Positions 1 to 39,574 of a stretch of 39,574 nt of DNA are shown here, one piece after another. The stretch spans positions 1 through 39,574 of the forward strand of contig JAAUSG010000019.1 in NCBI GenBank assembly GCA_012034055.1, in the 5' to 3' direction. Position 1 is the stretch's first letter. Every line of letters begins with the position of its first letter. The position numbers and the translations under genes were made by a program. The DNA is from Leptolyngbyaceae cyanobacterium RU_5_1. Lineage in GTDB: Bacteria > Cyanobacteriota > Cyanobacteriia > Leptolyngbyales > Leptolyngbyaceae. The notes beneath the pieces were generated by a model. That model was given only the letters and a program-made list of their open reading frames with translations. It was not told the DNA's origin and ran no database searches.

Positions 1-204
1 AGCGGCAAATATCCTCAGAAAAGTAGCCACACAGCTAGGTTTAGACTTAGCCAGGGTGGGTAGGGCAGTCTTGACTCTGCCGAAACGATACGGGCTTGAC
101 TCACTGTCAAAATCGTATCGCAAGCAAAGCGAAGAGGCACGGCTTCAGCCTGCCTCGTAGCATCCGCTTAGAATCTCCGTTGCTTTAGCTCGGAGAGAAG
201 TCAA
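1..204 (+). mobile_element. right end of an IS200/IS605-type insertion sequence
   Basis: After the tnpB tail comes a subterminal hairpin: CTCCG (175-179) pairs with CGGAG (191-195) around an inner GCT/AGC stem. Nine bases on from the hairpin is TCAA (201-204). Elements of this group have a hairpin near the right end and a short cleavage tetranucleotide, TCAA in the well-studied IS608. The same 3' segment would encode the TnpB guide RNA (omega RNA) scaffold. The exact right boundary is inferred, and the left end is outside the window. Confidence 0.6.
2..160 (+). CDS. tnpB: C-terminal end of TnpB-type IS200/IS605 transposase-associated protein (5' part outside window)
   Basis: An open frame runs in from the left edge for 52 codons and ends at TAG 158-160. 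It begins AANILRKVATQLGLDL and continues through GRAVLTLPKRYG to LQPAS. This matches the usual tail of cyanobacterial TnpB/OrfB proteins, where the RuvC-III motif (an Asp before N-A-A-N-I) is followed by a basic, poorly conserved end. The catalytic Asp would lie just left of the window. TnpB is an RNA-guided nuclease carried by IS200/IS605 and IS607 elements. Only the tail is visible, so activity cannot be judged. The identification is from remembered family pattern. Confidence 0.72.
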   Translation, partial: AANILRKVATQLGLDLARVGRAVLTLPKRYGLDSLSKSYRKQSEEARLQPAS

Positions 205-776
205 CTCCCCATATTGCGTTTCATTTGATCCAACTCTTCTTCCGCTTCCCAGCGTTTGAACTGTTGCTCTAGCGGATCAGCACTGCTGTGAATGTAGCTG
301 GGCCCAGAATTCCAACCCACGCTATCCCAACGTTGGTCAGCTTTGGCGGCAGCACGAGCCGCTTGAGCCTCAACCACCTTTTTCTGGACTTCCTGACGCC
401 GCCGCTGAATTTGCTGCTGAAGTTCCTGAGTCTGTTTGGTGCGCTCTTTGATCATTTCCATCTGGCCCCATTTCTGGTTGCCCTGACGCAGGAGCGCCGC
501 TTCCCGCTCCTGAGCTGGTTCCGCCAAATCGAGTCTGCCCTTGGCTTTAGCCTTCTCGATCCGAGCGTGCCAGAGCTGAATTTCTTGCGCGATCGCCAGA
601 ATCTCATCCTGGATCTGCTGCTCCTTCACCTTCAAGTCGGTCATCAACTTCAAGGTTTCCTCTTCCTGCTCCCGCAGCTTTTCTTCTAACGCCATCAGTT
701 CCAGGTGAGGATTATCGCGCAAAAACTCCTCAAGCCGTGTTTCTAAAAACCGACTGAAATCATCGAATAGACCCAT
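201..776 (-). CDS. TIGR04376-type conserved cyanobacterial coiled-coil protein
   Basis: This is a 191-residue soluble protein starting MGLFDDFSRFLETRLEEFL. Residues 25-145 are almost entirely heptad-rich, Gln/Glu/Lys/Arg-rich helix, a long predicted coiled coil, followed by a short tail ending LDQMKRNMGS. The start and overall form match the cyanobacterial family TIGR04376, whose function is unknown to me. The arrangement resembles PspA/IM30-like helical proteins, but I do not claim homology. The stop codon (201-203 on the minus strand) is made of bases belonging to the right end of the neighbouring IS element, so the insertion lies exactly at the 3' end of the gene and may have changed the last residues. 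Confidence 0.75.
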   Translation of the reverse strand: MGLFDDFSRFLETRLEEFLRDNPHLELMALEEKLREQEEETLKLMTDLKVKEQQIQDEILAIAQEIQLWHARIEKAKAKGRLDLAEPAQEREAALLRQGNQKWGQMEMIKERTKQTQELQQQIQRRRQEVQKKVVEAQAARAAAKADQRWDSVGWNSGPSYIHSSADPLEQQFKRWEAEEELDQMKRNMGS

Positions 777-790
777 AAGGGGACTCCATG

Positions 791-836
791 TTGGTCATTG
801 GTTGTTGGTTGTTAGTCATTGGTCATTGGTCATTGG
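791..836. repeat. short tandem heptamer repeat (ATTGGTC type)
   Basis: Degenerate copies of TTGGTCA and TTGGTTG follow each other just upstream of the TIGR04376-type gene, and the last three are perfect ATTGGTC units. Loosely inverted versions (ACCCATTACC, CCAATGACAA) follow at 857-897. This is the short tandemly repeated repetitive (STRR) style common between cyanobacterial genes. It fills part of the gap between the two minus-strand genes and may separate their transcription, which is inference. Confidence 0.6.
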
Positions 837-919
837 AAAGGACGATCGCTTCCTACCCATTACCTGTTACCCACGACCCATTACCAATCCAATGACAACA
901 ACTAAACCCTAACAACCTT

Positions 920-2050
920 CTAAAAACTTTGACCAACAAAAACAGAGCGGACTTCACCATTGCGCCGAATGATGGCCTGGTTCTGGGCGACTTCTACCAG
1001 TGTCCAGCCTGAAGAACCAATGCTCTCGCCAATTTCATAGCGCTGGGTGATACCGTTGGTCTCGAATAAGGCGACGGAGCGATCGCCCTGGTCGAGAACC
1101 CCTGCCAATCGACGAGTGACGTCAGAGGCTGCGGTGCTGGGCGGAAATGGTGATTTTTTGGCGCTATTCTTGGGCTTTACGGCTTTCGGCTTGACTGCCG
1201 GGGACAGATTGGGCAGCGGCGCGATCGCGGTTCCGGCCGCAGGTGGAGCCAGATTGGGAGGAAGTTGGTAGACGGGAACATACACCCGCTCTAGTCCTGT
1301 TGATACTCGCGGCGGTGGTGACGTGGCGGCTTTAGGAACGGTGACCGTTGGCAGATTGGGATCGCCGGATGTTCCAGCAGGATCCTGGCTGACCCCTTGG
1401 TGCGATCGCCGATCAAGGGTATTCAGCGATCGCAGCATGTAGTCGGCAAATGGATTCGGTGGTTGAGCCGCAGAACTGGCTGCCGTTTGACTCGACGGCA
1501 TTGCCGCAACGGGCGGACGCTGGGCGTATTTGTGAATCAGCCAAATCGCCGTTGGCACGATCACCGACGCACAGCAGGCAACCAGCAGCAGGCGATCGTA
1601 CGCTCCACTCAACTGGCGGAACCGTTCCAAGGGTGCTGCGAGTTTGGCCGCCATTCCAGCCGCAATGTCTGTGGCGGTGTTGGATGACGGCACCTTTGCC
1701 AGTGCCCTCTCTACTTCTGGCTCAACGGGTTGAGATGGAAAAGGGCTTTCAGACCGTGGAGCTAGAGGAAGCACAGGCTGGGGGAGGCGATCGACGGGCG
1801 GCGGGGGAGTAGGCTCAGAAAGCGGCTCCTCTACTGGAATAGGCTCGGTTGGGCGTGGCGCGTCTTGATCCAGGAGTTTGTCCACATCCTCGAACAGATC
1901 GTCCATCAGGCGATCGGCGTAAGACTCTGCCACAAAATGACTGGAGCCAGCAGATCGCTCAGAGCCGTGGCTTCCCTGAAGTTGGCGAGAGGATTTGCCC
2001 TGCTTCGGCAGGTTCGTAAAAACCGGATTAATGCTGGCATCCTGAAACAT
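920..2050 (-). CDS. conserved cyanobacterial membrane protein with PilP/GspC-like C-terminal domain
   Basis: The protein has 376 residues. Residues 1-130 are low-complexity and Pro/Ser/Glu-rich. One hydrophobic segment at about 153-171 (LLLVACCASVIVPTAIWLI) is the only clear membrane span. A second Pro/Ala-rich linker follows to about 310. A compact C-terminal domain (RLAGVLDQGDRSVALFE, then EIGESIGSSGWTLVEV, then NGEVRSVFVGQSF) looks like the small beta domain of PilP/GspC-type periplasmic linkers in type IV pilus or secretion systems. The topology would be N-in with the folded domain in the periplasm. No pilus genes are adjacent, so the role is inferred only from domain shape. I do not know a gene symbol. 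Confidence 0.6.
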   Translation of the reverse strand: MFQDASINPVFTNLPKQGKSSRQLQGSHGSERSAGSSHFVAESYADRLMDDLFEDVDKLLDQDAPRPTEPIPVEEPLSEPTPPPPVDRLPQPVLPLAPRSESPFPSQPVEPEVERALAKVPSSNTATDIAAGMAAKLAAPLERFRQLSGAYDRLLLVACCASVIVPTAIWLIHKYAQRPPVAAMPSSQTAASSAAQPPNPFADYMLRSLNTLDRRSHQGVSQDPAGTSGDPNLPTVTVPKAATSPPPRVSTGLERVYVPVYQLPPNLAPPAAGTAIAPLPNLSPAVKPKAVKPKNSAKKSPFPPSTAASDVTRRLAGVLDQGDRSVALFETNGITQRYEIGESIGSSGWTLVEVAQNQAIIRRNGEVRSVFVGQSF

Positions 2051-2415
2051 AGGCTGCTTGGTGGAAGGGATTGAATCACAACAGCAGAAGACAAAAGCGA
2101 TTTAAGCACAGTTCACTCAATAGAGTGAGCAACTGGATAGATGCAGCCAACTGCCAATACTCCCATCAGAGACACTGTATGTAGCGTCGCCGGATTTGGG
2201 ATGATTCAATTTAACAAAAGAGATGCCAAATCGCCCGACATTTTTTTGAATTGTTTATGAAACGATAAGTAAATCATGAAATCGGGTTTGCCATGCGAAT
2301 CCTGATGTCACACGGCTAATTTCAAAGGTGCAACGCCCTTTGTACCAACGCATAATTTTGGATAGGGAATGTTGGGACATCATTGGATTGTGGTTTCCGG
2401 TAATCCCGCCTCGGT
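2051..2415. other. gene-free stretch upstream of the PilP-like gene
   Basis: No convincing coding sequence is visible. The one structured element is a perfect small inverted repeat, TCACTC-AATA-GAGTGA at 2113-2128, about 60 bases upstream of the minus-strand start codon at 2050. It could be an operator or a 5' UTR hairpin of that gene. I cannot assign a promoter. Confidence 0.35.
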
Positions 2416-2428
2416 TTATGGGTTGCAT

Positions 2429-2517
2429 GGCGTTATCCCCGTTCCGTTGCGGACTATCGATTGCGTGGCGTCATCCCCGATTCCGTTGCGAATCATTGAT
2501 TGGGTAGCGTCATCCCC
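2429..2517. repeat. 39-base direct repeats inside the RAYT frame
   Basis: Two near-identical units of about 39 bases plus a partial third unit share the core TCATCCCCGATTCCGTTGCG or its variant. On the minus strand each full unit encodes GDDATQS(M/I)(I/V)RNG(I/T). The unit length is a multiple of three, so the reading frame is kept. Confidence 0.75.
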
Positions 2518-2518
2518 C

Positions 2519-2546
2519 GTAGAGACGCGATTAATCGCGTCTCTAC
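2519..2546. repeat. perfect 28-base palindrome (REP-like)
   Basis: The half-site GTAGAGACGCGATT is followed directly by its exact reverse complement, giving a perfect 28-base palindrome inside the RAYT reading frame, where it encodes the peptide GRDAINRVST. I recall this sequence as a common dispersed repeat in filamentous cyanobacterial genomes. A likely reading is a REP unit mobilised by RAYT-type enzymes. Confidence 0.75.
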
Positions 2547-2877
2547 CAATATTGGGGTTGTGTCCTCGATCGCTAATGACGATGATTCCGTGGACATGAT
2601 TGGGCATCACCACAAATTCATCCAACGCAACCCGGTCAAAATGGTTAGGAATTGTGTGCCACACGGTTTGAACAATTTGTCCCGCCGTCGATAATTGCAT
2701 GGTTTCTGCAACAATGTCGCCAAAAACGGTTGGCGATCGCGTGTACAAAGGGTCACGAAATACCACCCATTCGATGCATAATCCCAATTTGGACACCGGG
2801 CCGATTCAATCCGATATTTGTTTTTGTAGAGGGTCATTGTAGACGCAGCCGCAACACTCCCTCTACAATTCCCCAAT

Positions 2878-3090
2878 TCACAATCCTGCCAACTTCAAAG
2901 CCAGAGAAACCACTGCCTTCGCAGCTTCACTCACCGTCGTTTCTCCTGCCTTATTTGCCATTGACTTACCCCAATTTACCAGCTTGCCCAATGTTGCTGG
3001 ATTGTTCTCCGCCTGCTTCGCCAAATCCGTGGCGACCTGCTGCTGCGCCTCCGCTTTCTAAATAAACCGCTTTTCAGAGGTCTTCGTCAT
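2878..3090 (-). pseudogene. decayed small helical protein gene with in-frame amber codon
   Basis: On the minus strand ATG 3090 opens a 71-codon frame (MTKTSEKRFI, TAG, KAEAQQQVATDLAK and so on) that ends at 2878. Only codon 11 (plus-strand bases 3058-3060) is a stop. The rest reads as a plausible amphipathic helical protein: ENNPATLGKLVNWGKSMANK, then VSEAAKAVVSLALKLAGL. I do not recognise the family, but the tail resembles small helical proteins that cyanobacteria carry beside conflict genes. A CAG or AAG to TAG change is the simplest explanation. The start is 76 bases from the divergent start at 3166, so the two may once have shared a promoter region. Confidence 0.45.
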
Positions 3091-3165
3091 TTGAAAATAA
3101 GCAAAGGTAGATTATTCTCTGAAATGCTGTTTAGAATGGTAGCAATGAAAGCTTTCTAGTGCAGT

Positions 3166-3603
3166 ATGTTCAAAAAAAAGCCTTCTCAATCCCAATCCAT
3201 TGTAGGTAATCAAATTTTCGGTTCCCAGATCCAGGTGAGTCAGGCAGAAGGAAATCTGACGCAAACCCAGCAGGGCAACCAGGAAATGGTCTCAAGACAG
3301 GTATTGACTGCAACGGATGTTGTTAAGCTGCTGTCAGAAATTGAAACATTAGTGCAGCAATCTGCTTTGTCTGAGACAGACAAGGGAAAAGCGATTACCT
3401 ATATAGCAGCAGCTAAAGAAGAAGTCGAACAGAAGCGGCCAGACAAAGAACTGGTTGCCAAGAATCTAAAACGAGCAGGGGACACTATCAAAACCGCCAG
3501 TGAAACAGTAGAAGCGGCAAAAAAACTTTGGGAAACCATTCAGAAAATACTGCCACCCATTGCGACATGGTTAGGTGTTGCTAGAAGTTTGTTAGGGTTT
3601 TGA
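3166..3603 (+). CDS. hypothetical protein with Gln/Asn-rich N-terminus and helical C-terminus
   Basis: This 145-residue soluble protein is of no family I can name. Residues 1-45 form a beta-prone, Gln/Asn/Gly-rich stretch (SIVGNQIFGSQIQVSQAEGN, then LTQTQQGNQ). Residues 50-145 look like an alpha-helical bundle (VVKLLSEIETLVQQSALSE, then PPIATWLGVARSLLGF). Only six bases separate its stop from the next start, so it is almost certainly cotranscribed with the GUN4 gene, whose N-terminus shows a similar Gln/Asn-rich pattern. The small helical domain resembles the partner modules found beside effector proteins, but this is inference. The gene is AT-rich and has no HIP1 site. Confidence 0.65.
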   Translation: MFKKKPSQSQSIVGNQIFGSQIQVSQAEGNLTQTQQGNQEMVSRQVLTATDVVKLLSEIETLVQQSALSETDKGKAITYIAAAKEEVEQKRPDKELVAKNLKRAGDTIKTASETVEAAKKLWETIQKILPPIATWLGVARSLLGF

Positions 3604-3609
3604 TGAATT

Positions 3610-4833
3610 ATGGCGATTGATCCTGGGCAAGAACAGAATATTGAGAATTCCTCATTTCAAGATAGCTTGACCCAACAAGGTCAAGCGCAGGGCAATTCAG
3701 TTCAGAATCAGAATCTGGGCACTCAGTTCGTCCAGCTTATTCAGCCAATTGCTGATTTAACTAATCTATCTAGCAAAAGCTCAACCTACTATTTTCCTGG
3801 CTTGGTTTTAGCAGTAGCTGGTGGTGTGATTGCTTGGACTTTAAATCCAATTGCACTTGTAGCAGGTAGTGTATTGTTTGGAGCTGCTTGCTATTTGTGT
3901 TTTTTAGGATTTAAGCACGAGCAATCTGAAATCAGAAGAGAATCAAATACAGGTAGCCCTTCAGATGCGGATCAAAACGTTTATATGAGCGGTGTTAACT
4001 ATAACGATTGCATCATCAATATAAACGGACATAACATTGATTTGAACCAGGACTTATCACAAGCTTTTTCTGAGATTCAAGATGTACTACTAAATCAGAC
4101 GCAGAGCCTTGAATTAAGCTTTGAAGATGCTAAGCAGCAAGTGATTCACGACTTGCTATCTCAGGCAAGTTCTAAACCTGCTGAAATTAGAAAAAGACTC
4201 GTTAAATTAGCCAAGCATTTGAGTAATGCCTCTAGTGATTCTGATGAAATAAAGGCAGCAGATGAAGTTATTGAATTTGCTGCTAGTAATTCTTACTCTT
4301 CATTTCAAGATCCGATTTTGGTGGTATCAGACAGATATCACAAGCTTGACACCTTACTTAGATCCAAGCAATGGGAAAAAGCTGATGAAGAGACAGCAAA
4401 GATCATATTAAGACTATTTAGAAAAAGAGAGAATGGTGAAACCTGGTTTACAGATAGTGACATTGCATCACTTCCTCGCAAGGATCTTAATACTTTAAAT
4501 AAATTATGGTTGAATCACAGTGGAGAAAGGTTTGGTTTTAGTGTGCAACAGCGCATTTGGAATAAACTTCAGGAAGACAACAAACATATATTTCAGGGAT
4601 ACTCGAATGATTTTGGTGATCTTGTAGGCTGGCGCGTTGAAGGAAGTTGGATCTATTACTCCGATCTAATTTATTCTCTTAAAGCGCCAGTTGGACATTT
4701 CCCCGCACTAGCTATGATTGACCCTTACAGTCTTCAATATAATCTTCATCGTTTTCAGCTAAATCATTCAGTTTTTAATACTTTTATGGGACGCCAGTAC
4801 AATCCGCTTAATAGTGAAAAATTAAAACAATGA
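3610..4833 (+). CDS. membrane-anchored GUN4 domain protein
   Basis: The protein has 407 residues. Residues 9-40 are Gln/Asn-rich (SLTQQGQAQGNSVQNQN). Residues 60-103 hold one long or two short membrane segments (YYFPGLVLAVAGGVIAW, then IALVAGSVLFGAACYLCFL). Residues 121-230 are a beta-rich then helical linker. Residues 243-370 are a GUN4 domain (YHKLDTLLRSKQWEKADEET, then DLNTLNKLWLNHSGERFGFS, then GWRVEGSWIYYSDLIYSLKA). Classical GUN4 binds protoporphyrin and Mg-protoporphyrin and activates Mg-chelatase. Cyanobacteria also carry GUN4 domains fused to kinases and other signalling modules, and this architecture belongs to that divergent group rather than to chlorophyll synthesis. The stop overlaps the next start by four bases (ATGA at 4830-4833), coupling it to the toxin-antitoxin pair. 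Confidence 0.8.
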   Translation: MAIDPGQEQNIENSSFQDSLTQQGQAQGNSVQNQNLGTQFVQLIQPIADLTNLSSKSSTYYFPGLVLAVAGGVIAWTLNPIALVAGSVLFGAACYLCFLGFKHEQSEIRRESNTGSPSDADQNVYMSGVNYNDCIININGHNIDLNQDLSQAFSEIQDVLLNQTQSLELSFEDAKQQVIHDLLSQASSKPAEIRKRLVKLAKHLSNASSDSDEIKAADEVIEFAASNSYSSFQDPILVVSDRYHKLDTLLRSKQWEKADEETAKIILRLFRKRENGETWFTDSDIASLPRKDLNTLNKLWLNHSGERFGFSVQQRIWNKLQEDNKHIFQGYSNDFGDLVGWRVEGSWIYYSDLIYSLKAPVGHFPALAMIDPYSLQYNLHRFQLNHSVFNTFMGRQYNPLNSEKLKQ

Positions 4834-5108
4834 ATACAGAAGTGATTATAGAAGTGACGGCAAACGGTCAACTTGAATTACCCACAGAAGTGAGGGAAAG
4901 ACTTTCTCCTGGTGAGAAATACAAGGTTTCAATGACTGAAGATTCCATTGTGCTAGAGAAAGTTCAAAAAACTGAGATTAATTTGGATGATTGGTTTCGA
5001 CGAATTGAGGAAGTTGGTTCTGATCCTGAACAACCGACTCTACACGAACTCGCTGATATGGTGAAAGAAATTCGGCGAGATCGGAAAACCAGGAAACCCC
5101 AAACATGA
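4830..5108 (+). CDS. AbrB/MazE-type antitoxin (VapB-like)
   Basis: This is a 92-residue protein. The N-terminal 45 residues (VIIEVTANGQLELPTEVRER, then LSPGEKYKVSMTEDSIVLEK) form a swapped-hairpin SpoVT/AbrB-like DNA-binding domain. The acidic-to-basic tail (LDDWFRRIEEVGSDPEQP, then VKEIRRDRKTRKPQT) is the usual flexible toxin-binding part. It overlaps the PIN toxin gene by ATGA at 5105-5108 and is itself overlapped by the GUN4 gene. VapB antitoxins neutralise their PIN toxin and repress their own operon. Here any autoregulation would have to act from upstream of 3166 or from within the GUN4 gene, because there is no room for a promoter at the junction. Confidence 0.8.
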   Translation: MNTEVIIEVTANGQLELPTEVRERLSPGEKYKVSMTEDSIVLEKVQKTEINLDDWFRRIEEVGSDPEQPTLHELADMVKEIRRDRKTRKPQT

Positions 5109-5524
5109 GAATTGTGTTGGACACAAATGTTTGGGTCTCAGGATGGTTGTGGGGCGGTATCTCAGGGCGGATTATTCAATTAGCCGAAACAGGAACTCTC
5201 ACGGTCTGCACTTCAGAAACTTTGCTTGAAGAACTTCAGATAGTTTTAGAGCGACCCAAAATTCAAATTAAGCTAAATCAACTTGACGGCACAGTAGAAG
5301 CCTTGATGAGAAAAACTCGGCAGCTTGCAGAAGTTTATCCAGACACGTCCTTGAATGTACCTCAACTGCGAGATCCAGACGATGCAATAGTTTTAGCGAT
5401 CGCCCTAATCGCAAGAGCGGAGGCGATCGTCACAGGTGATCAGGATTTGTTAGTGCTGGATGAATTTGAAGGGATTCCAATTTTGACGCCAACCGACTTT
5501 TTGAATCGTTATTTTTTTGAGTAG
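5105..5524 (+). CDS. PIN domain toxin (VapC-like ribonuclease, PIN_3 type)
   Basis: The protein has 139 residues and is full length for the family. The metal-binding acidic residues are visible: Asp6 in MRIVLDTNVW, Glu42 or Glu43 in SETLLEEL, the RDPDD cluster at 89-93, and Asp112/Asp114 in VTGDQDLL. PIN toxins are Mg-dependent ribonucleases that cut tRNA or rRNA when released from their antitoxin. The start ATG overlaps the antitoxin stop by four bases, the usual arrangement for a type II pair. A single HIP1 site at about 5396 lies inside the gene; the cassette upstream has none. Confidence 0.87.
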   Translation: MRIVLDTNVWVSGWLWGGISGRIIQLAETGTLTVCTSETLLEELQIVLERPKIQIKLNQLDGTVEALMRKTRQLAEVYPDTSLNVPQLRDPDDAIVLAIALIARAEAIVTGDQDLLVLDEFEGIPILTPTDFLNRYFFE

Positions 5525-5537
5525 GTGCTTGTTGGAT

Positions 5538-5657
5538 ATGGCAGACTCGTTAAGCGATCGTGGTCAACGGATCGAGGAGAACATTCGGATTATGGAAGAG
5601 GCGATTCGCCAAAGGATTGAGGAGGAAGACCGGAAGAGGCGTGATTCTCTACAATAA
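5538..5657 (+). CDS. possible small charged helical protein (39 residues)
   Basis: The ATG at 5538 opens a 39-codon frame: MADSLSDRGQRIEENIRIME, then EAIRQRIEEEDRKRRDSLQ. It sits 13 bases after the PIN toxin stop and 27 bases before the polA start. The composition is a highly charged amphipathic helix, like antitoxin tails or short orphan proteins. There is no family match I know. It may be a real short gene in the cassette or chance, and the overlap-style spacing slightly favours a gene. Confidence 0.35.
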   Translation: MADSLSDRGQRIEENIRIMEEAIRQRIEEEDRKRRDSLQ

Positions 5658-5684
5658 GGCGTATCCTCTACAGCGGCGATTCCC

Positions 5685-8618
5685 TTGACTGCAACTTCTG
5701 CTGATTCAACCAAACCCGTCTTGATCCTGGTGGATGGCCATTCCCTGGCGTTCCGCTCCTACTTTGCTTTTGCCAAGGGGCGCGATGGTGGGCTGAGAAC
5801 GAAAACCGGGATTCCCACCAGTGTGTCTTTTGGTTTCCTGAAAGCACTGCTGGAAGTGATAGAGACTGAGAGACCGCAGTATGCCGCGATCGCCTTTGAT
5901 GTGGGTGAAAAAACCTTCCGCCATGACCACGACGCCACCTACAAAGAGGGCAGGCCCGACGCGCCAGAGGACTTTCTGCCTGACCTGGAGAATCTGCAAG
6001 AGCTGCTGGCAGCCCTGAATCTGGCGGTACTGACAGCTCCCGGCTATGAGGCAGACGACATCATTGGCACCCTGACTCGGCGGGCGATCGCGGCCGGGAT
6101 GCGGGTCAAGATTTTGAGTGGCGATCGTGACCTGTTCCAGTTGGTTGACCCAGAGGGCTGCACCACCGTGCTGTACATGAGCACGGTCTATGGTAAGGGA
6201 ATCCAGTTGCCCAGGGAGTTTGGATCTGCAGAAGTCCAGCAAAAACTGGGCATTTTGCCCTCCCAGGTGGTTGATTTCAAAGCTCTCTGCGGCGATTCTT
6301 CTGACAACATTCCCGGTGTGCGCGGCATTGGCGAGAAAACGGCCGTTCAGTTGCTGACTGAATACGGGTCATTGGATCAGGTGTACGCTTCGATTGACAA
6401 AATCAAGGGTGCGGTGCGCAAAAAGCTGGAAGAAGGACACGAGGATGCGATCCGTTCGCAGTACCTGGCTCAAATTCACCTGGATGTGCCAATAGACACA
6501 GAGTTGGAATCCTGCAAACTGCATGGCTTTGACGATGCTGCCGTACTGCCAATGCTGGAGAAACTGGAGTTTCGTTCCTTTCTCAAGAAACTTCAAACGC
6601 TGCATCGCCGCCTGAGTGGAATTGAGGGAGAAGACCTCTCGGAAGCTGAGGGTGTTGAGAGTGCGGCGAGTGAAGCAGAGGCGATCGCGCCATCCTCTCA
6701 AGATAATGACCTGTGGTTCTTCAGTGTTGAAGAAACGGAGACCGCAGAGCCGTTGCAGTCCGTCGCGATCGCGCCGCGCATCATCGACACGCCTGAAAAG
6801 CTGCAGGAGTTGGTGGAGCTGCTGCAAACCCGCAACCAGCCCGATACGCTCACCTCGTGGGATACCGAAACTACCGCCCTGGAACCCCGTGACGCGGAAC
6901 TGGTTGGCATCGGCTGCGGCTGGGGCGAAGGACTCTCGGATATGGCTTACATTCCGTTAAGTCATACCCAGGCTGGTAATCTCGACAAAGCCCTGGTGCT
7001 GGATACCTTACGCCCCATTTTGGAGAGTGCCGATTATCCCAAAGCCCTGCAGAACGCCAAGTTCGATCGCCTCGCCTTCCGTCAACACGGGATTCACCTC
7101 ACTGGCGTAGTCTTCGACACCATGCTGGCCAGCTATGTCCTCAATCCCGAAGCTACTCACAACCTGTCGGAGTTGAGCCAGAACTACCTGGGCATTGTTG
7201 CCCAGAGCTATGACCAGTTGGTGCCCAAAGGCAAAACCATCGCTGATGTCGCCATTCCCGCTGTTGCAGAATACTGCGGCATGGATGCCCATACCACCTT
7301 CCGGTTGGTGCCCATTCTGCAGTCCAAACTGACAGACATTCCCGTCCTGCATCGCCTATTGCTCGACGTGGAGCAGCCGCTGGAGCCATTGTTGGCAGAG
7401 ATGGAGTGGCAGGGCGTGCGGATTGACCAGGAGTACTTGCGAGAGTTTTCCAAACAGCTTGAAACTGACCTGGCAGCCCTTGAGCAGCGGGCTTATGAAG
7501 TGGTGGGACAACCCTTTAGCCTCGGCTCTCCGAAGCAATTAAGCGATTTGCTTTTCAATACACTGGGGCTGGACAAGCGCAAGTCCCGCAAGATCAAAAC
7601 GGGCCATTCCACGGATGCCGCCACGCTGGAGAAACTGCGGGACGATCATCCCGTTGTCGAAACCATCCTCGAACATCGCACCCTGTCGAAATTGAAGTCT
7701 ACCTACGTGGATGCGCTCCCTGCTCTAGCTCGTAAAGACACTGGGCGGGTGCACACCGACTTCAACCAGGCAGTCACGGCGACCGGACGCCTCTCCTCCT
7801 CCGACCCCAACCTGCAAAATATCCCGATTCGTACCGCCTTCAGCCGCCAGATTCGCAAAGCCTTCATCCCAGAACCGGGTTGGTGCATGGTGGCGGCTGA
7901 CTATTCCCAGATTGAACTGCGGATTCTGGCGCACCTGAGTCAGGAACCGGTGCTGCTGGAAACCTATCAGAACAACCAGGACATCCACACACTGACCGCC
8001 CAACTGCTGTTTGAAAAAGAGGAGATTACCTCCGAAGAGCGACGCCTAGCTAAAGTGATTAACTTTGGCGTCATCTACGGCATGGGCGCACAGCGGTTTG
8101 CCCGCGAAGCTAAGGTCGATCGCAAACTGGCGCAGCTCTTCATCGATCGCTTTAACACCCGCTACTCCAGAGTGTTTGAGTACCTACAACAAATGCAGCG
8201 AGACGCGATCGCCCAGGGCTATGTGGAAACCATTCTGGGTCGGCGGCGCTACTTCAACTTTGCCAGTGAGAGTTTGCGCAAATTACGAGGCAGCGATCCA
8301 GACGCGATCGACCTGAGCAAAATCAAAACCCGCGACCAGTACGACGCCCAGCTTCTTCGCGCCGCTGCCAACGCCCCGATTCAAGGCTCCAGCGCCGACA
8401 TCATCAAGATTGCGATGGTCAAACTCCACGAAATCCTGCGCGACCTGCAGGCGCACCTGCTCCTGCAAGTCCACGATGAACTCGTCTTCGAGATGCCCCA
8501 CGACGAATGGCAAGCACTACAACCCCAAATTCAATCGGCAATGGAATCTGCCGTCTCACTCTCTGTCCCGCTGTCCGTCGAGGTGCGCGTCGGCGACAAC
8601 TGGATGGAAGCTAAATAG
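5685..8618 (+). CDS. polA: DNA polymerase I
   Basis: The 977-residue protein fills gaps and removes RNA primers in replication and repair. The N-terminal 5'-3' exonuclease is present (ILVDGHSLAFRSYFAF, then ILSGDRDLFQLV, then CGDSSDNIPGVRGIGEKTA). The 3'-5' proofreading domain appears active: DTET at about 393, NAKFDRLAFR, and the CGMDAHTT motif. Polymerase motif A (VAADYSQIELRIL, Asp about 739), motif B (RRLAKVINFGVIYG, Lys about 790) and motif C (VHDELVFE, His-Asp-Glu at about 930-932) are all present. The length is typical. The best start is TTG at 5685, shortly before the conserved LILVDGHSLAF; no nearer ATG fits. The gene ends four bases from the convergent coiled-coil gene. Confidence 0.97.
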   Translation: MTATSADSTKPVLILVDGHSLAFRSYFAFAKGRDGGLRTKTGIPTSVSFGFLKALLEVIETERPQYAAIAFDVGEKTFRHDHDATYKEGRPDAPEDFLPDLENLQELLAALNLAVLTAPGYEADDIIGTLTRRAIAAGMRVKILSGDRDLFQLVDPEGCTTVLYMSTVYGKGIQLPREFGSAEVQQKLGILPSQVVDFKALCGDSSDNIPGVRGIGEKTAVQLLTEYGSLDQVYASIDKIKGAVRKKLEEGHEDAIRSQYLAQIHLDVPIDTELESCKLHGFDDAAVLPMLEKLEFRSFLKKLQTLHRRLSGIEGEDLSEAEGVESAASEAEAIAPSSQDNDLWFFSVEETETAEPLQSVAIAPRIIDTPEKLQELVELLQTRNQPDTLTSWDTETTALEPRDAELVGIGCGWGEGLSDMAYIPLSHTQAGNLDKALVLDTLRPILESADYPKALQNAKFDRLAFRQHGIHLTGVVFDTMLASYVLNPEATHNLSELSQNYLGIVAQSYDQLVPKGKTIADVAIPAVAEYCGMDAHTTFRLVPILQSKLTDIPVLHRLLLDVEQPLEPLLAEMEWQGVRIDQEYLREFSKQLETDLAALEQRAYEVVGQPFSLGSPKQLSDLLFNTLGLDKRKSRKIKTGHSTDAATLEKLRDDHPVVETILEHRTLSKLKSTYVDALPALARKDTGRVHTDFNQAVTATGRLSSSDPNLQNIPIRTAFSRQIRKAFIPEPGWCMVAADYSQIELRILAHLSQEPVLLETYQNNQDIHTLTAQLLFEKEEITSEERRLAKVINFGVIYGMGAQRFAREAKVDRKLAQLFIDRFNTRYSRVFEYLQQMQRDAIAQGYVETILGRRRYFNFASESLRKLRGSDPDAIDLSKIKTRDQYDAQLLRAAANAPIQGSSADIIKIAMVKLHEILRDLQAHLLLQVHDELVFEMPHDEWQALQPQIQSAMESAVSLSVPLSVEVRVGDNWMEAK

Positions 8619-8622
8619 AATA

Positions 8623-8973
8623 CTACACTCCCCTGCGATTCAACATTGCAATCAGTTGAGCAACACTCTCCGCCTGTTGTTTAGCCGTTTCTGCTTGAGT
8701 CTCAACAGTGGCGACAATGCGATCGAGCTTTCTATCCGTCATCACCGTTTGCTCAGTCAACCTGCCAACCTGATCTACCAGGATTTCGATGTTCTCTCGC
8801 TGTTGAACCGTCTGCTCAGTCAGCCTGCCAACCTGGTCTACCAGGATTTCGATGTTCTCCCGCTGTTGATCAAGGTTTTCCCGCTGTTGATTGGAGGCTT
8901 GTACCAACTGAGCCACAGCCTGGAGTACCTGAGTGAGTAGAAGCTGAACCGAGGAACTTGATTCATTCGTCAT
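8623..8973 (-). CDS. hypothetical coiled-coil protein with 21-residue tandem repeat
   Basis: This 116-residue protein is Gln/Glu-rich and almost wholly helical. It contains two near-perfect copies of QQRENIEILVDQVGRLTEQ plus TV (a 63-base unit; DNA about 8745-8875), preceded by the partial unit QQRENLD. The repeat gives three-heptad periodicity, which predicts a parallel coiled coil. No membrane segment or motif is present. The copies are close to identical in DNA, which points to recent slippage. Its 3' end is four bases from that of polA (convergent genes). Function unknown. Confidence 0.6.
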   Translation of the reverse strand: MTNESSSSVQLLLTQVLQAVAQLVQASNQQRENLDQQRENIEILVDQVGRLTEQTVQQRENIEILVDQVGRLTEQTVMTDRKLDRIVATVETQAETAKQQAESVAQLIAMLNRRGV

Positions 8974-9064
8974 GGGGGTACTGCAGCTCTCTGATCGCTA
9001 ATGGCATTGAATTATGCCACATCTTCGTAAACCTTTGAGCCATCGCCGCTTAGGAATGAGAATC

Positions 9065-9143
9065 AATTAAAAATTAAAAGTTAAAAATTAAAAATGGATG
9101 TCAGCAGTGGTTCCCCATTTTTAATTTTGAATTTTTAACTTTG
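9065..9143. repeat. long AT-rich imperfect inverted repeat
   Basis: The left arm at 9065-9097 (AAAAGTTAAAAATTAAAAAT core) and the right arm at 9114-9143 (ATTTTTAATTTTGAATTTTT core) are near reverse complements around a loop of about 16 bases. They lie between two minus-strand genes, upstream of 8973 and downstream of 9152. The hairpin could end transcription of the upstream gene. TTAAAAATTAAAA-type repeats are frequent between cyanobacterial genes. Confidence 0.6.
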
Positions 9144-9151
9144 CATTGTCT

Positions 9152-9451
9152 TCACTGTTCCTGCATCAGGCGCAGGTAGTTTTGCTGGAGTTGCACATGG
9201 GTTTTGGCTATGCGATCGCTAATCCCCTTCTCTGCATGGCTAATATGCTCCCAGTACATTGCAGAGCGACGGGCGACCAACACCTCCTTCCACAGAGCCT
9301 CCAACACGGCTGTTGCTGCCGGATCGATTGAAAGACTGTCCTGCAAGTCAAGGAATCGGCGCTTTGCATCGCCATGAAGCGTAGGATCTTGCGACATGGA
9401 AAGACATTCCTGAAGGAGAGCAGACTGCGTTTGGTTCAAAGACTGGGTCAT
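9152..9451 (-). CDS. hypothetical protein, small helical
   Basis: The protein has 99 residues (MTQSLNQTQSALLQECLSMS, then AVLEALWKEVLVARRSAMYW, then AKTHVQLQQNYLRLMQEQ). It is predicted to be all-helical and soluble, without Cys clusters or membrane segments. It looks like a conserved cyanobacterial small protein, but I cannot name a family. It is divergent from trpS across about 100 AT-rich bases. Confidence 0.5.
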   Translation of the reverse strand: MTQSLNQTQSALLQECLSMSQDPTLHGDAKRRFLDLQDSLSIDPAATAVLEALWKEVLVARRSAMYWEHISHAEKGISDRIAKTHVQLQQNYLRLMQEQ

Positions 9452-9553
9452 AATTAGAAAAAACAGGACAATTGTAAACGGTTCAATTTACAATTCTTAA
9501 TTTAGCACTTACTGCACATTTCTGTAGAACGACGGATCTAATTCTCAGCACTT

Positions 9554-10564
9554 ATGACGAAACAACGGGTTCTTTCTGGGGTTCAACCAACGGGCAATCT
9601 TCACCTGGGCAACTACTTAGGAGCCATTCGCAACTGGGTAGCTGGTCAGAGCCAGTACGACAACTTCTTCTGCGTGGTTGATTTGCACGCCATTACGGTT
9701 CCCCACAATCCCGCTACGCTAGCAGCCGACACTTACACCATTGCCGCGCTCTACCTTGCCTGTGGCATTGACCTGCAATACTCCACCATCTTTGTGCAGT
9801 CCCATGTATCCGCTCACAGTGAACTGGCCTGGCTACTCAATTGCATTACCCCCTTGAACTGGCTGCAAGATATGATTCAGTTCAAGGAAAAAGCGCTGAA
9901 ACAGGGGCAAAACGTGAGCGCTGGACTGCTCGATTACCCGGTGCTGATGGCTGCCGACATCCTCCTCTACGATGCTGACAAAGTGCCCGTGGGTGAGGAT
10001 CAAAAGCAGCACATTGAGTTGACTCGCGATATTGTCGATCGCCTCAATCACCAGTTTGGCAAACCCAATCAGCCCGTCCTGAAATCACCGGCACCGCTGA
10101 TTCTGGCAGAGGGGGCACGGGTGATGAGCCTCACCGATGGCACTAAGAAGATGTCCAAGTCCGATCCATCCGATATGAGCCGGATCAACCTGCTCGATCC
10201 ACCCGATCTGATTCAAACCAAAATCAAGAAGTGCAAGACCGACCCGGTGCGCGGACTGGTGTTTGATGACCCAGAACGCCCAGAGTGCAATAACTTGCTG
10301 ACGCTCTATACCTTGTTATCTGGTAAGTCCAAGCAAGACGTTGCCATCGAGTGTGTCGAGATGGGCTGGGGACAATTTAAGCCGCTGCTAATGGATGCCG
10401 CCATTGCCCATCTCAAACCCATCCAGGACAAATACCAGTCCATCATGGACGACAAGGGCTACCTGGAGTCAGTATTGCGGGACGGTCGGGAAAAAGCGGA
10501 AGACATTGCGAACCAAACCCTGCGTAGAGTCAAAGGCGCATTAGGGTACTCGCTGCCCCTCTAG
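9554..10564 (+). CDS. trpS: tryptophanyl-tRNA synthetase
   Basis: The 336-residue class I synthetase charges tRNA-Trp in the cytoplasm. The HIGH-type motif is HLGN at 17-20, within GVQPTGNLHLGNYLGAI. The tryptophan pocket region DYPVLMAADILLYDADKVPV and GEDQKQHIELTRDI is typical. The KMSKS loop is exact at about 199-203 (TKKMSKSDPSD). The length matches bacterial TrpRS. The start ATG 9554 gives the standard TKQRVLSGVQPTG N-terminus. It is probably a single transcript. I see no T-box or other leader. Confidence 0.97.
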   Translation: MTKQRVLSGVQPTGNLHLGNYLGAIRNWVAGQSQYDNFFCVVDLHAITVPHNPATLAADTYTIAALYLACGIDLQYSTIFVQSHVSAHSELAWLLNCITPLNWLQDMIQFKEKALKQGQNVSAGLLDYPVLMAADILLYDADKVPVGEDQKQHIELTRDIVDRLNHQFGKPNQPVLKSPAPLILAEGARVMSLTDGTKKMSKSDPSDMSRINLLDPPDLIQTKIKKCKTDPVRGLVFDDPERPECNNLLTLYTLLSGKSKQDVAIECVEMGWGQFKPLLMDAAIAHLKPIQDKYQSIMDDKGYLESVLRDGREKAEDIANQTLRRVKGALGYSLPL

Positions 10565-10625
10565 GCTGAAAAGTGCCTATCCTCTGTAACAGCATGTCAG
10601 AATGAAGCAGAGTTGGCGCTCAATC

Positions 10626-11288
10626 ATGACTACAGCAACCCCTGTCAGTGTCCCGATCAAAAGTATTGAGCTGAATCCTGGGAGCATGGTGACCATCCAT
10701 GATCTGTCCTGGGAGCAGTTTGAGGCAATTTTAGAAGAATTGGGAGAACAGCGTAGCACCCGAATTGCTTACAACAATGGAACCCTGGAAATCATGTCAC
10801 CGCTGCCTGCCCACGAACGCCCAAACCGAATTATTGGGTATATCGTGACAACTCTCCTGGATGCTGAGGAGCGAGATTGGGAGGATTTTGGTTCGACAAC
10901 CTTCAGGCGCAAGAAAAAGATGGCAGGCTTGGAACCGGATACCTGCTTCTATATTCAAAATGCTCAACGGGTGCGAGACTGCATGATGAACATGGATCTG
11001 GATGTGTATCCACCGCCTGATCTTGCGATCGAGGCAGATGTAACTTCTAAAACAACCCTTGAGGCATATCGAAACATTGGCGTTCCAGAAGTTTGGGTGT
11101 ATGACAACCGTCAGTTGAAAATCAATCTACTCCAAGCTGGGCAGTATGTTGAATCAATCAATAGTCCCATATTTCCAAACTTACCCATCTCTGAAATGAT
11201 TCCTGAACTAGTGGAAGAAGCGCTGCGAGAGGGGAGCAGCCAGGTTCTCAGAAATCTTAGAAAGCAAATGTCTCAAGATCAGGAGTGA
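10626..11288 (+). CDS. Uma2 family protein (putative PD-(D/E)XK nuclease)
   Basis: The protein has 220 residues from ATG 10626; an in-frame ATG at 10602 would add eight residues (MKQSWRSI). I prefer the inner start because MTTATPVSVP is the usual Uma2 opening. The conserved core is visible: TLEIMSPLPAHE, PDLAIEADVTSKTT, then YRNIGVPEVWVYD. Uma2 proteins have a restriction-endonuclease-like fold, occur in dozens of copies per cyanobacterial genome, and have unproven function. It sits alone between trpS and the amylase gene. Confidence 0.85.
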   Translation: MTTATPVSVPIKSIELNPGSMVTIHDLSWEQFEAILEELGEQRSTRIAYNNGTLEIMSPLPAHERPNRIIGYIVTTLLDAEERDWEDFGSTTFRRKKKMAGLEPDTCFYIQNAQRVRDCMMNMDLDVYPPPDLAIEADVTSKTTLEAYRNIGVPEVWVYDNRQLKINLLQAGQYVESINSPIFPNLPISEMIPELVEEALREGSSQVLRNLRKQMSQDQE

Positions 11289-11376
11289 GAGGATGCTTTG
11301 CAGGCATCACATTCTCAGCCTCTTGATGAAGCTTTCACGGCAGAGGACTCCGTCGTGGCAATTGAGCGTAGCAACC

Positions 11377-11406
11377 AATTTTGGATTTTAGATTTTGGAT
11401 TTTAGA
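11377..11406. repeat. short tandem repeat (TTTTGGA/TTTTAGA heptamers)
   Basis: Four heptamer-like units (TTTTGGA, TTTTAGA, TTTTGGA, TTTTAGA) fill the gap between Uma2 and the convergent amylase gene. The same family recurs at about 13382-13416, 27521-27569, 36876-36910 and 36987-37019, always between genes or at gene ends. This is the cyanobacterial STRR class. Confidence 0.7.
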
Positions 11407-11419
11407 TTCGGAAGTTCAA

Positions 11420-12874
11420 TCATCCTAAGATGCAGCCACTCCGAGCCGGTAGGTCAATGATTAGCTGTCCTTCAGAGGTCCACTCAAATTGGCTAGACCC
11501 AAAAAGCTGTTTTTGAGGTTGGGTTTGCAATCCTGCATCTGATGGAAGCACGCTCGTTTTGATGGGGGCGGTGCCGATGTTCACGGCGACAATCAACTCC
11601 TCAGTTTCAAGAGTACGGGCGAAGATGTAGACTGTCCCTTCGGCAAACAGCACCTGGTAGTCTCCAATACGCAGGGCCGGGTAAGTGTAGCGCAGCTCAA
11701 TCAGTTGACGATGGTAGATAAAAATCTCCTGATCCCAGTCGGCTTCCAGGGGAAATCCGCGTCGCGAGTCCGGATCGAGGGCACCGGGTAAGCCAACTTC
11801 ATCGCCGTAATAAATGCTGGGAGCGCCAGGGAAGGTGAGCAGCAATAAGGTGGAAAGTTCTACGCTGGCCCGATCGCCCGCCGCAATGGTCAGCAGTCTT
11901 GCCGTGTCGTGGCTGGCCAGCAGGTTCAGTTGAGTGAGCTGAATGTCCCAGGGATAGAGTTGCAAGAGGTGCTGAATTTTCTCAGCGTATTCGGTGGCAA
12001 ACAGGGGCGGATAGGGTTCGTAGGAGCGGTCTTGCACCTGATCCATGACCACACGATCGCCGGCTGTAAACGCGATCGTTGGTGCCGCAAACAGGTAGTT
12101 CATGACGCCATCAAACTGCGTACCGTCCAGCCATTCGCGAGAATCCCCCCAGACTTCACCGACAATATAGGCATCGGGGTTGATGGCTTTGACGCGATCG
12201 CGAAACTCCTGCCAAAATCCCGGCGTTTTGACCTCAAACGGCACATCCAAGCGCCAACCATCAATCCCGAACTGAATCCAGTATTCGGCAATTTCCATAA
12301 TGTATTCCCGCACCTCCGGATTGTCGTGGTTGAACACCGGAAGCGCCCGGTTGCCTGCCCAGCCGACATAGTTGGCGGGGCGATCGCCATCGTATGCAGC
12401 CAGCGGCCAACCTTCAATCCGGAACCAATCCAGCCACGGAGAATACGGACCATTTTCCAAAATGTCATGAAAGAAGAAGAATCCACGGCTGGCATGATTA
12501 AACACGCCGTCCAGAACAACCTTAATGCCACGCCGGTGTGCCTCGTCCAACAGCTCTCGAAACGCCTCATTGCCGCCCAAAATCGGATCGACCAAATAGT
12601 AATCGTGGGTGTGATAACGATGGTTGCTGGCCGATTGAAAGATGGGTGTGAAGTAAATCGCGGTGATGCCCAAATCTTGCAGATAATCCAATTGCTCTAA
12701 CACACCCCATAAATCGCCACCCTTGTAGCCCTGTAGGGTGGGTGCTGTGTGCCAATCTTCCCAGGTTGGACTTTTGAGCAGTCGCTTGCGGAGTTGCTGA
12801 CTGGCTGCAAAGCGATCGGGGAAAATTTGATAAAAAACCGCGTGCTTCACCCAATCTGGTGTCTGAATCTGCAT
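11420..12874 (-). CDS. glycoside hydrolase family 13 (neopullulanase/cyclomaltodextrinase-like)
   Basis: The 484-residue alpha-glucan hydrolase has a complete (beta/alpha)8 catalytic barrel. The four classical regions are visible: VVLDGVFNH (119-127), GWRLDVPFE with nucleophile Asp210, IVGEVWGDS with acid/base Glu240, and LLASHDTARLL with Asp323. The start TPDWVKHAVFYQIFPDRF is that of the neopullulanase/cyclomaltodextrinase group (GH13_20-like), but the N-terminal starch-binding domain common there is absent. There is no signal peptide, so it is probably cytoplasmic, acting on maltodextrin or glycogen-derived oligosaccharides. The exact substrate cannot be read from sequence. Confidence 0.9.
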   Translation of the reverse strand: MQIQTPDWVKHAVFYQIFPDRFAASQQLRKRLLKSPTWEDWHTAPTLQGYKGGDLWGVLEQLDYLQDLGITAIYFTPIFQSASNHRYHTHDYYLVDPILGGNEAFRELLDEAHRRGIKVVLDGVFNHASRGFFFFHDILENGPYSPWLDWFRIEGWPLAAYDGDRPANYVGWAGNRALPVFNHDNPEVREYIMEIAEYWIQFGIDGWRLDVPFEVKTPGFWQEFRDRVKAINPDAYIVGEVWGDSREWLDGTQFDGVMNYLFAAPTIAFTAGDRVVMDQVQDRSYEPYPPLFATEYAEKIQHLLQLYPWDIQLTQLNLLASHDTARLLTIAAGDRASVELSTLLLLTFPGAPSIYYGDEVGLPGALDPDSRRGFPLEADWDQEIFIYHRQLIELRYTYPALRIGDYQVLFAEGTVYIFARTLETEELIVAVNIGTAPIKTSVLPSDAGLQTQPQKQLFGSSQFEWTSEGQLIIDLPARSGCILG

Positions 12875-12993
12875 GAATGCTTCCTAGCTCTCCATTAGCC
12901 AGGGTACAGGCACTTTCTAAAAATTGGACTCCAACCTCTGGAGGAATTGATGTAGCAAATTCAAATCAACTGGGGGACGTGGCTAAAATTTTA

Positions 12994-13365
12994 TTAGGTG
13001 GTGGTTGATTTTGGCTTAGCGGGTAGCTTGCATTTGACTGAGATTTCTAAATTGCAGTCTGCTGACCCTTCAGTAATGTAAGGAATTCCGGTTTTACCGC
13101 CAATCTTCAGCCCAAACTTGAGACTGACTTCCTCAATGTCAACAATTCCCATATCTTTGAAGGCACTCAGAGCATACAGCGTGTATCCCCGAATCATGTT
13201 TCGTGCTTTTTGCATTTTGATCGAGATGTCATCCACGATTCCCATTCCACCGGGATCATCGTCGTCTATAGAACGAACGGGAATGTCAGCAGCGGATCTG
13301 GTTTCAATAAAAATCTCGTACGCTTCGCCGTCTTCCTCAAATTGGAACCGTTGCACATCAGCCAT
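12994..13365 (-). CDS. Trypco1-type protein (trypsin-co-occurring domain 1; CU044_2847-like)
   Basis: The 123-residue protein has no membrane segment. The N-terminal beta part (FQFEEDGEAYEIFIETR) is followed by a helix (KMQKARNMIRGYTLYALSAF). The diagnostic VDIEEVSLKFGLKIGGKTGI and a final beta strand (ADCNLEISVKCKL) match my memory of the Trypco1 domain. Published genome analyses place this domain with trypsin-like or caspase-like effectors and STAND NTPases in bacterial conflict systems of multicellular bacteria. Here it is divergent, 219 bases from a caspase-STAND-WD40 gene, which is that context. Its molecular role is unknown; it may be an adaptor or a protease target. Confidence 0.75.
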   Translation of the reverse strand: MADVQRFQFEEDGEAYEIFIETRSAADIPVRSIDDDDPGGMGIVDDISIKMQKARNMIRGYTLYALSAFKDMGIVDIEEVSLKFGLKIGGKTGIPYITEGSADCNLEISVKCKLPAKPKSTTT

Positions 13366-13584
13366 GCGATCGCCTCGTATCGATTTTAGATTGTGGATTG
13401 ACGATTTTGGATTGAGAAATGCCCGTACCGCAGCGCTTTCAGCTTAACCATTTGTAGCAGATAAAGATCGTAATGGGATTAGGAGAGATTAAGCTTTTTG
13501 CAAATTTTTTGTACAATTTCAGCATTTCCTCAGTATATCTGGCTAGGTTGGAATAACATTTGCCCCCACTGATGCATCGACCAC
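13366..13584. promoter_or_regulatory. divergent intergenic region of the Trypco1/caspase locus
   Basis: These 219 bases lie between the start codons of the Trypco1 gene (minus) and the caspase gene (plus) and must hold both promoters. Heptamer STRR units fill about 13382-13416. From 13480 the sequence is AT-rich (AGCTTTTTGCAAATTTTTTG), a plausible promoter zone, but no -35/-10 pair with correct spacing convinces me. Confidence 0.4.
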
Positions 13585-16500
13585 ATGGCTCGTTACGCCC
13601 TGATTATCGGAATTGCTGAATATGCCGGATCGTTTAGAAGCCTGGAAACGCCGGTTCAAAATGCGAATGCGATCGCCAACCTGCTCGATCGACACGGACA
13701 TTTCGACCAGGTAAAACGCCTACCGTTTCGCCGTGAAGCCGGACAGAAAGACTTGGGTCAGGTGATTCGCAAACCGCTCACCTGTCTGGAGTTAACCAGT
13801 GAAATCCAGCAGTTTCTGCACGATGCCGACCAAAGCGACGTGCTGATTTACTACAGCGGACACGGCTTTACGCTCACCAACCCACTCTCAGCAAACGTGA
13901 TGGCTTTCTGGCTCCCTCAGACTGCCAGGTGAAGCTGAAGAAAACAGTCAATGCCAATGGCGACATCATTACCGATCCGGCGAAAGCCATTGTTTGGCAG
14001 GAGAACGGCATCTCCCTTGAAGACTTGAATGCCCTGATTAGCCAGCACAGCTTCAGCAACCTGGTTGTCATCCTGGACTGCTGCAATTCTGGGGCATTTC
14101 TGGAAAGCGACATGGTACGACGGGATGTGACCGCTTTCGGCTATCAACGCGATTATTACCTGATCACAGCCTGCCGCAGTTCCAGCAAAGCCTATGAAGG
14201 GGTAGAGCACAGTTTGCTGACCAGGGCCGTGTTGAAGGGATTGAGCCGGGACTCTGCTTCACCCAGCAGTGGCAGGATTAGTGGCGATCGCCTGTTTGAT
14301 GTAGTTGGCGAAGAGCTGCAAAACTCTCGTCAAGAACCCCTGCGCATGGGTTGGGGGCGCTCAATTACCCTGGTGCAATACGAGCCGCGCCAGGATAGCC
14401 CAGGCGCAGAGCTGCCCAGATTCAACCCGTCTAACCCCTACATGGGATTGAAAGCCTTCGATCGCGACCAGGCAGAGTACTTTTTTGGCCGAGAACAACC
14501 GGTGCGAGCACTCCTGGATCGCCTCAGTCAAAACCGCTTTCTAGCCGTAATTGGACCCTCTGGCTCTGGCAAATCATCCCTGGTGAGAGCCGGACTGTTG
14601 CCGGAATTGGCGGGCGATCGCATCCCTGGCAGTCGGGATTGGCAAGTGGAAATCATCACGCCTGGCCCCTATCCTCTGCAAACCCTCACCCATGCTTTGG
14701 ATCAACACCGCAATGGCGATCAGCCCGTCGTGCTGTTTGTCGATCAGTTTGAAGAACTGTTTACCCTTTGCTCTAACGAAGATGAGCAGCGTACCTTCAT
14801 CAAACGATTGAACGAGGAAACCAACGATCTCAACACCCAGACTCGGATCATCATTGCGATACGCGGCGACTTTCTGGATCGGTGCGCTCAGTTTCAGGAG
14901 TCTGCCGACCTGATCAACAGCACGGCTCCAACGACCTATGTGGTCACTCCCCTCACCGAAGCCAAACTGGTAGCGGAACTGGAAGAAGCCATTACCTGCC
15001 CTGCCGAGCGGCATGGGGTTGGCTTTGAGGATGGGCTGGTGGCTCAGATTGTGGATGATGTGATTAACCAGCCGGGAGCCATGCCGCTGTTGCAATATGC
15101 CTTGCGGGAACTGTGGGACACCTGCATCTCATCCTCTGGGGCATCCCACCATTAACCCTGCAAGGATATGCCGCCATTGATGGCGTCAAAGGAGCCTTGC
15201 AGCGCTGGGCCGATCAGTTCTACACCAACCTGTCTGCCGAAGATCAAACCTTTGTCCGAGAGATGGTCAGCGAACTGGTCAACATTGAGGATACCGGAGA
15301 AGTCACCCGACGCCGGGCCACCTGGGAACGATTGCGAGACATCGCCACGTCCCAAGAACAACTGGAGCGCATTATCGGGCAACTGGTCTATCAACGTCTG
15401 CTGGTCGCTGATACCAAAACTGTGGAAGTTGCCCACGAAGCCCTGCTTTCTGAATCCCGCCTGATTCGAGGCTGGATTGAGGAAAACCGAGACAGCATTC
15501 GCCTGCAACAACGCCTGGAGTCCTATCGCCGCGAATGGCAAGAACATAACCAGTCAGAGAACTACCTGCTGGATGTTGGCAGACTGGCTGCGATCGAAGA
15601 ATGGATTGAACGAAAACAACCCCGCTTGATGAATATCGATCGCGAGTTTGTTGAGAGGAGTAAGGCGAGACGCGATCGGGAAATTCAAGCCCAATTGGAG
15701 CAGGAACGAAAGTTACGAGAAGCAGCGGAAGCAAAGGCAAAGGCGGAAGAAGAAAAAAAACTGATTGAAATCGAAAAATCCCTGGAAGCCGATGCTAGAG
15801 CCAAAGCAGAGGCAGAAAAAGCTCAAGAAGCTGGGAAACGGGTCAAAGTTGAAAAGCAGCGAAATCGATCACTTTCGATTGCTGCTGTACTCTTGGCTGG
15901 ACTAGCAGTTGTAACCTTCGGACTTAAGCAGCGGGCAGAGCAACGAGAACAGGAAGCGATCAATGCGTTAACTGCCAGACCCGAAGAACTCTTTCAAACT
16001 GGAAATCAGCTTGAAGCATTGATTGAAAGTGTCAAAGTACTGAAAGAGCTGAAGCAGATTGGGGGCAATCAATCTAGTGCGTTAGTTCGCTTGCAAACAG
16101 TTGTTTATGGAGTTAAAGAGCGCAACCGATTGGAGGGGCATGAGAGCAACGGCATTTTCGGAGTGTCGTTTAGCCGTGATGGACAGAAAATTGCTTCTGC
16201 AGGTGGCGATCGCACTATCCGGTTATGGAGTCGTGCAGGCAAACCTCTACTGAACAAACCGCTGTTGCACGGCAGTAAGGTCTGGTCAGTTAGTTTTAGT
16301 CATACAGGAAAGGGAGAACTTCTGGCTTCTGGCGATGCTAATGGCAAAATTTATCTCTGGAATAGTCAGGATGGCAGCCTGCAAAGGAAATTTCCTGTCA
16401 AGGATCGCCAACAAAAGGATAATGCTGTGTTAAAGCTCAGTTTCAGCCCTGACGATCGTCTAATCGCCGCTGCTGTTTATAGCGATAAAGCTGTCGAAAT

Positions 16501-17125
16501 TTGGCGAGTTGCCGATGGTCAATTGCTCAAAATTATTCCACAAGCAATGGGTGTTACTTCGGTAGACTTTGGTGCAGATAGTCAAACAGTTGCGACCGCA
16601 GGTGAGGATGGGAAAATTAGAATCTGGAGAGTTTCAGATAGTAAATTACTCAAAACTCTTTCCCACAATCGGTTAATTTATGACATAAAGTTGCATCGGA
16701 AAGGAATGGTTGTTTCTGGTGGAGAAGATGAGCAAGTTAAAATTTGGAGGACAGCAGATGGACAGTTACTAAAAAGCTTTTCAAATCAAGATACAGTCTA
16801 TGGAGTTGCCTTCAGCATTGATGGAGAATTTGTAGCTGCTGGAGGTGCCGGTAAAATTGTAAGAATCTGGCGTGTTGCAGATAGTCAAGCTATAGCATCT
16901 CTACCTAATAAAGATCTAGCTAATCGCGTAAATTTTAGTCCTGATGGACAACTTCTTGCCTCTACTGGAGATAGCCTGATTAGGTTTTGGAGCCTTGACT
17001 TGAATCAAACTCAACAGACTAGTCTTGATGGAATGCTTAGAGATGCATGTCGATTCTTAAATGATTATCTTAGTAGCAGTACAAGCTTACCTCAAGACGA
17101 TCGCCGAGTTTGTGATAGTATCTGA
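13585..17125 (+). pseudogene. caspase-nSTAND-transmembrane-WD40 protein, split by two apparent one-base deletions
   Basis: One gene of about 1,180 codons appears in three frames. Frame 1 (13585-13932) has the caspase start ALIIGIAEYAGSF and the catalytic His in YYSGHGF (His93). Adding one base at about 13890 gives LSGKRDGFLAPSDCQV and joins frame 2, with the catalytic Cys in VVILDCCNSGAF. Frame 2 continues with an nSTAND NTPase: NPYMGLKAFDRDQAEYFFGR, Walker A GPSGSGKSSL, Walker B VVLFVDQFEELF. Adding one base at about 15149 joins LRELWDTC to LTLQGYAAIDGVKGALQRWA in frame 3. Then come a long coiled coil (15640-15860), one membrane span (SLSIAAVLLAGLAVVTFG) and seven WD40 blades (16140-17010), enough for a full propeller. 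Such proteins are thought to sense a trigger through WD40, oligomerise through STAND and activate the caspase, often to kill the infected cell. Whether the breaks are real or errors is undecided. Confidence 0.85.
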
Positions 17126-17198
17126 AGCAGGAATTTGTCCTAACCCCCCGAATACTGTATTCCTAGAATAGGCTTGGACTATGATAGGAGGATTTGAA

Positions 17199-18419
17199 GT
17201 GGCTCTATCGTATGAAGATTTTTCTAAAAAAATGCGCAGCAGGCTGGATGCGTTCCCTGAAATTACTTATTATCTTCAAACTTTAGTTTATGGCAACGAT
17301 TTCACCTCTCAAGGATATACCTTTCTAGAAGGACATCAGGGTGGCGTCTATGACGTTACTTTCAACAAAGATGGCAATTTCCTTGCTTCTGCTAGCAGAG
17401 ACGAAACAGTAAGATTTTGGAGAAAAACTGGTGATTTTAGCTTTCAGCCTATTGAATCATCATCTCTAAAATTTAACAGCTATGTCTGGACTGTGCGATT
17501 CAGTCAATATGGAATCGTAACAGGTGATGCAGGAGGTTGCATCAATTTTTGGAATGAAGAGGATCTTCTTGCGGGTAAAGAACCAGGACTGATCAAATCA
17601 TTAACGATCGGCTCCCCAAATAACCCTGTTTTTCGGATCAGTTTTGATCCAACTCGTAATTATATTGCTGCTTCAACTCTAAATGAGGAAGTTCAACTCT
17701 GGAAAATTACTCTCTCCCTTTCAAGACAAGGAGGGAAAATAGTAGCTCCAGTCAAGGATATTGAAACCGGAGAACAGAAGCGGTTTTCCCACGGAGGTGA
17801 GGTTTATGACGTTAACTTCAATCCCCTTAGCAGTAGCAGTTATTTTGTCTCTGCGGGTATGGGAAACGTTGTGAAATATTGGGATGCTGAACTCGACAGC
17901 AACCAGACTCCTAGAGAATTCGTTCCTGAGTCTTCTGCCAAAGACCTTATTGTTTATAAGACTAGCTTTAGTTATCCAGACAGCAGTGGCAGCGCAGAAA
18001 ATCAGATGCTTGCTTCCGCAAATTCCGATGGAACCATTAGCGTTTGGCGTATATCAACCGGCGAACTTTTGCAAACATTAACCCATAGTTTTAACAAGAC
18101 GGCTGTATACAGTTCCGGCAGAAAAGCTGTATTCGGAGTTGCGTTTAGCCCTGATAACCGTATACTTGCTTCTACTGGTGACGATAGAACCGTTAAGCTC
18201 TGGTCTGTTCATGATTGGAAGCAGCTCCGGACATACTGGCATAGAGATGCTTTGAATCGACTTAGTTTTGGTCCTGATGGCAAGCTTTTGGCCTCTGCAT
18301 CTGCTGATGGTAGTGTATGGCTCTATCAAATTGATGCAATTTGGGACAATGGAGATGATGTAGTGATAGAGCAGTTGCTAAGAGATAGCTATCATTTTCT
18401 CAATCCAGAAGGGGCATAA
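17199..18419 (+). CDS. stand-alone seven-bladed WD40 protein, paralogue of the preceding sensor domain
   Basis: The protein has about 406 residues. I prefer GTG 17199, because AGGAGG at 17186-17191 lies seven bases before it; the ATG at 17181 would place that site inside the gene. Residues 1-45 (FSKKMRSRLDAFPEI, then YYLQTLVYG) resemble the pre-propeller stalk of the caspase-STAND protein (ALVRLQTVVYG). Seven WD40 blades follow (for example VYDVTFNKDGNFLASASRDE, VFGVAFSPDNRILASTGDDR). The end IEQLLRDSYHFLN mirrors the LDGMLRDACRFLN end of the first gene. No protease or NTPase is present. It looks like a duplicated sensor that lost or never had the effector, possibly a second recognition subunit or a decoy. 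It is AT-rich, with no perfect HIP1 site. Confidence 0.82.
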   Translation: MALSYEDFSKKMRSRLDAFPEITYYLQTLVYGNDFTSQGYTFLEGHQGGVYDVTFNKDGNFLASASRDETVRFWRKTGDFSFQPIESSSLKFNSYVWTVRFSQYGIVTGDAGGCINFWNEEDLLAGKEPGLIKSLTIGSPNNPVFRISFDPTRNYIAASTLNEEVQLWKITLSLSRQGGKIVAPVKDIETGEQKRFSHGGEVYDVNFNPLSSSSYFVSAGMGNVVKYWDAELDSNQTPREFVPESSAKDLIVYKTSFSYPDSSGSAENQMLASANSDGTISVWRISTGELLQTLTHSFNKTAVYSSGRKAVFGVAFSPDNRILASTGDDRTVKLWSVHDWKQLRTYWHRDALNRLSFGPDGKLLASASADGSVWLYQIDAIWDNGDDVVIEQLLRDSYHFLNPEGA

Positions 18420-18420
18420 C

Positions 18421-18846
18421 ATGAATCAAAAACTTACGGTTCAGCCTGATTTCAAGTTCCTTTTGCAACAGACTTGGTTAAACTCACAAGATTACGAGTT
18501 GCTGCTGATTAAGGCTCTACTTGTTGCTGTAGAACGGGAATCCTATCAAGAGTTTCGCAATGTCATGTCGTATGCGATCGCTGAATTTCCGAACCTGTTC
18601 GAGAGTGAACATTTCTCGCAAGAAGAAATTCAGCAAATCAAAAGTTCTTTTGAGAAAGACTCTTATGCAGCATTCCGGCAAAGTCTTATCTCGATTGAAG
18701 CTTGCGGACATACTATAGGTTGTTGGAGTTGTAGAAGGTGTCCTCCTTGCAGCTTCCTAGACGCAACTAAAGCTTTGGTCTACGAGGATTTTCATGTTGC
18801 CCTCAAGCAAGATTTAGTGGTAAACCTTGCCCTATTACAAAGTTGA
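18421..18846 (+). CDS. hypothetical protein with Cys-rich cluster, fourth gene of the WD40 locus
   Basis: The protein has 141 residues. Residues 1-95 are helical (FKFLLQQTWLNSQDYELLLI, then YAIAEFPNLFESEHFSQEEI). Residues 98-111 hold a tight cluster, CGHTIGCWSCRRCPPC, whose five Cys and one His could bind zinc or an FeS cluster. A short helical tail ends LKQDLVVNLALLQS. The ATG is one base after the preceding stop (TAAC-ATG), so the two genes are probably translated together. I do not recognise the family. Position suggests a partner of the WD40 protein. Confidence 0.65.
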   Translation: MNQKLTVQPDFKFLLQQTWLNSQDYELLLIKALLVAVERESYQEFRNVMSYAIAEFPNLFESEHFSQEEIQQIKSSFEKDSYAAFRQSLISIEACGHTIGCWSCRRCPPCSFLDATKALVYEDFHVALKQDLVVNLALLQS

Positions 18847-18884
18847 CGATCTGGAGCTGGCGATCGCCCTTTAGCCAAAATTTG

Positions 18885-18970
18885 AGGAGCGATCGCCCCT
18901 CATCTAACTCCAAACATCTGAAGCACGATCGCCCCCTCTATCAACCCAAGTAGGTAAACCGCGATCGCCT
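18885..18970. repeat. HIP1-anchored repeat, copy A (two-part)
   Basis: A three-HIP1-type-core block: AGGAGCGATCGCCCCTCAT, then CTCCAAACATCTGAAG, then ACGATCGCCCCCTCTATCA, then GTAAACCGCGATCGCC. Its first half matches copy C (20056-20105), including CCAAACATCTGA. Its second half matches copy B (19428-19475), including CTATCA and TAAACCGCGATCGC. Confidence 0.75.
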
Positions 18971-19170
18971 TAAACAAAAGTAATGCTTGTTACTTCCTGA
19001 ATACCGTGCAATTGCTAGTCAGCGGTAATCAGTTTGGCGTTCATCTGAACCGCTGTAGAAACAATTATTGCATCAGGAAGTGGTACTCGATAGTGTTGAC
19101 GTATTTGAATAATTCGGGTGATCAAAGCGACTTTCGCATTTGTATCCAACAGATAACGACTACTATTCAT
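18970..19170 (-). pseudogene. vapC-type PIN toxin remnant with internal deletion and amber codon
   Basis: The minus-strand ATG 19170 overlaps the antitoxin stop by eight bases. The frame reads MNSSRYLLDTNAKVALITRI, then RQHYRVPLPDAIIVSTAVQM, then NAKLITAD, a TAG at codon 52 (plus 19015-19017), then QLHGIQEVTSITFV and TAA at 18970. The N-terminal metal site (LDTN) and the C-terminal half (LPDAIIVSTA, LITAD) of a PIN domain are both clear, but the middle (about 60 residues with the conserved Glu) is missing, so the toxin cannot fold normally. The frame is kept across the deletion. The antitoxin remains as an orphan. Confidence 0.75.
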
Positions 19171-19381
19171 CTCGAAGCATTCTCTGTTCTTCAACAGCGT
19201 TTCCCTGCCAATTTAGTTTTCCGGCTAAGTCAGAAAAATCGTAACGCTTCGATATAGTCTCCTGTACTTTCGGATGAATGACTAGAACTAGCTCTACCGC
19301 ACCTGAAGCGAGTTGAGTTGGCACATCCAGGCGTAGATGTCCATCTGAGTCGATCGCACCGGTCAAGGTAAATGTTTCCAT
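19163..19381 (-). CDS. antitoxin-like protein upstream of the vapC remnant
   Basis: The protein has 72 residues from ATG 19381 (METFTLTGAIDSDGHLRLDV); the frame is open to 19420, but the inner start gives the usual opening. The beta-rich N-terminus (LRLDVPTQLASGAVELVLVI) followed by a Trp/Asp-containing tail (YDFSDLAGKLNWQG, then EEQRMLRDE) is typical of cyanobacterial VapB-like antitoxins paired with PIN toxins. It is probably intact. With a dead toxin, it may persist as an anti-addiction module or by chance. Confidence 0.65.
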   Translation of the reverse strand: METFTLTGAIDSDGHLRLDVPTQLASGAVELVLVIHPKVQETISKRYDFSDLAGKLNWQGNAVEEQRMLRDE

Positions 19382-19427
19382 TGTTTCTATAATTTCAAAT
19401 GATGAAATTCTAACACTCAAGAATTAT

Positions 19428-19475
19428 GGAGCGATCGCCCCTTCTATCACCAAGCAGATAAACCGCGATCGCTCC
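19428..19475. repeat. HIP1-anchored repeat, copy B
   Basis: GGAGCGATCGCCCCTTCTATC, then CAAGCAGATAAACCGCGATC, matching the second half of copy A. It lies exactly between the vapB/vapC module and the relE/antitoxin module. Confidence 0.72.
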
Positions 19476-19493
19476 TGTTCAACCAAACTGTTT

Positions 19494-19763
19494 TTACTTA
19501 TAAATATCTCCGCGAGGGCCGATTGTTGTCACGACGTATATCTGGCTTTCTGCATCCTCAACAAACAAAACTCGATATTTGCCGACTCGCAACCGTAATT
19601 CAGGTCGCCCCTTTAAAGGCTTTATATCGAGCACATTTGGGTCAGTAATCAGAGAATCCAAAGCATCAATGATTCGGATTTGATCATCTGGCTGTATTCG
19701 CTCCAAGTACTTTTGAGCAGGTTTCAGAAGAATGTAATTCCAATCAGCCAATTTTCTTACCAA
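19494..19763 (-). CDS. RelE/ParE family toxin
   Basis: The protein has 89 residues and is full length for the RelE fold. Recognisable parts are NYILLKPAQKYLERIQPDDQ, DIKPLKGRPELRLRVGKYRV and LFVEDAESQIYVVTTIGPRG. The basic strand LRLRVGKYRVLFV with Arg and Lys residues is typical of ribosome-dependent mRNA interferases of this group. It overlaps the upstream antitoxin by 20 bases. Free RelE toxins stop translation; the partner antitoxin binds the toxin and the operator. Confidence 0.85.
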   Translation of the reverse strand: MVRKLADWNYILLKPAQKYLERIQPDDQIRIIDALDSLITDPNVLDIKPLKGRPELRLRVGKYRVLFVEDAESQIYVVTTIGPRGDIYK

Positions 19764-19998
19764 ATAACTTTTGCTTCAGTGCTTCTGAAGATAATCCGAG
19801 ATCCCGTCCAGAGCGATAATCTTGTAAAGCGGCTTCGCTTTCGGCAATCTCTTCAGCAGAAACCATTTCATCTGTGCCTTCAACGGCTACTGGCGCATAC
19901 ACTAAAAGTCTGAGTTCCTTGAGTAACCGAGTTTGATCCTCATAACTAAGACGCTGAACTAATGTCAGTACCTCGTTGTACGTTGGTATACTGTTCAA
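19744..19998 (-). CDS. antitoxin partner of the RelE-like toxin
   Basis: The protein has 84 residues: a helical N-terminus (YNEVLTLVQRLSYEDQTRLL) and an acidic middle and tail (MVSAEEIAESEAALQDYRSG, then LSSEALKQKLFG). It is upstream of and overlaps the toxin gene by 20 bases, the normal antitoxin-first order. I do not see a clear DNA-binding fold. The assignment rests on position and on similarity in style to cyanobacterial antitoxins of this pair. Confidence 0.7.
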   Translation of the reverse strand: MNSIPTYNEVLTLVQRLSYEDQTRLLKELRLLVYAPVAVEGTDEMVSAEEIAESEAALQDYRSGRDLGLSSEALKQKLFGKKIG

Positions 19999-20055
19999 TC
20001 TTTTTGCAGGGGTAATTTTTGCAGGGGTAATTTCAGTATAAGTTCTCGTTCAGAA

Positions 20056-20105
20056 GTGCGATCGCCCCTCACTCAACCTCCAAACATCTGATGTGCGATC
20101 GCCCC
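20056..20105. repeat. HIP1-anchored repeat, copy C
   Basis: GTGCGATCGCCCCTCACTC, then CTCCAAACATCTGATGT, then GCGATCGCCCC, matching the first half of copy A at 18890-18934. It sits upstream of the relE-module antitoxin and before the Uma2 gene. Confidence 0.72.
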
Positions 20106-20133
20106 ATAATAGAAGCAGTTGTGAGGCAATCCA

Positions 20134-20838
20134 ATGGCGTTAACCGCTCAACAACTTGAGGCATTGATGCCAGATGCCAGTCAGCTTTTAAGCGACGAAC
20201 CAGAGATGGAGAGTTCCCTGCATTACGCGCAACTGGCGCTTCTAGTTGCCTGTCTGGAGTTTTTGTGGCGCGACAGAACTGACTTCTTCATTGGGGCCAA
20301 CCTGACCATTTACTTCAGTCGGCAACAGTTGAAAAATCGAGACTTCCGAGGACCAGACTTTTTCCTGGTCAAACAAACTGAAAAACGTCCGCGAAATTCT
20401 TGGGTGGTCTGGGAGGAAGATGGCAAGTATCCCAATCTGATTGTTGAGTTGTTGTCGATTTCAACGGCAGAGAGCGATCGCACTCTCAAAAAAGCCCTTT
20501 ACCAAGACCGTTTTCGCACTCCAGAGTATTTCTGGTTTTCGCCTGAAACGCTTGAATTTGCTGGTTTTCGCCTGGTTGGTCATGAATATCAGCCAATCCC
20601 ACCGAATCCTCATAGGTGGCTGTGGAGCAATGAGTTAGGGTTGTACTTAGGAATTGAGAAGCGCCAGCTACGTTACTTCACGGCTGACGAAAGATTAGTT
20701 CCCACACCTGAAGAAGTGGCGTTGCAGGAGCAACGGGAGAAGCTACAGGAACGGCAGGAGAAGGAGTTGGCTCAACAGCGGGCAGAGCAACTAGCTGAAC
20801 GATTGCGATCGCTGGGCATCGACCCCGAATCAGATTGA
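20134..20838 (+). CDS. Uma2 family protein (putative PD-(D/E)XK nuclease), second copy
   Basis: This 234-residue protein belongs to a different Uma2 subgroup from the one at 10626. Core motifs are RDFRGPDFFLVKQTEKRPR, then PNLIVELLSISTAESDRTLK, then YQDRFRTPEYFWFSPETLEF. The C-terminal 40 residues are a Gln/Glu/Arg-rich coiled-coil tail (EKLQERQEKELAQQRAEQL) often seen in this subgroup. The last nine bases overlap the 3' end of the convergent metF-like gene. Function is unknown; the fold is nuclease-like. Confidence 0.85.
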   Translation: MALTAQQLEALMPDASQLLSDEPEMESSLHYAQLALLVACLEFLWRDRTDFFIGANLTIYFSRQQLKNRDFRGPDFFLVKQTEKRPRNSWVVWEEDGKYPNLIVELLSISTAESDRTLKKALYQDRFRTPEYFWFSPETLEFAGFRLVGHEYQPIPPNPHRWLWSNELGLYLGIEKRQLRYFTADERLVPTPEEVALQEQREKLQERQEKELAQQRAEQLAERLRSLGIDPESD

Positions 20839-21819
20839 CGAGTGAATCTGCGGCGATTCAGCAGCGTTGTTTAGGGGGTCAGGGCGCGATCGCTCTCTCG
20901 AACGGTTGCTATTTCGTAGGGGTGCAATTCCTGCCAGGTCTAGAATCTTGGGAATCAGGTCTTCGCGTTTAACAGCCATCATGTGAACGCCCTGGCATAG
21001 TTCACGTGCCAGCCTTACCTGTTCAGCCGCAATCACTATGCCTTCATGCAGTGGATCAGAAGCGCGTTCTAGCCGTTCAATGATGTGGTCTGGAATCTGG
21101 ACACCGGGGACGCAGCGGTTGATGAACTGAGCGTTTTTGGCCGATTTGAGCAGGAAAATACCTGCCAGGATGGGTTTGTCGCAACCTGTTGCAACTTGAG
21201 TCATGAATTTTTCCAGGCGATCGAAGTCTGAGATCAGCTGACTTTGAAAAAACTGCGCTCCAGCAACCAGCTTGCGTTCAAACCGACGTTGCAAACCTGA
21301 CCAACTGCCGCACTGGGGGTCAACAGCGGCTCCCACGAACAAGTCGGTTGCCCCATCAGTGAGGGGTTTTTCGTTGAAGTCTAATCCGGCATTCAGTTTA
21401 CGAATCAGCGCCAGCAGCCGTACTGATTCCAGTTCAAACACGCCCCGCGCGTTGGGGTGATCGCCCGCTTTAACTGGATCGCCCGTCAGTGCGAGAATAT
21501 TGCGAATACCGAGTGCCTGAGCGCCCATCAGGTCTGCTTGCAAACCGATCACGTTGCGATCGCGGCAGGCAACCTGACAAATCGGCTCAATCCCCTGCTG
21601 GTGCAGAATCACCGACGCTGCCAACGATGACATCCGCATTACGGCGCGACTGCCATCGGTAATATTCACGGCATGAACCCGATCCTTAAGCAACTGCGCC
21701 ATCTGAATCATGTGGGCTGGGTTGCCGCCTTTCGGAGGACACACTTCAGCCGTGATTAAAAATTTCCCTGATTGGGCAGCCGCACGAAACGAGGATGTTA
21801 TGGGTTGAGAATTGAGCAT
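20830..21819 (-). CDS. methylenetetrahydrofolate reductase family protein
   Basis: The 329-residue MTHFR-type (beta/alpha)8 barrel enzyme belongs to one-carbon metabolism. Visible parts are FLITAEVCPPKGG, HAVNITDGSRAVMRMSS, CQVACRDRNVIGLQADLMGA, NILALTGDP, and PILAGIFLLKSAKNAQF near the end. MetF reduces 5,10-methylene-THF to 5-methyl-THF for methionine synthesis. This short cyanobacterial form is usually annotated simply as methylenetetrahydrofolate reductase, and I cannot confirm the exact electron donor. The start ATG 21819 gives a slightly extended N-terminus. Confidence 0.87.
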   Translation of the reverse strand: MLNSQPITSSFRAAAQSGKFLITAEVCPPKGGNPAHMIQMAQLLKDRVHAVNITDGSRAVMRMSSLAASVILHQQGIEPICQVACRDRNVIGLQADLMGAQALGIRNILALTGDPVKAGDHPNARGVFELESVRLLALIRKLNAGLDFNEKPLTDGATDLFVGAAVDPQCGSWSGLQRRFERKLVAGAQFFQSQLISDFDRLEKFMTQVATGCDKPILAGIFLLKSAKNAQFINRCVPGVQIPDHIIERLERASDPLHEGIVIAAEQVRLARELCQGVHMMAVKREDLIPKILDLAGIAPLRNSNRSRERSRPDPLNNAAESPQIHSSI

Positions 21820-21938
21820 TGAAACCGGGGAGTTGGATAGGACTTGCGTATTGGCTCTAGCGTATCTGGAGGCTAATCAGAAAAAATCCATTTGCAGAGT
21901 TTTCATGTGAACTTCAACTATCAAAGGTGCCCTGGATT

Positions 21939-22901
21939 TCAAGGTTCTTGCAACTGCTGGACAAAGAATTCTTCCAGGGAAGGGCGTGCCAGAGTGATGG
22001 AGATTAGCTGAGCACCCATGAGGCTAAGAGTGGCGATGAAATCTTGGGTACTGCCGAGCACCTGTCCTTGCCAGTAACCATCCTTAAATTCCATATTTGC
22101 CAGTCGGTTCTTTAATATATCAGGATTGCCACCCTTAACTTTGGCATGGTAAGTGTTGGAATCACCCAGCAGGTCTTGCAGCGAACCCATGCAGATCAGA
22201 TCACCCCGCCTTAATATGGCGATGCGATCGCAAATGACTTCTACATCTGCCAGGATGTGAGTGTTGAAGAAAATGGTTTTCCCTTGTGACTTCAGCGATT
22301 GAATGATTTCGCGAATCTGATAGCGCCCCAATGGATCCAGTCCAGACATGGGTTCATCCAGAAATACTAGCTCTGGGTCATTTATTAATGCCTGCGCCAG
22401 TCCAATTCGTTGCAGCATGCCTTTGGAATAGTGACGCAATTGCTTTCTGCGCACTGCTGCCTGCAACAGCCCAACAAGATCCAGCAATTCAGGAATGCGT
22501 TTGCGTTGTACAGATCGGGGAATGCCAAACAATCCAGCGGTAAACTGCAGGATTTCCCAACCCGTCAGGTAATCGTAGAAGTAGGGATTTTCGGGCAGGT
22601 AACCAATCCGCTGTTTGACCGCACGATCGCCGATCGGCTGCCCCAGCACCAGTCCCCGTCCGCCGGATGGGCGTGTAATTCCTAACAGGGTTTTCAAAAG
22701 CGTCGTTTTGCCTGCCCCGTTCGGTCCCAGTAGCCCAAATGTCTCTCCTGCAAAGACCTTTAACGTGCAGGTGTTCAGGGAAGTGATCTTTTGATGCAAC
22801 CAAAAGCCCGTTCGGTAGATCTTCCTCAGGTTATAGGTTTCCACGACGGATGGACGATTGGCTAAGGAAGATTCGGTAACTGGAACGATCGCAGACTCCA
22901 T
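21939..22901 (-). CDS. ABC transporter ATP-binding protein
   Basis: The 320-residue NodI/CcmA-type ATPase subunit carries Walker A GPNGAGKTTLLK, signature YSKGMLQRIGLAQAL, Walker B LVFLDEPMSGLDP and the switch His in FNTHILADV. The C-terminal 80 residues form the small regulatory extension typical of drug or polysaccharide exporters of this group. No permease is adjacent in the window, so the substrate is unknown. The upstream small gene is divergent. Confidence 0.9.
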   Translation of the reverse strand: MESAIVPVTESSLANRPSVVETYNLRKIYRTGFWLHQKITSLNTCTLKVFAGETFGLLGPNGAGKTTLLKTLLGITRPSGGRGLVLGQPIGDRAVKQRIGYLPENPYFYDYLTGWEILQFTAGLFGIPRSVQRKRIPELLDLVGLLQAAVRRKQLRHYSKGMLQRIGLAQALINDPELVFLDEPMSGLDPLGRYQIREIIQSLKSQGKTIFFNTHILADVEVICDRIAILRRGDLICMGSLQDLLGDSNTYHAKVKGGNPDILKNRLANMEFKDGYWQGQVLGSTQDFIATLSLMGAQLISITLARPSLEEFFVQQLQEP

Positions 22902-22971
22902 TGTTGAATGCGGGGGATCGAGTGTACGGTGTAAGAGATGGGTATAGTGTGCCAGATTCTGAGGAGAACGG

Positions 22972-23111
22972 ATGGATCGTTCAAAGATTATTGCAATTCT
23001 GACGGGCGCGATCGCGATCGCAATTAGTGTTGCCTACCTGTTGATTGTGCAAATCCTGGATTTCGTGGCATGATGGCTCCTGCGCCCACGGGCTGGTTGT
23101 TTTGGATGTAG
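22972..23111 (+). pseudogene. small single-span membrane protein, apparent one-base deletion
   Basis: The ATG at 22972 encodes MDRSKIIAILTGAIAIAISV, then AYLLIVQILDF, one membrane span, and ends early at TGA 23071-23073. Adding one T at about 23061 changes the tail to DFRGMMAPAPTGWLFWM and TAG 23109-23111. I recall a conserved cyanobacterial small protein of about 45 residues with that LDFRG-APAP tail, so the longer version is probably the true gene. Function is unknown. GGAG at 22962-22965 is a good ribosome-binding site. Confidence 0.5.
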
Positions 23112-23207
23112 AAGAGGGCAATCGTTAAACGCGATCGCCAATCGCCCAACCCCATCGGTCAGATGAGCATCAGCGAATGCCCTGTAATCCTGTGTATTTG
23201 GAATCGA

Positions 23208-24269
23208 CTAAGCGATCGCCAGCTCAGACTCATCGATCCAGCGTCCCACTGCCTTACCAATCACAGACATTTCCTGCATCAGTTGGTCAAACCGCTCCGG
23301 AGTGAGGGATTGGGGCCCATCGGAAAGGGCCTTTTTGGGATTGGGGTGAACTTCAATCATCAGGGAATCAGTGCCAGCGGCGATCGCGGCCATTGACATC
23401 GCAGGCACATACTCTGATTTACCGGTGCCGTGGCTGGGGTCAATCATGATCGGCAAATGGGTGAGCGCACGCAACACCGGAATGGTTGCCAGATCCAACG
23501 TATTGCGGGTGTATTTGCTGTCAAAAGTGCGAATGCCCCGTTCACAGAGAATGACATTCGGGTTTCCAGCGGCCAGAATGTACTCGGCTGCCATCAACCA
23601 CTCTTCAACCGTGGCCGACATGCCCCGCTTCAGCAGAATCGGCTTATCCTGTGCGCCAACTTTCTTCAGGAGCGAAAAGTTTTGCATATTGCGGGCACCA
23701 ATCTGGATCACGTCTGCAACCTCTGCCAGGGCGTCCAGATCCGCTGCATCCATCAGTTCAGTGATGATGCCGAGTCCGGTTGCTTCCCGTGCCTTTGCCA
23801 GCAATCCCAAGGCACTTTCACCGTGTCCCTGGAAGGCATAGGGAGAGGTACGCGGTTTGAAAGCACCGCCCCGCAGAAACGTGGCTCCAGCCGCTTTGAC
23901 TCGCTGTGCCGTTTCCACGATCATCTCCTCGCTTTCCACAGAGCACGGACCGGCTACGACAACAAGTGGATGGTGCTCACCAAACTTGACGGAACCGTTT
24001 GGCGTTGGCACAATCACGTCGCTGGATTCCCCATGCCGATACTCGCGGCTGACTCGCTTGTAGGGTTTTTCGACTCGCAAAACTTCTTCAATCCAGGGGC
24101 TAGTTTCCTGAATCTGCAGGGGATCGAGTGCAACGGTGTCACCCACAAGTCCAATCACAACCTTGTGCTTACCAATAATCTTTTCGGGTGTTAGCCCCCA
24201 GGTTTCAAATTCTTCGGTCAGACGCACCACTTCAGTTTCTGGAGAGCCAGCCTTCATCACCACGATCAT
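23208..24269 (-). CDS. aroF: 3-deoxy-7-phosphoheptulonate synthase (DAHP synthase, type I-beta)
   Basis: The 353-residue first enzyme of the shikimate pathway condenses PEP with erythrose-4-phosphate in the cytoplasm. Residues 1-70 are a ferredoxin-like regulatory domain (MIVVMKAGSPETEVVRL). The barrel shows VVVAGPCSVESEEMI (metal-binding Cys), LRGGAFKPRTSPYAFQG, KRGMSATVEEWLMAAEYI, NVILCERGIRTFD and IMIDPSHGTGKSE. The length and fusion match the form with an N-terminal feedback domain. It starts 26 bases after the PAM68 stop, so readthrough from rpsO-PAM68 is possible. Confidence 0.96.
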   Translation of the reverse strand: MIVVMKAGSPETEVVRLTEEFETWGLTPEKIIGKHKVVIGLVGDTVALDPLQIQETSPWIEEVLRVEKPYKRVSREYRHGESSDVIVPTPNGSVKFGEHHPLVVVAGPCSVESEEMIVETAQRVKAAGATFLRGGAFKPRTSPYAFQGHGESALGLLAKAREATGLGIITELMDAADLDALAEVADVIQIGARNMQNFSLLKKVGAQDKPILLKRGMSATVEEWLMAAEYILAAGNPNVILCERGIRTFDSKYTRNTLDLATIPVLRALTHLPIMIDPSHGTGKSEYVPAMSMAAIAAGTDSLMIEVHPNPKKALSDGPQSLTPERFDQLMQEMSVIGKAVGRWIDESELAIA

Positions 24270-24295
24270 GGTATCTGTCCTTGGTTTTGCAGGTA

Positions 24296-24820
24296 TTATT
24301 CTTTAGCCGATCGCCAAGACGAGATCGTCCGTCCAAAGTTTGCTCTAAACTCACCCCAACCGAACCACGTTCCGAGCCGATCCTCATCCCAAGACGCAGA
24401 AAAGGCACCATAGCTCAACCCCAGGACCCCCAGACCGAAGAACCCAAGACTGGTCAGGAGAACCACCACAGTTGGAAGATTAAACAGGTGTTGGCTAACA
24501 ATCACATAGCTAACCACAAAGGTTAACATTCCTAAGCTGGTGGGAATGCCACAGAAAAGCGCTGCCCGACGTGCCATCCGCTTACTGACCACTTCAGGAA
24601 TGGGGGCTGAGGTACTGGTCGTAAATTTTTCTGGCTGAGTACTTGCTGGAGCGGATGAACCGTCTTGCGATTTGACGGCAGGAGATTGGGCGGATTTCTT
24701 AGGCGTTTTCTTGCGAGTTTGAGATGGCTCAAAGGGCAGACGTGATTTCTCCAAGTCGGGTTGTTTGGAGAATTCTTTACTGTCGCCACTTTTAGGTGTC
24801 TGCCCAGACTCTGATGCCAT
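24296..24820 (-). CDS. PAM68 family protein (photosystem II assembly)
   Basis: The protein has 174 residues. The first 95 residues are disordered, Ser/Pro/Lys-rich. Then VVSKRMARRAALFCGIPTSL leads into two membrane segments (GMLTFVVSYVIV and VVVLLTSLGFFGLGVLGLSY), followed by SASWDEDRLGTWFGWGEF. This is the PAM68/DUF3464 pattern: a thylakoid protein that helps early photosystem II and chlorophyll-protein assembly. It lies just downstream of rpsO, an arrangement I recall as conserved in cyanobacteria. It is strong evidence for a photosynthetic host. Confidence 0.92.
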   Translation of the reverse strand: MASESGQTPKSGDSKEFSKQPDLEKSRLPFEPSQTRKKTPKKSAQSPAVKSQDGSSAPASTQPEKFTTSTSAPIPEVVSKRMARRAALFCGIPTSLGMLTFVVSYVIVSQHLFNLPTVVVLLTSLGFFGLGVLGLSYGAFSASWDEDRLGTWFGWGEFRANFGRTISSWRSAKE

Positions 24821-24849
24821 ACCCGCCTCCCTAAATTAACCGCGAAAAA

Positions 24850-25119
24850 TTAACCGCGAATGCCTAGTCTAGTAATCAATGCGCGATAGCGATCGTTATC
24901 CTGTTTCTGAATATAGGACAACAAACGCTTACGTTGACCAATCATTTTCAGTAGACCTGTTCGAGAGGAATGGTCCTTTTTGTTGCTCTTCAAATGATTA
25001 CTGAGGCGGCTGATCCGTTCGGTCAGCATTGCAACCTGTACATCGGCAGAGCCAGTGTCGGTTTCGTGAACTTGATACTCCGAAATCAGTTCTTGTTTGC
25101 GCTGTTGCAGCAGAGCCAT
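24850..25119 (-). CDS. rpsO: 30S ribosomal protein S15
   Basis: The protein has 89 residues, full length. The family signature is plain: [60 protein letters not shown] and [14 protein letters not shown]15 binds 16S rRNA in the platform of the small subunit. It is the first gene of a likely rpsO-PAM68 operon. The upstream leader (25120-25279) carries a 17-base tandem duplication. Confidence 0.97.
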
Positions 25120-25172
25120 GAGCAGTGTAAGTTCCTAATCTACATAAGTCAGCAGTTTCTGATCATATCATA

Positions 25173-25206
25173 GCTATCTGAGCGGCTTGGCTATCTGAGT
25201 GGCTTG
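25173..25206. repeat. 17-base tandem duplication upstream of rpsO
   Basis: GCTATCTGAGCGGCTTG and GCTATCTGAGTGGCTTG stand side by side, differing at one base. They lie about 55 bases upstream of the rpsO start and could be duplicated leader or promoter sequence. Confidence 0.7.
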
Positions 25207-25279
25207 TCAAAATTAGCCGAAGAAGCTGGGAACGTCATCGGTCATGTGCAAAGGACCAGTGACCAATGGCCCGTTATAT

Positions 25280-26785
25280 CTAACATTCGTGCCATTCTGC
25301 TGCTCTCTGGCGAATTTCCTGCAGTTCCTCGGATGCCATTTTGTCTAGATTGTTCAAGATGAAGCTCATCCGGCCTTGAGATTTGAGCTGAGATCGATGA
25401 CGCTCCAGAAAGTTCCAGTAAAAGAAATTGAAGGGGCAAGCGTGTTCCCCAGTGCGATCGCGAGGATTATAAACGCACTGACGACAGTAATCGCTCATTT
25501 TGTTGATGTAATTGGCAGACGCCGCGTAGGGTTTAGAGGCTAATACGCCGCCATCGGCAAACAGTCCCATGCCAATCACGTTGGTTTGCATTACCCAATC
25601 GTAGGCATCGATGAACACACTGTGAAACCAGTTTTCTACGGCTTGGGGAGAGAGTCCGGAAATTAAGGCGAAGTTGCTCAATACCATCAACCGCTGGATG
25701 TGATGGGCATACCCGGTGCGTTCGAGCTGCTTCAGGGTTTGGTGCAGACAGTTCATGTCGGTTTTGTCTGCATCCCAGAAGAAGTCGGGCAAGGGGTGGG
25801 TGTGGTTGAACCCGTTGCGGTTTGGATAGTCATCGCTGACGTAGTGATACAGCCCATGCATGTACTCCCGCCATCCGGCTATCTGGCGGATAAACCCTTC
25901 TACACTACCGAGGTTGAGCGAGTGTTCGTGAAAGGCAGACTCGGCAGCGGCGATCGCTGCCGCAGGATGTAACAGTCCCAGGTTGAGATAAGGAGACAAG
26001 AGCGAGTGCCACATCGTCTCCTCTCCAGTCACCATCCCATCTTGATAGGGACCAAAGGTAGACAGGCGGGTTTGGATAAAGTGATCAAGCACCTGCAGCG
26101 CTTGTTGACGAGTGACGGCCCAACGAAAGGGTTCCGCATTCCCATAGGTCGGAATGTTCAACGCCTTGACCTGTTGGATTACGGTTTCGGTGATTTCATC
26201 CGGCTCAAACCAAAGCGGCTTGGGTGGATTCAATTTGCCCCTGGGCGGCTTGCGATTCTCCTGGTCAAAGTTCCAGCGTCCACCTATTGGCTGGTCACCG
26301 TCCATCAGGATCTGAAAACGGCGGCGTCCTTCCCGATAAAAGCCTTCCATCAAGAGACGCTTTCGAGATCTCGCCCAGTTCGTGAACTCATCCGTGCTCC
26401 AGAGGAAGTGATTGTTAGGAATTACGGCTATCTCGCAAGGTAAGTCGAGGGATTGGATGAGGTGGGCGAAGGGGCGATCGCTCGGCTCCATCACCCGCAA
26501 CTCCGTAATCTGATTTGCCTGCACCCAGGCTCGTAGGGGAGCCTCAAAATCGCCTGCCTGCTCGTGATACGTGACCAACCAGCCTGCATTTTGCAACTCT
26601 GCTGCAAAATGCCGCATCGCCGACCAAACCAGCACCAGCTTTTGCCGATGGTAAGGTCGCTCCTGTACATGACGCCGCGATTCAATCAGAATTACAAAAG
26701 TCTGTTGATCCTGATCTGCACACGTCCGCAACGCCGCTTGATCCACCCACAGCTGATCGCCCAGAATCCAAACACCAACCGTCAT
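25280..26785 (-). CDS. FeS-BCP-type cryptochrome/photolyase family protein (prokaryotic (6-4) photolyase-like)
   Basis: The protein has 501 residues. The N-terminal Rossmann part begins TVGVWILGDQLWVDQAAL. The FAD-binding part shows GPYQDGMVTGEETMWHSLLS and GFIRQIAGWREYMHGLYHYV. Four Cys for a 4Fe-4S cluster are at 346, 434, 437 and 450 (MNCLHQ, DYCRQCVYN, EHACPF). By memory the same pattern occurs in Agrobacterium PhrB at 350, 438, 441 and 454, exactly four residues further on. The family repairs UV (6-4) photoproducts with blue light or acts as a photoreceptor. The gene stands alone, downstream of a MITE-like hairpin. Confidence 0.92.
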   Translation of the reverse strand: MTVGVWILGDQLWVDQAALRTCADQDQQTFVILIESRRHVQERPYHRQKLVLVWSAMRHFAAELQNAGWLVTYHEQAGDFEAPLRAWVQANQITELRVMEPSDRPFAHLIQSLDLPCEIAVIPNNHFLWSTDEFTNWARSRKRLLMEGFYREGRRRFQILMDGDQPIGGRWNFDQENRKPPRGKLNPPKPLWFEPDEITETVIQQVKALNIPTYGNAEPFRWAVTRQQALQVLDHFIQTRLSTFGPYQDGMVTGEETMWHSLLSPYLNLGLLHPAAAIAAAESAFHEHSLNLGSVEGFIRQIAGWREYMHGLYHYVSDDYPNRNGFNHTHPLPDFFWDADKTDMNCLHQTLKQLERTGYAHHIQRLMVLSNFALISGLSPQAVENWFHSVFIDAYDWVMQTNVIGMGLFADGGVLASKPYAASANYINKMSDYCRQCVYNPRDRTGEHACPFNFFYWNFLERHRSQLKSQGRMSFILNNLDKMASEELQEIRQRAAEWHEC

Positions 26786-26863
26786 ACGCTTGATCCCTGC
26801 ATAAGGCTCTCAATGCCAAACTGAATCATATAGAGCTTGATCATGGCGTACACAAAAGCCCTC

Positions 26864-26960
26864 TAGTGGTCTGTTAAGAATTATGTTGTGGGTTGAAAAC
26901 CCCAACATAATAACCCCTTACTTATCTCAGGCTCACAATTTGAAAGCTGACAAACCACTA
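26864..26960. mobile_element. MITE-like element with TA duplication and internal hairpin
   Basis: TA at 26864-26865 and TA at 26959-26960 flank 93 bases whose ends are inverted: GTGGTCTGTTA on the left, and the reverse complement of the right end reads GTGGTTTGTCA. Inside, TTATGTTGTGGGTT (26881-26894) pairs with AACCCCAACATAA (26898-26910) in a long hairpin with a three-base loop. The size, TA flanks and lack of coding capacity suit a MITE of the IS630/mariner type. The right TA forms part of the stop codon of the neighbouring gene. Confidence 0.55.
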
Positions 26961-27452
26961 GGGCTTGATTGGTTCGGGATCAGCCGGGTTGAGGGCCTGG
27001 TCAAGAATGGTTCGGGCCTGTTCGGCTTGCGTTCTGGCTTCGCGATAGCGGAGATTTGCCTGAGCATAGGTTTTCAGAACTTTGAAGCCTTCTTTGAGGG
27101 TGGCGATTTCTTCCTCGCTGACAATCTCATCGGTAAATAACACATCGACCAGCGATCGCAGCTTCAGAGCTTCACCACGAGACTCTTGCACCTTTAGCTT
27201 TAGGGTTGCCAGGTTACTTAGTACCTGAACCGCTTGAGTTACAGCATCATCATCGCTGGGATTAAGGGGAGTGGGTTCTTTCACTTCAATAAACTGTTGA
27301 GGACTAAATCCATCGGCAAGCTCTGTTGGCAACTTACCAGTATCCATCAGCTCGATCAACTGATCCATTGCCTTTGCGCGAGCTTTGCTGGAATCTTTTC
27401 CGGGAATTGTCAGCACCACTTCAGGACTTTGAACCAACGTATATTGAACCAT
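26958..27452 (-). CDS. hypothetical helical protein
   Basis: The protein has 164 residues. A short beta-rich start (MVQYTLVQSPEVVLTIPGKD) is followed by helices (ARAKAMDQLIELMDTGKLP, then EEEIATLKEGFKVLKTYAQA) and an Ala/Arg/Glu-rich coiled-coil end (REARTQAEQARTILDQALN). It is soluble, and I do not recognise a family. Its stop codon TAG at 26958-26960 is made by the terminal TA of the MITE-like element, so the C-terminus may have been set by that insertion. It lies upstream of the photolyase gene on the same strand, 170 bases apart. Confidence 0.6.
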   Translation of the reverse strand: MVQYTLVQSPEVVLTIPGKDSSKARAKAMDQLIELMDTGKLPTELADGFSPQQFIEVKEPTPLNPSDDDAVTQAVQVLSNLATLKLKVQESRGEALKLRSLVDVLFTDEIVSEEEIATLKEGFKVLKTYAQANLRYREARTQAEQARTILDQALNPADPEPIKP

Positions 27453-27520
27453 ATGGATACCAATAAAACATCTGTACTAACTTTACCGCACCGGCTCTTT
27501 TTCAAAAGATAACCTATGGC

Positions 27521-27569
27521 GATTTGGGATTTTAGATTTTAGATTTTAGATTGCAGATTGTAGATTTTA
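27521..27569. repeat. short tandem repeat (TTTTAGA heptamers)
   Basis: A run of GATTTTA and TTTTAGA units followed by GCAGATTGTAGATT. Its right part is read through by the nuclease-like gene on the minus strand and encodes that gene's last residues (STICNLKSKI). Confidence 0.7.
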
Positions 27570-28230
27570 ATGAATCGGATGAGCCGTTGCGCTGGAGTTT
27601 GCAGATGGCTTTGAGGGCTTGCAGGAGCTGAAGGGCGCGATCGCGTTCAAATAAATGGAGTGTTGGCAGCGGCTGGTAGGTGGGTGGCTCTTCACGCTGG
27701 AGGCGCACAAACTGATAATTCACGCCATTGGTGACTAAGCCCCAAACCAGGTTCTGATCGTCCAAACCCTCGTAAGCATAGGCAAGCAGGGGGGGCAATG
27801 CTGCATTCACCGCAATGCTGCTGTTCTTTGCTTCAATAACCAACACCCAAAACGCTTCACGTTGACCGTTTCTTTCTGCTTCTCGGTTGATTGCCAAAAT
27901 GTCAAATCGACCTGTAATTTCCGTGTCTTCATCGACAACGGAAATCCGGGCGATCGTTTCCTCCAGGTTCAATTCAAATGGGTAACGATAGAAGCCAGCC
28001 AGCCGCAGCAATGGATAGACCGTCAACACCTTGACCAACCCTTCAGAAACCTTTCCCGGACTCAAATAATTCTCAAAGTCACTCGCAATTTGAGTGAGTT
28101 CCTGCTGCTCGTATTCAGTGAGTGGCTCTAGAGATAAAACATCTGCATAGTTTCCCGTTGGCAGCTTTTGCAAACGGAGCAAGCGATGAATATCTTGTAG
28201 GCTCAGTTTCTCAGCGTTTAGGGTAACCAT
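27532..28230 (-). CDS. PD-(D/E)XK nuclease-like protein (type I restriction R-subunit N-terminal style)
   Basis: The protein has 232 residues from ATG 28230; an ATG at 28239 would add three. The nuclease core is GRFDILAINR (Asp), then FWVLVIEAKNSSI (Glu-x-Lys), within a fold like the N-terminal nuclease domain of HsdR and the many small HsdR-like cyanobacterial proteins. No helicase part is present and no methylase or specificity gene is near, so it is not a full restriction system. The last dozen residues (SLKSTICNLKSKI) come from a heptamer repeat array, so the original stop was probably lost. Confidence 0.7.
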   Translation of the reverse strand: MVTLNAEKLSLQDIHRLLRLQKLPTGNYADVLSLEPLTEYEQQELTQIASDFENYLSPGKVSEGLVKVLTVYPLLRLAGFYRYPFELNLEETIARISVVDEDTEITGRFDILAINREAERNGQREAFWVLVIEAKNSSIAVNAALPPLLAYAYEGLDDQNLVWGLVTNGVNYQFVRLQREEPPTYQPLPTLHLFERDRALQLLQALKAICKLQRNGSSDSLKSTICNLKSKI

Positions 28231-28484
28231 TTTCCTCACTTCACATTGGTGTCGGGCTTTCCCCTATCATGACTCAACCGGGTTCTCCAGGCATATCCCT
28301 CTGCGCTGAGAAAATTGCTGCGATCGTCTCAAACATCAGCATGGGAAGCAGTTGGGTCTGGGCAACGATGCAGATTCTAAAAGCGGACTGGCAGTTTTCA
28401 GCAACGTCCAACAAGCTCAAGCAGGAAGCTGTAGCAGATCCTAAACTGTAAAAATCGACGATTTTTTGCACCAAAGGTTTGCTC

Positions 28485-30297
28485 ATGTCTTTCGGTTCAG
28501 CATCTCACCAAGCGTCGTTGCCCCACCCACTACGGCGGTTGATGCAGTACAGTCGTGCCTATCGCCAGCAGGTGTGGGTTGCGATCGCCTGCTCCATTCT
28601 CAACAAGCTGTTTGACCTGGCTCCTCCCGTTTTGATTGGGATGGCCGTGGATGTGGTGGTGGAGCGGCAGGATTCACTGGTCGCTTCGTTTGGCATCAAA
28701 GACATCACTGGGCAACTGCTGATTCTGTCAGTGCTGACGCTGATTGTCTGGGGATTGGAATCGGTGTTTCAGTATGCCTACGATCGCCTCTGGCGCACCC
28801 TGGCCCAAACCATTCAGCACGAACTCCGCCTCGACGCTTACGGGCACCTGCAGGAACTGGAAATGTCCTTTTTGAGGAGCACAGCACCGGCACCCTGCTC
28901 TCGGTTCTGAATGACGACATTAACCAGTTAGAGCGGTTTCTGGATCACGGGGCAAACGAAGTCTTGCAGGTGACAACGACGGTGATTGTCGTGGGAGCCG
29001 TGTTCTTCATCCTGGCTCCCAGCGTGGCGTGGATGGCCGTACTGCCGATGCCATTTATCCTCTGGGGGTCGTTCGGATTTCAGCGCAAGTTGGCTCCTCG
29101 CTATGCTGATGTGCGTGAGAACGCCAGTCTGATCAACAGTCGATTGGCCAACAACATCACGGGCATGGCGACGATCAAGAGCTTCACGGCTGAAGACTAC
29201 GAGAGTGAACGAGTGGGAATTGAGAGTGATCACTATCGACGCAGCAATCGCCGCGCGATCGCGCTGAGTGCGGCGTTTGTCCCCCTGATCCGGATGGTGA
29301 TCCTGATCGGTTTCACGGCAACTCTATTCTTTGGTGGAATTGAAGCGGCAACTGGACAGCTAGCTGTAGGCACTTACAGTGTTCTGGTGTTCATCACGCA
29401 GCGACTGCTGTGGCCCCTCACCAACCTGGGGCAAACCCTGGATCAATACCAGCGGGCCATGGCTTCCACTCAGCGGGTCATGAACCTGTTGGATACCCCG
29501 ATTGCCATTCATCCCGGAACCACACCGCTGCCAGCCACCACTGTTCAAGGAGACATCCGGATCGACAACACCTCCTTTGCCTACACCAACCAGCATCCGG
29601 TAATTGAACACCTATCGTTGACAATTCCTGCTGGACAGACGATCGCGATCGTTGGCTCCACAGGCTCTGGCAAAAGCACGCTGGTGAAGCTACTGCTGCG
29701 CTTTTACGAACTTCAGCAGGGACGAATCACCCTGGATGGCAATGACATTCGAGATTTGAACCTGCGCGATCTGCGCCGCTGCATCGGCTGGGTCAGTCAG
29801 GATGTGTTTCTATTTCATGGCACTGTTGCTGAAAACATTGCCTATGGCAGTTTTGGTGCCTCAATCGATGAGATTATCCACGCCGCCAAACTGGCAGAGG
29901 CCCATGAATTTATTACCCGGTTGCCGCATGGCTACGACACGATTGTTGGCGAACGGGGACAAAAGCTCTCCGGCGGGCAGCGGCAAGTCTGGCGATCGCC
30001 CGTGCCCTGCTCAAAGACCCACCCATCTTGATTCTGGACGAAGCCACCTCTGCTGTGGACAACGAAACCGAAGCCGCCATTCAGCGATCGCTGGAACACA
30101 TTACGCAAAATCGGACAACCATCGCGATCGCCCACCGACTTTCCACCATTCGCCATGCCCACCGTATCTACGTCATGGAGCACGGCAAACTGGTTGAACA
30201 GGGTCAACACGAAGAGCTGTTAGCTGAAAACGGTATCTATGCAAATCTCTGGCAAATTCAGTCCGGTTTGCGATCAAGCACTGAATCAAGAGCTTGA
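28485..30297 (+). pseudogene. ABC exporter, fused permease and ATPase, split by two apparent one-base deletions
   Basis: The half-transporter would be about 604 residues. Frame 1 (from ATG 28485) has the first membrane helices (VWVAIACSILNKLFDLAPPV). At a run of five T (28869-28873) one more T gives EMSFFEEHSTGTLLSVLNDD and joins frame 2, with the remaining helices, Walker A GSTGSGKSTLVKLLLRF and the signature LSGGQRQ. At about 29986 one more base turns QVWRSPVP into [20 protein letters not shown] (Walker B) and joins frame 3 to the stop at 30297. All ABC motifs are then intact, as in MsbA/lipid-A-type or multidrug exporters. The repaired sequence is so complete that error is more likely than decay. 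Confidence 0.85.
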
Positions 30298-30339
30298 AGC
30301 CGTATGATCAGCGGGTATCTACTCAGTTCGCTACCCTAC

Positions 30340-30975
30340 ATGACTGCTAACGTCTTTGTTATCGACCATCCTTTGATCCAACATAAACTAACGCTTGCTC
30401 GTCGAGCGGAGACCAGCACCACAAAGTTTCGATCGCTGATCACTGAAATCAGTATGCTGCTGGCCTATGAAGTGACCCGCGATTTACCGCTCAGGTATGA
30501 CCTGATCAAAACACCGATGGCAGCGATGAACGCACCTGTGCTGGCTTCAGACAAAAAGCTGGTGATTGTTTCCATCATGCGAGCCGGACAGGGAATTTTG
30601 GATGGAATGCTGCAACTCATTCCCTCTGCCCGAGTTGGGCACATTGGATTGTACCGCGATCCAAAATTGCTGATTCCAGTGGAGTATTACTTCAAAGTGC
30701 CTCACGACATTGAAGAACGAGACATGATTGTCGTAGACCCGATGATTGCAACCGGGAATTCGGCTGTAGCCGCCGTCGATCGCCTCAAAGAAACCAGTCC
30801 CAGGTCGCTCAAGCTGGTCTGCTTGCTGACCGCCCCCGAAGGTATCCAGAATTTTCACAGCCACCATCCCGATGTCCCCATCTACACCGCCGCGATCGAT
30901 CAAGGCTTAGATGAAAACGGCTATATCATCCCAGGACTGGGAGATGCGGGCGATCGCCTGTTTGGCACAAAGTAG
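30340..30975 (+). CDS. upp: uracil phosphoribosyltransferase
   Basis: The protein has 211 residues from ATG 30340. An in-frame ATG at 30304 adds 12 residues but would be atypical; the inner start matches the usual [13 protein letters not shown] opening. The enzyme makes UMP from uracil and PRPP (pyrimidine salvage, cytoplasm). Motifs are [18 protein letters not shown], the PRPP loop [17 protein letters not shown], and the end [17 protein letters not shown]. The length is close to E. coli Upp (208). It follows the ABC exporter closely, but the functions are unrelated. Confidence 0.95.
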
Positions 30976-31011
30976 CCGTGCAGGTTTCAGTAAGCAAACT
31001 TTCCTCCCTGA

Positions 31012-31030
31012 CCCCTAGCCCCTAGCCCCT
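31012..31030. repeat. CCCCTAG heptamer repeat
   Basis: Two and a half copies of CCCCTAG stand between upp and the ureidoglycolate lyase gene, another STRR-type heptamer unrelated in sequence to the TTTTAGA family. Confidence 0.65.
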
Positions 31031-31108
31031 TCTCGCCTCTTTTTACGGAAACCCCACCTTCCAGCGTGAATCCAATCCCATCGAGCTATAACGCCTGAAG
31101 CTGTACCT

Positions 31109-31606
31109 ATGGAAACCTACCTGCTCCTCAAACTGCGTCCTCAGCCAATTACTCCAGAGACATTTCGGCCCTACGGTCAAGTGGTTTTTGCCTCCGAAGA
31201 CGGTGAACCCTACGATTCGCGGGATGCCCAACTACAGCTACAGAGTGGGACTCCGCGCTTTTACATCATGCGGTTGCGCGATCGCGGACTGAAGTTTAAC
31301 ACAATTACACGGCATTTACGCTGCACTCAATGCCTTGGCTCCCTGGAGGGCAAAGAATGGTACATTGCCGTGTCCAAGCCCTGTAAAGATGCTGTTCCCG
31401 ATTGGGAAGATATCACTGCCTTCCGGATTCCTGGAAACTGCTTCATCAAGCTCGACGTGGGTACCTGGCACGCTGGTCCCTACTTTGATGAGCCGGTAAT
31501 TGACTTTTACAATCTTGAACTGAGTGACACCAACCTTGTTGATCACGACACCTGTAACTTATTCGAAACATACGGTGTTGAGTATGAAATGATGCGCAAT
31601 CTTTGA
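31109..31606 (+). CDS. ureidoglycolate lyase family protein
   Basis: The 165-residue cupin-type protein reads LRPQPITPETFRPYGQVV near the start, then TRHLRCTQCLGSLEGKEWYI, then AFRIPGNCFIKLDVGTWHAG and FYNLELSDTNLVDHDTC. The T-R-H, GTWH and N-L-E-L positions are the family's metal-site and core features. Ureidoglycolate lyase converts ureidoglycolate to glyoxylate and urea in purine or allantoin use. No other purine-degradation genes are in the window, so the exact substrate is inferred only from the family. Confidence 0.87.
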   Translation: METYLLLKLRPQPITPETFRPYGQVVFASEDGEPYDSRDAQLQLQSGTPRFYIMRLRDRGLKFNTITRHLRCTQCLGSLEGKEWYIAVSKPCKDAVPDWEDITAFRIPGNCFIKLDVGTWHAGPYFDEPVIDFYNLELSDTNLVDHDTCNLFETYGVEYEMMRNL

Positions 31607-31616
31607 AACGCTTATA

Positions 31617-32742
31617 TTAATTTAATGTGAAGCCGCATAGAATAGTGCTGCCAAAATAAAGTTGTAGGAAGCAACCGCCATCACTTGTTCCAACGTCAGT
31701 TGATCAAACCGTTCTTGAACTCGTTCCCGCAACGCTTGCAAGGAAGGGAATATCTGATTTTTCAGCGGTTTTTTGAGCAATTGCCAAAATCGGTTCAATT
31801 GGGTTGAGTTCGGGACTGTGGGCGGGTTGCACCAATGGAATAATGTTCTCCGGCCAACGAATCGCACTCGTCATGTGAGCCGGGGCTTGATCCACTTGTA
31901 AAATCGCCCAATCCTGGCCCAATTGTTGGGAGAGCCAGTCCAAAAACTCCTGAAAACACGCTCCCTTGAGTTGGGGATACTCGTGCAAGCAATAAGCACC
32001 GCTCAACAGGGCAATGGCACCCTACATCCAGAAATTCTCTCGCCCCCACTGCTCGGCAACCTTGGGCTTGACTCCCTTGGCAGTAATCACTTTGCCGCTC
32101 TGTGTTTTCAATCCCACTCGGGTTTCATCTTGGCAGAGAGAGTGGATCACTTTCCCCTGCGCCAACAAGCTCTCTAGCGCAACGAGCGCCGCACCAAGGT
32201 TTTCTTAAAAGTCTCAACTGCCTGCTCATTCTGCTGATCGCTCTGGGGGCGAGGCTCCTTAAGTTTCGCACCCAACAGATACCTGACCGTGGCATAAACC
32301 GTGCCATACTCAACCGTCAGATCATGTTTCTGCTTCAGCCATTCTACGATCGCACCATAACTGGAGAAGCCCTCTGGATTTTGCAACTGTTGTTGCAGAT
32401 CTGCCAGCACCTCACCGTTGATTTTGCGCTCGTTCCCCAGAGCCTTGTTGATTTGCAATAGTTCCACCAATCCGCCACGACGGTACTTTTGCAGCCAGCG
32501 TGTCACCGTGGACGTGTCGCGTCCTAGTCGTTTGCCGATTTCTTGTTGCTGCGTCACTTGTCCACTTTTGAGCCACCAGAGCATCTGGAGTTTTTCCTTG
32601 TGAATGTCCTCTCGCACATGCTGGAGTTGTTTCTTCAGGTCTGTTTCGCTCTCCGTAATCTCAATTTTGAATGGACGACTCATAGCTGGCTTTACTGCTT
32701 GACTTTACCGCTCTTATTATATGCTCCTTTACATTAAAGTAG
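31617..32742 (-). mobile_element. IS630-family insertion sequence
   Basis: The element is 1,126 bases flanked by TA at 31615-31616 and 32743-32744, the expected IS630 target duplication. The ends are imperfect inverted repeats, 31617-31636 against 32723-32742 (15 of 20 match; shared core TTTAATGT). It contains one decayed transposase gene on the minus strand. The size is normal for the family. Confidence 0.82.
31622..32683 (-). pseudogene. IS630-family transposase, broken
   Basis: On the minus strand, ATG 32683 opens an HTH-rich N-terminal half (VTQQQEIGKRLGRDTSTVTR), which shifts frame at about 32180. The DDE part follows: SLCQDETRVGLKTQSGK (first Asp), then FWM and an in-frame TAG, then WAILQVDQAPAHMTSA (second Asp), then HSPELNPIE (Glu). 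Another shift at about 31800 (one extra C) leads to RFWQLLKKPLKNQ and the tail NFILAALFYAASH. Two shifts plus one stop make it truly dead, unlike the single-base breaks elsewhere. Confidence 0.85.
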
Positions 32743-32841
32743 TATAATGTGCATCCCTTCATCCCTTGGTCTTTCCACCCTCACCCTTTACCTCTTCACC
32801 TTCACACTGCTGCTATCATGCTTGTAAGTTATCCCACTCTT

Positions 32842-32915
32842 GGGGCTGTAGCTCAAATGGATAGAGCGAGCGCCTCCTAAGCGCTAGGTCGTGCGTTCGA
32901 GTCGCACCAGTCCCG
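32842..32915 (+). tRNA. tRNA-Arg (anticodon CCT)
   Basis: The sequence forms a 74-base cloverleaf. The acceptor stem GGGGCTG pairs with CAGTCCC (one G-U), with discriminator G. The D arm is GCTC/GAGC, the anticodon stem AGCGC/GCGCT holds loop CTCCTAA (anticodon CCT, decoding AGG), and the T arm is GTGCG-TTCGAGT-CGCAC. CCA is not encoded. An integrase-like gene starts 118 bases downstream on the same strand, the usual setting for a tRNA-targeted island. Confidence 0.95.
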
Positions 32916-33032
32916 TTGGGCTTAAAGGATTGATTTTTGAGGGGTTGAGGCTTGTGGGGTCAATCTCTGGCAAACTTTGAAGTTATAGGAAATTGTCAAG
33001 GTTTATCAGAGATTTAAGGACAAAGTTAAGAC

Positions 33033-33735
33033 ATGGGCCGATTGGAGTATTCGCTGGAGGCTGTGAATCGACGGCTGAGGGAGGGGCGATCGAAGGCACG
33101 AGTAAAGCCGAGGGGTGGGACGTTATCTCTGCAGGCGACGTTGCCTCCGAAGCCGGGAAGTGAGCGTCCTAGAGCGTATCAGCAAGTGATTAGTTTGGGG
33201 CTGCCTGTGAATGAGGAGGGGTTGAGGGCGGCGGAGCAGGAGGCGTTGTTGCTGAGTGCAAGGTTGATTCGGAGGGAGTTTAGTTGGGATTTGTATTTGA
33301 GGGAGAGTCGGCTGTCTGAGAATCGCTCTGCGGGTGAGTGGATACGGAGGTTTAAGGCGCATTATCTGGAAACGAATAGTTTGAAGGAATCGACTTGGAA
33401 GAGCCAGTGGGATAAGGTTTATCGGCAGTTGCCTGCGGATAAGCCGATTACGGTTGAGCAGTTGCTTGAGTTGGCGCAGCGGCCGAGGCGGGATAGTCGC
33501 TATCGCTTGCAGGTGTGTCAGAAGTTACAGAAGCTAGCGGATTTTATAGGGCTGAAGGTTGATTTGCTTCAGTACGAGGGGTGTTACGGGCCGTCGAAGG
33601 TGCAGGAGCGAAGTATTCCGACGGATGCGGAGATTGCTTATTGGTGGGGGCAGATTCCGAATGCGAAGTGGCGATGGATTTATGGGGCGATCGCGGCGTT
33701 TGGGTTGCGGCCTCATGAGGCGTTTTTCTGTGTAT
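33033..33735 (+). pseudogene. tyrosine-type integrase, C-terminus lost
   Basis: About 235 residues remain. The N-terminal arm is basic (RRLREGRSKARVKPRGGTLS). The SAM-like core-binding domain follows (SAGEWIRRFKAHYLETNS, then QPADKPIT-like PADKPITVEQLLELAQRPRR). The start of the catalytic domain is visible (WRWIYGAIAAFGLRPHEAFF, with the first catalytic Arg of the R-H-R-Y set), and then the frame runs into unrelated DNA at about 33735. The remaining catalytic His, Arg and Tyr are missing, so it is inactive. The open frame continues by chance to 33992. It lies 118 bases downstream of tRNA-Arg. Confidence 0.72.
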
Positions 33736-33736
33736 T

Positions 33737-34026
33737 GGACGTTAATATCAATTCTACGATTTGCCGCTGCTCTGCTGCATCCGCAACCTCCTCGCGGGTG
33801 CGCTCAATCAATTGCTTTGCCCGATCTGGGGTATCTCGCTCTTTGATCCCAATCAGTTGCAAGATGCCCAACTCTAGCGACGCCCAGCAACTTCAATGGG
33901 TAACTCATCCAGGTAGATCCGTCGAAATCGGGGGCTGTTGGCATAGTCTTGAAAGTGGGTTGGCAAACCGGGGTCAAACTGACGCCTCGTAAAAATGAGC
34001 AGTCCTAGCCAATCTTGAGTGCCAGG
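33737..34026 (-). pseudogene. Rpn-type (PD-(D/E)XK, DUF2887-like) nuclease fragment
   Basis: On the minus strand, reading from 34026: TQDWLGLLIFTRRQFDPGLP, then FQDYANSPRFRRIYLDELPI, then EVAG, then after one added base (plus strand about 33880) SLELGILQLIGIKERDTPDR, AKQLIERTREEVADAAEQRQ and IVELI. This is the middle to C-terminal part of the cyanobacterial Rpn/DUF2887 transposase-like nucleases. The N-terminal nuclease core is absent, and the right part ends where it meets the truncated integrase at about 33737. It is a dead remnant of a mobile gene. Confidence 0.68.
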
Positions 34027-34049
34027 CTGTAGAAGCCGTCAAGGAGTTC

Positions 34050-34451
34050 TTATTCCTTAAACTGAAACCGTGATAGAGATTTCACCGTTTCGATACTCAC
34101 GTTCAGTTCGCTGGCGATCGCGGCTTCTACCTCTGCAACCTCAGTGAGTGGAAATTCAAGTTCCAGGGTTTTCAGGGGGGAGTTTGTGGTTTTAACAATT
34201 GCTTTGGTGAACTTCAGCCGTTGGTTGATCTCAACTTCAATTGCCAAGACCGATGCACTGAATTGGATCTTGGCTGGCTCATCGGTTTGCAGGTAGCGGT
34301 TGGGGTTATAGGCATAGCTTAAAAGCTGCTGATTGACGAGTTCCCCGCCAAACCAAAACAAGGTGGCGACGAACGGTAGTGGCAACCAGAATTCCAAACC
34401 CAAGGACTTGAAGTTCAGTCTGTTGAAGCGGGATGAGCGAGGCAGATCCAT
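34050..34451 (-). CDS. hypothetical protein with one N-terminal membrane segment
   Basis: The protein has 133 residues. A basic start (MDLPRSSRFNRLNFKSLG) leads to a membrane segment at about 19-38 (LEFWLPLPFVATLFWFGGEL) and then an outer domain of about 95 residues with beta strands and helices (FSASVLAIEVEINQRLKFTK, then IASELNVSIETVKSLSRFQF). It is probably anchored N-in with the domain in the periplasm or thylakoid lumen. I do not recognise a family. It is divergent from the response regulator. Confidence 0.6.
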   Translation of the reverse strand: MDLPRSSRFNRLNFKSLGLEFWLPLPFVATLFWFGGELVNQQLLSYAYNPNRYLQTDEPAKIQFSASVLAIEVEINQRLKFTKAIVKTTNSPLKTLELEFPLTEVAEVEAAIASELNVSIETVKSLSRFQFKE

Positions 34452-34664
34452 AGCACTATTGCAGTCTGTTGCGGCAGATTGTCTTAATTACTGAGAAATG
34501 ATTGCATTAGTATAGGGCAATTTCTATCCTGTTTTAGGGTGTTGCTGATTTTGGGTATGAAATGGTGGTGTATGCTCGAAGCTTTGTTTCGATTCATACT
34601 GCTTTCCAGCAACGCCTGTTTTAGCAGCCTCTGGTGAGGTGTGTTCAATCCTGAATGGAAGTGT

Positions 34665-35357
34665 ATGAAAATCTTGGTGGTGGAAGATGATCCAGAGTTG
34701 CTAGAGCCACTCAATACGGTGTTGTCCCAGATTGGGCATGTGGTGGATGGTGTGGAGACGGCTGAGGTTGCCACCTGGCTGCTGGAACAGCAGGAGTATG
34801 ATTTGTTGATCCTGGATTGGATGTTGCCAACTGGCAGTGGCATCGATCTTTGCCAGCACTATCGGATGATCGGCAAGACGGCACCCGTCTTGATGCTGAC
34901 GGCGAGAGATAGTACTGGGGATAAGGTTATGGGGCTGGATGCCGGAGCGGATGATTATTTAGTCAAGCCAGTGGACATGCCAGAACTGCTGGCGCGGGTG
35001 CGGGCATTGGGGCGGCGATCGCACCACTGGCAAGACTCCATCTTCCGGTTAGGGGAATTGAGCCTTGACGTATCTACGTTGACGGTCGCTTACCGGGAAC
35101 AAACGGTTGCTCTGTCTCATCGCGAGACTCAACTGTTGGAACTGTTTTTGCGCCATCCCCGGCAAATTCTGACGCGCGATCAGATCGAGCAGGCGCTCTG
35201 GAATTGGGAGACGGAACCGGGGCACAATGCGATCACGGTGCAGATTCGACGGTTGCGCCAGCGGTTGCAGGTGATTGGTTGCGATCGCTGGATCGAAACG
35301 GTTTATGGCGCTGGCTATCGGTTTAGCGAACCATCCCCCAAATCCTGCCATGCCTAA
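34665..35357 (+). CDS. OmpR-family response regulator
   Basis: The protein has 230 residues from ATG 34665; the frame is open to 34641, but MKILVVEDDPELLEPLN is the standard start. Receiver domain 1-120: acidic pair EDD at 7-9, phospho-acceptor Asp51 in LLILDWMLPTGSG, and Lys in DDYLVKPVDMPEL. The C-terminal winged helix of the OmpR/PhoB type follows (LSHRETQLLELFLRHPRQIL, then VQIRRLRQRLQVIG, then WIETVYGAGYRFS). It overlaps the kinase gene by eight bases (ATGCCTAA). It resembles the cyanobacterial RppA/NrsR group, which responds to redox or metal, but this is not proven. Confidence 0.93.
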   Translation: MKILVVEDDPELLEPLNTVLSQIGHVVDGVETAEVATWLLEQQEYDLLILDWMLPTGSGIDLCQHYRMIGKTAPVLMLTARDSTGDKVMGLDAGADDYLVKPVDMPELLARVRALGRRSHHWQDSIFRLGELSLDVSTLTVAYREQTVALSHRETQLLELFLRHPRQILTRDQIEQALWNWETEPGHNAITVQIRRLRQRLQVIGCDRWIETVYGAGYRFSEPSPKSCHA

Positions 35358-36644
35358 CCTATTTCAACAGAGCCGCCGCAATTTAGCCTGCTGGTTTACG
35401 CTATCGATGGGCAGCATTCTGGTGGTGTTTGCAGCCAGCGTGTATGTGATGGAAGTGCGGGGTCGCCTGCAAGCCTTTGACGCGGAGCTAGAGAGTAAAG
35501 TCCGGGTGATGGCGGGGGGAATTCACTACCGCTTGCGGCAAGGGCGACTGCAAGCCAGGTTGGATCATGTGCCAATGCTGGGCAGTAATACTTTGCCCCT
35601 CGATAGCAAGATTGCTTACGCCCGCTGGTATACCAGCAATGGCAAGCTAGCTCGGTTTGTCAAGCGACAACCTCCCAGTCCGCAAATCACGGCTGTGGGG
35701 TTTGAAACCATCACCCTATCGGACGAAAGGGATACCCAACCCCTTGTTCTGCGCCAAGTGACGCTCCCAGTTCGGCATGAAGGCACTCTGATTGGCTATC
35801 TGCAAATTGCGATACCGTTGACGCCGCTGCAACAAACGTTGAACCAATTGCGATTGGTGCTGACGTTGGGGGTTCCAACTGCCCTGGGTATGATTGCACT
35901 GACGGGTTGGTGGTTGGGAGGGGTGGCAATGCAGCCGCTGCAACAGTCTTACCAACGGCTACATCACTTTACGACGAATGCTTCCCATGAACTACGCACA
36001 CCGTTGGCAAAAGTTTTGGGGCACGCTCAATTGGGATTGATGCCCGCTTCTGAGGCGGAGTCGGTTCCGCGCTGGCGATTGGAAAAGATTGTCGCGATTA
36101 CTAAAGGGATGAGTCGTTTGGTGAATGATTTGCTGTTTTTGGCCCGTCATGAGGGACGGCTCAACCCAGAGAATCTGGAATGGATCGATTTGACCAAACT
36201 GTTGCAGGAGTTAACCTGGGATGCAGCGGCTTTGGCTCAAGCGAAAACCATCGCGGTTGACTGTGACTTGCCGGACCAAGCGGTGATGGTTGCGGCAGAC
36301 ATTGATTTGCTGTGTCAGCGATCGCGAATCTGACAGACAATGCGTTCAAATATGCACCAGCGGGCAGTTGGGTGAAATTGCGGCTGATGGCTCAGGGGCG
36401 CTGGGCGTTGATTCAGGTTGAGGATAATGGACCAGGCATTCCGGGTGAGGCGTTGCCTTATATTTTCGATCGCTTTTATCGAGTGAATGCGACGCGATCG
36501 CAGTCGGAAGGGTTTGGGCTAGGGTTGGCGATCGCGCAGCAAATTGCTCAGGCTCATGGTGGACAGATTACGGTTCAGAGTGAGGTTGGCAAAGGATCCT
36601 GCTTTGAATTGGTGCTACCGCGTCAAAACAGCAGTATTGTCTAG
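35350..36644 (+). pseudogene. sensor histidine kinase, one apparent base deletion
   Basis: The kinase would be about 432 residues, translationally coupled to the regulator. ATG 35350 gives MPNLFQQSRRNLACWFTLSM, membrane segment 1 at about 15-34, a periplasmic domain of about 150 residues, and membrane segment 2 (LVLTLGVPTALGMIALTGWW). The phospho-acceptor is His213 in TTNASHELRTPLAK. The frame stops at 36333, but one added G at about 36318 turns LLCQRSRI into LLCQAIANLTDNAFKYAPAG and opens the ATPase domain: VEDNGPGIPGEALPYIFDRF, then GFGLGLAIAQQIAQAHGG. With repair it is a complete RppB-like kinase. The next gene is an outer-membrane receptor, a plausible regulon member. Confidence 0.87.
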
Positions 36645-37075
36645 GAGAACCCATTGTTTCAGCCCTGTTGCCGGAGCTACATTTACGGCTGGATGATGTC
36701 ATGCCATAAACCTGCGTCTTAAACAGATGTTTTGGCAACACATCATTCAGGTTAGGGTGAACCAATGTTGATGTGCTGCCCTATGGTTATTTGAAGTCAG
36801 CCCACGACAGCTTGTTATGTTCTGGTTATATTTGCCTGCAAAACTCTCTAGTGAGTGATCAGCAAGGATCAATCGATTTTGGATTTTGGATTGACGATTT
36901 TGGATTGACTGCACTCACCGGGGATGCGGCTTGACGATTTTAGAGTTGTTTTGCGCACAAGGGTCGAAGCAGGAACCGGAAGACCTAATCCAAAATCCAA
37001 AATCTAAAATCTAAAATCCTTTAGAGAACGAGAACACTGTTAACCCAGACTCATTTTTGATGACGAGGACTCACA
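36645..37075. other. gene-free stretch with STRR arrays before the TonB receptor
   Basis: These 431 bases hold no coding sequence I trust. Heptamer repeats of the TTTTGGA family appear at about 36876-36910 (GATTTTGGATTTTGGATTGA and further), with inverted copies at 36987-37019 (AATCCAAAATCCAAAATCT and further). The two arrays are complementary and could fold into one long hairpin. The promoter of the receptor gene should be near 37020-37075. I see no clear iron-type (Fur) box. Confidence 0.5.
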
Positions 37076-39574
37076 GTGAGCATACGAACACTAGCTTTAA
37101 CCGTTGGTTTGACTGTTTATTTGATTGGAGGGTTATCGACCGCAAGCAATGCCGAAACGGTGTCTAAGACGGTGAAAGAGTGGATGGCGCAGGTGGAAGC
37201 ATCTGAGGCTACCAAAACTCAAACCGGCAGGGTTGCCATTACCACTATTCGGCTCGATCGCTCGGAAGGGCGATTGCAAGTCATTCTGGAAACACCGGCA
37301 GGAAGCCTGGTGCCAACTACGCGCGAAGTGGGGAACTCGGTCGTGATCGACGTTCCCAATGCGGTGTTGTCCCTTGCGTCGGGTAAGGCGTTTCGGGTTG
37401 AGAACCCGTTGGCAGGCATTGCGAGTGTAGTTGCGATGCAATCTAGCGCGAATAGTGTGCAGATCACGATCGCTGGAACGGATAGTGCGCCGATAGTGGA
37501 GGTTGTGCCTCGCTCTAATGGGTTGCAATTGAGCGTAGTGCCTGATGGTGAGACGGAACCGGAAGAAGAAATTACAGTTACCGGGACGCGCGATCTCCCT
37601 ACTCCTTTGCCGCAAACCGGCATTGCTCGTGATGAGTTCTCACAGCGGAATAACTTGCAATTGGGGGACATTTTGCAACGGTTGCCGGGCGTGGTGGGGG
37701 GTGGTCCTCCGGGTGAAAATCGGGAAGTTCGCCTGCGCGGGTTGGATAAGGAGTTTACGCGGGTGCAGATTGATGGCGTTACGCTGCCCGATGGGGGTGA
37801 AAAACGAGAGTTTCAAGTGAATCGGTTGCCCTCCTTTCTGGTGGATGAGGTCAGCATTATTCGCAACCCAACGGCGGAATTTGAAAGCGATGGGATTGCC
37901 GGACGGGTGAGCGTTAAGAAAACCACGATTCCCAAAAAATTTGTCTTGCAGGGGCGGGGCGGAATTGGGGCTTATGATCGGCTCGGTAGTGATATCTGGA
38001 ATTTTCAAGTGGGGATTGGCGATCGCCCGTCTCCCGGTTTTGGCTATCTGGGTGCCTTTAGTTATCTGAAAAATCCGATTGAAATTGATCGATATAAGCT
38101 GTTCTCCACGGGCAAATCTGAGCTGGAAGGTGAAACCAATCGCCTGGAGTATTACGACACGCTGTTGGACATTGCGGCGTTTTATGACCAGGGTGAAATT
38201 CACCTAAAGCCTCTGTTGCTGGTTTTCAATATTGACAAGGACAAATTCAAACTTTTTCAGGAGCCTCGCAAGGCGGCAACCCGTGAGGAGGAGCGGGAAA
38301 TTGAACGCCGCTACACCTATGGCGCGGGTTTGACGCATCAGCATCGTTTTAACGGTGGCATTCGGCTCGATACGGATCTGGGGTATTACGTTGCTTCCGA
38401 AGATAAGGACAAAACCAAACTGACCTTTGAGCAAGACCGCAGAGGCGTTTTTCAGTTTAGGAAGAGTTCTCCCGAACAGGAGTATAAGCAAGATGATGTG
38501 TTTAACCTATCAACGGCATTGACGATTCCGGTGCAGGCGGGGTTGCGCCATGAAATTAAGCTGGGTGGGGCAATGCGGTTGCGCGATCGCTTCCGGGATA
38601 AGGAGAAATTTGAGATTGACGATCGCGGGCGTAGAACACGCACAACAGAAGCCAAAGACAACTATGAATTGAGTGAAAATTACTTCGCGGGCTTCATTCA
38701 AGACCAAATTTGGATTGGCGATCGCTTCAGCATTTTGCCGGGGGTGCGGATTGAAACCGTGAGCTTGAGCAGTCGAGATGGCACCAGCCGAGAATCTGAA
38801 AAAACAGTGACGGATGTGAATCCATCGCTGCATTTGCTGTATCGACCCATCGATACGATTAGCCTGCGGGCAGCCATTTCTCGCGGGTTGAATCGCCCCA
38901 AGTTTGATGAATTGTCTCCTTTTGAACAGGAACGAAACGATCGCATCACGATTGGCAGTCCTGACCTGGATCCGGCGCGATCGCTCAACCTGGATGTTGG
39001 TGCTGAGTATGCGGATCAGCATTTCTTACTGGGTGTGAACTACTTCTACCGCGACATCAGAGGCGTGATTGAAGAAGTGGATACGGGTCTGATTCGCAAT
39101 CGTAAACGCATTTTTCAAGTGCAAAATGTTGGCAATGGTTGGACTAGTGGCTTTGAACTGGAACAACGACTGAATCTCGGCTTTACCGGCATTGAAGGCT
39201 TGAAAGGTCTGACTCTATGGGCAAACCAGACCTTTTTGGACTCTGAACTTGCGGATGCTTCTGGACGAAAACGGCGGTTCAAAGACCAGCCCAGTTTTGT
39301 GGCCAATCTAGGGTTGGATTACACCTACGAACCCTGGGGAACAACTTTTACGATCGCCTATGGCTACATTTCCAAACGCGAGGAGTTTCGCGCCGATGGC
39401 AGCACCAAAACGATTGAACCCGCTTCCACCCTGAGCCTGGGAGTGCGTCAGCGGATTGGCGCAAATGTTTTTCTGTTCTTTGAAGCAACGGATCTGTTAG
39501 GAGGAGATAAAAAAGTGGAGCGGGAGTTTTCAGAGAATGGCTCTACGAGCCGCAAAGAGGAAAGTGTGGGGGAC
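37076..39574 (+). CDS. TonB-dependent receptor with N-terminal AMIN domain (3' end outside window)
   Basis: The frame opens at GTG 37076 and stays open for 833 codons to the window edge. Residues 1-27 are a signal peptide (LALTVGLTVYLIGGLSTAS, cleaved near SNA-ET). Residues 50-155 are an AMIN domain (GRVAITTIRLDRSEGRLQVI, then VVAMQSSANSVQITIAG), which binds cell-wall polymers. Residues 164-172 (EEEITVTGTR) are a TonB-box-like start, then the plug (LQLGDILQRLPGVVGG, then REVRLRGLDKEFTRVQIDGV) and a long beta barrel rich in aromatic-ended strands. AMIN plus TonB receptor is a cyanobacterial signature for siderophore or metal-complex uptake. The two-component genes upstream may control it. The substrate is unknown. 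Confidence 0.9.
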   Translation, partial: MSIRTLALTVGLTVYLIGGLSTASNAETVSKTVKEWMAQVEASEATKTQTGRVAITTIRLDRSEGRLQVILETPAGSLVPTTREVGNSVVIDVPNAVLSLASGKAFRVENPLAGIASVVAMQSSANSVQITIAGTDSAPIVEVVPRSNGLQLSVVPDGETEPEEEITVTGTRDLPTPLPQTGIARDEFSQRNNLQLGDILQRLPGVVGGGPPGENREVRLRGLDKEFTRVQIDGVTLPDGGEKREFQVNRLPSFLVDEVSIIRNPTAEFESDGIAGRVSVKKTTIPKKFVLQGRGGIGAYDRLGSDIWNFQVGIGDRPSPGFGYLGAFSYLKNPIEIDRYKLFSTGKSELEGETNRLEYYDTLLDIAAFYDQGEIHLKPLLLVFNIDKDKFKLFQEPRKAATREEEREIERRYTYGAGLTHQHRFNGGIRLDTDLGYYVASEDKDKTKLTFEQDRRGVFQFRKSSPEQEYKQDDVFNLSTALTIPVQAGLRHEIKLGGAMRLRDRFRDKEKFEIDDRGRRTRTTEAKDNYELSENYFAGFIQDQIWIGDRFSILPGVRIETVSLSSRDGTSRESEKTVTDVNPSLHLLYRPIDTISLRAAISRGLNRPKFDELSPFEQERNDRITIGSPDLDPARSLNLDVGAEYADQHFLLGVNYFYRDIRGVIEEVDTGLIRNRKRIFQVQNVGNGWTSGFELEQRLNLGFTGIEGLKGLTLWANQTFLDSELADASGRKRRFKDQPSFVANLGLDYTYEPWGTTFTIAYGYISKREEFRADGSTKTIEPASTLSLGVRQRIGANVFLFFEATDLLGGDKKVEREFSENGSTSRKEESVGD

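What the first reader, a model, noticed from the sequence alone, without database searches (positions are those of the whole stretch)
1..215. TnpB right end and predicted guide RNA abut the stop codon of a conserved gene
The tnpB tail, terminal hairpin (175-195) and TCAA (201-204) end exactly at the TIGR04376 stop codon, part of which is IS sequence. In known IS605 elements the omega RNA scaffold covers the tnpB 3' end and right end, and the guide is the flanking DNA. Here the guide would be the first 16-20 bases after 204, which is the 3' end of the TIGR04376-type gene.
Basis: partly seen in the sequence, partly recalled or inferred. Interest (0 to 1): 0.5.

Follow-up and report, generated by a model that had tools for sequence, protein, structure and literature searches.

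The report
Mobile element landing on stop codon
The window begins inside a common kind of bacterial jumping gene that carries an RNA-guided DNA cutter; it landed exactly on the stop signal of a neighbouring gene and supplied a new one, and related elements appear to do the same now and then, which would let such insertions do little harm.

Summary
Three contigs of the same genome share the element end and diverge exactly after base 204, so TCAA (201-204) is the true right end of an IS608-like IS200/IS605 element; bases 2-160 are the tnpB tail. The terminal hairpin shows compensatory changes among 69 cyanobacterial relatives. The last six bases (199-204) are complementary to 71-76, in the loop of a small hairpin inside tnpB, with covariation: the known guide-RNA pseudoknot. 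So about 64-204 looks like an omega-RNA scaffold whose guide starts at 205. Transcription and cutting are untested.

The whole stop codon of the TIGR04376 gene (203-201) and one base of its last sense codon are element sequence. Most relatives end ...MG(R/K)-stop; here it is MGS-stop. The inferred empty site is YTAT|CTCCCCAT, on the gene strand AGA-TAR. Such targets and the end TCAA are stop codons in one register, so the insertion swaps stop for stop. In 191 sampled right ends this recurs 13 times: 13 of 163 ends that break no long frame (8.0%), against 2.1-2.6% of comparable sites. It happens with and without tnpB, so neutral sieving is the likeliest reason. The element is ordinary; the stop-swap register is the interesting part.

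The parts
2..160 (+). 3' end of tnpB (last 52 codons and TAG stop at 158-160)
   Evidence: 100% match of 2-127 to the C69 tnpB; frame read through the 127-base contig overlap; C69 tnpB is PF01385 and NF040570
64..81 (+). small hairpin GGCAG/CTGCC of the predicted omega RNA; apical loop 69-76
   Evidence: the six-base complement of the element end lies in such a loop in 36 of 37 sequences that have it 118-138 bases from the end; random positions 28%
71..76 (+). TTGACT, predicted pseudoknot partner of 199-204 (a second TTGACT at 96-101, also in a loop closed by 4 pairs, is not at the conserved distance)
141..150 (+). second small hairpin GGC-TTCA-GCC
   Evidence: a stem of 3 bp or more closing such a tetraloop in 35 of 73 sequences, shuffled mean 6.0, maximum 13
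171..174 (+). GAAT, right guide tetranucleotide (G_R) at the foot of the terminal hairpin
   Evidence: invariant in 70 of 70 aligned right ends (GAAT was also a search criterion); identical to IS608 G_R (PMC5934647 passages)
174..196 (+). subterminal right-end hairpin
   Evidence: 32 both-side changes against a shuffled mean of 3.7; 98.2% of cells paired
201..204 (+). TCAA, right cleavage site (C_R) and last bases of the element
   Evidence: boundary shared by three contigs; IS608 C_R is TCAA
201..203 (-). TGA stop codon of the TIGR04376 gene, wholly element sequence
205..224 (+). predicted guide / flanking target, the antisense of the TIGR04376 3' coding end
   Evidence: position after the boundary; guide length is inference from known TnpBs
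201..776 (-). TIGR04376 family gene, intact (191 aa; last codon inferred changed to Ser)
   Evidence: NCBIfam full-length hit; relatives' C-termini

Best explanation
Bases 1-204 are the right part of an IS608-like IS200/IS605 element that moves as single-stranded DNA by a TnpA of the Y1 type and carries a TnpB nuclease. Its 3' part (about 64-204) is the scaffold of the TnpB guide RNA, closed by a pseudoknot between 71-76 and 199-204; the guide is read from the flank starting at 205. The element inserted 3' of a YTAT tetranucleotide that covered the stop codon of the convergent TIGR04376 gene (AGA-TAR on the gene strand). Because the element's own last bases, TCAA, read as T-TGA on that strand in the same register, the gene kept an in-frame stop and only its last residue changed (Arg to Ser). 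The guide would therefore point TnpB at the un-inserted end of this gene. Shown: boundary, gene intactness, conserved RNA fold signals, recurrence of the stop swap. Inferred: the original tetranucleotide at this copy, the residue change, transposition route, transcription, cleavage.
For: Boundary. TnpB; TnpA with PF01797 on C357. Hairpin covariation. Pseudoknot: 52 of 73 ends have their own six-base complement upstream, partner-swapped mean 18.3, maximum 27; 36 of 37 in an apical loop, the topology described for ISDra2 (PMC10711439 passages). Native gene end: 20 of 29 relatives end G-(R/K)-stop right after residue 190. Left ends: own C357 TTTAT|AGAAAT (boundary set by similarity to relatives); TTAT in 9 of 12 copies fetched from one genome; CTAT or TTAC in others. 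Recurrence: 13 stop-frame genes in 191 right ends; 13 of 163 against 109 of 5117 non-disruptive sites, p = 8.5e-5.
Against: The left end and left flank of this very copy are not in the assembly: C69 carries a copy whose tnpA is cut after 10 codons, C357 one with tnpA, and neither could be assigned to the window's right end. No un-inserted allele was found in the own genome. In the pattern-found sample the pseudoknot complement is barely above the swapped control (42 of 115 against mean 32.7, maximum 39). In 7 of the 80 protein-found loci no right end was placed. Some related left ends do not fit a YTAN target (L249, L263-L271). No RNA data.
Confidence: 0.87

Rival explanations
1. Dead right-end fragment: the window copy is a truncated relic, and the hairpin and pseudoknot are inherited but make no guide RNA.
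For: C69, one of two left halves found, has lost tnpA after 10 codons; the window copy's own left half is missing.
Against: The tnpB tail is open to its stop, C334 differs from the window by one base in 1-204 and C119 by none in 78-204, and the C69 tnpB frame is uninterrupted with RuvC-type residues conserved in relatives.
Confidence: 0.25
2. The stop-codon landing is pure neutral sieving: insertions fall on any YTAN site, those that break genes are lost, and stop-swapping ones survive. No target preference and no TnpB role are needed.
For: YTAN targets start with a reversed stop codon, so survivors at gene ends are expected. In the second sample 4 of the 7 stop-frame cases (L183, L216, L250, L282) show no TnpB-type motif upstream, so TnpB is not required.
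Against: 8.0% observed against 2.1% expected among non-disruptive sites (2.6% if sites that also lie in another ORF are counted). The background rests on mechanical ORFs and counts non-coding sites that may be under constraint, so the excess may be inflated.
Confidence: 0.65
3. The TIGR04376 gene naturally ends MGS-TGA and the element merely sits next to it.
For: The protein aligns to the whole family profile; two distant relatives (L047, L048) end in Ser.
Against: The TCAA that gives the stop is identical to the ends of two other copies at unrelated sites; of the 22 relatives with exactly one residue after the glycine none has Ser (20 R/K, 2 Q).
Confidence: 0.02

Closest known systems
IS608 (ISHp608) of Helicobacter pylori, IS200/IS605 family
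   Same: G_R GAAT, C_R TCAA, tnpA and tnpB, subterminal hairpins, insertion 3' of a tetranucleotide (PMC5934647 passages); divergent gene order seen on C357
   Different: target here inferred as YTAT rather than TTAC; the TnpB of this group lacks the zinc-ribbon cysteines
ISDra2 TnpB and its reRNA/omega RNA
   Same: scaffold ends at the element boundary, guide = right flank, pseudoknot between guide-adjacent bases and an apical loop (PMC10711439 passages)
   Different: TAM TTGAT there (PMC11844463 passages); phmmer finds no PDB chain similar to this TnpB at E 0.001
IS605B stem-loops beside Borrelia lipoprotein genes
   Same: IS605 end sequence overlapping the 3' end of coding regions (PMC2775950 passages)
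   Different: there the left stem-loop overlaps the last codons; no stop-for-stop register in the passages read

Membership tests
IS200/IS605 (IS608-like) | right end GAAT-hairpin-TCAA at the element boundary | tested here: met
   boundary; motif and covariation
IS200/IS605 (IS608-like) | Y1 HUH TnpA encoded by the element | tested here: inconclusive
   full TnpA (PF01797, NF033573) on the C357 copy; cut after 10 codons on C69; this copy's left half is missing
IS200/IS605 (IS608-like) | insertion 3' of a fixed tetranucleotide, no target duplication | tested here: inconclusive
   YTAT inferred from C357 and relatives; left flank of this copy unknown
TnpB / OMEGA nuclease | TnpB family match with RuvC-type D-E-D residues | tested here: met
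   NF040570 136.5 bits, cut-off 100; D208 in 79, E342 and D396 in 80 of 80 relatives (which Glu is catalytic is inferred)
TnpB / OMEGA nuclease | omega-RNA scaffold ending at the element boundary with pseudoknot | tested here: met
   (sequence evidence only; weak in the pattern-found sample)
TnpB / OMEGA nuclease | transcribed guide RNA and TAM-dependent cleavage | not testable with these tools
   no RNA or biochemical data
TnpB / OMEGA nuclease | C4 zinc ribbon near the C-terminus (common, not universal, in TnpB; recalled) | tested here: not met
   two CxxC in the aligned region in 0 of 80 relatives, and none in the query by eye; taken as a subfamily trait since NF040570 passes its cut-off
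TIGR04376 | full-length profile match | tested here: met
   271.5 bits, cut-off 125, profile 1-189 of 189

The most novel reading that the evidence does not exclude
In IS608-like elements the target tetranucleotide (YTAN) and the element's last four bases (TCAA) are stop codons in the same register on the opposite strand, so insertion at the end of a convergent gene swaps stop for stop and gene 3' ends become safe landing sites. Where the element carries tnpB, the guides drawn from these conserved coding ends, with the stop codon as part of the TAM, would further home on or hold the element in those genes across strains. TCAA would then be constrained three ways: DNA cleavage site, RNA pseudoknot and host stop codon.
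Probability: 0.12. Interest if true: 0.65.

Novelty: new member of a known kind. Interest (0 to 1): 0.4.

Why it matters
It gives a simple geometric reason why a very common family of transposons can sit at the ends of intact genes at little cost, and it says where some TnpB guides come from: the last codons of conserved genes, with the stop codon inside the TAM. Both points can be tested in sister strains and in existing genome collections.

Tried and rejected
Left flank of this copy: in the closest relative the gene next to TIGR04376 encodes a protein that I recall as PipX-like; in the own genome its match lies on C32 beside different sequence, so synteny did not give the left flank. Rfam search of four own loci found nothing relevant (one chance-level hit). 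phmmer against PDB found no match at E 0.001. A single-sequence RNA fold of 70-224 (z -3.25) pairs the element end with 71-76 as a plain long-range stem; the loop position in relatives argues for a pseudoknot. The two loose right-end matches near relatives' TIGR04376 genes (L028, L042) are not hairpins at the gene end. The first background was replaced by ORF-based ones because it counted gene interiors as free sites. A TnpB cause of the excess is not supported: by a motif check, 3 of 48 second-sample ends with a TnpB-type motif and 4 of 72 without are stop-frame; together with the first sample, all found through tnpB, that is 9 of 119 against 4 of 72. I lowered the probability of the novel case for this reason. 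Literature searches that did not show a statement of stop-for-stop landing (open-licence PMC only, some lists capped). Passages were read in PMC2775950, PMC3119063, PMC5934647, PMC10711439, PMC11844463, PMC7290912 and PMC11043419; all other papers were seen as search listings only, and none was read whole.

Full report
What is there. The window is contig C205 of a 382-contig draft genome and starts at the contig end. Bases 1-204 recur in three other places: C334 carries 1-204 (one difference, position 128), C119 carries 78-204 and C69 ends in 1-127. The three contigs that pass base 204 (C205, C334, C119) have unrelated flanks from base 205 on, so the element ends with TCAA at 201-204. Reading through the C69 overlap gives a TnpB of 451 residues ending at TAG 158-160. 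Its first 441 residues match PF01385 and NF040570. A second left half, on C357, carries a divergent full TnpA (PF01797, NF033573); the C69 copy keeps only the first 10 codons of tnpA. Which left half belongs to the window is not resolved.

The right end. I took the best 80 relatives of TnpB from one genome scan (381 candidates encoded a relative). A right end (GAAT, stem, TCAA) was placed in 73 of 80, ten of these by a looser fallback; one of the 73 (L100) is not credible and was dropped from the counts below, though its flanks stayed in the background. The alignment holds 70 distinct ends, window included; 71 were distinct, and I left out L074, whose loop is long. GAAT and TCAA are invariant in it, partly because they were used to find the ends. 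The stem was also a criterion, so pairing itself is expected; the kind of pair was not, and 32 cells changed on both sides against a shuffled mean of 3.7 and 0 to 8 in slid versions. IS608 has the same G_R and C_R (PMC5934647 passages). A separate pattern search found a stricter form of the right end in 74 of 292 genomes of the phylum; the backwards control gave one hit in all.

The guide RNA. The last six bases of the element are complementary to a six-base stretch upstream in 52 of 73 sequences (window and 72 relatives); with partners swapped between loci the mean is 18.3 and the maximum 27. Seven-base complements occur in 0 of 73, swapped mean 4.2, so the match stops at six. In 37 sequences, window included, the partner lies 118-138 bases from the end with Watson-Crick pairs throughout; 36 of these 37 sit in the apical loop of a hairpin, against 28% for random positions. 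In a second group the partner lies 66-82 bases from the end, 11 of 11 in a loop, random 31%. Among the 37 the partners covary: TTGACT with AGTCAA 24, TTGAGT with ACTCAA 5, TTGATG with CATCAA 4, TTGACA with TGTCAA 3, TTGAAC with GTTCAA 1. This is the pseudoknot reported between the bases flanking the guide and the loop of stem-loop 1 (PMC10711439 passages). In the pattern-found sample the signal is weak: 42 of 115 (G-U pairs allowed) against a swapped mean of 32.7 and maximum 39; many of those ends are of the TGTCAA type, where several protein-found relatives show only a five-base match. In the window the scaffold would be about 64-204 and the guide would start at 205.

The stop codon. TIGR04376 was found in 36 of 39 genomes searched, the own genome included. 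Of 29 relatives examined, 20 end with one R or K after the glycine at position 190, 2 with Q, and 7 differ, two of them ending in Ser. Here the codon is AGT and the stop TGA, and the T and TGA are element bases. Target sites of relatives are TTAT in 9 of 12 copies fetched from one genome and in some further groups, TTAC or CTAT in others; some groups do not fit (L249, L263-L271). The own C357 left end reads TTTAT|AGAAAT. YTAT|CTCCCCAT gives AGA-TAR on the gene strand, as in the relative L025 (AGA-TAG). No un-inserted copy was found in the own genome with up to 3 mismatches. The 20-base guide differs from the matching stretch at 3 to 16 positions in the 25 of 29 relatives where it could be compared.

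Recurrence. I asked how often a right end supplies the stop of a convergent ORF of at least 100 codons. First sample (protein-found): 6 of 71, with 55 without a long frame, 9 next to an open plus-strand frame and 1 cutting a minus-strand ORF in another frame. Second sample: 120 places picked by hand from the listed part of the matches: 7 of 120, with 95, 14 and 4. No flank is shared between the samples. Background: all TTAC, TTAT and CTAT sites in the flanks of the same loci; stop-type sites are 70 of 3581 and 39 of 1536 of the sites that break no ORF of 100 codons. Together 13 of 163 against 109 of 5117, Fisher p = 8.5e-5; second sample alone p = 0.021; among convergent ORFs touched, 13 of 18 are in the stop register, binomial p = 8.5e-4 against one third. 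Counting stop sites that also lie in another ORF, the background is 136 of 5144 (2.6%), p = 6.0e-4; leaving out the two 105-codon cases as well, p = 0.005. The window is not in these counts. Limits: ORFs are mechanical, and insertions were classed from the right flank only.

The genes look intact: a fructosamine kinase domain reaches residue 314 of 315, DUF1517 199 of 200, the FGE-sulfatase domain 475 of 477. Each of the 13 was scanned in Pfam or NCBIfam or both; 12 have a family match at E 0.001, some below the curated cut-off, and L250 has none in Pfam. Three sites with a clear left end were joined: L201 gives RTLLR-stop, L059 VKRM-stop, L111 EDIK-stop; given a YTAN target this follows from the register, so it illustrates rather than proves.

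Is TnpB involved? In the second sample only 21 of 120 ends have a relative of this TnpB within 2.5 kb upstream, and 48 of 120 have a TnpB-type motif (33 in an open stretch of 300 residues or more); of the 7 stop-frame cases 3 have the motif and 4 do not. Rates with and without are alike, so the stop swap looks like a property of the element ends, not of TnpB.

Reading. The element and its guide RNA are ordinary members of a known kind. The point that I did not find in print (searches named in Tried and rejected, open-licence PMC only) is that target and element end are both stop codons in the same register. Neutral sieving explains most of it; the threefold to fourfold excess is suggestive. 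A role for TnpB in holding such insertions is speculation, and the check above speaks against it as the main cause.

Noticed in passing
L004 (contig C69) 212-244, minus: The C69 copy of the element has tnpA reduced to its first 10 codons: a TnpB with a left side that no longer encodes a transposase.
   Followed up: partly
L004 1-101 and 98-189: Two short repeats, each with many similar copies in the own genome (about 87-95% identity), lie just left of the C69 copy.
   Followed up: no
L002 (contig C334) 1446-1500, minus strand: The C334 copy is followed by a frame ending KPVEPETLVAAIVELCA-stop, which resembles the end of a response regulator (recalled), perhaps a gene cut by the element.
   Followed up: no
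L052-L131: None of 80 TnpB relatives has the two CxxC pairs of a zinc ribbon, while the RuvC-type residues are kept.
   Followed up: partly
second sample, e.g. L183, L282: Most right ends found by pattern (72 of 120) show no TnpB-type motif upstream: probably many non-coding derivatives of these elements in cyanobacteria.
   Followed up: partly
window 2416-2876, minus: Overlapping frames resemble a broken REP-associated tyrosine transposase (recalled from the sequence, not searched).
   Followed up: no
window 4830-5524, plus: Two small adjacent ORFs look like an AbrB-type antitoxin and a PIN-domain toxin (recalled, not searched).
   Followed up: no
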